Assembly: GCA_027064425.1 (NCBI GenBank) | Contig: JAMOPO010000015.1 | Location: 248,001 to 312,000 of the forward strand | Source: Methanobacteriota archaeon | GTDB lineage: Archaea; JAADCQ01; Methanopyri; Methanopyrales; Methanopyraceae | Direction: 5' to 3' | Length of the DNA: 64,000 nucleotides | Shown: positions 1-64,000 of the stretch, piece by piece | How the letters are laid out: each line of letters starts with the position of its first letter | Numbering within the stretch: the first letter of the stretch is position 1 | Notes under the pieces: generated by a model | What the model saw: the letters and a program-made list of their open reading frames with translations, nothing else | Databases searched by the model: none | Told to the model about the DNA's origin: nothing | Translations under genes and position numbers: made by a program

Positions 1-327
1 GCGCTCCCGGGCCCGCCCGGGAGTCGCCGTGGGCGGGTGCCGGCAGGATCAGGGCAATGACCGGGACGATCGCAACCGGGAGCGCTCGCCCACGGTCCGG
101 CACTCCGTCCGCTGCGCCCAGCCTGCCCGGCCCGACCGCGCGGCCTTCGCTCTGGGGCGCCGAGAGCTTGGCCCGTAGAGGACCCCCTTATCCGGTCGCC
201 CGGGGTCGAAGCGCTCCCTACCCGGTGCTCGGACCTTCCATCGGGTCAGCACCCAGGTCCCGCGGCGGAGGCTCCTCGGATGGGTAAACCGTCCAGCCGT
301 CGACACGGCGCGCCGGGGAGCCCGGAA

Positions 328-1575
328 ATGAGCGTTGAGGTATCGGTGGCCAGGGAGCTGCTGCGGCTGCTTCGCGGTGCGGAGAGAGAGCTGACGGTCG
401 TGAGTCCGTGGGTCACCGTCACTCCGAAGGAGCTGTGGGAGTGGCTCCGGGACTATGCCGGCGACCTCCGGCGGTCGGTGGATAGCGAGGACTGGGAGGA
501 GCTCTTCCGCGCCGAGCGGTCCTACCTGATCTTCGACTACGACGCGACCCGGGAGCACCTGCCTGAGCGGGAGCTTGAGCGGGTCGTGGTTGAGTGGGCG
601 CGACTGGGGTTCCACGTCCTCGACGTCAGTAGGAGAAAGGACCGTCGCGAGGGGGGAGAGGAGCGCCTCGGGACGCACCTAAAGGTGTACCTCGGCGACG
701 ACGAAGTCCTCGTCGGGAGCATGAACTTGACGCAACGAGCCCTGGACCGGGCTAGGGATGGTGACGAGATCCTCGTCGGGGTAAGGAAGAGAGACGTCGG
801 ACGCATCCGAGAATACGTGGTAAAGAGGATTAGGGACCGCGGCAGGACGGTGGCCGTGGGTAACCCAAGGCTGCCGGACGGTCGCTTCAAGGTCTTCCTC
901 GTGGACAGGGACGAGCGGAACGATGGGGTCGTGCTGAGGGCGGTTAAGCCGAAGGAGCGGAAAAAGTGCTACCGGATACCGATCAGGGAGGGGAGCAAGG
1001 AGGCTGCGGGCTTTGTGCTCGACGGTCGGCTCTACAGGGTCGAAGGGAGGCGGGACTGGGACGTGGTTGATATCGTCGACTGCACCACCGAGGTCAGAGG
1101 GGCGGACGAGCGGGAGGTGGAGGAGGTTCTCAGCCCCTTCGCGTGCATGAGATTGCACGAGTTGGACCCGGAGCAGCTGCGCCTCGTGGAGACCGAGCGA
1201 CGCGAGCTGAGCGCTGCCGGAAGCGTTAGGAGGTACCTGGACGGGTTCGAGAAGGAGTTCGGCGAGATCCGCCGGGTCAAGCGACTGTGGGGGGTCACGC
1301 CGTTCGTCGCGTGGGAGCTTCCCTGGAAAAGAGGACTCCCGTACAGCCCGCCCCGGCGGTGGCGGCGGCTCGTCTACGTGAAGGCTCGACAGGGGAAGGG
1401 TGGGAGGCTGAAGCTGGAGTACGTGGGATGGGCCGGAAGCGGGGAGCGCATCCGTGACCTGCTCCGAGAGGTTCGAGACGCGGCCCTCTCCAAGCCCGGC
1501 GTCACCGTCGACCTGGGGATCGTGGAGACGGACGAGGAGTTGGTGCCGCTGCTGGCCGTGGTTAAGCGGTCGTGA
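328..1575 (+). CDS. Phospholipase D-like (single HKD motif) protein
   Basis: About 415 aa. The N-terminal domain carries one PLD/HKD signature, H117-x-K119-x4-D124 followed by G130-S131-x-N133, as in PLD-superfamily nucleases and phosphodiesterases; families with one HKD copy normally act as dimers. The C-terminal 250 residues are basic and unrecognised. I chose the ATG at 328 because it has a GGGGAG upstream and gives a compact N-terminus; the frame is open back to 280. No signal peptide or membrane segment is visible, so it should be cytoplasmic. The next genes on the same strand are a methylase-like protein and a PIN protein, which suggests nucleic-acid processing or defence, but that is inference. 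A lipid-acting role is not excluded. Confidence 0.75.
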   Translation: MSVEVSVARELLRLLRGAERELTVVSPWVTVTPKELWEWLRDYAGDLRRSVDSEDWEELFRAERSYLIFDYDATREHLPERELERVVVEWARLGFHVLDVSRRKDRREGGEERLGTHLKVYLGDDEVLVGSMNLTQRALDRARDGDEILVGVRKRDVGRIREYVVKRIRDRGRTVAVGNPRLPDGRFKVFLVDRDERNDGVVLRAVKPKERKKCYRIPIREGSKEAAGFVLDGRLYRVEGRRDWDVVDIVDCTTEVRGADEREVEEVLSPFACMRLHELDPEQLRLVETERRELSAAGSVRRYLDGFEKEFGEIRRVKRLWGVTPFVAWELPWKRGLPYSPPRRWRRLVYVKARQGKGGRLKLEYVGWAGSGERIRDLLREVRDAALSKPGVTVDLGIVETDEELVPLLAVVKRS

Positions 1576-1894
1576 CGGGCCGACGCCGCGGAACGGCTCC
1601 AGGCGCTAACCCGGCCCGTCTGTACGTGTCGGCAAGGATTTCTTCCGGTTTTCTACGCCGTTGACTGGCCTCCTCGGGGCTCGGGAACTGCCTCATCCGG
1701 CTCGGGCGCCCCTCGCCGTCGCGGGGTTGATATGACGATTCTGAAACGGTCTCCGGTTTTTAGAAGCGGGTTGCTTTGATGAGGAAACGGGCTCGGGTGG
1801 CCGGCCCCGGAGCTGGTCCGGTCGCGCTCGGGCTCCGGGCATGGAAAGACTTACTGGCGGGTGCGGAATCGCCGGTGCCCGGAGGTGACGCGCG
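1576..1894. other. Intergenic stretch without a recognisable gene
   Basis: About 320 nt between the PLD-like and methylase-like genes. It contains a relatively AT-rich patch at 1720-1790, possibly a promoter, and a strong GGAGGTGA ribosome-binding site at 1881-1888 serving the TTG start at 1895. I see no convincing coding frame, tRNA or complete C/D box RNA here. Confidence 0.5.
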
Positions 1895-4099
1895 TTGACG
1901 GGTCACAAAATCGACTCGTGGTTCCCGATCACTCTCGTCTCGGATGAGTGCGAGCGCGAGCGAGGGCTCGGGTCACCGGTTGGGGTGCTCCCAGGGTTCA
2001 GGTCGCCGCTCGCGCTGGCCCGGGCGGTGGTCCTGCTGAGCCTCTCCACGGAGGACGCGGAGCGGGAGGCTCTGCTTCCGGCGCTGCAGCCGGTCATTGG
2101 GGAACCCTGGAGGACCTCGATCGGGGCGCTGGGCGAGGAACCTGAAGAGGTGCGGGTCTTCGGTGATGGGTCGGTCGCGCTCGAGGCGGCGCGGGCGGGG
2201 CGGCGGGTCCGGCTCGTTGCACCCGATCCCGCGATCGCCCGGTTCTTTGAGGAGGTGTTTGGGCGACTGTTGGAGGAGGGCGAGGAGGCGCTGGAGGAGT
2301 TGGCCGGCTTCCTCCGGCAGGTGGGAAGGGTCCTGAGGAGGCGGCTCAGTGACCTCTACGGCGGTGGGGAGCGGGCTTACCTGTGGATCAAGCGGGTGAG
2401 GTGCCCGCAGTGCGGGCTCCTGATACCGCTCATGGAGCACCGGTGGATCGTGAAGGGAAGCTGTGCGTTAAGGGTGGAGGTGCCGGAGGGCGGTGACGAG
2501 GTGGAGTTCGAGGTCGTCGAGCCGGAGGAGGCCGGTCCGGGAACCCTCCGGGCCGGCCGCGTGACCTGCCCGAGGTGTAGGGAATCGTGGGGGCTGGAGA
2601 GGGTCCGGCGGAGTTTCCTGCTCCGGGCCGCCAGGGGAGGCCCCGCCGGAGCGTACCTGGCGGCCGTCGTGGAGGACGGCTCGGTCCGGTCGGCCACGGA
2701 TCCGGACCTTGATCGCGTCGAGCGGGCCCGCGAGCTGGCCCGTGAGCTGGGCAGAAGCCGGCTCCTGCCGTGCGAGGACCCACCGGGGTGGCTCCGGAGG
2801 TGGGGCGTTTGGGACGTCTCCTGGATGTTCAACAGCAGGCAGCTGGCCGCGCTCCTGGAGGCCGTCACCGTGACCCTCAACGTCGGTGAGAGTCTGGAGT
2901 GGTGCAGGGTCTGGGCCGCCGCCGTCCTGACCGAGCTCTCCCTGCGGAACTCCGTGCTGTCCCGCTGGGACCCGGCGGTCGGGGAACCAGGGAGGGCTGA
3001 AGGCTGGGCGTGGGAGTACGGGGAGCTGCCCGTTCCCCGGGCGTGGGAGAAGGTTTCCAGTGAGATCCTAAGGGCCTGTCGGGAGCTGATCGAGGTCGCG
3101 GAGGGTGTCGAGGTGGAGGTCGAGGTGGCCGACGGTGGGTGGGGGGTGGCTCGGGACCTCCCGGACGCGCTGTTCCGGGCCTGGTCGGGGGCCCTGCTGA
3201 ACGCGCCGGTGTGGGGGACGGAGGGACGAGGCGGGAGCTCGATCCTCGGCGGGCTCAGCTGGGGTGGCCGATCCTTCCTCGTGCTCCGGAGTGACCGGGT
3301 GGCGGAGCGATGGATGGAGGTCGTGGGGGAGATCGTGGGCCGGGGGCTCAGGGCCGCGTCGGCGTGGCCGGTGTTCGGCGAGAACGTGCTGGTGGTCCCG
3401 CTGGTCGAGCGCGAGTCGCCCGAGGAGGTTGACTGGGAAGACGTCGTCTCCGAGGTGAGGGACGCCGTGCGAAGGCTTCTGGACGCGGCGCGCGACCTGG
3501 AGGGGCGCGGGTGGGAGTCGGTGGGGGTGGTGCCGTACGCCGCCGCCCTTCCCCCGTGCACGGGGCTGGACGTCGTCAAGCGGGGCGGGGACAGCCTGAG
3601 CATCCGGCAACCCGAGGTCCTCTCAGAGGTGCTCGCGGAGGGCTGGCGAGAGCTGGTGACGGCGGTCCTGGAGCTCCTCAACGTGGGCGTGTCGGACCCG
3701 AGGGCGCGGTTCTACGCGGTGTACCGGCTGCTTTGGGGGTACCGCGAGTCCTGCGATCCGCCGAGCCGGAGGAGGCTCGAGCCGCTGCTGAGGGCGCTGA
3801 AGCTGGACCCGGACGAGCTGCCGTACCTGAGCGCGGACGGCAGGCTGGAGTCCTACCGCGAAAGGCGCGAGCTGCGGCCCCGAGAAGACCCCGTCAACGC
3901 GTTCCACGCGGCGCTGTTGGCGGTCAGGGAGGGCGCCCCGGAGTCCGCGCTGGAGGGGGTGCCGGAGAACGTTAGGAAGGAGGTCCTCGAGCTGGCCCGA
4001 GCCGTGATCCGGGCGGCCCGCCGCTGCGGCGAAAATCACCCCGAGGTGGAGCTGGCGCGGAGGCTCCTCGGGGTGTCGGTCGGTGTCGCGGGGCGATGA
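1895..4099 (+). CDS. Degenerate COG1743/DUF1156-like adenine methylase with zinc ribbons
   Basis: 734 aa. The TTG start is supported by GGAGGTGA six bases upstream. The layout follows the COG1743 (DUF1156) adenine-specific DNA methylase family: an N-terminal region with ALARAVVL (residues 40-47), a motif-I-like stretch around residues 86-102 ending in LEAARAG, Cys pairs C170/C173 and C225/C228 forming zinc ribbons, and a later block with NSRQLAAL. The family's usual DPF-GGG motif I has become RVFGDG, and I cannot find the catalytic DPPY/NPPY tetrad, so methyl transfer may be lost. Stop overlaps the following PIN gene. In other genomes COG1743 proteins sit with DUF499 ATPases and PLD proteins in predicted DNA-modification systems; no ATPase is visible here. 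Assignment by eye. Confidence 0.55.
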   Translation: MTGHKIDSWFPITLVSDECERERGLGSPVGVLPGFRSPLALARAVVLLSLSTEDAEREALLPALQPVIGEPWRTSIGALGEEPEEVRVFGDGSVALEAARAGRRVRLVAPDPAIARFFEEVFGRLLEEGEEALEELAGFLRQVGRVLRRRLSDLYGGGERAYLWIKRVRCPQCGLLIPLMEHRWIVKGSCALRVEVPEGGDEVEFEVVEPEEAGPGTLRAGRVTCPRCRESWGLERVRRSFLLRAARGGPAGAYLAAVVEDGSVRSATDPDLDRVERARELARELGRSRLLPCEDPPGWLRRWGVWDVSWMFNSRQLAALLEAVTVTLNVGESLEWCRVWAAAVLTELSLRNSVLSRWDPAVGEPGRAEGWAWEYGELPVPRAWEKVSSEILRACRELIEVAEGVEVEVEVADGGWGVARDLPDALFRAWSGALLNAPVWGTEGRGGSSILGGLSWGGRSFLVLRSDRVAERWMEVVGEIVGRGLRAASAWPVFGENVLVVPLVERESPEEVDWEDVVSEVRDAVRRLLDAARDLEGRGWESVGVVPYAAALPPCTGLDVVKRGGDSLSIRQPEVLSEVLAEGWRELVTAVLELLNVGVSDPRARFYAVYRLLWGYRESCDPPSRRRLEPLLRALKLDPDELPYLSADGRLESYRERRELRPREDPVNAFHAALLAVREGAPESALEGVPENVRKEVLELARAVIRAARRCGENHPEVELARRLLGVSVGVAGR

Positions 4100-4814
4100 G
4101 TCGGACGTGCCGGCGAGGCTTCGGGAGAGGCTCTGCAGCTTCCGTGGCGTCGTCCTGGACGCCGACGTGTTCGCGGCCCTCGTCGGGGCCTTCTCGGACG
4201 ATCTCTGCGAGGCGCCGACCGACAACGTCGTGTACGCGTTCCTCCTCGAGCTCAGGCGGCTGATGGGTGAGAGGTTCGTCCTGTACTCCTACGAGGAGCT
4301 CCAGGCGAAGTACGCCGAGATCGTGAGGGAGCTCGCGGACGAGCGGGTCGTGTGCGACGACTGCCCCGCCTCGCCCGTAAGCCCAACCGTACGGGGTCTC
4401 TGCCACCTGTTCAGGAGTCACAAGGAGGTAAGGGTGCCCAGGCTACTGTCCCGGTCAGGCCTCCTCGAGCAGCTGGAGCGGCTGTACCGGGAGCTGCTGC
4501 GCGCGGGGTGCACCTGCCCACCCGAGTTCAGGGACTTCAAGCACGACTTCGTGGAGGGGCGCGCCGGCGACGAGCACGTGCACGTGGCCAACGTCCTCGT
4601 GGCCGCGGTCAAGAGGGCCGTCCTCGTGACCTCCGACCGCAGGATCAAGGACGTCTGCGATAGGTTGAAACCCGGCTGCCTCTGCATCCGCCTCGACCGC
4701 GAGTGCGTCAGGGACCCCACCCAAGAGGAGCTCAGGCTCGAGCTGGCCCCCGAACTCGGTGGCCTCCCCTCCGAGCTGAGGTACCGGCGGGTGGCCGGCG
4801 GGTTCGCCCCTTAG
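4083..4814 (+). CDS. PIN-domain-like nuclease
   Basis: 243 aa from a GTG overlapping the previous stop by 17 nt, so the two are probably co-transcribed. PIN-fold features: an acidic strand VVLDADVF near residues 22-29, and a C-terminal half with GDEHVHVANVL followed by LVTSDRRI, the expected second and third acidic positions of a PIN/FLAP-like RNase. The protein is rich in paired cysteines (CDDC, CTC, CLC) that might bind metal or form disulfides. PIN proteins are usually Mg/Mn-dependent RNases, often toxins; no antitoxin-like gene adjoins it. A second possible start is GTG 4107. Confidence 0.6.
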   Translation: MSRGDESDVPARLRERLCSFRGVVLDADVFAALVGAFSDDLCEAPTDNVVYAFLLELRRLMGERFVLYSYEELQAKYAEIVRELADERVVCDDCPASPVSPTVRGLCHLFRSHKEVRVPRLLSRSGLLEQLERLYRELLRAGCTCPPEFRDFKHDFVEGRAGDEHVHVANVLVAAVKRAVLVTSDRRIKDVCDRLKPGCLCIRLDRECVRDPTQEELRLELAPELGGLPSELRYRRVAGGFAP

Positions 4815-5004
4815 CTCCGGGCGGGTCGCTCCTCCTCCGCGGTGCCCGGGCGCTCCTACCGTTGTAATCTCACTCCCTGAGCGGGCCCCAGCCTCCGGGG
4901 CCGAGGCTCGCGCGGTGACGGCAACGAGCAACCTGCGGTAGCCTCTCTCCGCCCGGTCACGAAGGCAGGCTGAGGTGGGGCGCGCCGGACGGGTCCGGCG
5001 GGGG

Positions 5005-6669
5005 TCAGCCGAGCCCCATCAACCTGCTCTCCACCAGCGCGCCGAGCGTCGCGAGGGCTGGTCCGAGCACTCCCGCCCAGTACCCGGGAAACTTGTTACC
5101 GAAATCGCACGTGACGTTGGTTAGCGAGTGCAGGAGCGCACCGGTCGGTAGCGGGGCGACCGCGTACAGGACGTGATTCGACGCCCGGTCGACCACCGCC
5201 CTCCACTCCAGCGGCCAAAGCTCCCCCTCGATCGCGGCCTCCAGCAGCCCGTACCAGGAGCCCGCGAGCGGGAGCGGCAGTCCGGAGAGATCGCTCATGA
5301 GCCGCTTCGCCGGCTCCTCGATCAGCGGAGCCCAGACCGAGCCCTCGACCGCGTCGAGCACGCGCGACGAGGCCCGATCGCCGAGTCCCAAGAGCCCCAG
5401 CAAATGCCCCCCCGAGGCAGTGAAGGATCCCGACGTACGCCGGACGCGCCGCGTACTCGAGGACGCTGGCCAGGTCCCACCGGGACTCGGGCGCTTCACC
5501 CAGCCGCGGGAGGCGCTCCAAGAGCTCGATGCAGGCCAGCGAGGTCGCGAGCCCAACCCCGCTCGCGAGGAGGTAAGCCCCCGGAAGCAGGCCGGGGTTC
5601 AGCAGCGTCAGCAGCGGTCGGGCGAGCTCCGTGCCGGCCAAACCGGCGGCCTCTATGAGGTTCCGGATTCCATGGGCCGGGCGGAGAGCCGGAGGAGGTT
5701 CCGGCTGAGGAGTCGCTCGACGCCGTCGATGGATTTCAACAGCTCCGCGAGGCCGGCCAGCCGCGGGTTGCGCTCCCGTATAAACCCGAGAGACGGTCTC
5801 GCGAGCTCGAGGAGGATCCTGCTCCGGTGACGTCGGGTCAACCAGAGCCCCGACCCGCCTCCGGCGGACCCCACCTGGGACGGCCGAACGAAGTCCTCTG
5901 AGGTCAGCTCGAGGAGCTTTTTGACCCCCTGGACGGCAGGCGGGCGCGCCACGCACCACCCGTACGCAGGTCGTAGACGACCCGGTACGCGTCCGACCCG
6001 CCGGGCCTCGCGAAGTCAAATGCGACGGTCTCGCCCTCAAGCTCCACGCGAACGAGGAGGTCGTAGGGGTCCATGAGCTCGATGGCCTGGGTGAGCGGGA
6101 TGATGCCCACCATGGTCGTTTCGAGGGCAGAGGGCGGCGGGAGGTGCGTGGCGGGTTCGAAGACCCCTCCGCCGTGAATGATGAACACCGGGAGCTCCTC
6201 GCCAGCGTGTACCGGCTCGACGGGTACGGAGCGGAGGCCCGGTGTCCAGAACCCTACGACCAAAGTACGTGCGGGTGGGATCGAGCCGCACCGAGCGGCG
6301 AACGGTGCCCGCGGGCGTCGGGTCCTCGACCGCCACCTCGGTCGGCGTCACCCGAACCCTCGGCTCGTCGGAGCCCAGCCAGAAGACGGGCCGGCTCTCG
6401 TCGGGGGCGATGAGGATGTGGGTCCAGCCGACGACCGTTGGAAGGTCTTCGGCGCCGTTGAGCCTTTCCGCAAGCTGACTCGTGACCTCCAGGGTGGCAC
6501 GCCTCGGCCCCTCCTTCTCCAGCGCAACGGCGCGATCCACGAGGTCCGGTAGGAGGACGGCGTCACCCGAGGCCGGGATCGCCGTCAGCGACAACGTCAG
6601 CACCGCGGTGCCAGGGTCCGGGCACCCACCGGCTCGCTCCCCAGTGTCCCAGAGCTCGAGCCGGGTCAT
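5005..6669 (-). pseudogene. Frameshifted paralog of the 10390-12981 secreted/membrane gene
   Basis: Consecutive pieces of one protein are spread over three reading frames: about 6669-6260, 6260-5945, 5950-5675, 5675-5410 and 5410-5005. Read together they follow the second half of the protein encoded at 10390-12981: a beta-rich extracellular part (for example a strand block ending GETVAFDFARPGG against ILELTVRIDFSAG) and a C-terminal membrane part with an EExxKR sequence (IEEPAKRL) matching LLEEFLGR of the intact copy. The last frameshift lies at a seven-C run (5407-5413). At least four shifts make expression of a full protein implausible. Decay is more likely than sequencing error given their number. 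Confidence 0.7.
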
Positions 6670-7009
6670 CCCCCGACCGCATCAAGGAAGGGCTGGAAGC
6701 CCCGCCACGGCCCTGGTGCGAGCGGGTTGTTAGTGCTTCGGACGAGCGCCCCGGCTCCGGGTCGCGGCGAACCGTCATTCTTAAGAGAGGAGCCCGCAGG
6801 GCGAGTGCGGCCCTTCCGAGGAGTTGCAAGGGACGATCTTGGAGTGTGGAGGCCGCCCCGAACGGGGTTCAAAGAGTCCGATGGAGTCGCCGGCGTGACC
6901 GTGTCGGGCGACGCGGTGGTGGTCAGAACGGTGGACGGCGGGAGCTAAGACCGCTCATACTCGCCTCGAAGGGTTCGCCGAGACGATCCGGGAGCTGAGG
7001 GGTCCAGGG
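6670..7009. other. Region with no supportable gene
   Basis: 340 nt upstream of the decayed gene at 5005-6669. Short frames exist on both strands, but none has a convincing start with ribosome-binding site or a recognisable product. It may contain the vanished 5' end and promoter of the pseudogene. Confidence 0.4.
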
Positions 7010-7273
7010 TTGAGCGGTAAGCGCCACCGGTCTTTCGGGAAGGCCATCGACTTCAGTCGGATTCGCCCGCACCGGATCGCGCCGATAGCGGGTGTGACGG
7101 TAGCGGCCACTGCGGGAGCGGTGATCGGCACGATTACCGGTATTTTGGAGCGGCGATGTCCGTACCAGTCCCCGGTTGAATGCCAGCCCCGGTGTGCCCG
7201 AGGTGGCATCCACGTGCGAGTCGAGCCGGGCCGGCCGGTGATCGTGCGTGACTATGGGTACCTCGAGCAATGA
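7010..7273 (+). CDS. Small single-pass membrane protein, unrecognised
   Basis: 87 aa from TTG. Residues around 26-46 form one plausible transmembrane helix rich in Ala, Val and Gly (VAATAGAVIGTITGIL), preceded by a basic stretch and followed by a short tail with two cysteines. No family was recognised. It lies between two pseudogenes and the frame is open further upstream without a usual start codon, so it may itself be a remnant. Existence is uncertain. Confidence 0.35.
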   Translation: MSGKRHRSFGKAIDFSRIRPHRIAPIAGVTVAATAGAVIGTITGILERRCPYQSPVECQPRCARGGIHVRVEPGRPVIVRDYGYLEQ

Positions 7274-7725
7274 AAAGAGATCCCGGGCACCCTGATATTG
7301 GGAGCAGAACGTGGTCACGATGAGAGCCCCCACGCGGGTGGTGCACTGGAAGGGTCAGAGTGGTGTGAGTGTACCCGCGAAATCGAGGAGGCGCGCCGCT
7401 GCTGGTGAGGTGGCGCGGAGGAGTTGGCCCGAGAGCCCGGCTCGACGCCCTATTCTGCGGTGGCCCACCGGATCGGCCGTCGGCTCGGTGGAGCGGTCGT
7501 CGGGGAGCGGGGCGGGCCGCGAGCGAGGCGTTCGGAAATGGGAAAACGATGCGTTACCCTTTATTAACATGCCGTATCTTTAGCACAGGAAAAGGTTTCT
7601 CTGGCTGGCGCACACCCGGTGCCGAAACCGCCGGGGCGCCGGAGCCGAGTGGGGCTGGTAGCGAAGGGAACGTCCGCTTCCGATGCGTGAGGCGACGCCG
7701 ACCGCCGTACCGCAACGCCTACAGG
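7274..7725. other. Region with no supportable gene; AT-rich patch near 7535-7610
   Basis: 450 nt without a convincing gene. An unusually AT-rich patch near 7535-7610 contains CCTTTATTAACATG and could be a promoter or an old operator. No downstream gene on the plus strand follows, since the next features are the minus-strand pseudogene 7726-8935. Confidence 0.4.
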
Positions 7726-8935
7726 TCAGGACGGGATGGCGTCCGCGGGCAGCCACAAGCGCCGGGTCAACCTGGACGCGCGCAGGGTGATCAGGGCTCT
7801 CATGATGAAGCAGACCGCCAGCGAGAGAACGCCGACCGCCTCACCGTACGGGACGCCCCAGACGAGGGCCACGAACGGCGCCGCTATCAGTCCTGCCAGC
7901 CCGATTGCCACCGGGAGCATCAGGAAGTGCAGCCCTATCGTCTGCTCGGCGATGGGGTACTTGAGGGGCCTCCGGCGGTGCGCCCGCACGATCAGGAGCG
8001 GAGATATCAGGAGGATTACGGCCCCGACGATCAGGAGCGGGCCGGCGAGGAGATGGCCGAACAGGATCGGTAGCGGCGCGCCCGCGCATCGATCCCGGCG
8101 GGTACGGCGAACAGCTGCAGCTGGACGAGGACCAGCCCGCGCGGCAGGGAGGCCGACCTGTAACGGTAAGCGCGGTGCGCGATCCGCCAGAACGCGAGCG
8201 CCACGGCCGTCAGGGGGAGGAAGGCGACGAGGATGATGAGCGCGGCAGGGTCCAGCCGGTGACCTTCAGGCCGAGCTTCACGAGCGTTCTGGTCACCTTG
8301 AGCAGCAGCTTCTTCAGGATCTTGGTCAGGAGCGCCTTGCCCGCCTTCTCACCGGCCTTGGCACCAACGGTACCCTTCTTCCCCTTCCCGCCGCCTAACA
8401 GCGTCAGGGGGTGACAGCACGACCCACAGTCCCACGTGCTTCGGCTCAATGGCCTCCAGGTTTTGCCCGTACCCGGTCAGCACCCTCAGCCAGTGCTTCA
8501 GGAGCTTCCGAACCACCCGCCGAGCTCGCGCGGGTGGACCGACCCGCACCTCCAGCCACGGCCAGCGCAGCCAGACGCCGTCTCGACGCCGCTCGACGAG
8601 GGGGAACCTCCGGCTCTTCCTCAGAATCTTCCCGAGGTGCGGAGCAGCCGATCCTCGTCCCCATCCCGGGCGGCCAGGATCGCCTTGACACCATGGTACA
8701 CCTTCCAGCTGCGGACCGGGAGTACAACGTGCCGCGGGTCCCGGAGGACCAGGACCAGTCGCACCTCCTCGGCCTCGTCCATCCGAGGGTGGAGCGAGCG
8801 GTGCCGTTCCTTCACTTCGACGACGTCCTCCGGGCGCACCCGAACCGTCCCGTCCGCCCCGCTCACGACGATGCGCTCCGAGGATAACTTCACTCGAGAG
8901 GAAAAGCCGGGGAGGACGCTGACCGCGCGAACCAC
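7726..8935 (-). pseudogene. Frameshifted paralog of the 9059-10261 membrane protein
   Basis: The intact neighbour at 9059-10261 can be followed piece by piece here in shifting frames. About 8935-8640 encodes the N-terminal domain (VRVRPEDVVEVKERHR against VRLEDVVDLKVRPK; AILAARDGDEDRLLR against ALLAARDGETDRLVR). About 8640-8420 continues with a second conserved block (WLRWPWLEV against LLRWPWLEL). About 8420-8250 and 8250-8080 give a Lys/Leu-rich linker and the first membrane helices, and about 8070-7726 gives the last helices ending RRLWLPADAIPS against RKVWIPGG. Three or more frameshifts are needed. It begins with a GTG and is divergent from the intact gene. Confidence 0.75.
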
Positions 8936-9058
8936 GCGTCCTTTCCCCGACCGACGCGGTCCCCGTCTCGGGTTACATCAAAACGGAAATAAAGCCGGCA
9001 CCGCTCGAGGCGCCCGGGCGCGGGGCCGCGGCCGGCCGGACCGGCCTGATACGCTCCG

Positions 9059-10261
9059 ATGAGCCGAGGGTCGAAGCGGCGCACCGTCGGCGGCGGGGGA
9101 GCCCGGTTGGTCGAGCCCATCCGCCCCGTCCCCGGCTCCTCCACCTGGGTGAAGCTCACCTCAGGGTGCGTGATCGTCCGCGAGCGCGGTACGACCCGCC
9201 GCGTGCGCCTCGAGGACGTCGTCGACCTGAAGGTCCGCCCGAAGCGGGGGCCGAGGACCTCCGATCCGATCCGGGAGGGGCGGCTCGTCCTGGTTACAAA
9301 GGATCTCGAGCGGGTCGTGCTGCCGGTCCGCGACAAGCGGCTGTACTGGGGCCTCAAGGCGCTCCTCGCCGCCAGGGACGGCGAGACCGATCGGCTGGTT
9401 AGGTACCTGACGGAGCTGCTGCGGATCGCGGGACGCCCGCCGCTCGCCGAGCGTCGAGGCGGGCGCGTGCTCCTCCGATGGCCGTGGCTCGAGCTGGAGC
9501 TGCCCGTCGAGCGGGCCGAGACCGTCTACCGCAGGCTGCTCTCCGAGTGGAGGGAGCTGCTGGAGTCCGACGAGTACGATCATGACCTGAGCCGGGAGGG
9601 CCGCCCGAGGTGGGTGGCCCTCTCCGTGCCGCTGGCACCTGCGGTGATGCTGGTGGGCGTTCACCGCAAGCTGGTCGCCCAGGCCAGTTCCGTCCTGGTG
9701 ATGGGGGCGAAGGTCGCGGTGAAGGGCCTTGGACGCGCGCTGGGACCGGGGATTTACCCGGCGCTCCGCGACGTGGGCGTCGGCCTGGTCTCCGCGCTGC
9801 CGTGGCTCGCGCTGTTCGCCTGCCTGTACTGGCTCTTGGCGCGCCGCCTACTCTCCACCGTGGATGACGAGCTGCTGAGGTTCATGCTGACGCAGAGGCT
9901 CGCGGGGATGGGAGCGGCCACGGGCCTCTGGTGCCTCCTGGCCCCGTTCGCCGCGAGGACGTACGCGCTCCCGGTCGCCGTGATCGCCGCCTGGGTGTCC
10001 GTGATTCCCGCCGTTCGGGCCGCGTCGGCGTGCCTTAAGGACCCGGAAAGGTTCGCGATCGCCATAACGGAGGTGGGAACGTGCGCGCGGCTGGCGTTCG
10101 CCGCGGGCGCGTGTGCCGCGCTGGCCGCCGCCGTGGTCGAGGGCCCGCTAGCGGGCGGCGTCGCGGAGCTGATCTCGGCGGTCGCGTACGCGCACGTCGT
10201 CTCGAACAGGGTGGAGGCCGCGTCCTGTTTGGCACGGAAAGTGTGGATCCCTGGCGGTTAA
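9059..10261 (+). CDS. Membrane protein with N-terminal PH-like domain, lineage-specific
   Basis: 400 aa. Residues about 28-115 look like a small beta-rich PH-like domain (alternating hydrophobic strands around VRLEDVVDLKV and VVLPVRD, then the helix ALLAARDGE). A second soluble segment with LLRWPWLEL follows. The C-terminal half has about five hydrophobic helices from residue 195 on. Start ATG 9059. An AT-rich stretch (8973-8996) between this gene and the divergent decayed copy may hold promoters for both. It converges on the 10390-12981 gene; the same two families occur side by side in decayed form upstream, so the pair probably works together. Function unknown. Confidence 0.65.
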   Translation: MSRGSKRRTVGGGGARLVEPIRPVPGSSTWVKLTSGCVIVRERGTTRRVRLEDVVDLKVRPKRGPRTSDPIREGRLVLVTKDLERVVLPVRDKRLYWGLKALLAARDGETDRLVRYLTELLRIAGRPPLAERRGGRVLLRWPWLELELPVERAETVYRRLLSEWRELLESDEYDHDLSREGRPRWVALSVPLAPAVMLVGVHRKLVAQASSVLVMGAKVAVKGLGRALGPGIYPALRDVGVGLVSALPWLALFACLYWLLARRLLSTVDDELLRFMLTQRLAGMGAATGLWCLLAPFAARTYALPVAVIAAWVSVIPAVRAASACLKDPERFAIAITEVGTCARLAFAAGACAALAAAVVEGPLAGGVAELISAVAYAHVVSNRVEAASCLARKVWIPGG

Positions 10262-10389
10262 CGGGCCGGTGGGACGGCGCGAGCGGGAAGTTAGGTCCGG
10301 ATCGGGGACGGTACCGCCTGCCGCCTTCCCTACGGAGTTCCAGCGCCGGCCGCCTTGAGTGACCATGAAATGCGGCCGGTAAGACCCTC

Positions 10390-12981
10390 CTACGGCGCCC
10401 CCAGCAGCGCCCAGGAGAGGAGGACGGCGACGAGCGCGTGCGTCATCCCGTGTACTGGAAGGCGTCCTGAGTTCATCACGCCGTAGAGCAGGGCGGCCAG
10501 CGGCCAGGGCGGCAGGGTCCAGAGGAGCAGTGCGTAGCCGAACTTCTCGGTCGCGGGCAGGACGATCGTGGTCGGAAACGCGAGCCAGTAGCCCGGATCG
10601 AGCCACCGATCCCGGCCGTGCCAGAGCGTGTCGAGGAGCACGTAGACGAACGCGGCAACCTCCGGCGAGCCCGTGAGCTCGGCGACCCGGTGCATCGCGA
10701 TCGTGTCCACCACGGGAGCCACGGCGCAGTAGAGAGCGCGCTCCGAGAGCTCCTCCGCCCAATCCTCCACGCCGGTCGCGGGGGCCGGGAGGCCCACCAC
10801 CGGCAGGGCTAGCTCCAGCAGCGGCCGGACGAGGAGTGGCAGGAGGATCCTTCCGAGGAATTCCTCAAGCAGCCCGACGGGCGCGTAGTAAGCAACGGCC
10901 GTCAGGAGCGGGCCGACCAGGCCCAGGGAGCGTGACCTCTCGGCGAGGGGCCTGAGCGTTTCGTGCAGCCAGAGCTCGAGCGTCACCAGTGCGAGGTCGA
11001 TGGGCAGCGCGCACACCGCCGCCAGCGTGTCGGGCGCGACCGCGAGCCACGGTGCCCTCAGGACGGCGCACGCCGGCTCCGAGAGCGGGTCACCCGGGCA
11101 CGGTACGAACCCGACACCTGGGAACCTCTGCCTCCACTCGAGCCACCAGGAAATCAGCCGCGGTATCGGCGCGCCCACGGGGTTAGCGGCCATGCTAACG
11201 CCCTCGTCAACGAACCGCCTGAACGGGTGATCTTCGGGAAGCTCGAAGACGACGAGGACCGGGTGCGAACCCTCCAGCGAGTGTACAACCACTCCCCCGA
11301 CCCTCCCTCCCAGCCGCTCCACCTCCTCGGCCCGCCTCTTGATCTCCTTGACCACCTGAGGGTCGCTCACCACTCGAGCCCGGAACTCGGGCCGCCCCGC
11401 GCTGAAGTCGATCCGCACGGTGAGCTCCAGGATGCCGTCCTCGCCCGGGATGGCGCAGTAGTAGCGGAGGACGCACCCCCGTTCCGAGAGCTCAAACGCC
11501 GCGTCGATCGGGGAAGCAATCGGCGGGACGAGAGTGGCGACCCGGTCCGGGGCTACGTACGCCCGAGCCGAGTCGCCCTCGAGGACGTACACGATCGGAC
11601 CGAGGTCCGTGACCGGCGCGACCAGGTACGTGCGCTCCGCGTGGTATACGAAATAACAGCTGAGGTAGTCTCCGACGAGGATCACGGCCGGGTCCGGAAG
11701 CCGGAGACTCCGGACTAAGCTCCACAGGGACAGCGACAGCTGAGGGGACGGGCCGACCGTGAACGAGTCGTCCTCGGGCCGGTACGTGCAGGTGTACGAC
11801 CTCCCCGTAGGTTCCACATACACCGTCACGTGCGCACCTTCGGCGAGCTTCTGGAGTGCCTGCTCGCGCCACTTGCACAGCAGCTGGTAATCATCGTACA
11901 GGCCGCCAGTCACCGTCGCCGCCGAGGCGGGAGTCGCCGCGACGAGCGGCAGCGCGAGTAAGACTAACGCCGCGAGTCGCCGAAGCCCCCGGATCCCTCG
12001 TCGCCCTACGGGCGGGAAGGGCAGGAGTTGCAGTGCTGGCCCGCCTTGCTCGCCTCGCCGCCACCGTGACTCCGGGAATCGGATGTTGGGGTGCTCGCGC
12101 AACACCTTCCGCAGCTCCGCCTCGCCTCCGGGCCAGACCTGTACCGCCCGGTTAATCACCTCCATAACCGGATCCTGCCAAGGTGGCCGAAAGCGAGCGT
12201 ATAGGGGCCGCACCTCCGCGGGCATTCTCAGAACGCCTACCCGGACGAGCAGGCTACGCACCAGCGCGAACCGGGCCAGGCGGTGCAGGAGGCGTGGGTC
12301 CCGGCTCACGGTCCTGGAAACGAGGATGCGCCCTTCGCGCGGCAGGAACGTGATCGTGTACACGATGACACGGTCCGGCGGAGGCGTCGGTGCGAGAGTC
12401 TTCGGCACCGGCCGGCCCAGGACCCGGAAGACGACTCGGTCGGGGTACACGACGTACTCCACCGCCTCTCGCAGCATGTCCTGCATCTCCACCGATTTCC
12501 TGGCGATCTCGCGGTCACCCTTCAGGATGACCGCCTCGTAGGGAGGCATCTGGCCCGACTGCGAGATCCGGAGCTCGCAGACGATGCCGTCGAGCAGCGC
12601 CGCGATCAGGTCCGGCCAGGCGTCCACGACCGCGGGCCCGCGCACGTTCAGCGACGCTGACACCTGGAACCCGTTCGCGGTTGCCACTACCCTCACGCAT
12701 CCGGGCCCAACCTCCACCTCGGGGCGCCCGAAGGCCAGGAACACGTCCCTGTCCGGGAGGTAGGTGACGTCGCACGTTGACGCGTCCTCCGAGTCCACAT
12801 AAATTAAAGGGCCGTCCGGCGAGTACGCAGCCACCCACCGTTGGAACACCTCGGATCGCACGTACTTCCAACCGAACCACCAGTCGTCGATCGAGCTCCC
12901 CTGGAGCAGGGGTCGACCCGCGACTGGACTCACTGCCAGCAGGACGCCCAGCACCGCGAGGAGCTCCACGCGCCGGATCAC
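10390..12981 (-). CDS. Large secreted/membrane protein, duplicated beta domain plus CPBP-like C-terminus
   Basis: 863 aa from GTG, starting with a signal peptide (hydrophobic core LLAVLGVLLAVSPVAG). Two related beta-rich domains follow: in the first TCDVTYLPDRDVF, in the second YTCTYRPEDDSF, each followed later by a similar block before an R/K-rich helix. Between them, near residues 325-355, is a second signal-peptide-like segment (LAALVLLALPLVAATPASA), so this looks like two secreted paralogs fused in frame. The last 230 residues hold about six membrane helices with LLEEFLGR (an EExxxR motif) and late histidines (HGMTH), resembling CPBP/Abi intramembrane proteases; that link is tentative. 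A decayed single-domain copy lies at 5005-6669. Confidence 0.6.
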   Translation of the reverse strand: MIRRVELLAVLGVLLAVSPVAGRPLLQGSSIDDWWFGWKYVRSEVFQRWVAAYSPDGPLIYVDSEDASTCDVTYLPDRDVFLAFGRPEVEVGPGCVRVVATANGFQVSASLNVRGPAVVDAWPDLIAALLDGIVCELRISQSGQMPPYEAVILKGDREIARKSVEMQDMLREAVEYVVYPDRVVFRVLGRPVPKTLAPTPPPDRVIVYTITFLPREGRILVSRTVSRDPRLLHRLARFALVRSLLVRVGVLRMPAEVRPLYARFRPPWQDPVMEVINRAVQVWPGGEAELRKVLREHPNIRFPESRWRRGEQGGPALQLLPFPPVGRRGIRGLRRLAALVLLALPLVAATPASAATVTGGLYDDYQLLCKWREQALQKLAEGAHVTVYVEPTGRSYTCTYRPEDDSFTVGPSPQLSLSLWSLVRSLRLPDPAVILVGDYLSCYFVYHAERTYLVAPVTDLGPIVYVLEGDSARAYVAPDRVATLVPPIASPIDAAFELSERGCVLRYYCAIPGEDGILELTVRIDFSAGRPEFRARVVSDPQVVKEIKRRAEEVERLGGRVGGVVVHSLEGSHPVLVVFELPEDHPFRRFVDEGVSMAANPVGAPIPRLISWWLEWRQRFPGVGFVPCPGDPLSEPACAVLRAPWLAVAPDTLAAVCALPIDLALVTLELWLHETLRPLAERSRSLGLVGPLLTAVAYYAPVGLLEEFLGRILLPLLVRPLLELALPVVGLPAPATGVEDWAEELSERALYCAVAPVVDTIAMHRVAELTGSPEVAAFVYVLLDTLWHGRDRWLDPGYWLAFPTTIVLPATEKFGYALLLWTLPPWPLAALLYGVMNSGRLPVHGMTHALVAVLLSWALLGAP

Positions 12982-13188
12982 CCGGTCGCCCCAGGCCGCC
13001 GGTTCCGTGAGCCGGAGAGAAAAACGCTTCCGGTGAGATAACTTCCCGCCCGCCCGGTGTTGCAGCGTTCTTTCCGGCCCTTCGAGGACCGACTTCAGTG
13101 AGCTCCCGCCCTGATCACAGCCGGCGGAAGTGCGGCGGGAGGGGGTGGTAAAGCCGGCTGAAGGGTTGGCCCCTCGCTCCTTATCCGT

Positions 13189-16100
13189 CTACTCCAGCTC
13201 CCTCCTGATCTCCTTGACCCGCTCGATCGTCTCCTCGTCGGTCCTCCAGTAACCGCGCTCGTGGGCCTCGATTAGCCGGTCGGCGATCTCCCGGAGCGCG
13301 GCCGGGTTGAGCTCCTTCATGCGCTCTCTCGTCTCCTCGTCGAACAAGTACTCGCGGGCGACGCCCTCCCAAACCCAGTCCTCGACGGTGTCAGTCGTGG
13401 CGGCGAGACCGACGAGGTGCTCGACGCGCTTGGCGATCTCTCGGCACCCGTCGTAGCCGTGTTTCAGCATCTCTCGCTTCCACTTTTCATTCAGGAGTCG
13501 AGAGGCGGCGCCGGAGCGGACGACGGTCTGCAGGTCCTGGACCTCGGGATCCTCACCGGAGCAGGAGTCGATAACGTAGGCCTCGGCGTCCTCGGCGGCC
13601 GCGGTCAGCCCGCCGAGGAACTCGTAGTAGTGGTCGAGGTCGATGATGTCGTAGGAGCGGTGCGAGCGGACCTGGGCGGTCACGTCCTGCCGGCCGGCCA
13701 CGGTCTCGAAGAGCTCGCGGGCCTCCTCGCCGTGGATCTTCTCACCGTACGCGTAGCCCATGTCGCTGAGGTAGGCGTCGATCAGCTCGGCCTCGTCGTC
13801 CCAGTCCGAGGACTCGACCTTGGAGCGCATGTTGTCGGCCGCGTAGAGGTCGGGCCTCGGGCCGAACACGCGGGCCTCGGGGTGCTCGTGGCCCTGCTCG
13901 CGGAGCTCCCGGACGTGCTTCCTCACGGGGTTCACGTCCTCGGGCTCGTCGAGCTCCGCGACCTTCCGCACGGCTCGGTCGATCAGCTCGACCACGTTGG
14001 GGAACGTGTCCCGGAAGATCCCGCACATGGTGACGACGACGTCCACCCGCGGCCGACCCAGCTCCTCGGCGGGGACGGGCTCAACGTCGATCACGTTGCC
14101 GGCGTCGTCGCGAACGGGCCGGACGCCGAGCAGCTCGAAGATCATCGCGACGGTCTCGCCGCCCGTTTGCATCGTCTCGAAGGCCCAGAGGACGAGGCCC
14201 ACGGTCTCCGGGTACTCGCCGTGCTCCTCCCGGTAGCGCTCGAGCAGCTCCTTCACGGCCTTACGGGCGCGCTCCTCGGCCTCGGGGGTGGGGATCCGCC
14301 GCGGGTTGAGGGAGGTGAGGTTCCGGCCGGTGGGCACGACCTCGGGGTTCCGCTCGATCTCGCCGCCGGGGGATGGCTCGAGGTAGCGGCCGCGGAGGGC
14401 GCGCGCGAGGGATTCGGTCTCGCGCTCGTAGGACTCGACCAGCCCGTCGACGAGCTCCCGGACGGCGTCGGGGTCCGAGGACGCCTCCGAGAGTCGGTCG
14501 CGGCCCTCCTCGACGTACTCTCGGACGATCTCGACGGCCTCGTCCCGGTCGGTGGCGAGCAGGTCCCGGGACTCAGCGTAGCTCACGGCCGTCTCGGCGA
14601 CCAGCTCGGGGTCCGGGTCCGCGCCCACGACGTGCAGCCCGCACGGGATCCGGTCCCGCAGCGCCCGGCGGACCATCGCCTCCACCGCGCCCACGAACGC
14701 GTCGTCATCTTCGATCTCGAGCTCTATCCCGGCGGCCTCGACGACCTCGCGGAGCTCCTCCACGTCCGCCCGGCCCTCGCGCACGTCCTCGCAGAGGCGC
14801 AGGAGGTCCCGGTACCCCTCCAGCTCGGGGTCCGCCAGCGGCGGGTGCAGGTGGGAAACCGTGTACGCGTACGCCCGGTGCTTGGCGATCGCGGCCTCGG
14901 ACGGGTTGTTCACGTTGTACAGGTACACGTGCGGGAGCGGCGTGATAAGCAGGTCCGGGAAGCAGGACTCCGAGAGCCCCTTCTCCTTGCCCGGCAGGAA
15001 CTCCAGGGTCCCGTGCGTGCCGAAGTGCAGGATCACGTCCGCGCCCCACTCGCGCCGCAGCCACTCGTAGAAGCACACGTAGTGGTGCGTGGGCGGCGTG
15101 TCATCGTGGTACGACTCCTCGGACTCGTGGTACCCCCGCGTCGGCTGGAAGCCGACGAACACGTCGCCCAGGTCCAGCCCGAAGATCGGGAGCGCGCCGT
15201 CCACGACCCGTGGGTCCTCCTCCGGCTCTCCCCAGGCCTCGAGCACGCGCTCCCGCGCCTCCTTAGGCAGCTCCTCAAACCACTCCCGGTACCGCTCGAG
15301 CGGGACCTCGTCTACCCTCGGCACGTCCTCCGGGCGCCGATGCTGCAGGTCCGGGTTCCCCAGTCGCCGCAGCGCGTCGTCCGTGACCCGGTCCAGGTCC
15401 ACCCTCAACCCCAGCTCGTCCCGCAGCAGCCTCAGCACGTTCCTGAGGCTCGAGAACGTGTCCAGGTAGGAGGCCTCGCCCACGTTCTCCTCGCCCGGCG
15501 GGTAGTTGTACAGGATGATGGCCACCTTCTTCGGGCCGCGCTGGCGTAGCTCCAGCCACCGGCGCACCAGCTCCGCCGCCCGCTCCACGTTCTCCTCGAT
15601 CGGCTCCATCGCGTGGAGCGGTACGTCCTCGAACCGGCCCACCTCCGCCTGACACGCGACCGGAGGCAGGAAAATGGCGGAGTCCAGCTCCGGGAGGGAC
15701 ACGTTGATCAGCAGGCTCAGCGGGTCCATCCCGAACTCGCTCTCCTCCCACTCCTCCCGGTCCAGGTACCAGACCTGCGGAGCAACGAAGTAGGGCACGT
15801 CCCACCGTCGCAGCAGCTCGATCCCCCGCTCCACTTGACCACCTATTGGCCCGCCCACGAGCCGGAAGCAGGTCAGGGCGACCACCGCGTCCGGTCGCTC
15901 GTCCTCGAAGAACCGGGTCAGCGTGCCGTACGCGTCCACCGAGCAGTACGCACCGACGGCGCCCAGCCCCTCCTCCCGGAGCGCCTCGATGACCGCGTCC
16001 ACGTGCTCCAGGTTCCCGTTCGCGTAAAAGAACTTGTAGAACGTGACCGGGACGAGCGTCCCGTACTCCTCACGCAGCTCCCCCAGGAAGTCCTCGTCCA

Positions 16101-16704
16101 CCAGCCCCCGCTCCGGGTCGTAGAGCGCCCGGCCCGGGATCTCGCGCGGCGGATCCGGCCTCCGGACGTCCGCGTTCGCGAGCTCCCGCGCAAGGTACAG
16201 CAGCAGGTTCTCCACGTTCTCCGCGCCTCCGTAGTCCCAGTAACGGAACGCGCGCATCGCGATTTTCAGCCGCTTCAGCGCCCCGAACCAGCCCATCTTC
16301 TCCGCGAACTTGGCCCCGCGCTCCAGCGCCTCGTCCATGCGCACGCCGGACAGGTTGTCCTTCCGACGCTCCATCATCCGGGCGAAGAACCGGAAGAGCC
16401 GGCTCCTTTCCAGCCCCAGGCTCTTGAACGAGGCCCGCATGACCTCGAAGCAGGAGTGAACCGCGACGAACGGCGTCTCCTCCGCGAGCGCGTCCAAGTC
16501 CACCGCCTCAGCCGTGGCCGAGTCCATCACGTTCAGGACCGCGAAGTCGGCCTCCCGCATCGCCTCCACGAACTCCTCCGACCGCTCGCGCAGGTCCCAC
16601 GCGTAGAACATGCGAACGTCAATCTCGCCCTTCAGGCGCTCCGCGGCCTTGGCCACGCTGAGCGAGTACGGCTGGTGCCCAACCACGACGACCGCTTTGA
16701 CCAC
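13189..16704 (-). CDS. CobN/ChlH/BchH-type metal chelatase large subunit
   Basis: 1171 aa from GTG, close to the family's 1200-1300 aa. The hallmark region HFGTHGTLEFLPGKE, then LPHVYLYNVNNPSEA and the following HLHPP are clear, as in cobaltochelatase CobN and Mg-chelatase H subunits that insert a metal into a tetrapyrrole with ATP-driven I/D-type partners. No partner subunit lies nearby, so the gene stands alone and the metal and tetrapyrrole cannot be fixed from context. Methanogens carry several CobN-like paralogs, and F430 nickel insertion uses the unrelated CfbA. Cytoplasmic. Codon use matches the surrounding core genes. Confidence 0.9.
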   Translation of the reverse strand: MVKAVVVVGHQPYSLSVAKAAERLKGEIDVRMFYAWDLRERSEEFVEAMREADFAVLNVMDSATAEAVDLDALAEETPFVAVHSCFEVMRASFKSLGLERSRLFRFFARMMERRKDNLSGVRMDEALERGAKFAEKMGWFGALKRLKIAMRAFRYWDYGGAENVENLLLYLARELANADVRRPDPPREIPGRALYDPERGLVDEDFLGELREEYGTLVPVTFYKFFYANGNLEHVDAVIEALREEGLGAVGAYCSVDAYGTLTRFFEDERPDAVVALTCFRLVGGPIGGQVERGIELLRRWDVPYFVAPQVWYLDREEWEESEFGMDPLSLLINVSLPELDSAIFLPPVACQAEVGRFEDVPLHAMEPIEENVERAAELVRRWLELRQRGPKKVAIILYNYPPGEENVGEASYLDTFSSLRNVLRLLRDELGLRVDLDRVTDDALRRLGNPDLQHRRPEDVPRVDEVPLERYREWFEELPKEARERVLEAWGEPEEDPRVVDGALPIFGLDLGDVFVGFQPTRGYHESEESYHDDTPPTHHYVCFYEWLRREWGADVILHFGTHGTLEFLPGKEKGLSESCFPDLLITPLPHVYLYNVNNPSEAAIAKHRAYAYTVSHLHPPLADPELEGYRDLLRLCEDVREGRADVEELREVVEAAGIELEIEDDDAFVGAVEAMVRRALRDRIPCGLHVVGADPDPELVAETAVSYAESRDLLATDRDEAVEIVREYVEEGRDRLSEASSDPDAVRELVDGLVESYERETESLARALRGRYLEPSPGGEIERNPEVVPTGRNLTSLNPRRIPTPEAEERARKAVKELLERYREEHGEYPETVGLVLWAFETMQTGGETVAMIFELLGVRPVRDDAGNVIDVEPVPAEELGRPRVDVVVTMCGIFRDTFPNVVELIDRAVRKVAELDEPEDVNPVRKHVRELREQGHEHPEARVFGPRPDLYAADNMRSKVESSDWDDEAELIDAYLSDMGYAYGEKIHGEEARELFETVAGRQDVTAQVRSHRSYDIIDLDHYYEFLGGLTAAAEDAEAYVIDSCSGEDPEVQDLQTVVRSGAASRLLNEKWKREMLKHGYDGCREIAKRVEHLVGLAATTDTVEDWVWEGVAREYLFDEETRERMKELNPAALREIADRLIEAHERGYWRTDEETIERVKEIRRELE

Positions 16705-16736
16705 GCGATGGCCCCGTCCGAACCGCCCAGCCTAGG

Positions 16737-16749
16737 CTAATAATCATTT
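16737..16749 (-). promoter_or_regulatory. Putative TATA region of the CobN-like gene
   Basis: An AT-rich patch (CTAATAATCATTT on the plus strand) stands out in GC-rich DNA 33-45 nt upstream of the GTG start at 16704, a suitable place for an archaeal TATA box with a short leader. Confidence 0.35.
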
Positions 16750-16932
16750 CACACAGAGCCACCGGATGGTAAGAGGTAGTGACAGAACGAAAGGTTATCG
16801 TCTGAGCCGCACTGGCGCGGCCCCGGCGTTCACGCTCGGCGATCACTTCTAGGAGATGAAAAACACTCTACCTCACGATCGTACCGGTTCCACCTCCCCC
16901 GTGGCCACGGGTCCTGCGGGGACCGCGGGCCG

Positions 16933-17629
16933 ATGGAGCCTCTGACGCTGGCTCTGCTCGCCCTCCCCGGGGACCCGGGCGACTTCACAGGCCCGATTCT
17001 TGAGCACCCCGAGGTGCTCTTGGCCAAAGGGAGGGCGGGAGGGGGCGGGAAGGTAGCGGTGAAAGTATTCATAAAGCTCCTTCGGGCGCTCAGAAAGCGT
17101 AGGCTCTCAGAGCTCCACGAGCTCTACCCGGAGTGGTGGGGAGTCTGGAGATACGGTTCCGCCGCCCCCTACTGGAAGGTCCGACTGTACTGCCAGACGG
17201 TCTACCCGCCCCTCCTGGCCTCCTTCGCGGCCCCTTTTCTCCGCGGGGTTAATCCTCCTCATGCCGTGCCGGCTCGGCGTCGTCGAGGAGGTCTGGGGGT
17301 GCGTGTCTGGAACGTCGCTTATCGCCGCCGTCACTGGGGTCCTCCCTGAACTGATGGTGACGGGCGAAGCCGTCAGGGACTATCTGGACATCGCGTTCAA
17401 GGGAGGAACCACGCAGGACCGCATCTTCGCCTTCAAGATGTGGGGAGTTTGCAGCCTCGTGTTCGCGTTGGCCATGTATGCGGTAATCGCAATCATGGTT
17501 TACCGAGAAACCAGGGACCATCCCCGAGACTTCCCCCTGCCCGTCCGGGTCTCGTGGCTGGTAACGCTGGCCATCCCGCTGATCATGGGGCTCTGGACCT
17601 TGTGGTGGGGTTTGTGGGTGGTAAGTTAG
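16933..17629 (+). pseudogene. Membrane protein copy 1 of a tandem pair, one frameshift
   Basis: Starts at ATG 16933 with MEPLTLALLA. It reads in one frame to about 17240 and continues in another frame (open 17261-17629) with at least two hydrophobic helices (VFALAMYAVIAIMVY and the helix ending GLWTLWWGL). The shift falls in or near the CCCCTTTTCT run at 17231-17240. The order of conserved segments equals that of the next copy (17675-18303), which supports one original gene. If the shift is a sequencing artefact the intact product would be about 230 aa. Function unknown. Confidence 0.55.
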
Positions 17630-17674
17630 GGGCAAGCCTCCCCGGTCGACTGAACGCGGGTCGGAGGTCACGAG

Positions 17675-18303
17675 GTCGACCCCCTGACGCTGGCGCTGCT
17701 CGCTACCCGGGGACCGGACGTCTTCGGCCCCGTCCTCGAGCATCCCGAGACGCTCCTAGCCGAAGGAAGCAGGGATGGCGGTGGCCGAGGCGTCGGCGGC
17801 AGGGCCGGGGCCAGGCTCTTCCGGGGAGCTTTCCCGGGGCGCTCAAGGGGCGCCGGTTTCGGGGACATCACTTCAGGCTGGAGCGCGAGCGGCTGCTGAT
17901 CCTGTACCGGAGGGTGAGGCTCTGGCGACTCCCGTGATGTTCCTCGCGTTCGTCGCCTTCCCGGGGCTGGCCGACGTCCTGGAGCGTGAGGACGGTCCGA
18001 CCTCGTGCTTCTACGCCCTGATCTCGGCGATCCTCCTCCAATTCGGACTCGGGGTTGAGGTGTCGGAGATGGAGGAGGCCGTCAAGGTCTTTTCGGGCGC
18101 CGTGCTCGCCGGCAAGGGTCCCAAAGACTGTCTCCGCGCCTTCCGAGGGCACGGCGTTCACGGCGTAAGGCTCGTGATGAGGGTGTACTCGGTGCTCTCG
18201 GCGCTGCTCGTGGTGGTGCTGACCTGGACGCTGCTCGGGAGGGTCAAGAGCCGGGCCCTCCTGCTGGCGTTGCTGACGACGACCGTGATGCTTATCCCGG
18301 TGG
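17675..18303 (+). pseudogene. Membrane protein copy 2 of a tandem pair, several frameshifts
   Basis: The N-terminal segment DPLTLALLATRGPDVFGPVLEHPE parallels EPLTLALLALPGDPGDFTGPILEHPE of copy 1, but the expected start codon is GTC, and GGAGGT precedes it. The frame then shifts twice (near 17810 and 17935) before membrane helices around 18170-18300 (YSVLSALLVVVLTWTLL; ALLLALLTTTVMLIP) that match copy 1. Missing start and shifts mark it as decayed. The end is placed where similarity fades. Confidence 0.5.
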
Positions 18304-18470
18304 ATACCGGCCCGAGCCCGTGCCGCTCCGGACTACTCGAGCGCGGTTACAACGGCCCTGAGGCAGCCCACGCGTCCGCTAGGGGCACCCTCGCGCTGGA
18401 TGACCAGAGGGTGATCGCTCGGCCCCGCGCCGGCCGGCGGAGGTCTCCGGCCGGAAGGAGCGTTCCTGGG

Positions 18471-18527
18471 TCGGTCAGGGCCGCCCAGTTTCGTCACATT
18501 TCGGCAGCCGAGCTGTCATCATCCCGG
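18471..18527 (-). ncRNA. Candidate C/D box sRNA (minus strand)
   Basis: On the minus strand: C box ATGATGA (18522-18516), 11-nt guide, D' box CCGA (18504-18501), 4-nt spacer, C' box TGACGA (18496-18491), 12-nt guide AACTGGGCGGCC, D box CTGA (18478-18475). Box spacing is what archaeal C/D methylation guides require. The D-guide nearly equals that of the opposite-strand candidate at 18575-18632. Target not identified. Confidence 0.5.
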
Positions 18528-18574
18528 GGGGAGGGCGCTGAACGGATTAAAGCGTGCCTCCCGAAACGCCTCCC

Positions 18575-18632
18575 GGGGATGATGAGTGCCTGGGTCCCCG
18601 AACGGTGAGGATACTGGGGCGGCCCTGACCCG
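18575..18632 (+). ncRNA. Candidate C/D box sRNA (plus strand)
   Basis: C box ATGATGA (18579-18585), 12-nt guide GTGCCTGGGTCC, D' box CCGA (18598-18601), 4-nt spacer, C' box TGAGGA (18606-18611), 13-nt guide TACTGGGGCGGCC, D box CTGA (18625-18628). Forms an inverted pair with 18471-18527, with similar D guide and different D' guide, suggesting duplication and divergence. Rest of 18304-19039 shows no gene I can support. Confidence 0.5.
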
Positions 18633-19039
18633 AGGTGAACGCGCCCGCCGCGCGGCCGCGCCATCATCAACCTGAACCCGCGTCGGGGTCCGCGCCGCCG
18701 TTCTTCCCGAGGAGTAGACGTGAGGGAGGGATAGGCCGGCTCGCAGTCGTAGAAGGGGCCCCGACCGGTGGGCTCGGGTCCGATCATTCCGGCTCATTGG
18801 CGTCGGTACCTCGCGGGTCGAAATCACGTTCGCTGGGTCGGAGACCTCCGTTGAGCGGTTCGGGTCCGGCCTTCGGTGTCGGGGCCGGACACCCGCGTCG
18901 GGCTACCGGACCTGGTCGGGGTTGACGTCGCCCTCGGAGGCTCGCTGCCGGGGCTTCTCCGGGAGCGACCGGGGCGTGCGCCGCGCTCCCGGTCCGGGAG
19001 TCTCACGTCTTGCACCGACCGTCGCGTCGGGGAGGCCTC

Positions 19040-19453
19040 CTAGGCCTCCTTTCTCACCGTAATCTCGCAGACGCCCTCCGACTTCCGGCATTCGGTCACC
19101 GTGCCGTCGTAGAGCTCTTCCAGGAGCCCGATCGTGACGCAGACGGCGTCGGTGGTCCCGCCGTCCCCCGCGATCGCCTCCGCGTTGCTCTTGAGCAGGT
19201 CTTCGACGACGCAGAAGGGGCAGTTCCGAATGATCACCCTCACCTCGTCGTCGCCCTTCCTTATCTTCACGTTGTCCCCGAAGAGGAGGTGAAGCTGTTC
19301 CTCTGGGTCCCTGTGCCCTAGTGCTCGGAGCTCCCTGGCCAGCACCCTGGAGAAGTGCCTAATGAAGGCGACTCGGGCCCGTCCCATCACCTCCCAGGAG
19401 GCCTCCTCGAGGGCCGCGACCGCGGCGATTAGCAGCTCTTCCCTCCTGTCCAA
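19040..19453 (-). CDS. V4R-like small cysteine protein
   Basis: 137 aa. The C-terminal half follows the V4R (4-vinyl reductase) pattern: NCPFC, then VCVTIGLLEELYDGTV, then TECRKSEGVCEITV. V4R domains bind small hydrophobic ligands or metal/Fe-S groups and act as regulators or accessory proteins. The N-terminal half is helical. It stands alone, divergent from leuS across an AT-rich region. The exact ligand and role cannot be inferred. ATG start. Confidence 0.5.
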   Translation of the reverse strand: MDRREELLIAAVAALEEASWEVMGRARVAFIRHFSRVLARELRALGHRDPEEQLHLLFGDNVKIRKGDDEVRVIIRNCPFCVVEDLLKSNAEAIAGDGGTTDAVCVTIGLLEELYDGTVTECRKSEGVCEITVRKEA

Positions 19454-19483
19454 GGCAGCCCTCCTTGGAGGTGGGACTCGGAA

Positions 19484-19540
19484 CGAAATAGTTTCCGATT
19501 TAGTATTCGACCAGAAAAAATTAGTTAAAACGGATTCGGT
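19484..19540. promoter_or_regulatory. AT-rich divergent promoter region
   Basis: AT-rich island (for example GAAAAAATTAGTTAAAACGG) between the divergent V4R-like gene (start 19453) and leuS. It probably holds TATA boxes for one or both transcripts; leuS would then have a long leader of about 170 nt. Confidence 0.35.
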
Positions 19541-19707
19541 TTCTTGAGCGTCGGCGACCGTTTCTCGTTTTTTGCGGCCCGAGATCGCGTCGGCCTCGAT
19601 TCGTCCGGCGGTGGGACGGTGAAGCTTGCGGTCTCACACCTGGACGCCGCCGCGGGGTCCGTGTGCGCTTTAAGCGGTGGGGGTGGGCGGGGGGTGGGGG
19701 TGTTGGG

Positions 19708-22545
19708 TTGTCGGAGTCCCGTGAGGAGCGGCTGCTGAGGGAGTGGGAGGAGGCGGGGCTGTTCGAGGCGGACCCGGACGAGGAGCGCGAGGCCGTGTTC
19801 ATCACGGTGCCCTATCCGTACCCGTCCGGCTCGATGCACGTGGGACACGCGCGCACGTACCTGGTTCCGGACATTTACGCGCGGTTCAAGCGGATGCAGG
19901 GGTACAACGTCCTGTTCCCGATGGCGTTCCACGTGACGGGCACGCCGGTGGTGGGGATCGCGGAGCGGATCAAGGAGGGTGATGAGGACACGATCCGGCT
20001 GTACCGGGACCTTTACGGGGTGCCGGAGGAGGAGCTGGAGCGGTTCACGGAGCCGGAGGCGATCGTGGAGTACTTCGCGCGCGAGTACGAGGAGAACATG
20101 CGGCGGATGGGCTACGCGATCGACTGGCGGCGGAAGTTCACGACGGTGGACCCGGAGTACCAGTCGTTCATTCGGTGGCAGTACCTGAGGCTGCGTGAGG
20201 AGGGGCTGGTGGCGCGGGGCGAGCATCCGGTCCGATACTGTCCGAACTGCGAGAACCCGGTGGGTGACCACGACCTGCTGGAGGGTGAGGACGCGACGAT
20301 TGAGGAGCTGACGCTCGTGAAGTTCCCGGTCGTGGGCGACGACCTGGTCCTCGTGGCGGCGACGTTCCGGCCGGAGACGCTGTACGGCGTGACGAACGTG
20401 TGGGTGAGGCCGGACGAGGAGTACCTGGTCGTGAAGGTGGACGGGGAGCGGTGGGTGGTCTCGAAGGAGGCCTACCGGAACCTGCGGCACCAGCGGGACG
20501 GGATCGAGAAGGTGGACACGATCCCGGGCGAGGAGCTGGTCGGTGAGCGGGTGAGGAACCCGGTCACGGGCGAGGAGGTCCCGGTCCTGCCGGCGGAGTT
20601 CGTGGACCCGAAGTTCGGGACGGGGATCGTGTACTCGGTCCCGGCTCACGCGCCGGCGGACGCGGCCGCGCTGGAGGATCTGAGGGAGGATCCGTCGGTG
20701 CTGGAGGAGTACGGGGTGGACCCGTCGGTCGTCGAGGAGCTCGAGCCGGTGCAGGTGATCGAGGTGGAGGGGTACGGGAAGTTCCCGGCCTACGACGCGC
20801 TGGAGGAGCACGGGATCGAGTCGCAGACGGACCCGGAGCTGGAGAAGGCGACGCAGGAGGTGTACCGGGCGGAGCTGCACAAGGGCGTGATGGTGGTCGA
20901 CGAGTTCGAGGGCACGCCGGTGCGGGAGGCGCGGGAGGAGATCAAGCCGCGGCTGCTGGACTCGGGCGACGGCGACGTGATGTACGACTTCTCGGAGAAG
21001 CCGGTGATCTGCCGGTGTGGCACGGAGTGCGTGGTCAAGATCCTGAAGGACCAGTGGTTCCTGCGGTACTCGGACCGGGCGTGGAAGGAGCGGGCGCGGG
21101 AGCTGCTGGAGCGGATGGACATCGTGCCGGAGGAGGTGCGGCCGAACTTCGAGGACACGATCGAGTGGTTGGACGACTGGGCGTGCGCGCGTCGGGTGGG
21201 CCTCGGCACGCCGCTGCCTTGGGACGAGGAGTGGATCGTGGAGCCGCTGAGCGACTCGACGATCTACATGGCGTTCTACACGATCGCGCACCGGCTGAAG
21301 GGTAAGGGCGAGCTCCCGCCCGAGGTCTTCGACTACGTGTTCCTGGGCGAGGGTGACCCGGAGGAGATCGCGGAGAAGGCGGGGCTGGACGTCGAGGAGC
21401 TGGAGGGGATGCGGCGGGAGTTCGAGTACTGGTACCCGGTGGACTGGCGGCTGTCGGCGAAGGACCTGGTCACGAATCACCTGACGTTCTTCATCTTCCA
21501 CCACGCGGCGCTGTTCCCGGAGGACAAGTGGCCGAAGGGCATCGTCGTGTTCGGCATGGGGCTGCTCGAGGGCGAGAAGATGAGCTCGTCGAAGGGTAAC
21601 GTGGTGCTGCTCTCGGAGGCGCTGGACGAGTACGGGCCGGACGTGGTGCGGCTGTTCCTCGCGACGTCGGCCGAGCCGTGGCAGGACTTCGACTGGCGGG
21701 ACGAGTACGTCCAGGGCGTGAAGCGGCGGCTGGAGCGGTTCGAGACGCTGGTGAAGGATCACGCGGGAGAGTCAGTCGAGGAGAAGGACGCCGTCGACCG
21801 GTGGTTCCTGAGCGAGTTCGGCCGGGTGATCGAGAAGGCGACGGAGGCGCTGGAGCGGTTCCAGGTGCGGCGGGCGTACAACGAGGCCTTCTATGGCGTC
21901 CTGAAGCTGGTCCGAGACTACGAGCGGATGAAGGGTCACGCGCGGATCGTGGGCGAGATCGTGGAGGACTGGCTCAAGCTGCTGCACCCGGTGATCCCGT
22001 TCACGACGGATTACCTGTGGCGGGAGGTGCTCGGCAACGACTCGTTCCTGCTGGAGGAGGAGTGGCCGGATCCGGAGAAGTACCCGCGGGAGCCGGAGCT
22101 GAGCGTGGCGCGGGAGGTGCTGGACGAGCTCGTGGAGGACGTGAAGGACGTGGAGCGTGTGATCGACGCCGAGCCGGGGTACACGCTGCACGTGTACCTG
22201 GCGCCGAAGTGGCAGTGGGAGGCGCTGAAGCTGGTTCAAGAGGGCAAGGAGTTCGGCGACATCATGTCGGAACTGATGAAGGACGAGGAGCTGAGGAGGA
22301 AGGGGGACGAGGTCGCGAAGGTCGTGCAGGACCTGGTGAAGTCGGACCTGCCGGAGGATGTGGACGTGGAGCGGCTGCGTGAGGTGCTGAGGGAGTTCCT
22401 GGAGGCGGGTGCGAGGCTGCTCGAGCGGTCCACGGGCGCGGCAAAGGTTGTGGTGCACGAGGACGCGGAGGAGGCGCCGGGGCCGGAGGACCGGCGCGCG
22501 GCGGCGAGGCCGCTGAAGCCAGGGATCTGGCTGGAGGAGGGCTAG
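19708..22545 (+). CDS. leuS: Leucyl-tRNA synthetase
   Basis: About 945 aa from the TTG at 19708; a GTG at 19663 would add 15 glycine- and tryptophan-rich residues not expected at this N-terminus. Class I signatures: PSGSMHVGH (HIGH-type, residues 40-47) and EKMSSSKGN (KMSKS, about residue 622). An editing-domain segment with [12 protein letters not shown] and a tryptophan-rich anticodon-binding region are present, and length fits archaeal LeuRS. It charges tRNA-Leu in the cytoplasm. The stop overlaps the convergent Hmd-like gene by four bases. Confidence 0.96.
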
Positions 22546-23531
22546 GATCCCTTCTTCCGGTACAGCTCCACCCACGCCCTCATCCTCACCGTCTTCCAGC
22601 CGCGCTCCCCGACCAGCTTCGTCACCGCCTCCTGCACCGCGCGGCCCGGCAGCGGCGTGAAGTTCTCTACCGGCTCCCCATCCTGCAGCTCCTCCTCCGA
22701 GATCTCGCCGATCCACGGTTTCATGTTCGAGTACGAGTACTCCATCACCTCCTCGTCCAGCGTGGCGAGCAGGCCGCTGATGCCGCCCTCCTCCACCAGC
22801 GCGGCCAGCGTGTTCAGGACCGTCATCGCCTGCCGGTCGATCATCTCCTGCGGCGCGCCCAGCTCCTTGACCGCGGTGAACTCCTTCAGGGCCTCCACGA
22901 CCCGACGCACCAGCACGACCGACAGGTCGCCCAGGATGTGCACCAGCTCGACCGTGGGCAGCTCGTACACCTTCTTCCCGGTCGACTCCAGCACCGTCTT
23001 CAGCGTCTCGTAGCCCTCTTTCGTGGCCAGCTCGGTCCCGTTGCCCGTCTTGTACGCCGTCAGGTACGCCCTGTGCCCGTCCGTGCCCGGGATACCGGCG
23101 GGGTGCGCGGGCACCACCGAGACGTCGTCCGGGACGCTCAGTCCGGCCTCGAACAGGGCCTCGTGCACCTCGAAGGCGGACGAGGTGCACGTCGGGGCCA
23201 GGACGGCGCCGTCCGAGAGGGCGGGGGCGATCTCCATCACGATCCCGCGGGTGGCGTTGAACGGTGTGAACAACACCACCACGTCCGCGTTCGAGACCGC
23301 TTGGGCGTCGTCGTCCGTCAGCTCGACGCCCGCGTCCACGACCCGGTCGACGTGCTCCGGGTCCTGCTCGTCCAGGTTCGGGTCGGACAGCACCACGTCG
23401 TGTCCCGCCTCCGCGAACTCGATCGCCATGGCGGCTCCGCCGAAGGGAGGCTCACCACCCAACTTCTCCTGCGCTCCGATCCGCTCGTACAGCTCCTGGT
23501 CGCCGAACCCCAGCACGGCCACCGTCGCCAA
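22542..23531 (-). CDS. Hmd paralog (HmdII-like, iron-guanylylpyridinol family)
   Basis: 329 aa. An N-terminal Rossmann fold ([17 protein letters not shown]) and the Hmd order of motifs are present: C115 in APTCTSSAF aligns with the iron-binding Cys of Hmd (HACTIP in M. jannaschii), followed by HPAGIPG matching HPGCVPE. The catalytic His of true Hmd near the N-terminus (CYRTHAA) is not present, so this is an Hmd paralog rather than the H2-forming methylene-H4MPT dehydrogenase. An M. jannaschii Hmd paralog has been reported to associate with aminoacyl-tRNA synthetases; the convergent overlap with leuS is notable in that light but not evidence of function. Confidence 0.85.
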
Positions 23532-23580
23532 GCCCGTGGCCCCCGGCGGTCCCGGCCTGATGTCCGGAAACGCGCGAGTG

Positions 23581-23597
23581 CTAAGATCTCTTAAGTG
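23581..23597 (-). promoter_or_regulatory. Putative promoter/operator of the Hmd-like gene
   Basis: GCTAAGATCTCTTAAGT is AT-rich and nearly self-complementary (CTAAGA / TCTTAAG), 50-66 nt upstream of the start at 23531. It may contain the TATA element and a regulator site. The rest of 23598-23675 shows no gene. Confidence 0.35.
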
Positions 23598-23675
23598 TGC
23601 GCATTCGCCCGTAGTCTAACGGCAATCGACTTCCGGCACCCGATGGCCGGTACTCTAGACGTACCGCCGGTACCG

Positions 23676-25151
23676 TCAGCGCCGCCCGCCGCGCGAGAGC
23701 GGCTCCGACACGAGCTCTGACAGCGGGTCCCCGTGGACGAACTCACCGGCGGCCCGCCGGAGCTCCGGGTCGGAGGTTAGCGCCTCGGCGAGCTCCGCAC
23801 CCGTCAGGATACGGACCTTGCCGGCGGAAGCCCGGGCGAGGTCCTTCCCGAACCCGTGGGAGATTAGCGTGTGCTCGTCCGCCCCCTCGAGCCGCCCGAG
23901 CAGGTCCTCCGGTCGGACGAACTTCCGCTCCGCGGCGGTGGCCAGTGAGCCGTCCTCCTCGACCCAGAACCGATCGTGGGCCCGGAAGAACCCGACGACG
24001 CGGTCCTCCCGGACCCAGGCGGGTGGCCCCTCCCGCCACTCCAGCTCCGGGAGTCGCTTGTGCTCGAACTCGAGCAGGATGTAACCTCTCTCCTCCTTAG
24101 AGTCCCGGGCGACGAACCAGCGTCGGACCTCGAAGCCCTCGTTCTCGAGGACGTTGCGCAGGCTCCGCGCGGTCTTCTCGAGCTGCGGCCAGTAGATGTC
24201 CTCCACCTCGTCCGGCAGCGTGACCTCGATGCCGACCACGTAGGCTGGATACTCGCGGAGCCAGCGCTCGAGCTCCTCGCGGTCGACCTCGGGTGGCTCT
24301 ACGCCGTCAAAGTACCGCATCGAGGGCTCCTGAAGGAACGCCTTGGCGGCGAGGATGAACCTCGTCAGCTGGCGCTTGGAGAGGGCGGCCGCCACGTTCC
24401 GCTCCGGGTCAACGGGATCTAGGACGATCAGTGCGGGGTCCTGGTCCTCGAACTGCTCGCGCACCTCGTCGTAGTCGGAGTACTCCTCGCCGACGAAGCC
24501 GGCGGGGTCGATCACGTACCCGGGCCGCCACTCCCGGGCGGCGGCCCTGAGGACGTCCTCGAAGGAGCCGTAGTGAATGACGAGCAGCTCGCAGAGGTAG
24601 CCGGAGAACCCTTTGACCCGGACCTCCGCGCCGTAAGCGCCGATGCCGCGCGTGAAGGCTTTGAGGAGGCGGGCCTCGGCGGGCTCCTCGAGGTGCTCCT
24701 TCACGTAACGGTTATGGTGCGGGGTGCGGTCGACGGGCGTGATGACCTCACCCGGCTCGGTGTCGTAGCAGGGGACGATGTCCACCTCGAACTCCCGGCC
24801 GCCGTGCTCGACGTCACCGCTGATGTAGGGGTGGTGAGCGTACTCGCGCCGCGGCTCGCCACCGAGCTCTCGGATCACCTCCTCACCGATCCGCAAGGTG
24901 GTCTCCACGATGTCGTCCAGGTCGAGGTCCTTCGGGAACACGCAGAAGACGTCGACGTCGGAGGCGCCGGGGAGCCAGGTGTCCCGGGCGACGGAGCCGA
25001 TGAGCTCGGCGCGGGCGTCCGGACACTCCTCCTCGAGCCGCTCCGCGACGAGGTCTCGGACCCGTTCGGCGAACCCCTCGACCAGCTCGCGCTCGTCCTC
25101 GTCGGGGGTGTAGCGCTCGCGGGCCTCGCGGAGCACGTCCTCGAGCGTCAA
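23676..25151 (-). CDS. cca: CCA-adding tRNA nucleotidyltransferase (class I)
   Basis: 491 aa. The nucleotidyltransferase signature GSVARDTWLPGASDVDVF lies near residues 50-67 and a third acidic strand (REFEVDIVPCYD) follows, as in archaeal class I CCA enzymes, which repair or add the tRNA 3' CCA. Length fits. The TTG start has GGAGGTGG upstream and overlaps the thpR stop, so the two are translationally coupled. All three tRNA genes in this window already encode CCA, so its main role here would be repair. Confidence 0.93.
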   Translation of the reverse strand: MTLEDVLREARERYTPDEDERELVEGFAERVRDLVAERLEEECPDARAELIGSVARDTWLPGASDVDVFCVFPKDLDLDDIVETTLRIGEEVIRELGGEPRREYAHHPYISGDVEHGGREFEVDIVPCYDTEPGEVITPVDRTPHHNRYVKEHLEEPAEARLLKAFTRGIGAYGAEVRVKGFSGYLCELLVIHYGSFEDVLRAAAREWRPGYVIDPAGFVGEEYSDYDEVREQFEDQDPALIVLDPVDPERNVAAALSKRQLTRFILAAKAFLQEPSMRYFDGVEPPEVDREELERWLREYPAYVVGIEVTLPDEVEDIYWPQLEKTARSLRNVLENEGFEVRRWFVARDSKEERGYILLEFEHKRLPELEWREGPPAWVREDRVVGFFRAHDRFWVEEDGSLATAAERKFVRPEDLLGRLEGADEHTLISHGFGKDLARASAGKVRILTGAELAEALTSDPELRRAAGEFVHGDPLSELVSEPLSRGGRR

Positions 25152-25714
25152 AGCTCCACCTCCTCGACGGTGTGGTACTCCGGACCCTCGGGCCGGAGGA
25201 TGCTCTTCTTGAGGCGGATGGAGGTGACCTCAACGTCGCCCACCTCGACGCTGGAGAGCTCCCGGATCACCTCGACCAGCTGCGCCTTGTTGCGGCCGCT
25301 GCGGACGCGGGCGACGGTTACGTGCGGCACGAACTCACGGTTCTCGCGGCGGAACCCGCGCCGGCCGAGCTCATCCTCGAGCACGGCGGCCATGGTCTTG
25401 GTCTCGTCGGCGCCCTCGTCGACGCCCACCCACACGACGCGGATGTGGCGGATGTCGGGGAAGACCCCGAGGCCCTTAAGCCGCATGGTGAAGGGTTCCA
25501 CGGCGTCCGCGGCCTTCTCCATGGCCTCGACAACCTCGGGCACTCGGGACTCGGGGATGTTGCCCAAGAACTTGAGAGTCAGGTGCACGTTCTCAGGCTC
25601 GACGAGCTTGAGGTCGGCCCCGGAGGCCTTGAGCCGGTCCTGGATCTCAAGGATTCGATCGATCACGTCCTCATCTTCGATGTCGATTGAGATGAACGCG
25701 CGGAACTCCGACAC
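25148..25714 (-). CDS. thpR: RNA 2',3'-cyclic phosphodiesterase (LigT/ThpR)
   Basis: 188 aa with both catalytic H-x-T/S-x motifs of the 2H phosphoesterase superfamily: HLTL in VHLTLKFLG (about residue 43) and HVTV in VPHVTVARV (about residue 126). These enzymes open 2',3'-cyclic phosphates at RNA ends and can join tRNA halves in vitro. Overlap with cca suggests a small RNA-end-processing operon. GTG start, 15 nt from the divergent AAA ATPase gene. Confidence 0.92.
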   Translation of the reverse strand: MSEFRAFISIDIEDEDVIDRILEIQDRLKASGADLKLVEPENVHLTLKFLGNIPESRVPEVVEAMEKAADAVEPFTMRLKGLGVFPDIRHIRVVWVGVDEGADETKTMAAVLEDELGRRGFRRENREFVPHVTVARVRSGRNKAQLVEVIRELSSVEVGDVEVTSIRLKKSILRPEGPEYHTVEEVEL

Positions 25715-25729
25715 GGGGGCCTTCCCCCG

Positions 25730-26854
25730 ATGAAACGTTATTACCGCCGCGACCCGGACGAGCTGGGGGAAGAGGGGTCAGGGGGGCTCGGCGTCCCGGG
25801 ACCTCAGAACCCAGTGCCGGACGCGAAGCTCGTGGAGTTAAAACCGTTGGGCTACCCCATCCGGGAGCCCGGCATGGGTAAGGAGGTCATCGTCGACTCA
25901 TACGAGGCGTTCAACGCGTACGCCCGGGAGCAGTGGCTGGGGGAGGTCGTGAAGGAGGGGATGATTCTCTTCGACACGGGCGTCGTGCACAGCTACGCGT
26001 TCAAGGTCGTGCGGGTCGTTCCCTCCGGCGTGGGCCGGATCACGGCCAACACCAAGTTCGTGCTCCGGATGCGGTTCGACGAGGACCGGATGGAGGTGCC
26101 CAAGATCACCCTGGACGATATCGTGGGCCACGAGGAGATCAAGCGCGCCTGCCGGCTGCTGGTTCAGTACCTGAAGAACCCGGAGGAGCTAGAGGAGTGG
26201 GCTCCCAAGACGGTGCTCTTCTACGGGCCAACGGGCACGGGCAAGACCCGGACGGCGAAGGCCGTCGCGGGCGAGGCTAAGGTCCCGCTCCTACGGCTTA
26301 ACGCGGCCGAGCTGCTGGGCAAGTACGTGGGCGAGGCCAGCGAGCGCATCAAGCGGGCGTTCAAGCGGGCGCGGGAGACCGCCCCGTGCGTCCTCTTCGT
26401 GGACGAGATCGACGCGCTGGGCCTGGACCGGCGTTACCAGGAGCTCCGGGGCGACGTGGTGGAGAGCGTCAACTCGCTCCTGACGAACCTGGACCGGCTG
26501 AAGGAAAAGGCGGAGGGCGTCCTGTTCATCGCGGCCACGAACCACCCGGACCTGCTCGACCCGGCCCTGAAGAACCGGTTCGAGTACGAGCTGGAGTTCC
26601 AGCCACCGGACCGGAAGGAGCGCGAGGAGCTGGTCCGGTACTACGCGAAGAAGCTGCCGCTGCCCCTTAAGGTGGACCCGGCCTACATCGCGGCCAAGAC
26701 CGCGGGCATGTCGCACCGGGAGATCAAGGAGCGAGTGCTCAAGCGGGCGCTGCTCGAGGCGATGAGGGAGGGCGCCGACGCGATCGAGAAGGAGCACGTG
26801 CGGCGCGTGCTGAGGGAGGAGAAGAGAGGGAAGCGGCAGGTGTACCACGGCTAG
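25730..26854 (+). CDS. Single-domain AAA ATPase, archaeal
   Basis: 374 aa. After a 125-residue N-terminal domain comes one AAA module: Walker A GPTGTGKT, Walker B VLFVDEID, and a second region of homology with ATNHPDLLDPALKNRF. C-terminal helical lid. It resembles the MJ1494-type archaeal AAA proteins, related to the Cdc48/proteasome ATPase group but with a distinct N-domain; substrate unknown. Divergent from thpR and convergent with selD. Confidence 0.85.
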   Translation: MKRYYRRDPDELGEEGSGGLGVPGPQNPVPDAKLVELKPLGYPIREPGMGKEVIVDSYEAFNAYAREQWLGEVVKEGMILFDTGVVHSYAFKVVRVVPSGVGRITANTKFVLRMRFDEDRMEVPKITLDDIVGHEEIKRACRLLVQYLKNPEELEEWAPKTVLFYGPTGTGKTRTAKAVAGEAKVPLLRLNAAELLGKYVGEASERIKRAFKRARETAPCVLFVDEIDALGLDRRYQELRGDVVESVNSLLTNLDRLKEKAEGVLFIAATNHPDLLDPALKNRFEYELEFQPPDRKEREELVRYYAKKLPLPLKVDPAYIAAKTAGMSHREIKERVLKRALLEAMREGADAIEKEHVRRVLREEKRGKRQVYHG

Positions 26855-26877
26855 CCCGCCGCGTGCGCGGGCCCATC

Positions 26878-26914
26878 CCCCGCCGGGTCCCCAGGGCGGG
26901 GTTCCCCGGCGGGG
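26878..26914 (-). promoter_or_regulatory. SECIS element in the selD 3' UTR
   Basis: Begins at the first base after the selD stop. On the minus strand a perfect 10-bp stem (CCCCGCCGGG / CCCGGCGGGG) is followed by an asymmetric internal loop, GAA on the 5' side and A on the 3' side, then a 4-bp CCCC/GGGG stem and a 5-nt loop. This is the archaeal SECIS consensus, and archaeal SECIS elements sit in 3' UTRs. It also lies antisense between two converging genes and could help terminate them. Confidence 0.88.
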
Positions 26915-27925
26915 TCATCGGGGGTAGTCCTCCACCTCCTCAAGCTCACCGTCCACCGTCACACCCTCGCCGCGCTCGATCCTGCCCACCCGCCGGTACC
27001 ACACGCCCCGCTCCTCGAACGCCTCCTCCAGCTCCCCGGCCCGCTCCTCCGGCACCGCCACCAGCAGCCCGCCGGCGGTCTCCGCCGACTCGCCTCGATC
27101 AAGACCGTACCCCAGCGCGCTCGAAACCTCCTGCATGCCGGGGATCACCGGCAGTCGCTCGATGACCACCCGCACGCCGCTCCGCTCGGCGATCTCCTTC
27201 GCGTGTCCCCTGAGCCCGAACCCGGTAACGTCCGTCATCGCCGTCGCCCCGGCCTCCAGCGCCGCCTCCGCTGCGTCCAACAGCGGCTCCGTCATGATCT
27301 CCACCGCGATCTCCTCCACCCGCTCGACGTCCAGGTGCCCAAACATCGACTCCCGCGCGTCCTCCGGCATCCGCAGCAGCGCCATCGCCGGCTGCGTGCC
27401 CAGCGGCTTGGTCAGGTACAGCACGTCGCCCGGCCGTGCGCCCTCCGTCGTCACGTACCGCTCCGCGAACCCCGTTACGCTGCCCCCGAGGATCGGCCAC
27501 GGGTTCACGATCGTGTGCCCACCGACCACCGGCGCATCCACCTCGCGGCACTGGTCGGCGAATCCCTGAAGCATCCTCCGCGCGTCCTCCTCCGGCAGCT
27601 CCTTCGGGAACCCTGAGATCACCAGGACCGAGAGGACCTCGGTGGCGCCCATCGCGAAGACGTCGTTCAGCGAGTTATTGGCTGCGATGCGCCCCTGGAC
27701 GTACGGATCCGGGTGGATTGGCGTGAAGAAGTCCAGCGACTGGACGATGTAGCCACCGTTCACCCGGACGACCGCCGCGTCGTCACCGACGCCCACCTCG
27801 ACCCGCTCGCCCTCTTCCGGCAGGTCCACGCCCTCCAAGAGCTCCTCCAGATCTCCCTGAGGCAGCTTACAGGCTCACCCGTGCAGCTCGACCATCTCCA
27901 CCAGGTTCTTCCTCTTCCCGCTCAC
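26915..27925 (-). CDS. selD: Selenophosphate synthase with in-frame UGA (selenocysteine)
   Basis: About 336 aa with one selenocysteine. The ordinary open frame starts only at 27838, but the same frame continues upstream through a UGA into [15 protein letters not shown], the conserved SelD active site where Sec (or Cys) and the following Lys act. Downstream VGDDAAVV and [10 protein letters not shown] are AIRS-family ATP-binding motifs. It makes selenophosphate from ATP and selenide. I use GTG 27925 (17th residue = Sec); an in-frame TTG at 27979 next to GGAGGTGA is an alternative giving 18 more residues. The SECIS follows the stop directly; PSTK lies at the window end. Confidence 0.92.
27875..27877 (-). 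other. UGA selenocysteine codon of selD
   Basis: TGA in frame between GGG (Gly) and GCC-TGT-AAG (Ala-Cys-Lys), exactly at the redox position of SelD. A SECIS element is present in the 3' UTR. Confidence 0.9.
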
Positions 27926-28038
27926 GGTTCGGTGCCCCTCGACGTGAGCCTCCGGCCCCACGGAAGTCGGTTGCTCCAAGTCACCTCCATGCTCACCGAG
28001 GATCTCAATGGAAAGACATTACGTTCCGGTAAGTAATC

Positions 28039-28060
28039 TCCGAATTCGGAAAGTTTATTT
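28039..28060. promoter_or_regulatory. 12-bp palindrome next to a TATA-like sequence
   Basis: TCCGAATTCGGA (28039-28050) is a perfect palindrome directly followed by AAGTTTATTT. It lies between divergent selD and the small membrane-protein gene, so it may be an operator plus TATA box for one or both. Confidence 0.45.
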
Positions 28061-28148
28061 GCCCTGAGTGTGGGTGCGGCACCCAATTCCTCGTGATCGG
28101 AACCGGGGGGTGGTTCTCACGGTGCCCGGGATGGGGGAGCGGGGAGGG

Positions 28149-28349
28149 ATGATGCTGGACATCCTCCTGATGTCCGCGGCCATGGTTCTCATGACGGCGC
28201 TGACCGTCACGCTGATGCTCAAGGCGGCGAGCCACGCCGGCCACGCAGCCACCACCATGGCCGGTTCCGCGGCGTCCATCGCCTCGGAGCGCGCCGTCGG
28301 AATGTGGGAGTCGCTCGCCCAGGAGTTTCCACCCGGTCCGGGTCAGTGA
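28149..28349 (+). CDS. Small single-pass membrane protein, unrecognised
   Basis: 66 aa from ATG 28149 (GGGGAGGG lies immediately upstream; ATG 28131 is an in-frame alternative with better spacing for earlier purines). One hydrophobic helix (ILLMSAAMVLMTALTVTLML) near the N-terminus, then an Ala/His-rich amphipathic tail. No family recognised. Promoter-like DNA with a palindrome lies about 90 nt upstream. Converges on thyA with no gap. Confidence 0.5.
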   Translation: MMLDILLMSAAMVLMTALTVTLMLKAASHAGHAATTMAGSAASIASERAVGMWESLAQEFPPGPGQ

Positions 28350-28976
28350 TCACAGATCCTCCAAGTCCTCCTCGTACACGTGCGCGTTCGAGGCGTACAC
28401 CGTGAGGGTGGTGGGTTCCAACCCCACTCGCTCCGCCACGCGCTCCTGCAACCTCCTCAGCGCTATCACGTTCGCGACCAGCGCCTTCCCGACGTCCCAG
28501 GATCGGTAGAAGGCGTGGATCTCCAGCCCGTTATCGCCGTCCGACTGCAGCTGCAAGGACACGAGGCACGGCACCTCCTCCTCTTCCAGGTCCCGGCCCG
28601 GGTCCCAGGTGACGGCCACCGCGCGCCGAGTCTCCGGGGCCTCCTTTAGCCGCTCCGCGAGTCCCTCGACCTGATCCACCCCGAAGTGCCTTCGCAGCCG
28701 GTTCCCGTAGGTGTACTCGAACCCGCGCAGCTCCGGGTCCAGCAGCTGATCCTCGTACTCTCGGATGGCCCCCTCGTCCAGCGGGTAATCTTCCGGCACC
28801 TCGAACGCGCCCTCGCCCTCCGGCTCGAGGTGCGCTACCAGCCCCCGGACCTCGCGCACGGGACCGCGTTCCCGCTCGGCCCGCTCGCCCTTTACCTTCA
28901 CCTCCGTGACCGCGCGCCGCCAGACCTGCTCCACCGTCCTGCCTCGCACCACCACGGGGCGCTTGGGCCCGAGCAA
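28350..28976 (-). CDS. thyA: Archaeal thymidylate synthase (ThyA type)
   Basis: 208 aa, shorter than bacterial ThyA (about 264) as usual for methanogens. Catalytic Cys in VPCLVSLQLQ; the RSWDVGKALVANV block matches the RxxD...N substrate-binding segment, and NAHVYEED matches the NxHlY segment near the C-terminus. It methylates dUMP to dTMP; in methanogens the C1 donor is thought to be methylene-tetrahydromethanopterin rather than folate. Monocistronic or leading into nothing downstream; convergent with the small membrane protein gene. Confidence 0.88.
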   Translation of the reverse strand: MLGPKRPVVVRGRTVEQVWRRAVTEVKVKGERAERERGPVREVRGLVAHLEPEGEGAFEVPEDYPLDEGAIREYEDQLLDPELRGFEYTYGNRLRRHFGVDQVEGLAERLKEAPETRRAVAVTWDPGRDLEEEEVPCLVSLQLQSDGDNGLEIHAFYRSWDVGKALVANVIALRRLQERVAERVGLEPTTLTVYASNAHVYEEDLEDL

Positions 28977-29084
28977 TCACCTCCCCCCGACCGGCGCCCG
29001 GCCGCGGGTGAGGGCTCCGATGTACCTCCCGATTGTTACGGGCTTCAAAACGATTCGCGGGAAGAAGGGCGGGGGCGCGTGAGC

Positions 29085-29972
29085 TCAATCGCCCCGCGTC
29101 TGCATCCGCTCCTCCTCCGGGATCTCGGAGATATCGATGCCCTGCATCGCGACCTCGTCGCCCAGGTTCTTCGAGACCTCCGCCACGACCTCCGGGTCGT
29201 CGTAGTAAGCCGTCGCCTCCACGATCGCCTCCGCCATCTCCTGCGGCCGGTCCGACTTGAAGATGCCCGAGCCCACGAAGATGCCGTCCGCGCCCAGCTG
29301 CATCATCAGCGCCGCGTCCGCCGGCGTCGCGATGCCGCCGGCCGCGAAGTTCACCACGGGCAGCCGGCCTAGGCTGGCCACCTCCGCGACCAGGTCGAAG
29401 GGCACGCCGTACTCCTTCGCCTTCTGGTACAGCTCCTCCTTGTCCAGCTTGGTCAGCTCCGAGATCTCCTGCCGCATGATGCGCATGTGCCGCACGGCCT
29501 CGGCGACGTTGCCCGTCCCCGCCTCACCCTTCGTCCGGATCATCGCGGCGCCCTCGGCGATCCGCCGCAGGGCCTCGCCCAGGTTCCGCGCGCCGCACAC
29601 GAACGGGACGTCGAACTCCCACTTGTTGATGTGTCGCTCCTCGTCCGCCGGGGTGAGCACCTCGGACTCGTCGATCATGTCCACGCCGATGGCCTCCAAC
29701 ACCTGCGCCTCCGCCACGTGGCCGATCCGGCACTTGGCCATCACGGGGATCGTGACGTGGTCCATGATCTCCTCGATTTTCGCCGGGTCGCACATTCGAG
29801 CCACTCCACCGGCCTTCCGGATGTCCGCGGGTACCTTCTCGAGCACCATGACCGCGACCGCACCGGCGTCCTCCGCGATCTGCGCTTGCTCAACGTTGGT
29901 CACGTCCATCACGACGCCGCCTTTCAGCATGCGCGCGAAGCCCGTCTTAACCCGCCAGGTGCCCGTCTTCAT
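29085..29972 (-). CDS. pdxS: Pyridoxal 5'-phosphate synthase PdxS subunit
   Basis: 295 aa from ATG 29972, which has GGGGGA upstream; the frame is open further but the family starts at this point. Strong PdxS motifs: [24 protein letters not shown], the Schiff-base Lys in VMAKCRIGH, and [22 protein letters not shown]. It builds PLP from ribose 5-phosphate, glyceraldehyde 3-phosphate and ammonia from the PdxT glutaminase. pdxT is not adjacent. ATGATATCAT (30011-30020), a 10-bp palindrome, lies 39 nt upstream of the start. Confidence 0.96.
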
Positions 29973-30129
29973 CGGTCGGTCCCCCGACGCCCACTCAGCC
30001 CAACCGGAACATGATATCATCTGTGAAACCCTTATCGGACGGATGGTGTGACCGAGTGAGTCGGCTGCACCAACTAGGGGCGCTAACGGGGGCGCGGTCG
30101 AGGGCACCACCGGCCGCGGGGCGGGTACC

Positions 30130-30882
30130 GTGGGCAAGGTGTACTTCGTGGGCGCGGGGCCGGGCGACCCCGAGCTGATGACGCTCAAGGGGCTGCGCGT
30201 TCTCCGCCGGGCGGACCTGGTGATCTACCCCGGCTCGCTGACCCCGCGGGAGGCCGTGGAGGAGTGGGCCCCCGACGCGGAGCTCGTGGACAGCTACGGC
30301 CGGTCGCTCGAGGAGCTGGTCGAGCTGATGGTCGAGGCGGCCCGGGAGGGCAAGACCGTGGTGCGGCTGGTCTCCGGCGATCCCTTCATCTACAGCTCCG
30401 TTTACGAGCAAGTTCGGGAGCTGGAGCGGGCGGGGGTGGAGTACGAGATCGTTCCCGGCGTGAGCTCGGTGAACGCCGCCGCGGCGGCCCTGGGCGAGGA
30501 GCTGACCAAGCCCGGCGTCAGCCAGACGGTCATTCTCACCCGACCGGCGGGCAGAACGGGGAAGCCGAAGGGCGAGTCTCTGCGCGAGCTCGCCCGGCAC
30601 GGCTGCACGATGGTCATCTTCCTGGGCGTCCGGTACCTGGAGGACATCGTGGAGTCGCTTCTCGAGGGTGGCTACTCCGAGGACACCCCGGTGGCCGTCG
30701 TGTACAAGGTGTCCACTCCGGAGGAAAAGATCGTGAGGGGAACGCTGGCGGACATCGTGGAGAAGGTTAAGGAGGAGGGGATCGATCGGACGGCGCTGAT
30801 CATCGTGGGCGACGTGCTTCGAGAGGAGGGTGAGCGCTCACACCTGTACTCGAAGGAGTACGCGAGGAGCGTGAGAAGATGA
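30130..30882 (+). CDS. cbiF: Cobalt-precorrin-4 C11-methyltransferase
   Basis: 250 aa from GTG. Typical tetrapyrrole SAM methyltransferase: [18 protein letters not shown] at the N-terminus, [12 protein letters not shown], and the [13 protein letters not shown] loop, with CbiF-specific ILTRPAGRT. It methylates C11 of the corrin precursor in anaerobic cobalamin synthesis. First gene of cbiF-cbiG-cbiH; its stop overlaps the cbiG start (ATGA). Confidence 0.93.
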
Positions 30883-31565
30883 GGGTGGGGTTCTCGCCCA
30901 AGCGTCGGCTGGAGCGGGCCGTGGTATACGACTTCCGCGGGCTGGGTGTCACGGATCGAGTCGTGGAGTTCTTCGAGCTGCTGGACGTGGACGTGGAGCT
31001 GCGGGACTCTTTCGGGTTCGACCGGGACGCGGACGCCCTCGTTTACGTCTCCTCCCCCGGGATCGCGGCGAGGGCGCTGGACCTCCGGAAGAAGGGCGAG
31101 GATCCGGTGGTGCTGTTGGTGGACCCTGACGGGGAGGTGATCTGCCTCTCGGGGCATCACTGGGGCGGGGAGGAGCTGGCGAGGGCTCTCGCGGGTTGGA
31201 TCGGTGGGTCTCTGGGCGGGTCTACGGTGGCGGAGGCGGAGGGGCGGCCCGCGGTGGAGGATGTGCTGGACGTGCTGGGCATCGACCCTGGTGAGCATCG
31301 GGAGCGGATGGTGGAGCTAGTCCGGGCGCTGGAGCGGGGCGGCGTGTGGGTGGAGGATCCACCGCACCCGGGCGTCCTCCGGTACCTGCGGGTGCTCGGC
31401 GCGAAGGCGGAAAGTCGGGAGGAGGCGGGTCTCATCGTCTCGGTCTCGAAGGGCGAGGTGCGGGTGCGGGGGTCGGAGCGTGGGGAAGGTGTACGTCGTG
31501 GGGACGGGTCCGGGCGATCCGGAGCTGATGACGGTGAGGGCGAGGAGGGTGCTGAAGAGCGTTGA
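30879..31565 (+). CDS. cbiG: CbiG-like cobalt-precorrin-5A hydrolase, lacking the C-terminal domain
   Basis: 228 aa. CbiG N/mid-domain features: VYVSSPGIAARAL, DPVVLLVDPDGEVICLSGHHWGGEEL. The usual C-terminal CbiG_C domain is absent, and the frame runs 86 nt into cbiH, so the last 30 residues (Gly/Glu/Arg-rich) are probably a low-information read-through of the cbiH start region. CbiG opens the precorrin-5A delta-lactone, releasing acetaldehyde. Whether the short form is active is unknown; a separate CbiG_C gene could lie elsewhere. Confidence 0.8.
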   Translation: MRVGFSPKRRLERAVVYDFRGLGVTDRVVEFFELLDVDVELRDSFGFDRDADALVYVSSPGIAARALDLRKKGEDPVVLLVDPDGEVICLSGHHWGGEELARALAGWIGGSLGGSTVAEAEGRPAVEDVLDVLGIDPGEHRERMVELVRALERGGVWVEDPPHPGVLRYLRVLGAKAESREEAGLIVSVSKGEVRVRGSERGEGVRRGDGSGRSGADDGEGEEGAEER

Positions 31566-32241
31566 CGTGGTGATCGGGTACCGAACCTACGTGCGCTACG
31601 TGCGGGAGGTGCTCCCGAGCGACGTGGAGGTTCGGGAGTACGGGATGCGGGAGGAGCGCGAGCGGGCCGTGGAGGCGGTGAAGCTGGCGTCGGAGGGTCG
31701 GAAGGTGGCGGTGGTTAGCGGTGGGGACCCGGGAGTCTACGGGATGGCGGGACTGGTGCTCTCGGTGGCGGAGCGCGAGGGCGTGGAGGTGGAGGTGATC
31801 CCGGGGGTCACGGCGGCCTGCGCGGCGGCGGCCCTGTTGGGCGCCCCGCTCATGCTGGACTTCGCGGTCGTGAGCCTCAGCGACCACCTGGTCCCGTTGG
31901 GAGAGATCCTGGAGCGGGTCCGGGCGGCGTTGGAGTCGGACTTCGTGCTGGTCGTGTACAACCCGAGCAGCTCGGAGCGTAGGCACGCGTTCCGGGCGTT
32001 CCTGGACGTGCTGGAGGAGTCGGTGGAGCCGGAGCGACCGGTGGGGATCGTCCGGGACGCCTACCGGGAGCGGCAGCGGGTGGTGGTGACGAGGGTGGGT
32101 GAGCTGCGCTCGCTGGAGGACCTGGTGGACATGCGCTCGATTATCATCGTTGGGAGCTCCAGGACGAAGGTGGTGGGGGACCGGCTGGTTACGGAGCGGG
32201 GCTACTCCTCGTCGCGTACCGGCCGGAACTCCAGCGAGTAG
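31480..32241 (+). CDS. cbiH: Precorrin-3B/cobalt-factor III C17-methyltransferase
   Basis: 253 aa from GTG. Same methyltransferase fold as Cbi[33 protein letters not shown], and CbiH/CobJ-type ITPGVTA-like loop (VIPGVTAACAAAALLGAP) and FVLVVYNPSS. It methylates C17 and contracts the ring. Start inside the cbiG frame; 3' end overlaps the convergent DUF35 gene by 40 nt. Confidence 0.9.
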   Translation: MGKVYVVGTGPGDPELMTVRARRVLKSVDVVIGYRTYVRYVREVLPSDVEVREYGMREERERAVEAVKLASEGRKVAVVSGGDPGVYGMAGLVLSVAEREGVEVEVIPGVTAACAAAALLGAPLMLDFAVVSLSDHLVPLGEILERVRAALESDFVLVVYNPSSSERRHAFRAFLDVLEESVEPERPVGIVRDAYRERQRVVVTRVGELRSLEDLVDMRSIIIVGSSRTKVVGDRLVTERGYSSSRTGRNSSE

Positions 32242-32609
32242 TAGATCACGCCGTCCTCACCGTCCTCGCTGACGCGCCGGAACACCGCCTCAACGGGCGT
32301 CCCGATGTCGATCTCTCCGGGGTCGCAGTCCACGATCATCCCGGTGACCAGGGGCCCTTCCTCCAGCTTGACGATGGCAACCACGTAGGGCGCCTTCTCC
32401 TCGAAGCCCTCGGGTGGCACGCGGACGACGGAGTAGGTGTAGATCTCGCCCCGGCCGGAGAGCTCGACCTCCTCCATCTCACCTTTCCGGCGGCACTTCG
32501 GGCAGACGACGCGCGGCGGGAAGTAGATCTCACCGCAGTTCTTGCATCGGGTCCCCACGAGCCGGTACCGGTTGTCGATGCTCCGCCAGAAGCGTGGTAC
32601 GCCGCTCAC
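32202..32609 (-). CDS. DUF35 zinc-ribbon/OB-fold acyl-CoA-associated protein
   Basis: 135 aa. Zinc ribbon with C-x2-C pairs (GTRCKNCGEIYFPPR, VCPKC) followed by an OB-fold. In methanogens this protein bridges acetoacetyl-CoA thiolase and HMG-CoA synthase in one complex that channels acetoacetyl-CoA; here it is directly downstream of both genes (3 nt after the thiolase), consistent with that role. Likely structural, with no chemistry of its own. Confidence 0.93.
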   Translation of the reverse strand: MSGVPRFWRSIDNRYRLVGTRCKNCGEIYFPPRVVCPKCRRKGEMEEVELSGRGEIYTYSVVRVPPEGFEEKAPYVVAIVKLEEGPLVTGMIVDCDPGEIDIGTPVEAVFRRVSEDGEDGVIYYSLEFRPVRDEE

Positions 32610-32612
32610 GGG

Positions 32613-34855
<2,243 letters not shown>

Positions 34856-34865
34856 CCCGCGGCGC

Positions 34866-35573
34866 TCAGCGCGCTTCGGTGAGCTCCTTAAGCTTTTTCG
34901 AGATCTCCGAAATCGGGCCGCGGACGGTGGCCAGGTTGATCATTTCACGCTCCGCGATCTTAATCCCCAGCTCATCCACGTCGTCCTTGTCGATACCATG
35001 TAGCACGACCGCGCTCGGCTTTATACCCGCCGCCTTTATAGCCACCATCGGCGAGCGCCCCCGGTCGATGCGCGTGAACACGAGCAGCCGGTTGGGACAC
35101 TCCCCGTACACCCTGACGAGCGAGCTCGCGGGCACCTCCAGGATCGTTTTCACGCTGTCGATGATCGTGTACCCGAAGACGTCCACGTCCCCGTGATGGA
35201 CCACCGGCTCCGCTCCGATCCGTTCGTAGACCTCCTCCAGCTTCCTAGGGTACGGGAACTCACCGATTCCGACCAGCGTGGAGAGCACCTCCTCCGGCAG
35301 CAGCGCGTTCTCTAGGGCGGAAAGCACCCGGCCGCCCCGCTCCTCGTCGATCTTAATCAGCGCCTCCACGAACTTCCGGACCGTGTCCACGCGGGGAGAC
35401 TTCGTCTTGCCCGTCTCGTACTCGCTGATGACCGAGGGAGAGACGCCCATCTTCCTCGCCACCTCGACCTGAGACACGTGGAAGATTTTACGCCACTTCT
35501 TCATGACCTCGCCCGGGTGCTCGGAGGCCGCGATGTCACCCACGATCCGCTTCAGCACCAGCTCCTTGGGCAA
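34866..35573 (-). CDS. XRE-type transcription regulator (COG1709-like)
   Basis: 235 aa, TTG start with GGGAGGTG seven bases upstream. A helix-turn-helix at residues about 30-55 ([23 protein letters not shown]) precedes a conserved alpha/beta C-terminal domain found in archaeal COG1709 regulators. Placed 10 nt upstream of HMG-CoA synthase in the same operon, an order common in methanogens, so it plausibly controls mevalonate-pathway entry in response to a metabolite; no operator was identified. Confidence 0.88.
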
Positions 35574-35600
35574 GTCGACGCACCTCCCCGGGTGGTCCGG

Positions 35601-37274
35601 ATGACCGACGGAGGACTCACGCTCCTGCTATTATTGCTCCTAACCCTCCGGCGGAAGCGCGGTCGGGACGGGAAGAAGAGGGTGAGCGTCGTCATCCCCG
35701 CGTACAACGAGGAGGAGACCGTGGGGAAGGTCGTCAAAGCCGCCAGGCGGGTCCCGCTCGTCGATGAGGTGATCGTCGTCGATGACGGCAGCGAGGACCG
35801 CACGGCCGAGCGCGCTCGCGAGGCCGGGGCTAAGGTCGTCTCCCACCCGGAGAACCGCGGTAAGGGGGAGGCCATGAAAACAGGGCTTGAGCGCTCCTCG
35901 GGCGACGTCATCGCCTTCGTCGACGCGGACATCAAGAACATCCGCCCGGAGATGATCGAGAAGATGATCAGGCCGGTCCTCCGGGACGAGGCGGACCTGG
36001 TCAAGACCAAGTTCAAGCGCAAGGCCGGCCGCGTGACCCTCCTCACCGCCAAGCCCCTGCTCCGGTTCTTCTTCCCGGAGGTGTCCGAGCTGGAGCAGCC
36101 CCTGAGCGGGCAGATCTGCGCGAAGCGGGAGCTACTGGAGCGCGTCGAGTTCGAGCCCGACTACGGCGTTGACATCGGGATCATCCTCGACGCCGTCGCG
36201 CTCGGGGCCCGGATCAAGGAGGTGGACATCGGCGAGATCAAGCACGAGATGCAGCCCCTGGAGCGCCTCCACCGGATGGCCCTCCAGGTCGTTCGCACGA
36301 TCCTGGACCGCGCGCACCGCTACGGGCGGATCGTCCTCCGGTGGAACGTCGGCAAGGCGCTGAACCGGGTCAACCTGGGCCTCTCGCTGGTCGCCCTAGG
36401 GCTCGCCGCCCTCTTCTACACGGACCTCCCGATCCCCATGGTCCTAGGACTCACGGCCCTAGGCCTGGCCCTGGCGCTCATCTCGCTGACCGACCTGGTT
36501 CGGGAGCTCCTCGGGATCCGGCGGCGCAGGCGCGCGCTGCGCCCTTTCCTGCACATGCACGCCTCCGTGATCATGTCCCTCGCCGTGGTCGCCGTGCTCG
36601 TCGGCGCCATGTTGTCCTCCATCCAGGTCACCGGAAGTAAGATCGAGGTGAACCCGCTCCCGCGCAAGGTGATCTGGGGCCAGCAGGAGGTCAAGACCGA
36701 GGGCCCGTACCTCGTTCGGTACGGCGGAGGCAACACCGTGCTCCTCGGCGACAGCGTCCTCCACGTCCTCGACCTGCAGCCCGGCGATCGGATCGTCTAC
36801 CAGCGGTCCGAGTTCACCGTCAAGCGCGCCTCTCGAGACAACCTGGTCGTGATCCCGCAGGGCCTGGCGAGGCAGCTGGGGCTCAAGCAGGGTAAGGCCA
36901 CGGACTCGGAGCTCCGGCTGGCCTTCCGCAACCTGACCGTGAACCGGGAGCTCAAGGCGCAGGACGTCACCGTGAGGATCACCGCGGTCCTCTCGGCCAC
37001 CGCCAACCCGGCCAAGGCACTCGTCGTGAGCGTCGACGGGCGCACCGAGGTCCGCGTGCCGGTCGCCTTACGCGACAACCGACTGTACGTTTACGTACCC
37101 GGGTACGGCCTCATCGAGCTACAGCGCGAGCGCGTTCTGTACCTGGCCGGCCACCAGATCACGCTGAAGCTGGAGGACGCCGGCGCGGAGACGCTGCTGC
37201 TCTCACCACCCGAGCCCACCCCGTTCGCCATCATCGAGCTCAAGACACCCGCCGCGCGGGCTGTGGTCGGATGA
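35601..37274 (+). CDS. Membrane GT-A glycosyltransferase with extracytoplasmic C-terminal domain
   Basis: 557 aa from ATG 35601. A short Leu-run at the N-terminus, then a GT2/GT81-like catalytic domain (VSVVIPAYNEEET, VDDGSEDRT, FVDADIKN as the DxD), with LSGQICAKR and GVDIGIILDAV resembling glucosyl-3-phosphoglycerate synthases. Two membrane helices near residues 257-300, a third near 340-355, then about 200 beta-rich residues probably outside the cell. Overlaps the radical SAM gene (ATGA). Divergent from the regulator with 27 nt between. Acceptor unknown. Confidence 0.75.
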   Translation: MTDGGLTLLLLLLLTLRRKRGRDGKKRVSVVIPAYNEEETVGKVVKAARRVPLVDEVIVVDDGSEDRTAERAREAGAKVVSHPENRGKGEAMKTGLERSSGDVIAFVDADIKNIRPEMIEKMIRPVLRDEADLVKTKFKRKAGRVTLLTAKPLLRFFFPEVSELEQPLSGQICAKRELLERVEFEPDYGVDIGIILDAVALGARIKEVDIGEIKHEMQPLERLHRMALQVVRTILDRAHRYGRIVLRWNVGKALNRVNLGLSLVALGLAALFYTDLPIPMVLGLTALGLALALISLTDLVRELLGIRRRRRALRPFLHMHASVIMSLAVVAVLVGAMLSSIQVTGSKIEVNPLPRKVIWGQQEVKTEGPYLVRYGGGNTVLLGDSVLHVLDLQPGDRIVYQRSEFTVKRASRDNLVVIPQGLARQLGLKQGKATDSELRLAFRNLTVNRELKAQDVTVRITAVLSATANPAKALVVSVDGRTEVRVPVALRDNRLYVYVPGYGLIELQRERVLYLAGHQITLKLEDAGAETLLLSPPEPTPFAIIELKTPAARAVVG

Positions 37275-38821
37275 TCAGGGAGCTGTCCACGCTCTCTCCG
37301 GATCCCAACGCCGAAGCCCGCGTCTGCGTCCTGTACCCCAACGAGTACCGTGGAATGGCCTCGAACCTCGGGATCCACATCGTCTGCCGCCTGCTCCGCG
37401 ACGAGCCGGGGATCTCCGTCGAGCGCTCGTACCTCCCGACCGACGCGTATGAGGACCTTGGTCCCGAGCGCAGGCTGGTCTCGCTGGAGACCGGGACCGA
37501 GCTATCGAGGTTCGACGTGGTCTGCGTCTCCCTGCAGTTCGAGCTCGATTACCCGCACATCCTTGAGGCGTTGATCATGGGCGGAGTGCCGCCGTCCCGA
37601 GAGGAGCGTGGTGACGACCACCCCCTGATCATCGCCGGAGGACCCTGCACCGTGAACCCCCTGCCGATGGAACCTTACGTCGACGCGTTCTACGTGGGAG
37701 AGGCCGAGGCCACGTTCATCGAGGGCATCCGGCGGGTTCTGGAGGCCGAGTCCCGGCGCGAGGCGCTCGAGGAGCTGGCCGACGTGCCGGGGTTCTACGT
37801 TCCCGAGCACCCGGAGGAGACGGAGCGGGTCGCGCCCCGATCACTCGAGGACACCGACCCTCCCCTCATCGTGTTCGCCCCCGAATCGCCCGATCTGAGC
37901 GGGCTCCGCGCGTACCCGGTCGAGCTCAGCCGGGGCTGCCCGCACGCCTGCAGCTTCTGCTTAGGAGGCCACACCACCGGGGACTGGCGGTGCAGGCCAC
38001 TGGACCACCTGGACCGAATCCTACGTCACGCCGAGCGCTCCCCGTACGACCGCGCGGCCTTAATCTCGGCCACGCCCACCGCCCACCCGGACTTCGAGGA
38101 GGTCGTGGAGCTGTGCTCCGAGCTGGGCCTCGAGCTGTCTCTCCCGTCGCTGCGCGTGGACGATCTCGACCCCGACCTGCTACCGCGACTTCGAGAGGCC
38201 GGGGTCAGGACGCTCACACTGGCCCCGGAGTCGGGCTCCGAGGAGATCAGGGAGTTCCTCAACAAGCCAATCGACGAGGACCACCTGCTGGAGCTCGTGG
38301 AGACCGCGGGACGGCTGGGGATGCGCGTGCGGCTATACCTGATCGTTGGGGTTCCCGGGTTCTCGGTGGAGGAGGACGCGCTCAAGTCCGCCCAACTTGT
38401 CCGGGAGTGCGCGGAGCGGGCGGAGGTTAGCGTCAGCGTCAACCCGCTGATCCCCAAGGCGTTCACGCCGCTTCAGTACCTTCCGATGCTCCCGATCGAC
38501 GAGATCCGAAGGCGCTACCGAACGTTCTCGCGGGAGGTAAACGTGGAGGTCTCCACGGAACGACCCGAGCTCGCCCACGCCCAGTCCCTCCTCTCGCGGG
38601 GGGACAGGGACGTCGCCCCGGCGCTAGAGCGCGTGCTCTGGCGGGCCCGTAGCCCCCGAGCCTGGGCAAAGGTCCTGGAGTCCATGGAGCCGAGGATCGG
38701 GCCGGAGAGCCCCCCGGAGGGGCCGGAGGAGGTGCCGTATGACTTCATCCGTGTGGGGCCGAGCCACGAGCGACTGCACGCCGCGTACTCCCGGCTAGCC
38801 GGACTCAGTGCGCCCCAATGA
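37271..38821 (+). CDS. Radical SAM protein with N-terminal B12-binding-like domain
   Basis: 516 aa. N-terminal 200 residues resemble the cobalamin-binding-like domain of archaeal Fe-S oxidoreductases (SLQFELDYPHILEAL, GGPCTVNPLPMEPYVDAFYVGEAE). The radical SAM cluster motif is C-x3-C-x2-C in RGCPHACSFC, followed by a TIM-barrel with LTLAPESGSEEIREFLNK. Substrate unknown. Co-transcribed with the membrane glycosyltransferase; the pair suggests modification of a surface lipid or glycan. 17-nt overlap with the convergent VIT1-like gene. Confidence 0.85.
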   Translation: MIRELSTLSPDPNAEARVCVLYPNEYRGMASNLGIHIVCRLLRDEPGISVERSYLPTDAYEDLGPERRLVSLETGTELSRFDVVCVSLQFELDYPHILEALIMGGVPPSREERGDDHPLIIAGGPCTVNPLPMEPYVDAFYVGEAEATFIEGIRRVLEAESRREALEELADVPGFYVPEHPEETERVAPRSLEDTDPPLIVFAPESPDLSGLRAYPVELSRGCPHACSFCLGGHTTGDWRCRPLDHLDRILRHAERSPYDRAALISATPTAHPDFEEVVELCSELGLELSLPSLRVDDLDPDLLPRLREAGVRTLTLAPESGSEEIREFLNKPIDEDHLLELVETAGRLGMRVRLYLIVGVPGFSVEEDALKSAQLVRECAERAEVSVSVNPLIPKAFTPLQYLPMLPIDEIRRRYRTFSREVNVEVSTERPELAHAQSLLSRGDRDVAPALERVLWRARSPRAWAKVLESMEPRIGPESPPEGPEEVPYDFIRVGPSHERLHAAYSRLAGLSAPQ

Positions 38822-39383
38822 GGTTGGTAATTAGGCCCACGAACCCGCCAATTCCGGCCGCCTCCAGCCCGCGGAAAACCAGCCGTTTACCCCTGTCCTC
38901 GCAGAGCTTACCCAGGTACAGGCCTAGCAAAAACAGGGTCAGTCCGGAGACGATCACGCACGGTACGAGGCCGGTCCGAGGGTCCCCAACCGCGACCACG
39001 GTCAGGATGGGAACCATCGAGGCCGCGAAGCTGGATCCACCGTGCGAGACCACGCTGGTGTAGATCCTGATCTTGGCCATGTCGTGCACCCGAGTGTGCT
39101 CCAAGCCGCCCCGCTCCATGACCATGCGCCGCTCCAGCTCCCGCATCTCTCGCAATTCCTCGATCTTCTCCCCCAAGTAGGAGCCGAACCCGTTGGACAG
39201 CGCCAGGGCGACGGCCACGCTCAGTCCCGAGGCGACGGCATCGTGCAGCGTGCCGCCGCGGGAAGCCACGCTGAGCACGGCACCCATGCTGGCCAGGATG
39301 CCGTCCATGGAGCCCAGGGCCATGTATCGACCCGTGCGCAGGGCGCTCCGCAGCACCTCCTTGATCAGCTCGCGGCGTTTCAA
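38805..39383 (-). CDS. VIT1/CCC1-like membrane protein
   Basis: 192 aa with about five hydrophobic segments and the family opening YMALGSMDGILASMGAVLSVAS, which matches the first helices of the VIT1/CCC1 vacuolar iron/manganese transporter group, plus a charged middle loop with ELREMRELERRM. Probably a cytoplasmic-membrane metal transporter, direction unknown. 12 nt downstream of DUF211 on the same strand. Confidence 0.75.
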   Translation of the reverse strand: MKRRELIKEVLRSALRTGRYMALGSMDGILASMGAVLSVASRGGTLHDAVASGLSVAVALALSNGFGSYLGEKIEELREMRELERRMVMERGGLEHTRVHDMAKIRIYTSVVSHGGSSFAASMVPILTVVAVGDPRTGLVPCVIVSGLTLFLLGLYLGKLCEDRGKRLVFRGLEAAGIGGFVGLITNLIGAH

Positions 39384-39395
39384 GCCGCACCACCG

Positions 39396-39686
39396 TTAAT
39401 CATCCTGCGGAGTCTTCACCTCCTCCACGATCCTGGAACCGGCCACCACCTCATCGATGCTGTGAACGACACCACCCATGTCCTCGATCACGTCCTTGAT
39501 TTTCTCGAAGTCCAGGTCCGTACCCTCCACGGTAACCTTTACGTTCTCAACGTCCCGATCCACCTCCACCAGCACGACGTTCACGCCATCCACGCCGTCC
39601 AGCTCCGCGAGCGAGCGGGCCAGCTCCGTCGTGTCCGGCTCGAGCGGCTTCATCACGTCCAGCACCAGTCGCCGGATTTTACTCAA
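39396..39686 (-). CDS. DUF211 protein (ferredoxin-like fold)
   Basis: 96 aa from a TTG with GGAGG upstream; the family begins with SKIRRLVLDVxKP as seen here. DUF211 proteins form beta-alpha-beta-beta-alpha-beta oligomers and can bind calcium or other small ligands in known structures; physiological role unknown. Directly upstream of the VIT1-like gene in the same direction, so possibly a regulator or sensor for that transporter. Divergent from cfbD with 28 nt between starts. Confidence 0.88.
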   Translation of the reverse strand: MSKIRRLVLDVMKPLEPDTTELARSLAELDGVDGVNVVLVEVDRDVENVKVTVEGTDLDFEKIKDVIEDMGGVVHSIDEVVAGSRIVEEVKTPQDD

Positions 39687-39714
39687 CTCCCTCCACTCCC
39701 CCGGGGGAATCAGG

Positions 39715-40764
39715 TTGACCACCTGGCACCCCAGGCCCGGACCGATCCCAGCCGCGATGTACACCCTCCGCGATCTCCTCGCCGATGCCATTATCATCCA
39801 CGGTCCAAAAGGGTGTTGCTTCCGCACCGCGCGCCTGCTGGAGAAGGACGGGGTTCGAGTCCTGGTTACGGGCATGGAGGAGGATGACTTCGTCTTCGGC
39901 GCGCACGAGAAGCTCGTCCGAGCGCTCGAGTACGCGGAGGAGCGGCTGGAACCCGAGCTCCTGGGCGTGGTGGGCACCTGCGTCTCCTCCATCATCGGGG
40001 AGGACCTGGAGGCGGCCGTGGAGGAGGCCGACCCGGACGCGACGGTGGTCACCGTGGACGTACATAATGGTATGGGCCCGAACACGGAGGGAGTAATCCG
40101 CACCCTCGAGCGCGCCGCGGAGGCGGGGGTCATACCGGAGCGGGAGGTCGAGCGACAGCGCCGCCTGATGCGCGCCGCCGCCGAGCTAGAGCGAGAGAGG
40201 GGGATGGCCAGCCGGAAGTACCTCAGACCGTGGTCCGGGCACGATCCGGAACGCGTGGCGCGAGTTCTCCTGGACTCGGAGGACGTGCTGGCCGTGCTCA
40301 ACGCGAAGAAGGAGACGGCCTACCTGTTCGCGGACCCCGTCCTGGAGCTCGGCCGGCTCGGCGCTCACGTGCTCGCCAACCTCTCAGAGAGGAGCGGCCT
40401 CCCCAAGGTCCGCCGTGACGCGAGGACGATCGCGGAGATCTTCCGGGAGAAAGGGGTGGAGTTCGAGGTCACCGGAGCCCTCGACGAGTACGCGGTCACC
40501 GGCGACCTCCTGGCTGAACGGATCGAGGAGCTTGATCCGGAGACCGTGCTCATCGCCGGGATCCCGCACGCCGTATCACCGGACGACCTCGACGTTGACG
40601 CCACCTTCGTGGCCGTCACGGACGGGCTCCGGGAGGCGACCGCGCTGCGCCGGCTGGGCTACGATTACGTCGTGGTGGAGGAGGACGCTCACGCTCGGGT
40701 TCTAGGGCGCCGGGAGATCGTTCCGTCCCGGCTGGGAGACGCGCTTCGTCAGGCTACGGCGTAG
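39715..40764 (+). CDS. cfbD: Ni-sirohydrochlorin a,c-diamide reductive cyclase, catalytic subunit
   Basis: 349 aa from TTG 39715 (GGGGGA upstream), which keeps the family N-terminus HPRPGPIPAAMYTLRD. NifD-like features: HGPKGCCFRTARLL with cluster Cys, GTCVSSIIGEDL, and VDVHNGMGPNTEG. CfbD works with the NifH-like CfbC to reduce and cyclise the tetrapyrrole in coenzyme F430 synthesis, the nickel cofactor of methyl-coenzyme M reductase. cfbC and other cfb genes are not in this window. Convergent, overlapping the transporter by 16 nt. Confidence 0.93.
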   Translation: MTTWHPRPGPIPAAMYTLRDLLADAIIIHGPKGCCFRTARLLEKDGVRVLVTGMEEDDFVFGAHEKLVRALEYAEERLEPELLGVVGTCVSSIIGEDLEAAVEEADPDATVVTVDVHNGMGPNTEGVIRTLERAAEAGVIPEREVERQRRLMRAAAELERERGMASRKYLRPWSGHDPERVARVLLDSEDVLAVLNAKKETAYLFADPVLELGRLGAHVLANLSERSGLPKVRRDARTIAEIFREKGVEFEVTGALDEYAVTGDLLAERIEELDPETVLIAGIPHAVSPDDLDVDATFVAVTDGLREATALRRLGYDYVVVEEDAHARVLGRREIVPSRLGDALRQATA

Positions 40765-41663
40765 TGCGCGAGCGTTCCGAGGGCCAGGCAGGCGGACTGG
40801 ACCACCACGTACGCTCGGACTCCGCCCCCGGCCATACGCAGGGCGATCAAGTTCGCGATCGAGGCCAGCGGCGTCCCGAACCCACCCACCGTGACCCCGT
40901 GCAGGAGGTCTCGCCAGTCGCTGGTCCCCGGGGCCAGCACCACGGTGGCCGGGACGTTGCTGATAACCTGAGACATGAGAAGAGCACCTAAGAAGGGATC
41001 CGAAATTCGGGGATGCCAACCCAGTTCCCGGAGCCCGTGCGGGAGCAAGATCGCGGCCGTGAGCAGCACCGCGATGACCCAGTCCACCTCGCGGACCGCC
41101 CGAGGGCGGAGCGCGGCGTAGCCCGCCAGGAGGGGTGGGAACCGCCAGTACAGCGGCACGTGCATGAGCAGGCAGGCGGCCGCCATCACCATGGCCGCAA
41201 GCTCCGGGAGCTTGGGGTTGGGTCCTGATGTGGGGGTGGGGGACTCCGCCCGGAGGAGCGCGTACACGAGGCCCGGAACCATGAGGGCTAGAGCGACCGG
41301 CAGCTGCGTTGCCACGAACTCCCGCGCGTCCACCCGGTAGTGAGCGTAGATGATCGCGTTCTGCGGGTTCCCCAGCGGCGTGATGGCCCCTAGCGAGTTC
41401 GCGGCGACAAGGGCGGGGAGCAGGACGTGGTGCGGTCGTCGGACTCCGTGAGTTACCAGTGATCCGATCGCGATCAGCGCAGCATCGTTGGTGAGGACGG
41501 TGGACAGAAGGCCGGTCGCTAGGGTCACCCGGACCGGGCCCGGGCACCGCCCGAGGAGGACCTGACGCACCCTGTGTATGGCCCCGGTCCGCGTGAGCTC
41601 CGCGGTCACGGCGGACTGGATGATCACGAATCCCGCCGCGTTGAGGTCCACCCATACCGACAC
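40749..41663 (-). CDS. ArsB/NhaD (ion transporter superfamily) membrane protein, short
   Basis: 304 aa with about eight to nine hydrophobic helices. Two diagnostic re-entrant motifs are visible: STVLTNDAALI and PLGNPQN in the first half, SNVPATVVL in the second. Usual family members are 400 aa or more, so the first helices and one loop are missing here. Substrate (arsenite, sodium/proton, dicarboxylate) cannot be read from sequence. Confidence 0.8.
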   Translation of the reverse strand: MSVWVDLNAAGFVIIQSAVTAELTRTGAIHRVRQVLLGRCPGPVRVTLATGLLSTVLTNDAALIAIGSLVTHGVRRPHHVLLPALVAANSLGAITPLGNPQNAIIYAHYRVDAREFVATQLPVALALMVPGLVYALLRAESPTPTSGPNPKLPELAAMVMAAACLLMHVPLYWRFPPLLAGYAALRPRAVREVDWVIAVLLTAAILLPHGLRELGWHPRISDPFLGALLMSQVISNVPATVVLAPGTSDWRDLLHGVTVGGFGTPLASIANLIALRMAGGGVRAYVVVQSACLALGTLAHYAVA

Positions 41664-41687
41664 GGCCGGCCCACCCCTACCGAAAGA

Positions 41688-41695
41688 TTTAATAA
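41688..41695 (+). promoter_or_regulatory. TATA box of tRNA-Glu
   Basis: TTTAATAA centred 35 nt upstream of the mature tRNA 5' end, the only AT-rich run in the interval. The other two tRNA genes here have AT-rich boxes at about the same distance. Confidence 0.55.
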
Positions 41696-41726
41696 CTGGT
41701 GGTCAACGGTGCGGGCACGGGTGGGA

Positions 41727-41861
41727 GCCCCGGCGGTGTAGCCCGGTCAAGGGCCCGCGGGTGACCGCGGGCCCGCCGATATCATGCGGGACTTTCGAGG
41801 CCCGCGTCCCGCGGGCCGAGGATATCCCGCGACCCGGGTTCAAATCCCGGCCGGGGCACCA
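41727..41861 (+). tRNA. tRNA-Glu (UUC) with two introns
   Basis: Acceptor GCCCCGG/CCGGGGC, T arm CCGGG-TTCAAAT-CCCGG, anticodon TTC at 41794-41796, discriminator A and an encoded CCA (41859-41861). Position 8 is C (41734). Intron 1, 41750-41780 (31 nt), sits in the D loop and has a 10-bp stem with GTGA loop. Intron 2, 41798-41823 (26 nt), is at the usual 37/38 site with an 8-bp stem. Both exon-intron junctions form bulge-helix-bulge motifs: intron 1 with helix CGGT/GCCG and bulges CAA and ATA; intron 2 with helix CTTT/GAGG and bulges CGA and ATA. Confidence 0.93.
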
Positions 41862-41871
41862 AGCCCGGAAT

Positions 41872-41890
41872 CGTTACGAATTTCGTAACG
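41872..41890 (+). repeat. 19-nt inverted repeat downstream of tRNA-Glu
   Basis: CGTTACGAATTTCGTAACG, perfect 9-bp arms around one T, 10 nt after the CCA end. The same 19-nt frame, (C/T)GTTACG-N7-TAACG, follows the other two tRNA genes in this window. Confidence 0.7.
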
Positions 41891-41906
41891 TTTGAGCGGG
41901 CGAAGG

Positions 41907-42602
41907 TCAGAGGGTGACCTCGTCGGGGCTGCCCTCCTCCACGATCTTACCGTCCCGGAGCACGACCACGCGGTCGGCCCACCGGGTGAGTGACAGGTCG
42001 TGCGTGACCATAACTATGGTCCGACCGTCCTCGTTCAAGCTCTTGAAGACCTCCATGATTCGATGCGAGTTCTTCGTGTCCAACTGACCGGTGGGCTCGT
42101 CCGCCAGGATAACCTCCGGGTCGTTGGCCAGGGCGCGGGCGATGGCTACCCGCTGCCGCTCCCCTCCACTCAGCTGGTTGGGGAACTTGTCGAAGTGCTC
42201 CTCGGAAAGCCCGACCTTCAGCAGCAGGCGCTTGGCCCGCTCTTCGTCCTCCCCGTCCGCGAGGGCCATCGGGAACATCACGTTCTCGAGGACGGTCAGC
42301 GTCTCAATGAGGTTGAACTCCTGGAAAACGAAGCCCACGTACCGGTTGCGGATCCGGGCCAGCTCCCGGTCGCTGAGGTTCGAGATCTCCCTTCCGGCCA
42401 CCTTGACCCGGCCTGAAGTGGGCGTGTCCAGCGCGCCCATGATGTGGAGTAGGGTGGACTTCCCGGAGCCTGAGGGGCCCACGATCATCAGGAACTCGCC
42501 GCGCCGGACCCGGAGGTCCACGCCTCGCAGCGCCTCCACCCGGGTGGGGCCCGAGTTGTACACCTTCCGGACGCCCTCCAGCTCGATGACGACCTCGGCC
42601 AT
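41907..42602 (-). CDS. ABC transporter ATP-binding protein (MacB/LolD type)
   Basis: 231 aa. Walker A GPSGSGKST, signature LSGGERQRVAIARAL, Walker B VILADEPTGQLD, and switch His in VMVTHD. Sequence type is that of MacB/LolD ATPases that energise FtsX-like permeases. Encoded 12 nt downstream of such a permease. Probable export or extraction of a lipid, peptide or lipoprotein; substrate unknown. Confidence 0.94.
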   Translation of the reverse strand: MAEVVIELEGVRKVYNSGPTRVEALRGVDLRVRRGEFLMIVGPSGSGKSTLLHIMGALDTPTSGRVKVAGREISNLSDRELARIRNRYVGFVFQEFNLIETLTVLENVMFPMALADGEDEERAKRLLLKVGLSEEHFDKFPNQLSGGERQRVAIARALANDPEVILADEPTGQLDTKNSHRIMEVFKSLNEDGRTIVMVTHDLSLTRWADRVVVLRDGKIVEEGSPDEVTL

Positions 42603-42614
42603 TCACCCCTCCCC

Positions 42615-43727
42615 CTACTCGTGGCGAAGGGCCTTCACCGGGTCCACTTTCGCTGCCTTCCACGCTGGGTACAGGCCGGAGAACACGCCGATGCCGATGG
42701 CCACCAGGAAGCCTCGCAGGATGGTATCCGGGGTCACGATCATGGTGATGGCTTTGCCCTCCAGTCGCTGGAGGAGGTCCACCACTACGTAGGTGCCCGC
42801 TACGCCCAGCACGCAGCCCAGCGCGCCGCCGATCAGCGAGATCAGCATCGACTCGACCAGGAATATCTTCATCACGCGGGCCCGGGTGGCGCCGACGGCC
42901 TTCATGACGCCGATCTCGCGCCGGCGCTCGAGGACGGACATGAGCATGGTGTTGGCCACGCCGAGCCCGCCTACGATCCCCGCGATGCAGCTGAGCGCCA
43001 GGCCCGCGATCTCCACGGTCCTCAGGTTGTTAATCATGCCCTGGACGGCCTTGCTGGTCTCGATGGCCTCCACGCCCGGAATCCGCCGCTCGATCTCCCG
43101 CTTTACCCGCCTCGGGTCCGAGGTCTGCACGAACACGCAGCTGACAGCTCGCCCCCGAAGCGCCTTCACGCTGTCCAGCGTCGTGATCATGCACATGTTG
43201 GCCAGCTGGGAGGAGGTCCTGAACTCGCCCGCGAGGCGCAGCTTGACCCCGCCCAGGTCCACGGTGTCTCCGAGCCTGGGCCGTATTTGGTTCCAGGCGA
43301 GGCTGCCGAGCGCCGCCTCACCGTCACCCGGAAGCTTGCCCCGGATCGGCTCCACCCGGGACCCGACGACGAAGTCGTACTGTCCGCGCTCGACCGCCGC
43401 GATCATGATCGGCTGGCGGCGTCCCCCGATCGTCACGACCCGGTTGTTGAACCAGACGGACACCGTGTGCTTAACGCCGGGAATCCTCCGAACCCGCTCC
43501 TCCACGGACTGATCCAACAGGCTGGACAGCGGATCGGGGGCCGTCTTGGACTTAACAATAAGTGAAGCGGAACCACCCAGTGCCACTTTGATGTCGTGCT
43601 GCATCCCCTTGGCCACCGAGGATATACTCACGACGGCCGAGATCCCTATTGCCACACCCAGGATGGTTATCAGCGACCTCACCTTCCTTCTGGCCAAATT
43701 TCTCACAGCCATTTTCAGTGTAATCAA
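42615..43727 (-). CDS. ABC transporter permease (MacB/FtsX type)
   Basis: 370 aa: N-terminal helix after MAVRNLARRKVRSLITILGVAIGIS, an extracytoplasmic MacB_PCD-like domain (about residues 45-230), then three helices with MSVLERRREIGVMKAVGATRA, the cytoplasmic coupling segment of FtsX-type permeases. Works with the ATPase just downstream. Confidence 0.92.
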   Translation of the reverse strand: MITLKMAVRNLARRKVRSLITILGVAIGISAVVSISSVAKGMQHDIKVALGGSASLIVKSKTAPDPLSSLLDQSVEERVRRIPGVKHTVSVWFNNRVVTIGGRRQPIMIAAVERGQYDFVVGSRVEPIRGKLPGDGEAALGSLAWNQIRPRLGDTVDLGGVKLRLAGEFRTSSQLANMCMITTLDSVKALRGRAVSCVFVQTSDPRRVKREIERRIPGVEAIETSKAVQGMINNLRTVEIAGLALSCIAGIVGGLGVANTMLMSVLERRREIGVMKAVGATRARVMKIFLVESMLISLIGGALGCVLGVAGTYVVVDLLQRLEGKAITMIVTPDTILRGFLVAIGIGVFSGLYPAWKAAKVDPVKALRHE

Positions 43728-43791
43728 CGTTCACACCACTCCCACAATCGAACTGAGTGCCCCCTTCAGCCCCGCGCCCGCGTCCGACCAC

Positions 43792-44508
43792 TTAAATTGA
43801 TTCCAGGGATTTCTTTGGCGTGCCCCGGCGCACAGGCTTTCCATAAATCCTTTTAATCTCCTCGGCCTTGACCGACTCGCCCTCCCGCCGGACCGTCGGG
43901 CGCCCGTCCGGCTTGATCGCGTGCACGCGGAACAGCATCCCGTCCAGCTCGTAGATCTCGCCGACGGTGAACTCCTCCTCCCGATCCACCTCGACCTTCT
44001 CCGAGATCGTGTAGCCGGACGGCAGGTTGATCGAGACGCCGATGCGGGCCGGGATGTCCAGCGAGACCGTCCACACCGACTGGATGTCCATCACCCTGGC
44101 CCGCTTCACGCTGTCCTCCTTGTAGGTGGCAATGTTCGTGATCTCGACGCGCTCACCGTCCACTTCCAGCTCGTCACCGACCTCCAGCTCCTCCCACGGG
44201 TCCAGCTTGATCTCCTTGCACTCCGACTCCTCGTACCGGCTGATCGTCACCTTCACCTTCTTCAGCCCGTAAAACACCAGCCGCGCCGGGTTGACGGTAC
44301 CGCAGCTCTCGCACCGGGCCAGCACGTTGGCTATGTACCGCGGGACTCCCTTCTCGTCCGGGCCCTTCTCGTGTACCGTGGCCCGCACGACCTCTTGAGG
44401 CACCTCGTCGTCCGGCGAGCAGCCCGAGCACGGGGCGTAGACGATCCTACCCTCCAGGTCCGAGTCCGACAGGTCCTCCACGGTGGTCTTCGTGTCGATC
44501 GTGATCAC
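43792..44508 (-). CDS. COG1326-like archaeal zinc-finger protein
   Basis: About 238 aa. Zinc-binding Cys pairs CSGC (followed by SPDDEVPQE) and CESCG, then beta-rich domains (EELEVGDELEVDGERVEITNI). It fits the uncharacterised archaeal Zn-finger family COG1326. Start: GTG 44508 preferred because GGGGGTGG lies five bases upstream; the frame can be extended to GTG 44535. Divergent from DUF371 with 28 nt between starts. Function unknown, RNA-related at a guess. Confidence 0.75.
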   Translation of the reverse strand: MITIDTKTTVEDLSDSDLEGRIVYAPCSGCSPDDEVPQEVVRATVHEKGPDEKGVPRYIANVLARCESCGTVNPARLVFYGLKKVKVTISRYEESECKEIKLDPWEELEVGDELEVDGERVEITNIATYKEDSVKRARVMDIQSVWTVSLDIPARIGVSINLPSGYTISEKVEVDREEEFTVGEIYELDGMLFRVHAIKPDGRPTVRREGESVKAEEIKRIYGKPVRRGTPKKSLESI

Positions 44509-44536
44509 GGGCACCACCCCCAGGGGGTCCGGCACG

Positions 44537-44953
44537 TTGGAGGTCAGGATCCGGGCTCGCGGTCACGAGAACGTAACGGGCCGGCACCGGAGCACGTTCG
44601 AGATCACTAAGGACCCGGAGATCGGACCCACGGCGGACTGCATCATAGGGGTCAGGGCGGACCGCGCCTGCGCCGACTTACCGGAGGAGTTCAAGCGTGC
44701 GCTGCGGGCAGGGGCCCGGGTGGAGGTCACGCTGGAGGCGGGCGGCGTCCGAGACCGAGCCGTGGGCAGGGGTGACCCCAGCCTTAAACTCTCTGATGAA
44801 CGCAGCATGGTTTTCCGACGCAGCGATTACGTGGACGAGCGCACCGTGCTCGTCCGGTGCGACAAGGCGGCGCGCGACCTGGACAGAGAGCTCATCGAGC
44901 GGCTCCGGGACCCGGGTACGGTCCTGGAGGTGAGGCTTCGGGTCCTGGAGTGA
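44537..44953 (+). CDS. DUF371 protein
   Basis: 138 aa from TTG 44537, with AGGGGGT about nine bases upstream. DUF371 hallmark ARGHENVTGRHRSTFEITKDPE and DCIIGVRAD are present. These archaeal proteins are uncharacterised; the conserved His residues might bind metal. It overlaps neither neighbour if the divergent zinc-finger gene starts at 44508. Confidence 0.85.
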   Translation: MEVRIRARGHENVTGRHRSTFEITKDPEIGPTADCIIGVRADRACADLPEEFKRALRAGARVEVTLEAGGVRDRAVGRGDPSLKLSDERSMVFRRSDYVDERTVLVRCDKAARDLDRELIERLRDPGTVLEVRLRVLE

Positions 44954-44972
44954 GGGCGCCCGCGCGGGCCAT

Positions 44973-44991
44973 CGTTAAGGGTTTCGTAACA
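44973..44991 (-). repeat. 19-nt inverted-repeat element downstream of tRNA-Arg
   Basis: On the minus strand TGTTACGAAACCCTTAACG, 8 nt after the tRNA CCA end. Same layout as the elements at 41872-41890 and 52767-52785, with imperfect arms. Confidence 0.65.
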
Positions 44992-44999
44992 ATTGGCCG

Positions 45000-45077
<78 letters not shown>

Positions 45078-45105
45078 TGCCCCGTGCGGTGCGCGCCGGG
45101 TGGTG

Positions 45106-45116
45106 CTATAATAAGG
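45106..45116 (-). promoter_or_regulatory. TATA box of tRNA-Arg
   Basis: CCTTATTATAG on the minus strand, centred about 33 nt upstream of the tRNA 5' end at 45077. Confidence 0.6.
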
Positions 45117-45123
45117 TTGCGGG

Positions 45124-45726
45124 CTAGCGCCGGCCGCGGCGTCCCTCCGGCACGAACACTCGATACTTGTCCCGCGTCTCACCCTTCAGCTCCGCCAGCA
45201 CGCGCTCCTTGATCATGTCCTTCGGGTGCCGGCGCAGCCCCTTCACCCGCTCCTTGATGTCGTCGAGGCTCTCGAACGGCTCCTTCTCGCGCTCCTCCAG
45301 GATCCGCTCGAGCGTTTTCTTCCCGATGCCGGGCAGCAGCTCCAGCTGGTGCAGGCGCGGGGTGATCGGGCGGGCCTCGTTGAAGAACCGGACGAAGTCC
45401 TCCTCGTTGTCCTCAATGATCTTCTCGATGGCGTGGGGAAGCTCCTCCTTGGCCGTCTGCGTGAGGTCGTCGTAGCTGAGGCGACGATCCACGTGGTGGA
45501 TCTTGTCCCGCTTACCCCGGCCCACGTAGACCTCCTCGTGAAGCTCCAGGAAGACGTCATCCTTGGGCGTGAGCTCGAGGAGGATGAAGAAGTCCTTCCC
45601 CACCGCCTGCGCCAGGGGCTTGCGGCGGTGCGGGGGAGCGTCGGGTCGGTAGGGGAGGAAGTCGAGGACTATCGCGTACTCCTCATAGGGCCTCCCCTTG
45701 GGCTGCTTGTACAGTATCTCTACCAT
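45124..45726 (-). CDS. DUF655 RNA-binding protein (OB plus HhH)
   Basis: 200 aa. N-terminal OB-like part with YEEYAIVLDFLPYRP, then a C-terminal helix-hairpin-helix (LELLPGIGKKTLERILEER). DUF655 proteins are universal in archaea and travel with rpl21e and rpo4, as here, suggesting a role in ribosome biogenesis or RNA handling. In many archaea ksgA follows; here a tRNA-Arg gene does instead. Confidence 0.93.
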   Translation of the reverse strand: MVEILYKQPKGRPYEEYAIVLDFLPYRPDAPPHRRKPLAQAVGKDFFILLELTPKDDVFLELHEEVYVGRGKRDKIHHVDRRLSYDDLTQTAKEELPHAIEKIIEDNEEDFVRFFNEARPITPRLHQLELLPGIGKKTLERILEEREKEPFESLDDIKERVKGLRRHPKDMIKERVLAELKGETRDKYRVFVPEGRRGRR

Positions 45727-45732
45727 TTTGGG

Positions 45733-46140
45733 TCACTCCTCTTCCGATTCTTCTAACCTCTCAGCGACCTCTTGAACGACCTCGAGTATCTCCTTGACCA
45801 CCGCCTCGTCGGCCCGTCTTAGTATCCTTTTGCCCGCGGACTCCAGGACCGTCTTCACCTCCTCCTCGTCCCGCGGCAGCACGTCCAGCAGCCGGTTAAC
45901 CAGGACCTCAATGGTCCGCTCGTTGGCGGTGAGGTCCCTTACCACGGAGCGCAGCTTCTCTCGCGCCTCTTCGAGCTCCTCCTCGTCCAGCTTGCCGAAC
46001 TTCTCCAGGTACTTCAGCGCCTCCCGCTGGTCGTAGGTGAGCTCCGGCTCCCGCTCTTTCAGCACCTTCTCCACCACCTTCCGCGCCTCGTGGACGCTGA
46101 CGGGCCGCCGGCCGCGCACGCGGAGTGAGATGGAGGACAA
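45733..46140 (-). CDS. rpo4: DNA-directed RNA polymerase subunit Rpo4 (RpoF)
   Basis: 135 aa. Matches archaeal Rpb4: N-terminal strand then helices with LTYDQREALKYLEKFGKL and the C-terminal VLESAGKRI. Forms the polymerase stalk with Rpo7. Six nt upstream of DUF655, 12 nt downstream of rpl21e; standard archaeal order. Confidence 0.93.
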   Translation of the reverse strand: MSSISLRVRGRRPVSVHEARKVVEKVLKEREPELTYDQREALKYLEKFGKLDEEELEEAREKLRSVVRDLTANERTIEVLVNRLLDVLPRDEEEVKTVLESAGKRILRRADEAVVKEILEVVQEVAERLEESEEE

Positions 46141-46152
46141 GGGAGAACCCCG

Positions 46153-46476
46153 CTACTCCCCTTCACCCTCCTCCATCTCCGGCTGCTTCTGCGGGCGTAG
46201 GTGCTCGGGGGCGACGATCAGCTTCTTCTCCTTGCCGCCGTCCCGGACCTTGACGATGTAGGCGCGCCCCTGCTTTCCGACGATCTCGCCCGTGCGGCCG
46301 TGGAACCGCGGGTGCGGCATCCCGCTGTGAACGCTGGGGTCGATCACGATGTGCACCTTGTCTCCTTTCTTGTACTCGTACATCAGCGGGCTCAGCGGGG
46401 ACAGGCCGCGCTCCCGCGGCTTCTTCCGCAGCTTCTTCCGCGTTCGGCTTCGGAAGCCCTTGGACTTCCTAACCAT
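46153..46476 (-). CDS. rpl21e: Ribosomal protein eL21
   Basis: 107 aa, N-terminal [14 protein letters not shown] and the [27 protein letters not shown] core identify eL21. Acidic extra tail (EMEEGEGE). Overlaps the upstream Trm56-like gene by 8 nt. Confidence 0.97.
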
Positions 46477-46891
46477 TCGAGCCCGCCCCCAGCTCGTGGA
46501 GGATGATCGCGAGCGCGGCGAGCTCTCCCACCTCGGCGCCCACTCCGACGGTGATGTCCGGGTCTACGTCCAGCTCGTCCAGGCGCTCTACGGGCGCGAG
46601 GAGTAGCGTGTCGGACGGGTTTAATTTGTTCAGCCCACCATCCTCCTCCGGGTCGACCAGGGCGAGCTGGCCCTCGGCGAACTTGAGCGCGTCCTCGAGA
46701 GACTCGGTGACCATCACCGGGACGCCGGCCCGCTCCTCCGGGTGTTCGAGGACCTGGTTGATTCCATCGAGGGCCGCCTTGGAGGTGGGGTTGGAGTAGA
46801 TGAGCAGCTCCGCGCCTAAGTTTCCGGCGATCAGCGCCGCGTGATTCACCCGGAAGTGACTGAAGGGCTGGTGGTAGATGACGCGAACCAC
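46469..46891 (-). CDS. Short SPOUT-like protein, possibly Trm56-related
   Basis: 140 aa. Not a confident match, but the order of blocks resembles archaeal tRNA (cytidine-56) 2'-O-methyltransferase Trm56: [18 protein letters not shown] after the first strand, [11 protein letters not shown], and the C-terminal [23 protein letters not shown], which in Trm56 forms the SAM-binding knot (IGNQPHSEVAALAVLLDR). It is about 40 residues shorter than Trm56. If real, it methylates or binds tRNA. Encoded just upstream of rpl21e, overlapping it. Confidence 0.45.
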
Positions 46892-46897
46892 GGCAGG

Positions 46898-48115
46898 TCA
46901 CCCCGTGAACGGGCACGTCGCCACCGCGTCCAGGGCGGGGAGTCGCTCGCCCGCTAGGAGGCGCAGCATGGCCCCGCCACCGGTGCTCACGTGGTCGATG
47001 TCGTCGTACACGCCGCACGCCTTGGAGGCGGCGATGATGTGGCCGCCACCGATCACGGAGAACCCGTCCGCGGAGGCGATGGCGTCGAGGACCTCGTACG
47101 TTCCCTTCTCGAACCCGCGCTCCTCGTAGACTCCCATCGGCCCGTTCGCGATGATCATGCCGGCCCGTCGGATCTCCTCCCGGTACTCGTCCACCGTCTC
47201 GGAGCCGATGTCATAGACCGGTGCGTCGGCCGGCAGCTCCTCAACGTCCACCTCGCGGCGCTCGCCCCCGACGTTCAGCGCCACGTCCTTCGGGATCAGG
47301 ATCTTCCCGTCATCCTCCTCGAGGAGCTCCCGCGCCTCGTCCAGGTAGCGGGTGTAGCCCTTCTCCTCCAGAATCCGGCGGGACGGTCTGCCTAGATCCA
47401 CGCCGGAGGCCCAAAGGAAGAGGTTCCCGACCAGGCCGCCCAGGAGGATGCGGCGCACATTGTCCATTTGCAGGGCCCGGCGGACGACCTTGATCGCATC
47501 GCCGACCTTGGACCCGCCGATGACGAACACGCCGTCCTCCATCTCGTTCTTGACCATGTTCTCCAGAACCTCGAGCTCCCGCTCCATGATCCTGCCCACG
47601 CACGAGGGCAGGCGACGGGTGAATCCCACCAGGGAGGCGTTGGATCGGTGAGCGGCGGCGAAGGCATCGTTAACGAAGACGTCGAACAGCGGGGCCAGGT
47701 TCCTGACCAGGTGCCGGCGGGCGTGCCACTCGGGGTCCCGGTTGATGCGCTCCTCGGCGTAGAACCGGACGTTCTCGAGCAGCAGGACCTGGCCCGGGTC
47801 AAGGGATCGAATCTTCTCCTTCGCCGTGGGTCCGAACACGTCCGGGACGTACTCGAAGTCGTCCAGCTCCTCCGCCATGATCTCCGCGTGCGGCTCCAGC
47901 GTGGTGAAATCGTCCTCGCCCGGTCGACCCTGGTGGGCGAGGATGGCGACCCGGGCGCCCTCCTCGACGAGTTCTTGGATGGTGACCAGGTGGCGCCGAA
48001 TGCGCTCGTCGTCCTCGATCTTGCCGTCCACGATCGTGGAGTTGATGTCCACGCGGAGAAGGACCCACCGCTCCTCGAACTCGAAGTCGTCCATCGTGCG
48101 CACGTTCTCGTACAC
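46898..48115 (-). CDS. pgk: 3-phosphoglycerate kinase
   Basis: 405 aa from GTG 48115 (GGGGGATG upstream). PGK signatures: LLRVDINSTIVDG, LAHQGRPG, LLLENVRFYAEE, FVNDAFAAAHRSNAS, VIGGSKVGDAIKV and the C-terminal VSTGGGAML. In a methanogen it runs mainly in gluconeogenesis. Followed by no gap-filling genes until the Trm56-like gene 7 nt on; preceded by hxlB, tpiA and rpiA in the same direction. Confidence 0.97.
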   Translation of the reverse strand: MYENVRTMDDFEFEERWVLLRVDINSTIVDGKIEDDERIRRHLVTIQELVEEGARVAILAHQGRPGEDDFTTLEPHAEIMAEELDDFEYVPDVFGPTAKEKIRSLDPGQVLLLENVRFYAEERINRDPEWHARRHLVRNLAPLFDVFVNDAFAAAHRSNASLVGFTRRLPSCVGRIMERELEVLENMVKNEMEDGVFVIGGSKVGDAIKVVRRALQMDNVRRILLGGLVGNLFLWASGVDLGRPSRRILEEKGYTRYLDEARELLEEDDGKILIPKDVALNVGGERREVDVEELPADAPVYDIGSETVDEYREEIRRAGMIIANGPMGVYEERGFEKGTYEVLDAIASADGFSVIGGGHIIAASKACGVYDDIDHVSTGGGAMLRLLAGERLPALDAVATCPFTG

Positions 48116-48126
48116 GGGACATCCCC

Positions 48127-48678
48127 CTACTGGATCTTGGCGTGGCGCTCCCACATGTCGGACTCGTCCACTCCCAACTCCTCCGCCAGCTGAGCGGCAA
48201 GACCGTCCAAGAAGGACAACATGAGCAGCTCCGAAAACGTGCGAAGTATGACCTCCTCGGGCTCGGGCAGGACCACCAGAACGTCCGCCCGCTCGGCGAT
48301 CTTGGACTCCGCGTTCATCGTGATGGCCAGGACCTCCGCCCCCTCCTCCCGGGCCACGTCCGCCGCGTAGTTCACGAACTCCGTGTTACCGGAGACGCTG
48401 AGCGCTACGAGGAGGTCGTCCGACTTGATGGCCCGCTCCGTGCTGTGCCCGACGATGTAGCATCGAGCGCCCATCTGAACCAGTCGAACCGCGAAGCACT
48501 CACCGATCAGGCCCGTCCGTCCCATCCCGACGATGAATATGCCCCGGTCGTTTTCGATCTTCTCAACCAGCAGGTCCAGCGCCTTGCGAACGTCCTCCTC
48601 GGGCAGGTTGTCGCACGCGTGCTCGATGACCTCCGCCTCGTGCCGCATGATCTCGAGCAGCCGATCCAACCGGCCCAA
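48127..48678 (-). CDS. hxlB: 6-phospho-3-hexuloisomerase (SIS domain)
   Basis: 183 aa, TTG start. SIS fold with FIVGMGRTGLIGECFAVRL, YIVGHSTERAIKSDDLLVALSVSGNT; these match archaeal PHI, which converts hexulose 6-phosphate to fructose 6-phosphate. In archaea without the oxidative pentose phosphate pathway, HPS/PHI run in reverse to make ribulose 5-phosphate, which fits the nearby rpiA. A separate HPS gene is not in this window. Confidence 0.9.
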   Translation of the reverse strand: MGRLDRLLEIMRHEAEVIEHACDNLPEEDVRKALDLLVEKIENDRGIFIVGMGRTGLIGECFAVRLVQMGARCYIVGHSTERAIKSDDLLVALSVSGNTEFVNYAADVAREEGAEVLAITMNAESKIAERADVLVVLPEPEEVILRTFSELLMLSFLDGLAAQLAEELGVDESDMWERHAKIQ

Positions 48679-48702
48679 GGTCCCGGCCCCGGGAGCGGTT
48701 CG

Positions 48703-49383
48703 TTACTCTAGGCCGGAGGCCAGGTCGAGGAGCGCCTCTTTGGGATCGTCGGCCAGCACGACGCCGGAGGCCACCAGAACGCCATCACTACCCAGCTCGA
48801 TCGCTGCGCGCACGTCCGAGCCGTCGGTGATTCCCGCCCCGCACAGGACTGCCGTGTCCTCGGACACCTCCTTCACCGCCTCCACGCTCCGCTCGACCAC
48901 CTCGGGGTCCGCCTTGGACACCGGCGTGCCCGTCCCGATGAGCTCCGGCGGCTCCACGGCCACCGCGTGAGGCTGCAGCGCGCCCGCGGCCCGGGCGGCC
49001 ATCGAGTCGCTCGCGCACACGATGGTCAGCAGCCCCTCGTTCATGCACGCCCGGCACACGTCCTTTAGATCGTCCAGCCGCATCCGGCGCTCGGAGTGGT
49101 TCAGCAGGGTGCCGTCCGCCCCGGCCGCGGCCACCATCTCGGGCGTCACATGACCCGTGCGGCTCCCGGGCTCCGCGGCGTCCACGGCCTGCGCGAACAC
49201 GACCACGTCGCCGTCGCCCACCTCCTTTACCACGCGGTACAGGTCCGTGTGCGCGGGGCAAATCCCGATCTTCACCCCCACCTCCTCCGCCACCTCCGCG
49301 GCGATCTTCGCGAGTCGAACGGCGTTGTCCCCAACCGCCTCCGAGTACGCCTTGAAGTTGACTACAATGGGCGGAATTCGCAA
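48703..49383 (-). CDS. tpiA: Triosephosphate isomerase
   Basis: 226 aa, the short archaeal form. N-terminal PPIVVNFKAYSEA (catalytic Lys replaced context NFK), LLNHSERR (catalytic His), the loop-6 region with VEPPELIGTG, and GAGITDGSDV near the phosphate site. Same operon as rpiA and pgk. Confidence 0.95.
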   Translation of the reverse strand: MRIPPIVVNFKAYSEAVGDNAVRLAKIAAEVAEEVGVKIGICPAHTDLYRVVKEVGDGDVVVFAQAVDAAEPGSRTGHVTPEMVAAAGADGTLLNHSERRMRLDDLKDVCRACMNEGLLTIVCASDSMAARAAGALQPHAVAVEPPELIGTGTPVSKADPEVVERSVEAVKEVSEDTAVLCGAGITDGSDVRAAIELGSDGVLVASGVVLADDPKEALLDLASGLE

Positions 49384-49396
49384 GCTCCCGACCCCC

Positions 49397-50041
49397 TCAC
49401 GCCCGCCCGACGATCACCCTATCTACCTTGTCCCCGGGGAATACCCCGCACTCCACGACGCCCGGAACGGACGCGAGCTCCCGCTCCAGCTCCGCGGGAT
49501 CCCAGTCCCCCTCCACCCGTAAGTCGACGATCGGGTTACCGTGATCCGACGTGACCGGCCCGTACTTCTCCTCGCAACGCCGTGGCGAGACCTGACCGAA
49601 CCGCCTCAGCTCCCGCAGTGTCAGCTCGTAGCAGCCCCGGAGCACCTCGACCGGTACGGGCACCTCCCACAGCTCCTCCACCAGCTTCGACTCGTCCACG
49701 ATCACCCAAAACTCGTCCGCCGCGTAGTCGATCGCCTTCTCCAGCGCGTGACAGGCCCCGCCCCCCTTGATCAGGTTCCAGTCATCGTCCACCGCGTCCG
49801 CGCCGTCCACGGCCACCGGGATCTCCTCCGGGGGCACCGCCACGGTCTCCAGCCCCAGCTCCCGGCAGACGGACAGCGTCCCCGGGATCGTGGTGAACAC
49901 TCGAACCTCGGGCAGCCGCTCGGCCAGCTCCCTCAGGAACGCCTCCACCGTCGTCCCCGCACCCACCGCCACCAGGTCAACGCCCTCGGACTCCAGCGCC
50001 TCCACCGCCCGCCGCGCCGCGTCCCGCTTCGCCGCCTCCAA
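49397..50041 (-). CDS. rpiA: Ribose-5-phosphate isomerase A
   Basis: 214 aa. RpiA motifs GAGTTVEAFL, VDGADAVDDDWNLIKGGGACH and YGPVTSDHGNPIVDLR. Interconverts ribulose 5-phosphate and ribose 5-phosphate; with the HPS/PHI route it supplies ribose for nucleotides and PRPP (prs lies 1.7 kb away). First gene of the rpiA-tpiA-hxlB-pgk run. Confidence 0.95.
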   Translation of the reverse strand: MEAAKRDAARRAVEALESEGVDLVAVGAGTTVEAFLRELAERLPEVRVFTTIPGTLSVCRELGLETVAVPPEEIPVAVDGADAVDDDWNLIKGGGACHALEKAIDYAADEFWVIVDESKLVEELWEVPVPVEVLRGCYELTLRELRRFGQVSPRRCEEKYGPVTSDHGNPIVDLRVEGDWDPAELERELASVPGVVECGVFPGDKVDRVIVGRA

Positions 50042-50059
50042 CTCCTTACACCCCGGGAA

Positions 50060-50070
50060 GGATTCTTAAC
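50060..50070 (+). promoter_or_regulatory. Putative TATA region of carB (C-terminal half)
   Basis: GATTCTTAACG, an AT-rich patch 36-46 nt upstream of the ATG at 50106, in a 64-nt divergent gap to rpiA; it could serve either direction. Confidence 0.35.
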
Positions 50071-50105
50071 GACCGGAACTGAGCGGACCACGCGGGTGCG
50101 GCCGG

Positions 50106-51755
50106 ATGGGCGGATCCCAAGATAAAATCGTGGTGATCGGGGCCGGCCCCAACCGAATCGGGCAGGGAATCGAGTTCGACTACTGCACCGTGCACGCGGT
50201 CTGGGCCATCCAGGAGGAGGGTTACAAGGCTATCATCATCAACAACAACCCTGAGACGGTCTCCACGGACTACGACACCTCGGACAAGCTCTACTTCGAG
50301 CCCCTCACCCTGGAGGACGTGCTCAACGTTGTCGAGAAGGAGCGCCCGCTGGGCGTGCTCACCCAGTTCGGCGGTCAGACGGCCGTCAACCTGACCGTGC
50401 CGCTGGCGGAGCGCGGCGTCCGAATCCTCGGCACCGACCCGAAGGACGTGGACAAGCTGGAGGACCGGGACAAGTTCTCCAAGCTGCTTAAGCGCCTGGG
50501 CATCCCGCAGCCCGAGAGCGGGACGGCCCGCGAGCCGGAGGAGGCGGTGGAGATCGCGGAGCAGATCGGGTACCCGGTTCTCGTCCGTCCGTCCTACGTG
50601 ATCGGTGGCCGGGCCATGGAGATCGTGTACGATGAGGAGGAGCTGCGGCGGTACATCGAGGAGGCCGCGCGCGTCTCGCCCGAGCACCCGATCCTCATCG
50701 ACAAGTTCGTTGAGGGCGGGATCGAGTGCGAGATCGACGGTGCGCGCGACGAGGCCGGCAACCTCCTCATCCCGCAGATCATGGAGCACATCGAGGAGGC
50801 GGGCGTGCACTCGGGCGACTCGGCGTGCGTGGTCCCGCCGCAGACGCTGCCCGAGCACGTGCAGGAGACGATCCTCGAGTACGCGCACGACATCGCCGAG
50901 GCGGCCAACGTGATCGGCCTGATCAACATCCAGTTCGTGTACGACCCGGAGGACGACACCGTCTACGTGATCGAGGCGAACCCGCGGGCCAGCCGAACGG
51001 TCCCGTTCATCAGCAAGGCCACCGGGGCACCCCTGGCCAAGATCGCCACGAAGGCGATCCTCGGCCGCGAGATCCCGGACATCATGGAGGAGATGGGGCT
51101 GGAATACCCGGGCGATGCCCGGACCTTCGACCTCGACATCGTCGCCGTGAAGGAGGCCGTCTTCTCCTTCGAGAAGTGGCCGGGCGTGGACCCAGTTCTC
51201 GGCCCGGAGATGAAGTCGACGGGCGAGGTGATGGGCATCGACCGCACCTTCGGCGCGGCCTACTGGAAGGCCCAGCTGGCCGCCGGCCACGAGCTGCCGC
51301 TGGAGGGGACGGTCGTCATCTCCGTCGCCGATCGGGACAAGCCGGAGATCGTGCCCGTGGCCCGGAAGCTCGAGGAGCTCGGGTTCGACCTGCTCGCCAC
51401 CCGCGGAACGGCCCGGTTCCTGCGAGACCACGGGATCGAGTGCGAGGTCGTGAAGAAGGTCTCCGAGGGGCACCCGAACGTCGTCGACCTGATCCGCGAG
51501 GGCGAGGTCGACCTCGTGATCAACACGCCCACTCAGGGCAAGGACGCGCGCCGCGACGGCTACGCGATCCGGCGCGCCGCGGTCAAGTTTAAGGTCCCGT
51601 ACATCACCACCGTCGCCGCCGCCAAGGCCGCCGTCGAGGCGATCGAGCTGGTCAAGAAGAAGGGAGTCGCCGTGAACTGCCTGCACGACCTGCACGACGG
51701 GACCTGGGCCCCGAAGCGCGTCAGCCCGAAGGAGCTCCGGGGGGCCTCCGAATGA
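50106..51755 (+). CDS. carB: Carbamoyl-phosphate synthase large subunit, C-terminal half
   Basis: 549 aa, half the length of one-piece CarB (about 1070). It begins directly with the second synthetase unit: VVIGAGPNRIGQGIEFDYC, QFGGQTAVNL, an ATP-grasp domain with GLINIQFVYDPEDDTVYVIEANPRASR (read in two parts), and the C-terminal MGS-like allosteric domain (VINTPTQGKDARRDGYAIRR). Split CarB is known in M. jannaschii and M. kandleri, so this is a native split rather than a fragment. It phosphorylates carbamate for pyrimidines and arginine. carA and the N-half are not here. Overlaps prs by four bases. Confidence 0.95.
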   Translation: MGGSQDKIVVIGAGPNRIGQGIEFDYCTVHAVWAIQEEGYKAIIINNNPETVSTDYDTSDKLYFEPLTLEDVLNVVEKERPLGVLTQFGGQTAVNLTVPLAERGVRILGTDPKDVDKLEDRDKFSKLLKRLGIPQPESGTAREPEEAVEIAEQIGYPVLVRPSYVIGGRAMEIVYDEEELRRYIEEAARVSPEHPILIDKFVEGGIECEIDGARDEAGNLLIPQIMEHIEEAGVHSGDSACVVPPQTLPEHVQETILEYAHDIAEAANVIGLINIQFVYDPEDDTVYVIEANPRASRTVPFISKATGAPLAKIATKAILGREIPDIMEEMGLEYPGDARTFDLDIVAVKEAVFSFEKWPGVDPVLGPEMKSTGEVMGIDRTFGAAYWKAQLAAGHELPLEGTVVISVADRDKPEIVPVARKLEELGFDLLATRGTARFLRDHGIECEVVKKVSEGHPNVVDLIREGEVDLVINTPTQGKDARRDGYAIRRAAVKFKVPYITTVAAAKAAVEAIELVKKKGVAVNCLHDLHDGTWAPKRVSPKELRGASE

Positions 51756-52627
51756 TCGTCCTCGCCACGGCCGAGGGGGCCCGGCTCGCCCGGCGGCTGG
51801 CCGACGTTCTGGACGCGGAGCTCGCACCCATCGAGGAGGACCGGTTCCCCGACGGTGAGCAGATCGTGCGGGTCCCGCCGGAGCTGGACGGGACGGTCAT
51901 CGTCGTTCACTCCATGGTCCCGCCCCAGGACGAGAACTTCCTCAAGTGCCTCATCGCCCTCGACGCCGCCCGCGAGAACGGGGCCGACCGCGTCATCGCC
52001 GTCGTGCCCTACGTGGCCTACTCGCGGCAGGACAAGCGCTTCGAGCCCGGCGAGCCCGTCTCCTTCCGCGCCGTGGCCCGCGCCATCTCCGCCAACGCCG
52101 ACGCGTTCGTGACCGTCGACCTCCACGAGCCCAGCACGCTCGAGTTCTTCGACGTTCCAGCCGAAAACGCGACCGCGGCCGAAGAGATCGGGAAGTACCT
52201 GCGCGAGCGGTTCGACGGGGAGGAGCTCGCGGTCATCGCCCCGGACGAGGGCGCCCGGGAGCTGGCGGAGCGCACCGCCTCCGTCTGCGACGCGGAGCAC
52301 GACCACCTCGAGAAGGAGCGGATCAGCGGCGAGGAGGTGAGGATCTACCCCAAGGAGTTGGACGTCGAGGGCAAGACGGTGGTCATTGTGGACGACATGA
52401 TCGACACGGGCGGCACCATGATCGAGGCCGCCAAGGCGCTGAAGGAGCAGGGTGCGGAGGAGCTCTACGCGGCCTGCACGCACGCGCTGCTCACCCGGAA
52501 CGCGGCCTCCCGACTGCTGGCGGCAGGGTTCAAGGACATCATCGCCACGGACACGGTGCCCACACCGTACGAGCGGGTCAGCGTCGCCGAGCCCGTCTCG
52601 GAGGCGATCGACCGGCTGCCGGAGTAA
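51752..52627 (+). CDS. prs: Ribose-phosphate pyrophosphokinase
   Basis: 291 aa. PRPP synthase motifs: DRFPDGEQ, VVPYVAYSRQDKRF (flexible loop), VTVDLHEPSTLEFF and the PRPP-binding VVIVDDMIDTGGTM. Makes PRPP from ribose 5-phosphate and ATP for nucleotides, histidine and others. ATGA overlap with carB couples carbamoyl phosphate and PRPP supply for pyrimidine synthesis. Confidence 0.96.
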   Translation: MIVLATAEGARLARRLADVLDAELAPIEEDRFPDGEQIVRVPPELDGTVIVVHSMVPPQDENFLKCLIALDAARENGADRVIAVVPYVAYSRQDKRFEPGEPVSFRAVARAISANADAFVTVDLHEPSTLEFFDVPAENATAAEEIGKYLRERFDGEELAVIAPDEGARELAERTASVCDAEHDHLEKERISGEEVRIYPKELDVEGKTVVIVDDMIDTGGTMIEAAKALKEQGAEELYAACTHALLTRNAASRLLAAGFKDIIATDTVPTPYERVSVAEPVSEAIDRLPE

Positions 52628-52630
52628 ACC

Positions 52631-52638
52631 TTAAAATC
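52631..52638 (+). promoter_or_regulatory. TATA box of tRNA-Ser
   Basis: TTAAAATC, directly after the prs stop, about 33 nt upstream of the tRNA-Ser 5' end. Confidence 0.55.
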
Positions 52639-52667
52639 GCGCGGTTGATGGGCAGGTCCCGGAGGGA

Positions 52668-52758
52668 GCCGGGGCGGCCGAGCCCGGTCCAAGGCGCGGG
52701 ACTGCTAATCCCGTGGCCCGTATGGGCCGCCCGGGTTCAAATCCCGGCCCCGGCGCCA
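52668..52758 (+). tRNA. tRNA-Ser (GCU)
   Basis: Class II tRNA: acceptor GCCGGGG/CCCCGGC, anticodon loop CTGCTAA (GCT at 52704-52706), long variable arm (GGCCC-GTAT-GGGCC), T arm CCGGG-TTCAAAT-CCCGG, discriminator G and encoded CCA. No intron. Position 8 is C (52675). Confidence 0.95.
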
Positions 52759-52766
52759 GCCGGTAT

Positions 52767-52785
52767 CGTTACGCGTCACATAACG
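52767..52785 (+). repeat. 19-nt inverted-repeat element downstream of tRNA-Ser
   Basis: CGTTACGCGTCACATAACG, 8 nt after the CCA end; outer arms CGTTA/TAACG. Third occurrence of the element. Confidence 0.65.
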
Positions 52786-52804
52786 GTTCTGGGGGCCTCG
52801 CGAG

Positions 52805-53068
52805 ATGGCCCTCGAGGTGGGCGACTACGCCCGGTACGTCCGCACCGGCACCGTCGGTAAGATCGTCGACGTGAAGGAGGAGGGCGGCACGCGCTGGTAC
52901 AAGCTCGACTCGACGGGCCTGTACTACCGCGAGGATCAGCTCGAGCGGGTTGACGAGGTGAAGCGGAAGGAGCGGGAGGAGAGCGTGGAGGAGTTCCTCC
53001 AAAAACTGCGAGAGCTCGAGGAGGCGTTCCAGGAGGCGGACGATCGGGTCTGCGAGGGAGGCGGCTGA
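52805..53068 (+). CDS. DUF2098 protein
   Basis: 87 aa. Family pattern: VGDYARYVRTGTVGKIVDVKEEGG, WYKLDSTGLYYRED, then a charged coiled-coil-like tail. A methanogen-typical small SH3-like protein of unknown role. Directly abuts the convergent PRC-barrel gene. Confidence 0.85.
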   Translation: MALEVGDYARYVRTGTVGKIVDVKEEGGTRWYKLDSTGLYYREDQLERVDEVKRKEREESVEEFLQKLRELEEAFQEADDRVCEGGG

Positions 53069-53320
53069 TCACCCGCGCTCCTGCCGGAACCGGATCTTGT
53101 CCTCATCCACCAGGATGTACTTACCCACGGCGAGCACGGAGCTCCAGGGCACCTCCACGAACCCACGCCCTCCCTTTTTCTTCGCGTAGTCCTTTGAGGG
53201 CTCGACGATCAGCGCCCGAATGCACTTGTCCCTCCAGGCCAGCTCCACCTCGGCGACCACGCCCAGATCGTTGCCCTTGTTCGTGATCACCTGCTTCCGG
53301 AGGAGGTCAGAGACCTTCAT
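53069..53320 (-). CDS. PRC-barrel domain protein
   Basis: 83 aa from ATG 53320 (a purine-rich GGGGGAG lies very close, so an upstream non-ATG start within 20 nt is possible). Single PRC-barrel: VITNKGNDLGVVAEVEL, ALIVEPSKD, VPWSSVLAVGKYILVD. Such archaeal proteins are thought to act in RNA or cell-division contexts; function here unknown. Lies 12 nt after cobY. Confidence 0.85.
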   Translation of the reverse strand: MKVSDLLRKQVITNKGNDLGVVAEVELAWRDKCIRALIVEPSKDYAKKKGGRGFVEVPWSSVLAVGKYILVDEDKIRFRQERG

Positions 53321-53331
53321 CTCCCCCTTCT

Positions 53332-53964
53332 TCAACTTCGCCAAAGATTGAGCACCCCCTCGGCGCGCCTGAGGTCTGTCGCGGTGTTGACGTTGCACGC
53401 GAGCCGGGGGTCATCAATTACCACCCTCCTCTCCGCGGTCTCACCGACTCCACCCACCACGTTGATCCCCGCGGGGACCGCCCGCACGCCGGCCACCTCG
53501 GTCTGGTACCGACCCCATAGACTGAACCCCATCCTCTTAACCCTCCGCACCGGCACCCAGACCGACAGCGATGGGTCCGGAGCCGCCGCCCACAGTCGAA
53601 TGACCCGCTCGACCAGCCCCGGCGTCAGGGCGGGGAGGTCGGCCCCCACCGTCAGGGCGGGCGCGCCCGACCGGGAGAGCGCCTCACGGAGGTCGCGAAC
53701 GTATCCCTCCCCCCCGGTGAGCAAGATCTTGGCTCCCCAGGACTCGGCCAGCTCCCGCGTGAGCTCGTGGCGCGGGGTGGTGACCACGTACACCCGGGAC
53801 ACGAGCGGGCACGCGGAGACCGCGCGCAGGACCCTGACCAGCATGGGCTCACCCAGGACCTTTACCGCGGGTTTTTCAACCCCTCCCATCCGCCGCGCCC
53901 GGCCCCCGGCCATCACCAGGGCAGGAAGCTCAGGATGATCCCACTCAACACCCTCGACAGCCAT
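53332..53964 (-). CDS. cobY: Adenosylcobinamide-phosphate guanylyltransferase
   Basis: 210 aa. NTP-transferase signature LVMAGGRARRMGGVEKPAVKV near the N-terminus, GADLPALTP (metal-binding Asp) and the C-terminal NVNTATDLRRAE match archaeal CobY, the non-orthologous replacement of CobU, which forms adenosylcobinamide-GDP. ATG 53964 retains the first strand needed for nucleotide binding but overlaps cobS by 52 nt; the closer ATG in the cobS stop (TGATG) would delete it. Confidence 0.88.
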   Translation of the reverse strand: MAVEGVEWDHPELPALVMAGGRARRMGGVEKPAVKVLGEPMLVRVLRAVSACPLVSRVYVVTTPRHELTRELAESWGAKILLTGGEGYVRDLREALSRSGAPALTVGADLPALTPGLVERVIRLWAAAPDPSLSVWVPVRRVKRMGFSLWGRYQTEVAGVRAVPAGINVVGGVGETAERRVVIDDPRLACNVNTATDLRRAEGVLNLWRS

Positions 53965-54620
53965 ACCGAAGCACCCAGCACGTCCCCGTTCACACCTCCC
54001 AGAACCCGGTTCGCCAGGTCCAGGGAGACCCAGGCGGAGGCGAGCGCGCACAGCGCGCAGATCAACGTCGCCTCCGGCGAGTAAGGCAGGGAAACGAGCA
54101 CGGACACGACGCCACCGAGCAGCACCTGACCGGCGTCAACGTGCTCCGTGAAAACCCGGCCGGAGACGCTGTACTCCGGTGGCTCTCCCGCCGCGGCCAG
54201 CGGCAGCGCCGAGTACTGAGCCCACACCTCCATCGGGACGAGAGCGTAGAACGGGACCGAGGAGAGGCACGCCGACAGCGCGATCAGGGCCAGCGCGCCG
54301 GCGGCCAGCCCTCCCACCCCGACGCGCGCGTCTTTCATCGCCCGCTCCGGCTCTCCGCCCGCCATCCAGGCTAGGACCGCGTCCCCCAGGTCGACCAGTC
54401 CGTCCAGGCGCTGCGCGCCCTCCAGCAGGACGATCGCACCGACCGTCACGGGACCCGCGGCCGGGCTGCTCCGGAGTAGCCAGGCCACCACTCCCGCGAT
54501 CAGGCCGCTGATCAGGCCGACGGTTGGCAGCCCCAGCCACGCGTTCCTGCCGATCTCCTCCGGCTCCGGGTGGGGTCCGAGCGGGAGGATCGTCAGGAAG
54601 CGGATCGCGCCCAGCGGCAC
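53913..54620 (-). CDS. cobS: Adenosylcobinamide-GDP ribazoletransferase
   Basis: 235 aa from GTG, about six membrane helices. CobS motifs RFLTILPLG, RLDGLVDLGDAV (Asp-rich active site) and GGVNGDVLGA. Joins adenosylcobinamide-GDP with alpha-ribazole(-phosphate) in the membrane. Between cobY and the cbiZ-cobZ fusion in one operon. Confidence 0.93.
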   Translation of the reverse strand: MPLGAIRFLTILPLGPHPEPEEIGRNAWLGLPTVGLISGLIAGVVAWLLRSSPAAGPVTVGAIVLLEGAQRLDGLVDLGDAVLAWMAGGEPERAMKDARVGVGGLAAGALALIALSACLSSVPFYALVPMEVWAQYSALPLAAAGEPPEYSVSGRVFTEHVDAGQVLLGGVVSVLVSLPYSPEATLICALCALASAWVSLDLANRVLGGVNGDVLGASVWLSRVLSGIILSFLPW

Positions 54621-54633
54621 GGTCGGTGCCCCC

Positions 54634-55704
54634 TCACTCCCTCTTAAAGGCCGCCGCCATCGCCCCTCCGATCAGTCCGGCCAGGACGTCGTCGAGCGTG
54701 AGCCACCGCTCGTCCACCTCGCTCAAAATCCCGGGCTTCCGCTCGTCGTACCGGCGGAAGTTGAAGAGCCCTGCGTACCCGCCCAGCTCCATCGCCACGA
54801 ACTGGCCGAGCACCTCATCGAAGTAGATCCAGCCCGGGTCCTCCTCGACCCCTTCGCACTCCTCCGGGTACGCTCCCAGACGCAGGAACCGGTCCAGCAC
54901 CACGGCCGCGAAGACGGCCAGGGCGACGTTGGGGTTCCGCAGGGCGCGCTCGAGCTCCTCGCGCACCCGCTTCTCGTGCTCCTTCGACCACTCGCCCACG
55001 AAGAGCTCGCGGCCCGCCTCGACGAGGTCGTCCAGGGTGATCCCCTCCCGCTCCAGCAGCTCGATGACCGGCGGGTTGGGCGGGTACCCCGCGCGCTCGG
55101 CCGCGACGATCACCGCCTCCTCCACGGCGTCCATCAACCGCTCCCCGAGCTCCGTGGCGGGGCCGCAGAACACGTCCCGGTGCTCGCCCGGAGGGCACGC
55201 CACGAGGACGGAGTCCGTGGTCGTGCCGAGGCAGGGCCCCTCGTTGCCCAGCGCCAGCCTGAGGACCGCGTGGCACTTGGCCTCCACCGCCCACGCGAGC
55301 GCCTCGACCAGCGAGCGGCGGGAGAGGGGCCGCCCCACGACGACGATCACGTTCACGGTGCTCGGGGAGCACTCGCCCGGCTTCGTCCGGGAGCAGTAGG
55401 CGTTGCTGAACCCGGCCGTTGCCAGCGCGAAAACGTCACCTTTTTGAACCGTCGCCGCCAGGCCGACGTCCGCCGCGGTCAGGAAGGCGACAGCTTCTTC
55501 CGGGTCCACCCCGAGCTCCTCCAGCCGCTCCCGCACGTAGGACTTCGGGTCCTCGTGCGACCATCCCTTACCGACTCGCAGGTTCACGATCCACCTCGCG
55601 CGCCCGACCCCGCGGGAGTAGAAGGCACTCGAAACGTACTTCACCGGGTGGTCAAACTCTACAATGACGGCCCGCTCGTCCTTGATCACGTGGAAGAACT
55701 CCAA
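54634..55704 (-). CDS. cbiZ: CbiZ-CobZ fusion: adenosylcobinamide amidohydrolase plus PgpA-like phosphatase
   Basis: 356 aa from TTG. Residues 1-205 fit CbiZ, which cleaves the aminopropanol side of cobinamides to feed archaeal salvage: [31 protein letters not shown] and [13 protein letters not shown]. Residues about 215-356 fit the PgpA/CobZ family (alpha-ribazole-5'-phosphate phosphatase): [22 protein letters not shown] and [12 protein letters not shown]. Both halves belong to cobamide salvage/late synthesis, matching the cobS and cobY genes downstream. Confidence 0.87.
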
Positions 55705-55733
55705 CCGGACGAACCCCCGAGGGGGTCGGCCGC

Positions 55734-58727
55734 GTGGCCGAGTCCGAGCGGCCTGAGGACGCCGGCAAGGAGTACACCACCATTTCTGAAATCTCCGGAC
55801 CGCTGATGGTCGTCGAGGGTGTCGAGGGAGCCAAGTACGGGGAGGTGGTGGAGGTCGAGCTGCCCACGGGCGAGGTTCGACGCGGTCAGGTCCTAGAGGC
55901 CCGAGAGAACGCCGCCGTCGTGCAGGTCTTCGAGGGCACGTCCGGAATCGACGCCACCTCGACCAAGGTCCGGTTCACCGGTGAGACGCTTAAGATCCCG
56001 GTGTCCACGGACCTGCTGGGTCGCATCCTTAACGGTCGTGGAGAGCCCATTGATGGCGGCCCCGAGATCGTCCCGGAGGACGAGCTGGACATTCACGGCT
56101 CCCCGATCAACCCGGCCGCGCGCAAGTACCCGAGCGACTTCATCCAGACGGGCATCTCCGCGATCGACGGCATGAACACCCTGGTGCGCGGTCAGAAGCT
56201 GCCGATCTTCTCCGGCTCCGGTCTACCGCACAACGAGCTCGCCGCCCAGATCGCCCGGCAGGCCACGGTGCCCGGTGAGGAGGAAGAGTTCGCGGTCGTC
56301 TTCGCCGCGATGGGAATCACGCACGAGGAGGCGGCCTTCTTCCGCCGAGAGTTCGAGGAGACCGGCGCCCTAGACCGGGCCGTACTGATCCTGAACCTCG
56401 CGGACGACCCGGCGATGGAGCGGATCATCACGCCGCGAATCGCCCTGACCATCGCCGAGTACCTGGCCTTCGAGCAGGACATGCACGTGCTGGTCATCCT
56501 GACGGACATGACGAACTACTGCTTCGCGCCCGGCACCAGGGTGATCACCGCGTCCGGCGACGTCGTCGAGATCGATGAGATCGTCGAGAGGGCCGTCGAA
56601 ACCGCCGTCGACGGCGGTCTGAAGGAGGGGTCAACGGAGGTTACCGTCGGGGTGACCGACGTCAAGACCCTGGCGTCGTGGAACGGCGATCTGACCACCA
56701 ACGACGTGGTGGCCGTGGAGAAGATCGAGGCCCCGAACCGCGCCGTCAGGGTGAAGACGAGGAGCGGCGCCGAGCTGGTGGTGTCCGAGGACCACAAGTT
56801 CCTGGTGGACACGGAGGACGGCCCCAGGATGGTCGAGGCGTCCGAGCTGAAGCCCGGCGACGAGCTGTACTCCGTGAGGGAGCTCCGGGTCAGCGAGAGG
56901 GTCCCAACGTACCTGGAGCTGCTCCTGGAGGCGGAGGACGAGTTCTACGTGCACCCGACCGAGGAGTTCGAGGAGGCCGTGGCCGAGCGGTACGGGAGCC
57001 TGGCCGAAGCGTGCCGGGAGAAGGAAATCCCGTACAGGGCCAGGGAGGCCAAGGGGCGGAGGTACTACGAGCTGTCCGAGTTCGCCAGGCTGGCGACGGC
57101 CGTGACCGAGAGCGTTGACGAGGCCACGGAGTACATCGACTACGTGACCGCCGGAGGCAGGAAGAAGGTCAGGTTCGCGTCGCCGAGGCCCGGAGAGGAG
57201 GTGATGTACGTCGCCGGATTGGTGGCGTCGGACGGGACCGTGGACACCGACCGAGGGTTCGTGATGTTCTCGAACACGGAGGAGGAGCTGCTGTCGGCGT
57301 TCGAGGAGATCGTGGCGGAGGAGTTCGCCGTCGACGCCCTCGAGACGGAGAACCAGAACGGCGTGACGATGCTCCGGGTCAACAGCCGCGTACTCGCCCG
57401 GGTGTTCGAGAGGCTCGCGGACCCGAAGACGGTCCTGAAGATGCCCCGGGAGCTCGTCGCCGCTTACCTGGCAGGCTACGTGGACGGCGACGGTCACCTG
57501 AAGGACGGCAAGATCGTGATCACCACGGCCGACAGGGAGCGAGCAGGGGACCTACAGCTCCTGCTGAAGAGGCTCGGAGTGCCGAGCGTGCTGCGCGAGA
57601 GGGACGGCGTCTACGACGTTATCGTGACCGGTCACGACGCCGCGGAGCTGGCCGAGGAGCTGCCGCTGAGGCACCCGCGGAAGGCGAAGGCCGCGGCGTC
57701 GATGTCACCCGGACGGAGGTCATCCAGGTTCGACCGGGTGTCGCGCAGGTTCGGCAGGCTGCTCCGGGAGGTTAGGAGGAAGTACGGCGTCAGGGCCTCG
57801 GACCTGGGGCCGTCCAGCACGATCTCGCAGATCGAGAGCGGTGAGAGGCGCGCGACCCGGCGCCTCGCGCTGAGGATCGTGGAGAGGCTAGAGGAGATCG
57901 TCGGCGACGTCGAGGAGGTCCGTGAGCTGCGGAGGCTGGCGGAGGGTAACTACGTGCTGGACGAGGTGGTGGAGGTGGAGACCGTGGAGTACGAGCACGA
58001 CTACCTGTACGACGTGACCGTGATCCCCGACCACACCCTGGTGGTGGAGAACGGCATCATCACCTCGAACTGCGAGGCCCTGCGTGAGATCTCGGCGGCG
58101 CGCGAGGAGGTGCCCGGTCGACGCGGCTACCCGGGTTACATGTACACGGACCTGGCCACCATCTACGAGCGGGCCGGCTGCATCCGGGGCCGGAAGGGCT
58201 CGATCACCCAGATGCCCATCCTGACGATGCCGCACGACGACATCACGCACCCGATCCCGGACCTGACGGGCTACATCACCGAGGGCCAGATCGTGCTGAG
58301 CCGGGACCTGCACCGGCGCGGCATCTACCCGCCGATCGACGTGCTGCCGTCGCTCTCGCGGCTGATGGACGAGGGCATCGGGCCCGGTAAGACGCGGGAG
58401 GACCACGCGGACCTGGCGAACCAGCTGTACGCCGCCTACGCGGAGGGCCGAGACCTGCGCGATCTGGTGGCGGTGGTCGGAGAGGAGGCGCTGACGGAGC
58501 GAGACCGGAAGTTCCTGAAGTTCGCGGACGAGTTCGAGCAGAAGTTCGTGAAGCAGGGGCGCGACGAGAACCGGGACATCGAGGAGACGCTGGACCTGGG
58601 CTGGGAGCTGCTCTCGATCCTGCCGGAGCGTGAGCTGAAGCGAGTCAGTGAGGAGTACATCAAGAAGTACCACCCGAAGTACCGGGAGAAGAGGGAGGAG
58701 GGAGAGTCCGAGGAGTCGGAGGAGTAA
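55734..58727 (+). CDS. atpB: A-type ATP synthase subunit B, interrupted by an intein
   Basis: 997 aa precursor from GTG; 480-aa mature subunit after splicing. N-extein (residues 1-262) has the B-subunit core [21 protein letters not shown] and [16 protein letters not shown], without a Walker A, as usual for the regulatory B subunit. C-extein resumes at Cys780 in [22 protein letters not shown]. Insertion after TDMTNY is at a highly conserved nucleotide-site segment, the usual choice for inteins. Followed by atpD; other subunits are elsewhere. Confidence 0.95.
56520..58070 (+). mobile_element. AtpB intein with LAGLIDADG endonuclease and an HTH insert
   Basis: 517 aa, in frame. Starts with Cys (CFAPGTRVI, block A), has block B-like [10 protein letters not shown], ends with [13 protein letters not shown] followed by Cys+1. 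Two dodecapeptide motifs mark a DOD homing endonuclease: VAGLVASDG (intein residue about 230) and LAGYVDGDG (about 317), both with the acidic residues kept, so cleavage activity is plausible. Between endonuclease and C-terminal splicing blocks (about residues 405-460) lies an XRE-like helix-turn-helix ([15 protein letters not shown]...[10 protein letters not shown]), probably DNA-binding. Corresponds to the VatB intein described from M. kandleri. Confidence 0.95.
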
Positions 58728-58769
58728 TCCCCTCCCCCTCACCACCGCGCCCTCCGGGGGCGCCCCGGG

Positions 58770-59474
58770 ATGACGCAGCAGGACATCCTCGAGGACGTGA
58801 ACCCGACGCGGATGGAGCTGCTCAAGCTCAAGGACCGCATCGAGCTGGCCAAGAAGGGACACAAGCTGCTCAAGGAGAAGCGAGACGCGCTGATCATGGA
58901 GTTCTTCGACCTGGTGAAGAAGGCCTCCGAAGTGCGAGAGAAGGCCATTGAGAAGCTCATGAAGGCCTACGAGAAGCTCGCCGCGGCCAAGACCACGGTC
59001 GGCACGACGGGCGTGAAGTGCGCGTCGATGGCCTCCGCCGAGGAGGTTCGGGTCGACATCGGCTCCCGTAACGTCATGGGCGTCGTCGTCCCCATCATCG
59101 AGCGCGTGAGCGAGGACGGTGGAACTCAGGTCGCCTACGGATTCGCGGACACGTCCGGCGCCCTGGACGAGGCCGTGCGCGCGTTCCGCGAGGCGTTGGA
59201 CGCGGTCCTGGAGCTGGCCGAGATTGAGGAAACCCTGCGCCTGATGGCGGAGGAGATCGAGCGGACCAAGCGGCGCGTGAACGCGCTGGAACACATCGTG
59301 ATCCCGCGGCTGGAGAACACGGAGAAGTACATCGAGATGAAGCTCGACGAGCAGGAGCGCGAGAACTTCGTGCGGCTCAAGCGAGTGAAGAGCATGCTCG
59401 AGGAGCGCCGGGCCGAAGAGATCGAGCGGGAGCTCCGAGAGGCCGGAGCCGAGCTGCCGGAGCTTGAGAAGTAG
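58770..59474 (+). CDS. atpD: A-type ATP synthase subunit D
   Basis: 234 aa. Central-stalk D subunit: N-terminal helix VNPTRMELLKLKDRIELAKKGHKLLKEKRD and a long C-terminal coiled coil with RRVNALEHIVIPRLENTEKYI. Encoded 42 nt after atpB. Transmits rotation between catalytic head and membrane ring. Confidence 0.96.
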   Translation: MTQQDILEDVNPTRMELLKLKDRIELAKKGHKLLKEKRDALIMEFFDLVKKASEVREKAIEKLMKAYEKLAAAKTTVGTTGVKCASMASAEEVRVDIGSRNVMGVVVPIIERVSEDGGTQVAYGFADTSGALDEAVRAFREALDAVLELAEIEETLRLMAEEIERTKRRVNALEHIVIPRLENTEKYIEMKLDEQERENFVRLKRVKSMLEERRAEEIERELREAGAELPELEK

Positions 59475-59486
59475 GGGAGGAGCGCG

Positions 59487-59864
59487 TTGGTCTTCGTGAC
59501 CGTGGCCAAGCGGAAGGTGGCCGAGCGCGTCCGCGAGCAGAAGGAGCCCTACGACTTCAAGACGGACGTCTTCGAGGGCAAGTTCCAGCCCCTCATCGCC
59601 GCCGAGGACGTGACGGTCGAGGAGGGCGAGGACCTGATTATCAAGGTGGAGCCCGTCGAGATCCCGCCGCACACGATGGTCCTCCTGTCGCCGTACGCTC
59701 GGAACCCCTACGGCCACGTGATCGCGGTGGGTGAGGAGCACCCGAAGATGATGGAACTGGGCCGGAAGGTGGACCGGGTCTACTTCGCCGCCGTCCGGCA
59801 CGGTAGGATCCGGAAGGGTGACGTCTTGGGCGTGCTCATCCTGGTCGACCTGAGAGGTGAGTGA
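59487..59864 (+). CDS. DUF22 protein
   Basis: 125 aa from TTG with GGGGAGGAG upstream. Family pattern includes PIEPPHTMVL-like VEIPPHTMVLLSPYARNP, GHVIAVGEE and the C-terminal GDVLGVLILV. Methanogen/archaeal family of unknown function, 12 nt downstream of atpD and 3 nt upstream of DUF61. Confidence 0.88.
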   Translation: MVFVTVAKRKVAERVREQKEPYDFKTDVFEGKFQPLIAAEDVTVEEGEDLIIKVEPVEIPPHTMVLLSPYARNPYGHVIAVGEEHPKMMELGRKVDRVYFAAVRHGRIRKGDVLGVLILVDLRGE

Positions 59865-59867
59865 GGG

Positions 59868-60326
59868 TTGCGCGACACCCCCTCCTCCAACAACGACTCC
59901 CTCGATCGCAAGCTGCTCCAGGAGATCCTCCGGATTAACCGTCACCTCCCGCGCCGCCGAAAGACCCTGGCCGAGCTCCTCGAGGAGGAGCGGCCCCACG
60001 TCGTCAACCGGGACGGGACGAAGCACTACTTCAAGCGGGAGGAGCTCGACCGGCTCGCCGAGATCCTGCCCAAGTACCTCCACGGCCGGCTGAAACTGCC
60101 CATCCTCATCGAGCTGGGCTACTCGGGCACGGCCATCGTCCGCGGGAAGGCCGAGGTTCGCGTCGTCTGCGAGATCCTGGGGGAAGAGTGGAAGTTCGGC
60201 CAGGAGAGGGTGGAGCTGAACTACCTGGACGTCCGGAAGGTGCGGCGGGAGCTGCCCACGACGACCCAGTACATGTTCAGCACGGAGCACCTGAAGCGGG
60301 TGAACCGCGTTGAGAGAGGAAGATAA
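59868..60326 (+). CDS. DUF61 protein
   Basis: 152 aa from TTG. DUF61 pattern: EILRINRHLPRRRKTLAELL, LPIPILIE-like KLPILIELGY, and a C-terminal ELPTTTQYMF. Uncharacterised archaeal family. Its 3' end overlaps the small membrane-protein gene by 17 nt. Confidence 0.9.
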   Translation: MRDTPSSNNDSLDRKLLQEILRINRHLPRRRKTLAELLEEERPHVVNRDGTKHYFKREELDRLAEILPKYLHGRLKLPILIELGYSGTAIVRGKAEVRVVCEILGEEWKFGQERVELNYLDVRKVRRELPTTTQYMFSTEHLKRVNRVERGR

Positions 60327-60450
60327 GCGGCGGCTGCTGGCGCTCGTGGTCCGGATCGCACCGCTGGCCGCCACGATCACGCTCGTCCTGGGCTTCATCG
60401 TCCTGGTTTTGCTCCTTCTGACCGGGCACGCGAAGTTGCCCGGACGCTGA
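60310..60450 (+). CDS. 46-aa single-pass membrane protein
   Basis: TTG start with GGGTGA seven bases upstream, inside the DUF61 3' end. A basic N-terminus (LREEDKRRLLALVVR) is followed by one long hydrophobic helix (LAATITLVLGFIVLVLLLL) and a short basic tail. No family recognised. The tight overlap and ribosome-binding site suggest it is really translated with the DUF22-DUF61 run. Confidence 0.6.
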   Translation: MREEDKRRLLALVVRIAPLAATITLVLGFIVLVLLLLTGHAKLPGR

Positions 60451-60521
60451 TTCGGTTAGATCTGATCACCCCCAATACCGACGGGATGCACCCAAAACCT
60501 AAAGAACCCTGATCTACCGAA
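60451..60521 (+). promoter_or_regulatory. Histone promoter region flanked by an inverted repeat
   Basis: TTCGGTTAGATC (60451-60462) and GATCTACCGAA (60511-60521) are inverted repeats (one-base indel). They flank the TATA-like AAAACCTAAA at 60494-60503, which is about 65 nt upstream of the histone ATG. Possible operator or structured leader. Confidence 0.45.
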
Positions 60522-60567
60522 CGTACCGGACCCTGGCCCACGAACACCCGATCGGGGGGAAATCCCG

Positions 60568-61035
60568 ATGGCGGTTGAGCTGCCCAAGGCCGCCATCGAG
60601 CGGATCTTCCGGCAGGGTATTGGCGAGCGGAGGCTGAGCCAGGAGGCCAAGGACGTGATCTACGAGTTCGTCCCGAACATGGCCCGGTACGCCGCTGAGG
60701 CCGCCAAGGCCATCCTGGACGCCTCAGGGAAGAAGACGCTCATGGAGGAGCACCTGGAGGCGCTGACCAAGGTCCTGATGGTGGACGGCGTCGAGGACTA
60801 CGACGGCGAGCTCTTCGGTCGGGCCACCGTGCGGCGCATCCTCAAGCGAGCCGGCGTCGAGCGAGCCAGCGCTGACGCCGTGGACCTGTACAACAAGCTG
60901 ATCTGCCGGATCACCGAGGAGCTGGGTGAGATGGCGGCCGAGTACGCCGACGAGGACGACCGGAAGACGGTGCAGCGCGAGGACGTCGAGAAGGCCATCA
61001 CCTGCACCATGCCACGCGCCGACGAGTTCCTCTAA
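60568..61035 (+). CDS. Fused double-fold archaeal histone (HMk type)
   Basis: 155 aa, twice the usual length, with two histone folds in one chain: the first from VELPKAAIERIFRQG to EHLEALTKVLMVDG, the second from FGRATVRRILKRAG to TVQREDVEKAITC. This fused pseudodimer is a hallmark of M. kandleri. GGGGGGA seven bases before ATG. Packages DNA. Stop overlaps the convergent hef stop. Confidence 0.97.
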   Translation: MAVELPKAAIERIFRQGIGERRLSQEAKDVIYEFVPNMARYAAEAAKAILDASGKKTLMEEHLEALTKVLMVDGVEDYDGELFGRATVRRILKRAGVERASADAVDLYNKLICRITEELGEMAAEYADEDDRKTVQREDVEKAITCTMPRADEFL

Positions 61036-63302
61036 CCCCCACCCCCCTCACGCCCCCACAGGAACTTTCTGATCTCCCTCGCCCGGCGCTCCCCTATCCC
61101 CTCCACCCGCTTCAACTCGCTGACGTCCGCCGTGACTACTTCTCCCACGGAACCGAACCTCTCCAGCAACCTCCTCGCTAGTTCCGGACCCACGCCCGGA
61201 ATGCACGAGAGCATCTCAACCCTGAGGTCATCCACGCTCCTCCTCCGCCTCGGCTGCGCGGGACGCTCATCCCTCGCCACCCGCCGCGCCATGCGGTAGA
61301 GCAGCTCGGCCGTTTCACCCGGGCCCGACGACTGCAGCACGGTCAGGCCGAAGTCCACGGCCAGCGCCGCGAGCGCCCCGTCCACGGACTCCGGCTCCAC
61401 CTCCCGCCGCGGGTTCCCCTCCACGATCAGGACCGGTCGCTCGAACTCCCGCGCCAGCTCTCGGGCCTGATCCATGAGCCGACCGTCCTTTAGCGACTCC
61501 GCGAAGTCCCGCTCCGACTTCCGCTCCACCCCAACCCGCTCACCGATGACGTAGTCGGCCACCTCCAGGTTATCGCGCTCGAGCCTCACCGGCCGCCGCC
61601 GAAGGTGTTCCACCACCTTCGTGTTCATTTCTCGGGAGTCCACCAGTATCGTCGGGACGTGGGGCGGGACCCGCTCCTCCTCTTCCTCCCGCTCCCCCCG
61701 ACCGCCGGACGACCGGATGAACTCCCTGAGCGATACGCTCCCGCGGGTCCTCCCGCGCCCCTTCCGCCGAACCACCCGGCGTCCCCCGCGGGACGGCCGA
61801 CCCTCGCCCCCGCGCGAGCGCAGCCTCTCCTGCACCTTCCTAACCACCCGCAGCATCTTCCGCTCCCGGGCCCTGGAAACGTAGAAGTAAATCTCGTCGA
61901 GCGTGGAGAACCGGCCCCGGGAGACGAGCACGTAGGCCGTCCCGGACGCCCCGTCCCGCGCCGTCCGGCCGATCCGCTGCACGGTCCGGATCTCGGACGG
62001 CACGGGCTCGTACAGGACCACCCGGTCACAGGCCGGCAGGTCGAGCCCCTCCTCACCGACGCTCGTGGATATCAGCACCCGGGCCTCACCCGTCCTGACC
62101 CGGTTGATCGCCTCCAGCTGCTCCCGCTCGCTCATGTGCTGCTTACCGAGGAGCAGCGAGGTGGAGACGCCCTCGCTCTCCAGGAACCTTCTGAGAAGCT
62201 TCGCCGTGTCGGTGTACTGGGTGAAGACCAGGCCCGTCTCCGCCTCCTCCACGAGCTCGAGGACGCGCGGCAGTTTAGGATGGTCCGGCTTGCCCTCGTT
62301 CGCGGCGCGCTTGGCCACCTTCACGGCACGCTGGAAGTCCGGGTCGCCGAGCACGCGCTTGAGCGCCATGCCCCCGCGCTTCTCTCGCAGGCGCTCGAAG
62401 TACCGCAGGAACGGACCCACGCCCTGCGTCTCCAGGATTTCACGCCCCTTAGCCAGCCTGAGCGCCTCCGCGACCACACCGAGCGCGCGGGAGTAGAAGT
62501 CCGCGCGCTCCCGCCTCCTGGCCTTAAGCTCCCGCAGCTCCTCCCGGAGGGAGAGCAGCTTGCCCGTCCAGACCCGCGAGGTTCGGTCCAGGAAGCCCAT
62601 ATCCTTGAGCGTCTCGAGCCGGCGCTTGTACGCCCGCTGCAGTCCCTCGCGAGCCTCCTCGAACCAGTCGGGCAGCTCCACGTCCACCCACTCGACGTCC
62701 ACGCGACCCAGGTACGGCTTGACGTCCGGGTCGTCCTCCGTCTTGACGATAATCCGCTCGATCCCGAGGTTCCTCACCACCTCCTGAACCCTCTCGACGT
62801 CGGAGCCGGGGGAGGCGGTCAGGCCCACGATCAGGCCGTCCAGCTCCCGGGCCACGTACACGTAGGGGTAGCCGCCGACGGCGCGGTGGGCCTCGTCGAA
62901 GACCGTGACCGTGAACCGACTCGGGTCCACCCGGCCCTCGATCACGTCGTTCCGGACGACGTGGGGCGTGGCCACCACCACGTCCGCCTTCTTCCACAGG
63001 GTCTCACGCTCGTCCGGCTTCACCCGGCCCGTCAGCTCCAGCACACTCACGCCCCTCATCACTCGCTCGATGAACCGGGCGTGCTGCTCCACGAGCGGGA
63101 CGGTGGGGGCCAGCATCAGGGCCTGACCGCCGGACTCCTCCAGCACCCCGGCGATCACCAGGACCCCGACGGCCGTCTTGCCCAGTCCCGTGGGCATCAC
63201 GACGAGCGTGTTCTCACCGTGCTCCAGGATCTCCCGGGCCGCGTTGACCTGATAGTCCCGGCGCTCCAGCACGTCCCAGCGGATCAGTCTCCACCCGACC
63301 AT
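61032..63302 (-). CDS. hef: Hef: fork-DNA helicase/ERCC4 nuclease
   Basis: 756 aa from ATG 63302; 21 upstream codons are open but unlike the family. N-terminal SF2 helicase: MPTGLGKT (residues 36-43), FDEAH (135-139), RIGRTARDG (motif VI). C-terminal XPF/ERCC4 nuclease with [15 protein letters not shown] (ERKxxxD catalytic motif) and tandem helix-hairpin-helix ([25 protein letters not shown]). Processes stalled replication forks. Overlaps the upstream pstK gene by 19 nt. Confidence 0.96.
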
Positions 63303-64000
63303 TTTCTGAGAACCTCCTCCGCCCGCTCTCGGAACCTTTCGACGGCCTCCTCCGGATCGTCGCACTCGGACACGATCTCGCGCCGGATGCGGCTCAGCAC
63401 CTCACCCAACTCCTGGGACGCCGTCCCCTCCTCGGCGGCCCTCCTCATAATCTCACCCATCACCTTCCTGGTGGCCTGGTCCACCTCGTCCACGGACTCC
63501 GGGGTGGGGCGCCGCTCCCTCCCCTCCCTCCGCGGCCGCTGAACCTCCAGCCCGGACCTGACGAACTCGAGGACTTCTTCCGTGACCTCGGCGTCGTCTA
63601 GCCGCAGCGCCCGGCGCTCCCACCACCGGTCCGGGTCCGGCGGCTCGAATCGCTCGTGGAGGCGCTTCACGACCTCGTCGGGGACGGGTCGACCCCGCTC
63701 GGCGTTCCTGCGCAGGCACTCCCTCAGCGGCACGTCCAGCCAAACGATGCCCCAGGGCGCCTCGCGCTCTAGGGCCAGCTTGGCCAGCTCTCGGCGCATG
63801 CTGGCGTAGTAGTTGGTGTCGTCGGCGATGACGAGGTCCAGCTCCTCCTCAAGCAGGGTCTCCACCACCCGGAGGAAGGCCCGACGGGCGACCTTCTCGA
63901 GCCTGGGCTTGAACTCACCCTGCCAGAGGAAGCCTCGGATGGCGTCGGCCTCCACGTGGGCGACGTCCCAGCCATCCCCGCGCAGGGTTCGAGCCAGCCC
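63284..64000 (-). CDS. pstK: L-seryl-tRNA(Sec) kinase, 5' end outside window
   Basis: 239 residues visible; the frame is open to the window edge, where the N-terminal P-loop part must lie. The visible start ([16 protein letters not shown]) follows the P-loop region in this family, then [36 protein letters not shown] and the C-terminal domain are typical of PSTK, which phosphorylates Ser-tRNA(Sec) before SepSecS converts it to Sec-tRNA. Matches the Sec-containing selD at 26915. Overlaps hef. Confidence 0.88.

Follow-up and report, generated by a model that had tools for sequence, protein, structure and literature searches.

Methanopyrus is a deep-branching, hyperthermophilic methanogen with many proteins that have no relatives, and we take M. 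kandleri AV19 (1,694,969 bp) to be the nearest finished genome to the one considered here, itself a Methanopyrus. Within the 64,000-nucleotide stretch of DNA that was analysed (the window), two intact genes, A (9059-10261, plus strand, 400 aa) and B (10390-12981, minus strand, 863 aa), both present in the ORF list as a sequence-only reading had reported them, lie beside two frameshifted genes, A' (8965-7726, minus strand) and D (6669-5005, minus strand). Did a cassette of two genes duplicate here and then lose one unit, as that reading proposed, or did the members of these families shuffle and decay separately? We favor the second answer, with a probability of about 0.75: A' and D are likely old, separately shuffled members of multicopy families subject to independent birth and death.

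Gene A and its decayed paralog

The proposed paralogy of gene A and A' is borne out. Gene A matches A' in two frames by tblastn (E 7e-24), profile matches fall in three segments with an in-frame TGA, and a frameshift-aware alignment gives 37.0% identity over almost the whole length; by these comparisons A' is a genuine decayed paralog of gene A, with several frame breaks and a stop. Its closest relative is not gene A, however, and a frameshift-aware alignment gives 62.5% identity with the M. kandleri copy at 1,272,292-1,273,644, which sits about 71 kb from the M. kandleri ortholog of gene A. The alignments indicate that A' and gene A have different orthologs among the M. kandleri copies. Because A' is closer to that other copy (62%) than to gene A (37%), the split between A and A' would predate the split between the species. 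The family has three copies in M. kandleri and two here, and a search of five Methanopyrus genomes found no A, B or BN proteins (BN being the first half of gene B, see below) beyond these two genomes; a related-locus search of genome contigs with gene A confirmed no relatives.

Gene A appears to begin with a PH-like beta domain (about residues 29-107), followed by a small second beta/alpha piece and several hydrophobic helices. In a single-sequence AF2 model, residues about 31-165 mostly reach a pLDDT of 80-95, and the N-terminus is confidently modelled as six strands and then a helix (93-107), where a PH domain would have a sheet of seven strands capped by a C-terminal helix. Foldseek matches PH-fold proteins at probabilities of 0.94-0.99, and such proteins make up most of the top PDB fold matches, all of them at a non-significant E of at least 0.11. 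The earlier guess of a PH-like domain gains some support from the confident stretch of the model and from the fold matches. In its six predicted strands and helix the N-terminus resembles PH-fold domains such as those of Rtt106 and SSRP1, to which the likeness is by structure (Foldseek up to 0.99), but gene A differs from them in having no significant E-value or sequence family match and in running on into membrane helices. We infer both topology and domain role in suggesting that gene A probably encodes a membrane protein whose PH-like domain lies in the cytosol.

The D pseudogene and the fused gene B

The frameshifted gene at 5005-6669, earlier taken for a copy of gene B, belongs to a different family, D. 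With the gene B protein as query, it was not found below an E of 0.001 in the genome or 0.01 in the loci searched, and the best match there by window-wide tblastn has an E of 9.5. Five frame segments span positions 7-545 of the 546 in the D profile, covering a signal peptide, a beta domain and a membrane domain; the best-kept segment (5008-5361, minus strand) carries the membrane motifs APLIEEPAKR, YGLLE and LLHSLTN. The earlier description of a secreted beta domain with a CPBP-like membrane segment, made for the B type, fits D and fits gene B less well. Further D copies lie on contigs C15 and C53, and M. kandleri and three more Methanopyrus genomes have them too, so that the family is present in all five genomes, often in several copies; a related-locus search of genome contigs with D confirmed no relatives, the D alignment being too diverged for patterns.

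The closest relative of D is an intact copy on contig C8 (84.7% protein identity; also given as 92% identical), relative to which it has five frame breaks, indels of 5, 9, 12 and 32 bases, among them a deletion of ~32 nt, and about 82 non-synonymous changes. The dN/dS for this pair is 0.63, as against 0.39-0.40 among intact D copies, and at equal dS (0.117) only 0.08 for the adjacent gene at 4083-4814 (plus strand; PIN-like by eye only, with no Pfam match above cut-off), which is strongly conserved with C8. D combines frame disruption with selection relaxed relative to intact copies, as a pseudogene should. One might suppose instead that the frameshifts arose in sequencing or assembly and that D and A' are both intact, since the genome is assembled in 57 contigs and an intact, 92%-identical D exists on C8. 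This artefact reading fails for D because of its several indels and because the neighbour and D differ so much in dN/dS at the same dS, and A' too is interrupted by several frame breaks as well as a stop; we regard it as very improbable, and the decay of D as real. An origin of contig C8 in a second co-assembled strain was considered; no other ~92% copies were found of the 10.8 kb downstream, nor of A and B, but both copies of the PIN-like neighbour are under strong purifying selection, and C8 may be either a strain variant or a segmental duplication.

To judge from its sequence, gene B consists of two secreted genes fused into one, and it retains a sorting-tail-like segment and a signal peptide in its interior. 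Its first half, BN, is a secreted beta protein (BN profile on gene B, E 2.7e-61) that also exists as stand-alone genes, four in M. kandleri and one here; its second half, BC, comprises a signal peptide, a beta domain and a membrane domain, and has a stand-alone counterpart on contig C34 (L031 3960-5615) that starts with its own signal peptide. At the junction, around residues 316-354, a segment at 11998-12036 (ALQLLPFPPVGRR) resembles the C-terminal tail of stand-alone BN proteins, which end PVWVLPLLPVPLAGRR, and a signal-peptide-like segment at 11920-11997 (GIRGLRRLAALVLLALPLVAATPASA) opens the BC half, as in the stand-alone BC on C34 (both segments on the minus strand). The fusion is kept in M. 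kandleri at 67% identity. A single-sequence AF2 model of BC has a pLDDT of 43.

The expected alignment of each pseudogene to an intact partner was obtained for A' with A, but D shows no direct similarity to B, and D as a decayed copy of B was rejected on this ground and on its much closer match to the C8 copy. D appears remotely homologous to the C-terminal half of B only (profile E 0.0046; hhalign E 2.5e-4 at a probability of just 43%). When the BC profile was run against ~2,000 proteins, the best matches other than B and BN were two fragments (E 0.0025 and 0.029) that together make up a single broken, D-like gene of M. kandleri, and hmmsearch and hhalign both recover the same register between APLxEE of D and APVVDT of BC. 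In this register the BC site APVVDTIAMHR (10687-10719, minus strand) aligns to APLxEExxKR of D, and the putative catalytic Glu pair is lost. A helix upstream in gene B, EEFLGR, fits EExxxR; it is lost in the C34 homolog.

History of the locus

Side-by-side duplication of an A-B pair with subsequent decay of one unit would account for decayed and intact A-type and B/D-type genes all lying within 8 kb, for the homology of A' to A, and perhaps for the remote homology of D to the C-terminal half of B. B and D, however, are not close paralogs of each other, A' is nearest to the M. kandleri 1,272k copy, the A/A' split is apparently old, and D is nearest to the C8 copy. The strand layouts also differ, A and B being convergent and A' and D in tandem on the minus strand, and in M. 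kandleri about 13 kb of DNA containing other genes separates gene A (about 1,344 kb) from gene B (1,357.8-1,360.4 kb). No adjacent pair was found in relatives among the five Methanopyrus genomes, and the two families do not always occur together, A and B being present in two of the five genomes and D in all five, three of them without A or B. The strands, the divergences, the map positions in M. kandleri and the spread of the families across genomes all make duplication of a cassette hardly credible. The suggestion of an uncharacterised envelope system is fair as far as uncharacterised envelope proteins go; they need not form one system.

We therefore return to independent birth and death as the preferred account. 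The locus would be a patch where several multicopy families, found to date only in Methanopyrus, were inserted, shuffled and lost independently; A' and D would be old separate copies that decayed here, gene A an intact member of the sister lineage of A', and gene B an intact gene from a family related to D. The restriction to Methanopyrus is weakly tested outside the genus, with 16 genomes of other families searched for gene A, and a phylum-wide search covers just these five genomes, which are all that the phylum holds. Copies of DUF1678 lie within 4 kb of four of the 16 family loci, against 1.2 expected, which is only suggestive of a mobile driver of the shuffling. Broken family members occur elsewhere as well: the M. 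kandleri ortholog of gene A is split over two frames (72/60% identity), the M. kandleri D at 1,351 kb carries a TAG, and the D of genome G003 is split.

Could the A, B and D families instead belong to a defence or conflict island, together with the PLD, DUF1156 and PIN-like genes beside them? The neighbour at 1895-4099 (plus strand) partially matches an anti-phage-associated DUF1156 protein (NF042963, E 2.4e-7, 164 of 960 model positions), 280-1575 has weak matches to the PLD-like DrmC and DpdK, and in M. kandleri a DUF1156-PIN pair likewise lies next to a BN gene. Yet every one of these matches is far below its curated cut-off, A, B and D match no PADLOC model, and the D copies at C15:113.7k and M. 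kandleri 1351k sit among other genes. We consider such an island improbable.

The D membrane domain and hydrophobic-arginine tails in Methanopyrus

The near-invariant columns of the D membrane domain across divergent members are P, EE, KR, G, G, E, P and H, and the most diverged copy (G004) retains YEEWVKR, GAIE and LHAWCN. PrsW has the active-site motifs EExxK and HxxxD, and CAAX proteases have EExxxR and HxxxN (PMC4602095). In the order of PrsW, D presents EExxK, a downstream Glu after an aromatic-Gly helix and a downstream His near the last helix; on the CAAX side, it conserves EExxKR with the last Arg at the EExxxR position and has HxxxN in several copies but not in all, both sets lying in membrane helices. 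By sequence comparison the domain keeps a PrsW/CPBP-like set (EExxKR, GxxE, H) that is lost in the corresponding half of B. Differences from both families are nevertheless substantial. A, B, BN and D match no Pfam or NCBIfam family over cut-off; PF02517, the CPBP/type II CAAX family that includes myxosortase, yields nothing above its cut-off across the five Methanopyrus genomes; and PF13367, the family of B. subtilis PrsW, stays below cut-off on D (best E 0.25, in genome G001 only) and exceeds it only for the separate, genuine PrsW of each genome, with which D aligns by profile-profile comparison over just 19 columns around the EE motif. D also has an extra signal peptide and external beta domain compared with PrsW.

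We give close to, but no better than, an even chance to the possibility that D is an unrecognised, diverged intramembrane protease. Such a protein would be exported, with its beta domain outside and its C-terminal helical domain acting as a PrsW/CPBP-like protease, a topology and activity that we infer; it might cut membrane-anchored surface proteins, possibly of the BN type. Since BC lacks the Glu pair and the His, B would probably be a non-catalytic relative in which the surface domain of BN is linked to a membrane anchor. Somewhat short of an even chance goes to the reading that B, BN and D are ordinary surface or S-layer-associated proteins whose helices are mere anchors, EExxKR, GxxE and H being conserved for structure and not for catalysis. 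No protease family profile exceeds its cut-off on these proteins, the His/Asn site varies among D copies (Asn replaced by Ser or Ala in two, His lost in G003), and BC and Mk_412545 lack D's EExxKR, GxxE and H residues yet retain the domain, all as anchors would allow; against this, the most conserved membrane columns of D are precisely those residues, in PrsW/CPBP order, even in G004. Because D is broken in several genomes, it is not an essential sorting enzyme.

Substrates for a protease of this kind may be at hand. Many secreted Methanopyrus proteins end in a hydrophobic segment followed by RRR, and proteins with a signal peptide carry hydrophobic-arginine tails more often (18 of 177) than the others do (7 of 1257); the short tails of this type on BN-type proteins would be natural substrates of D. 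Myxosortase cleaves C-terminal hydrophobic-arginine tails (PMC11980579) and could serve as a model of how D might act on BN-like tails. The archaeosortase/exosortase family (PF09721) has a match in all five genomes, over cut-off in four, and together with the tails recalls archaeosortase and its CTERM signals, but the sampled tails score under the cut-offs of known CTERM models and D is not an archaeosortase. A selenocysteine suspected from a TGA in two of the archaeosortase matches was rejected, this TGA being the stop codon of the upstream gene. A genus-specific system of surface-protein processing, in which exported, fast-turnover, diverged PrsW/CPBP proteases and dead relatives fused to tailed surface proteins work alongside archaeosortase and a proline-rich tail outside the known CTERM models, can be imagined from these elements, and we consider it rather unlikely.

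Even plain birth and death carries a lesson at this locus, as adjoining intact and broken homologs need not mean recent tandem duplication. A protease role for D, should it hold, would provide a first functional handle on one multicopy orphan family of Methanopyrus surface proteins, and the dead relatives of D fused to tailed proteins would parallel the pseudo-proteases known elsewhere.

The A and D families in and around the window

The intact gene A (9059-10261, + strand) is an open frame with no Pfam or NCBIfam match over cut-off; a PH-like fold is suggested for its N-terminal part by the confidently modelled portion of a single-sequence model and by fold matches whose E-values are non-significant. 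A frameshifted homolog beside A, as the sequence-only reading had it, was indeed found: A' lies on the opposite strand at 8965-7726 (tblastn 7e-24, two frames) and appears in profile search as three segments with an in-frame TGA. By frameshift-aware alignment, A' shares 37.0% identity with A over almost the full length and 62.5% with the Methanopyrus kandleri copy at 1,272-1,274 kb, and since it is nearer to the latter, the separation of A and A' is older than the divergence of the two species. In M. kandleri the A ortholog (1,344 kb) is interrupted by a frame change, and the family has a third member at 1,160 kb; A and the A' counterpart, adjacent in the window's genome, are about 71 kb apart there. 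The window's source genome comprises 1.54 Mb in 57 contigs (window on contig C15, 248,001-312,000), and its nearest finished relative, of the same genus, is one contig of 1,694,969 bp.

The decayed gene at 5005-6669 (- strand) had been taken for a frameshifted copy of B, the intact gene at 10390-12981 (-). Frame-broken it is, spanning model positions 7-545/546 as five frame segments; a B query, however, misses it in the window and in the genome, and it belongs to a separate family, D, with intact relatives elsewhere. Pieces of the decayed gene match intact copies on contig C8 (single open frame, 656 codons), C15 at 113.7-115.4 kb, C53 and, partial, C50, with more, several likewise broken, in every other Methanopyrus genome examined. 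The search beyond the genus was light. The window D is 84.7% identical to the C8 copy by frameshift-aware alignment, and between these two loci dN/dS is 0.63 for D against 0.08 for the PIN-like neighbour gene at equal dS (0.117); among intact D genes it is 0.39-0.40. The decay is therefore genuine, and perhaps began soon after separation from the C8 copy.

The whole of C8 (1-3700) is a second copy of window 3925-7596 (92% identical, D intact), which could reflect either segmental duplication or strain variation. Between D and A', an 87-aa frame at 7010-7273 (+) with one hydrophobic stretch is kept on C8 (88%), C47 (42%) and at 1,318 kb in M. kandleri (31%), and is possibly a small gene. On C15:112k, C50 and C53, D is found together with a further multicopy Methanopyrus family, X/Y (loci L028 8071-9114; L032 2449-3774 and 4442-5506; L033), and C50 and C53 are 93% identical across 4.6 kb. 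Frame changes or stops also interrupt several A- and D-family members in M. kandleri and another Methanopyrus, G003 (L034 8946-10228 and 16117-17718; L036 7292-8827; L040 6081-7929).

B, its halves and the membrane domain of D

B, likewise an open frame without Pfam or NCBIfam match over cut-off, is a fusion. Its first 330 residues match a stand-alone secreted family, BN (profile E 2.7e-61), with a conserved C-terminal tail of the type GGGxxSGxPVWVLPLLPVPLAGRR, and its C-terminal half, BC, is a separate gene on contig C34, where it carries a signal peptide. In the fused protein, BN is followed by the tail-like ALQLLPFPPVGRR, then the signal-peptide-like RRLAALVLLALPLVAATPASA, then BC; the beta domain of BC is homologous to BN (E 5e-11), and the fusion is kept in M. 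kandleri (67% identity). In one instance, at C15:115.4 kb, the end of an intact D gene (locus coordinates 9725-11380) overlaps a co-directional BN frame from 11367 by 14 bases, and the two families can thus presumably share a transcript as neighbours.

Some likeness between D and B does survive, confined to BC and to profile methods. Beyond its own family, the D profile matches, among others, M. kandleri B (E 0.0046). The BC profile, run on ~2,000 predicted proteins, has its best matches outside B/BN in both parts of a single broken D-like gene (E 0.0025 and 0.029). The alignments are colinear, with APLxEExxKR of D opposite APVVDTxAMHR of B, the Glu pair and His being lost in BC; hhalign gives E 2.5e-4 at 43% probability. 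D and BC would then be remote kin, at the edge of detection.

When eleven divergent D domains are compared, P, EE, KR, G, G, E, P and H are among the columns at least 90% conserved, and they run EExxKR, then GxxE, then H. Even the copy that has diverged furthest, from Methanopyrus genome G004, has PPLYEEWVKR, GAIE, LHAWCN. PrsW has the motifs EExxK and HxxxD, and those of CAAX proteases are EExxxR and HxxxN (PMC4602095), so D may well act as a protease of this type, again at the edge of detection. It is not classed as a member of either family, though. The motif order resembles that of PrsW, yet PF13367 scores D at E 0.25 at best, and D and Methanopyrus PrsW profiles align over 19 columns only; PF02517 gave no match over cut-off in the Methanopyrus genomes. 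A true PrsW (PF13367), separate from D, is present in each Methanopyrus genome examined, here at C15:34504-35082.

C-terminal tails and neighbouring genes

Recurrent C-terminal tails end many unrelated signal-peptide proteins in M. kandleri (e.g. 59863-60720, 321611-322570, 598998-600584, 1156220-1157155, 1349240-1350607) and on C15 (84021-85616, 215037-216782, 238277-240142, 333205-334563), where genes were called by a simple codon-usage script rather than curated annotation. One type is (V/I)PVxP, a hydrophobic stretch and RRR; the other is the short, proline-rich (I/V)PVxPxxPPRRR. In M. kandleri they occur in 18 of 177 signal-peptide proteins versus 7 of 1257 others. All known CTERM models score below cut-off on the sampled tails, which are candidate C-terminal sorting signals. 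An archaeosortase-like protein (PF09721) matched in five of five Methanopyrus genomes (C57:74083-74445 here, 397389-398015 in M. kandleri, one per other genome), with motifs KGC, NVLR and AHD read in three (the window's, G001 and M. kandleri), would be the obvious candidate enzyme for these tails.

PLD-like, DUF1156-like and PIN-like genes stand in a row at 280-4814, with weak matches to anti-phage models; the DUF1156-PIN pair is syntenic in M. kandleri, adjoining a BN gene. Upstream of the window's first gene is a HEPN and nucleotidyltransferase fusion (C15:245060-246187; L029 5060-6187). DUF1678 (PF07913), a multicopy family known as M. kandleri-specific, has relatives in the window's genome (C15:117789-117274, C15:244504-244055, C47, C48) and in G003 (L040 8008-8604). 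It forms a dispersed gene unit of ~700 bp, with 14 copies in M. kandleri (e.g. 1286763-1286188, 287907-287335, 1322684-1323256), mostly at about 87% protein identity; the flanks are unrelated, often adjoining BN, D or PIN-like genes, and the unit may be mobile.

Origin of the gene cluster

Duplication of a two-gene A-B cassette with loss of one unit, as first proposed, is not supported. A and B converge, whereas A' and D lie head to tail; neither A' nor D has its closest kin in A or B; in M. kandleri some 13 kb, occupied by other genes, separates A from B, and the A' counterpart sits away from both. Nor do the families always co-occur, since three Methanopyrus genomes have D without A or B/BN. 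Orientation, kinship, M. kandleri layout and distribution are all accounted for if these multicopy families were gained, shuffled and lost independently of one another.

What the first reader, a model, noticed from the sequence alone, without database searches (positions are those of the whole stretch)
41872..52785. A fixed 19-nt inverted-repeat element 8-10 nt downstream of every tRNA gene
All three tRNA genes (41727-41861 plus, 45000-45077 minus, 52668-52758 plus) are followed in their own orientation by a 19-nt element of pattern (C/T)GTTACG-N7-TAACG: 41872-41890, 44991-44973 and 52767-52785. The middle differs but arms, length and distance from CCA (10, 8 and 8 nt) are constant. It could be a terminator, a 3'-trailer processing signal or a recognition site for a tRNA-specific factor. 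A one-mismatch version (29034-29052) sits in the thyA/pdxS gap without a tRNA. I do not know of a described element of this kind.
Basis: seen in the sequence. Interest (0 to 1): 0.75.

Follow-up and report, generated by a model that had tools for sequence, protein, structure and literature searches.

The report
Methanopyrus palindrome marking RNA gene ends
In the heat-loving archaeon Methanopyrus, a short DNA palindrome sits just past the end of every tRNA gene checked, and past other stable-RNA genes and some protein genes, so it looks like a stop sign for transcription rather than a tRNA-specific signal.

Summary
The unit is a 25-nt palindrome, AATCGTTAYGA-N3-TCRTAACGATT. In this genome (Methanopyrus; G000) the 19-nt pattern with one mismatch matches 147 times against 0 for the reversed control. 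All 35 tRNA genes located have one, as do all 34, 34 and 24 tRNA flanks read in three relatives. Sixteen other archaeal genera show nothing above chance. It is not tRNA-specific. At least eight orthologous protein genes keep it in a relative. Arms are conserved as DNA, with almost no covariation and no predicted RNA hairpin at 98 C. Best explanation: a transcription terminator working at DNA level, probably bound by an unknown dimeric protein that blocks RNA polymerase. Methanopyrus lacks TFS, the factor that rescues blocked polymerase; this is suggestive only. Prior art: a 2017 paper reported the motif after about half of M. kandleri tRNAs and guessed a 3'-maturation signal. No transcript-end data were available; function is inferred.

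The parts
41727..41861 (+). intron-containing tRNA gene with encoded CCA (anticodon UUC, Glu, read by eye)
   Evidence: T-arm TTCAAATCC and CCA read directly; ARAGORN misses it; isotype is my reading
41869..41893 (+). 25-nt palindromic 3'-end element after the tRNA; also 13 nt after the stop of a predicted minus-strand gene ending at 41907, so it may serve both convergent genes
   Evidence: PWM 40.1 bits
45000..45077 (-). tRNA-Arg (TCT)
44970..44994 (-). 25-nt palindromic 3'-end element after tRNA-Arg; also 16 nt after the stop of a predicted plus-strand gene ending at 44953
52668..52758 (+). tRNA-Ser (GCT)
52764..52788 (+). 25-nt palindromic 3'-end element after tRNA-Ser (weaker copy)
29085..30188 (-). 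pdxS (SOR/SNZ family)
   Evidence: PF01680 E=4.7e-109 (L111:2086-3189)
29031..29055 (-). 25-nt palindromic 3'-end element 29 nt after the pdxS stop codon, C-rich spacer between

Best explanation
The palindrome is a genus-specific transcription terminator that acts as a DNA site. A dimeric DNA-binding protein (not identified) sits on AATCGTTAYGA-N3-TCRTAACGATT just past the end of stable-RNA genes and a set of mRNAs, and stops RNA polymerase arriving from either side. The polymerase is then released, perhaps with FttA/aCPSF1, which is present. Shown: the sequence, its copy number, its position at 3' ends, its presence in all five genomes of the genus, the lack of RNA-type covariation, and the absence of TFS. 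Inferred: that it terminates transcription, that a protein binds it, and that loss of TFS favoured it.
For: Every tRNA gene located in G000 (35) and every tRNA flank read in G001 (34), G002 (34) and G004 (24) has it. It also follows SRP RNA, RNase P RNA, 5S, 16S, 23S, tRNA-Sec and C/D-box-like sRNAs. In the G000 loci drawn for the non-tRNA sites, 27 of 54 sites lie within 60 nt after an ORF stop against 5.5% of random positions, and 5 of 54 near a start only against 4.3%; G002 gives 18 of 39 against 6.5%. Stop-to-element distances start at 11 nt. The core lies 8-11 nt after the encoded CCA in 78 of 79 genes, never closer than 8, and 9-10 nt after the discriminator in all 12 genes read as CCA-less in G001 and G002, so the ruler is the encoded RNA end. 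Convergent pairs share one copy. At least eight orthologous protein genes keep the element in both G000 and G002. No T5 run lies in the tRNA downstream stretches examined. Pairing across the arms is 78.0% against 77.3% after shuffling, with 36 of 89 non-pairs at columns 9/17. Predicted RNA hairpins are all unfolded at 98 C. TFS has no above-cut-off match in the five Methanopyrus genomes and clear ones in five other archaea (absence in M. kandleri also stated in PMC5715097). FttA is present.
Against: No transcript 3'-end data were available. Only 4 of 138 gene ends in 159 unselected kb have the element, so it is not the general terminator. From general knowledge, polymerase stops roughly 11-18 nt before a steric block, whereas the tRNA-to-core gap is as short as 8 nt, so a simple block at the site's edge would clip the CCA unless polymerase can push closer. 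No binding protein was identified. Copies inside operons (after mcrB and atpA) would have to be leaky. The arms are not perfectly symmetric at tRNAs: the tRNA-proximal half is better conserved, although protein-gene copies show no orientation preference (13 of 26).
Confidence: 0.6

Rival explanations
1. The element is read in the RNA, as a trailer hairpin or signal for the enzyme that makes the tRNA 3' end (the 2017 proposal).
For: Fixed 8-11 nt spacing after the encoded tRNA end; 3' processing is deduced to come first in M. kandleri tRNA maturation (PMC3695527).
Against: The same element follows SRP RNA, RNase P RNA, rRNAs and protein stop codons. Almost no covariation, with C.A mismatches (31) commoner than U.G pairs (7) at columns 9/17. 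No stable RNA hairpin predicted at 98 C.
Confidence: 0.12
2. The element is a topoisomerase or chromosome-organisation site placed behind strongly transcribed genes, like gyrase-binding BIMEs in E. coli.
For: A DNA palindrome at 3' ends and between convergent genes; associated protein genes include ones usually strongly expressed (mcrB, atpA, thermosome, rpS15); Methanopyrus has unusual topoisomerases (general knowledge).
Against: The lower bound on spacing to the encoded RNA end is tighter than a supercoiling sink would need.
Confidence: 0.15
3. The element is an operator that regulates the following genes from their promoters.
For: A 25-bp near-palindrome with half-sites about one turn apart resembles a dimer operator; the copy after atpA overlaps the start codon of the next gene.
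Against: Sites are enriched after stops (27 of 54), not at starts only (5 of 54, null 4.3%); several lie between convergent genes, where there is no promoter.
Confidence: 0.05

Closest known systems
CGTTA(N)9TAACG motif downstream of tRNAs in M. kandleri AV19 (BMC Genomics 2017, PMC5217627)
   Same: Same motif, same genus, same place about 10 bp after tRNA genes
   Different: That report gives about half of the tRNAs in one genome, calls it tRNA-related and proposes a 3'-maturation signal. Here: all tRNAs read in four genomes, plus other RNA and protein gene ends, and a terminator reading
Protein-roadblock termination, e.g. yeast Reb1 (Colin et al. 2014, cited in PMC10310618); rDNA terminators such as TTF-I/Sal box (general knowledge)
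   Same: A sequence-specific DNA site just past the gene end; protein blocks polymerase
   Different: Those are eukaryotic; no protein is identified here; the site is a palindrome and appears to work from both sides
Archaeal intrinsic terminators (oligo-T / U-rich)
   Same: Located just past gene ends
   Different: No T5 runs after the tRNAs; a palindrome takes that place
REP/BIME elements of E. coli (general knowledge)
   Same: Palindromes at 3' ends and between convergent genes
   Different: Much shorter, mostly single, tightly spaced from RNA ends, present at every tRNA read

Membership tests
2017 M. kandleri tRNA-downstream motif | CGTTA-N9-TAACG about 10 bp after tRNA 3' ends | tested here: met
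   motif text
2017 M. kandleri tRNA-downstream motif | specific to tRNA genes | tested here: not met
   37 of 72 strong G000 sites follow other genes or are unassigned
Archaeal oligo-T intrinsic terminator | run of T at the RNA end | tested here: not met
   no T5 in 89 tRNA downstream stretches, T4 in 4
Bacterial-type intrinsic hairpin terminator | stable RNA hairpin with covarying stem, then T run | tested here: not met
   almost no covariation over shuffles; unfolded at 98 C, no T run
Protein-roadblock terminator (Reb1/TTF-I type) | DNA site conserved as sequence, positioned just past gene ends | tested here: met
Protein-roadblock terminator (Reb1/TTF-I type) | a protein that binds the site and stops polymerase | not testable with these tools
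   no candidate identified; needs pull-down and in-vitro transcription
tRNA 3'-processing signal | confined to processed tRNA precursors | tested here: not met
REP/BIME | bound by a topoisomerase | not tested
   no assay or binding data available

The most novel reading that the evidence does not exclude
An archaeal genus that lost the transcript-rescue factor TFS ends its stable-RNA and some mRNA transcription by a dedicated DNA-bound roadblock protein on a genus-specific palindrome. It would be the archaeal counterpart of the eukaryotic TTF-I/Reb1 terminators.
Probability: 0.4. Interest if true: 0.85.

Novelty: new variant of a known kind. Interest (0 to 1): 0.62.

Why it matters
How archaea end transcription is still being worked out and rests on a few model species that use U-rich signals. 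A genus-wide palindromic DNA terminator after every tRNA gene read and several other stable-RNA genes, in the one archaeal lineage known to lack TFS, would show a second way to do it. It gives a defined DNA bait for finding the protein, and corrects the published guess that the motif is a tRNA maturation signal.

Tried and rejected
RNA hairpin: rejected as the main reading because of weak covariation and instability at 98 C. tRNA-specific function: rejected because of the other gene ends. Spread beyond the genus: an exact-pattern scan of GTDB genomes found dense hits only in Methanopyri, with scattered single hits elsewhere as expected by chance; a relatives scan found none above chance in 16 other genera. 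A C-rich CACGCC motif before the element is linked to element-bearing G000 protein genes (12 of 31 spacers with CACGC; CACGCC in 3 of 60 gene ends of the unselected stretches), but no CACGC occurs in G002 spacers, where only C-richness remains, so it was kept as a side observation. The binding protein could not be sought without proteomes. My ORF caller misses some genes, especially in G002, so 3'-end assignments are lower bounds.

Full report
What was checked. In the whole genome the pattern with up to one mismatch has 77 forward and 70 reverse matches, while the reversed pattern has none. Named records with dense matches in GTDB are Methanopyri archaea, and one same-genus genome, G002, a single contig of 1,694,969 bases, is by its size probably M. 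kandleri AV19 (inference).

The element. Aligning the downstream flanks of tRNAs from three genomes (89 sequences) gives AATCGTTAYGA-N3-TCRTAACGATT, with G5, T6, A20 and C21 invariant. A sequence model finds 73 places with E <= 0.1 in G000. Two of these are the same site at overlapping contig ends, leaving 72. In 159 kb of unselected sequence, 10 strand-hits were seen against 0 in shuffles.

tRNAs. All 31 tRNAs examined have it, and with tRNA-Sec and genes recognised by ARAGORN or their T-arm the number is 35. In relatives, 34 of 34 (G001), 34 of 34 (G002) and 24 of 24 (G004) tRNA flanks read have it. In G001, G002 and G004 the core starts 8-11 nt after the encoded CCA in 78 of 79 genes (one at 14) and never closer than 8. 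In the 12 genes without an encoded CCA in G001 and G002 it starts 9-10 nt after the discriminator, where CCA-bearing genes have 11-14, so the position follows the encoded end of the RNA.

Other sites. Eight of the 72 follow other non-coding RNAs: SRP RNA, RNase P RNA, 5S, 16S (two), 23S and two C/D-box-like sRNAs (one C/D assignment rests on similarity to the G002 copy, read by eye). In G002 the same holds for 5S, 16S and 23S. Twenty-three follow ORF stops at 11-55 nt, two of them on ORFs with competing frames. Six are unassigned. The genes include mcrB, ATP synthase A subunit, thermosome, polyferredoxin, ribosomal S15, pdxS, rubrerythrin and anaerobic ribonucleotide reductase. Near-stop placement is 27 of 54 against 5.5% of random positions; near-start-only placement is 5 of 54 against 4.3%. 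Thermosome, atpA, polyferredoxin, mcrB, 3-dehydroquinate synthase II and several uncharacterised genes keep the element in G002 at similar distances although the element's own letters mostly differ. Spacers between stop and element are C-rich and G-poor: C 0.56, G 0.21 in G000 against C 0.38, G 0.34 after other stops.

DNA or RNA. If the arms paired in RNA, changes should compensate. Pairing is 78.0% against 77.3% after shuffling, and the covariation score 0.108 against 0.096; a small excess, as related sequences can give. At columns 9/17, C.A mismatches number 31 and U.G pairs 7. Predicted RNA structures have zero energy at 98 C for all 89. A DNA-binding dimer fits better (inference).

Mechanism. 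[quoted passage not shown] That it works by a bound protein is inferred from the palindrome. TFS, which rescues stalled polymerase, has no above-cut-off match in the five Methanopyrus genomes and clear ones in five other archaea; its absence in M. kandleri is published (PMC5715097, PMC7289017). FttA is present. TFIIS/Gre-type cleavage factors rescue polymerase stalled at roadblocks (PMC10310618), so a lineage without TFS might rely on roadblocks; this is a hypothesis. A weak point is that the shortest tRNA gap (8 nt) is less than the usual standoff of a blocked polymerase.

What is known. The motif was reported in 2017 from AV19, after about half of tRNAs, with a guess at 3' maturation (PMC5217627). 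The M. kandleri small-RNA paper does not mention trailers or downstream signals in its main text. Searches of the held library found no other description. New here are its presence at every tRNA read in four genomes, its use at other gene ends, its conservation at orthologous protein genes, and the evidence that it acts as DNA.

Verdict.

Noticed in passing
L119:2004-2028 (G000 C26:20003) and L209:2004-2028 (G002): A copy lies between mcrB and the next gene (mcrD by position) in both genomes, inside what is normally one operon; it may act as a leaky stop that raises mcrB over the rest.
   Followed up: partly
L102:2032-2056 and 2647-2671 (G000 C3:145632, 146248): Two copies flank a SAM-dependent RNA methyltransferase gene (PF04013) after atpA; the first overlaps its start codon, and its 19-nt core is identical in four genomes.
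   Followed up: partly
L101:1978-2019 and L105:389-441: Tandem double copies, one pair overlapping, at the thermosome end and at another gene end.
   Followed up: no
L119, L107, L132 and others, between stop codon and element: C-rich spacer, often containing CCCTCACGCCC, in element-bearing protein genes of G000; only C-richness remains in G002.
   Followed up: partly
window 41727-41861: tRNA gene missed by ARAGORN and Rfam, apparently tRNA-Glu with introns including one in the D-loop, as described for M. kandleri.
   Followed up: partly
L114:1-2076 (G000 C15:353500-355575): The FttA/aCPSF1 gene is directly followed by an AIR-synthase-like gene whose end carries a strong copy of the element.
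   Followed up: no
G001 and G002 tRNAs: Six tRNA genes in each of these two genomes were read as lacking an encoded CCA, while nearly all others encode it.
   Followed up: no
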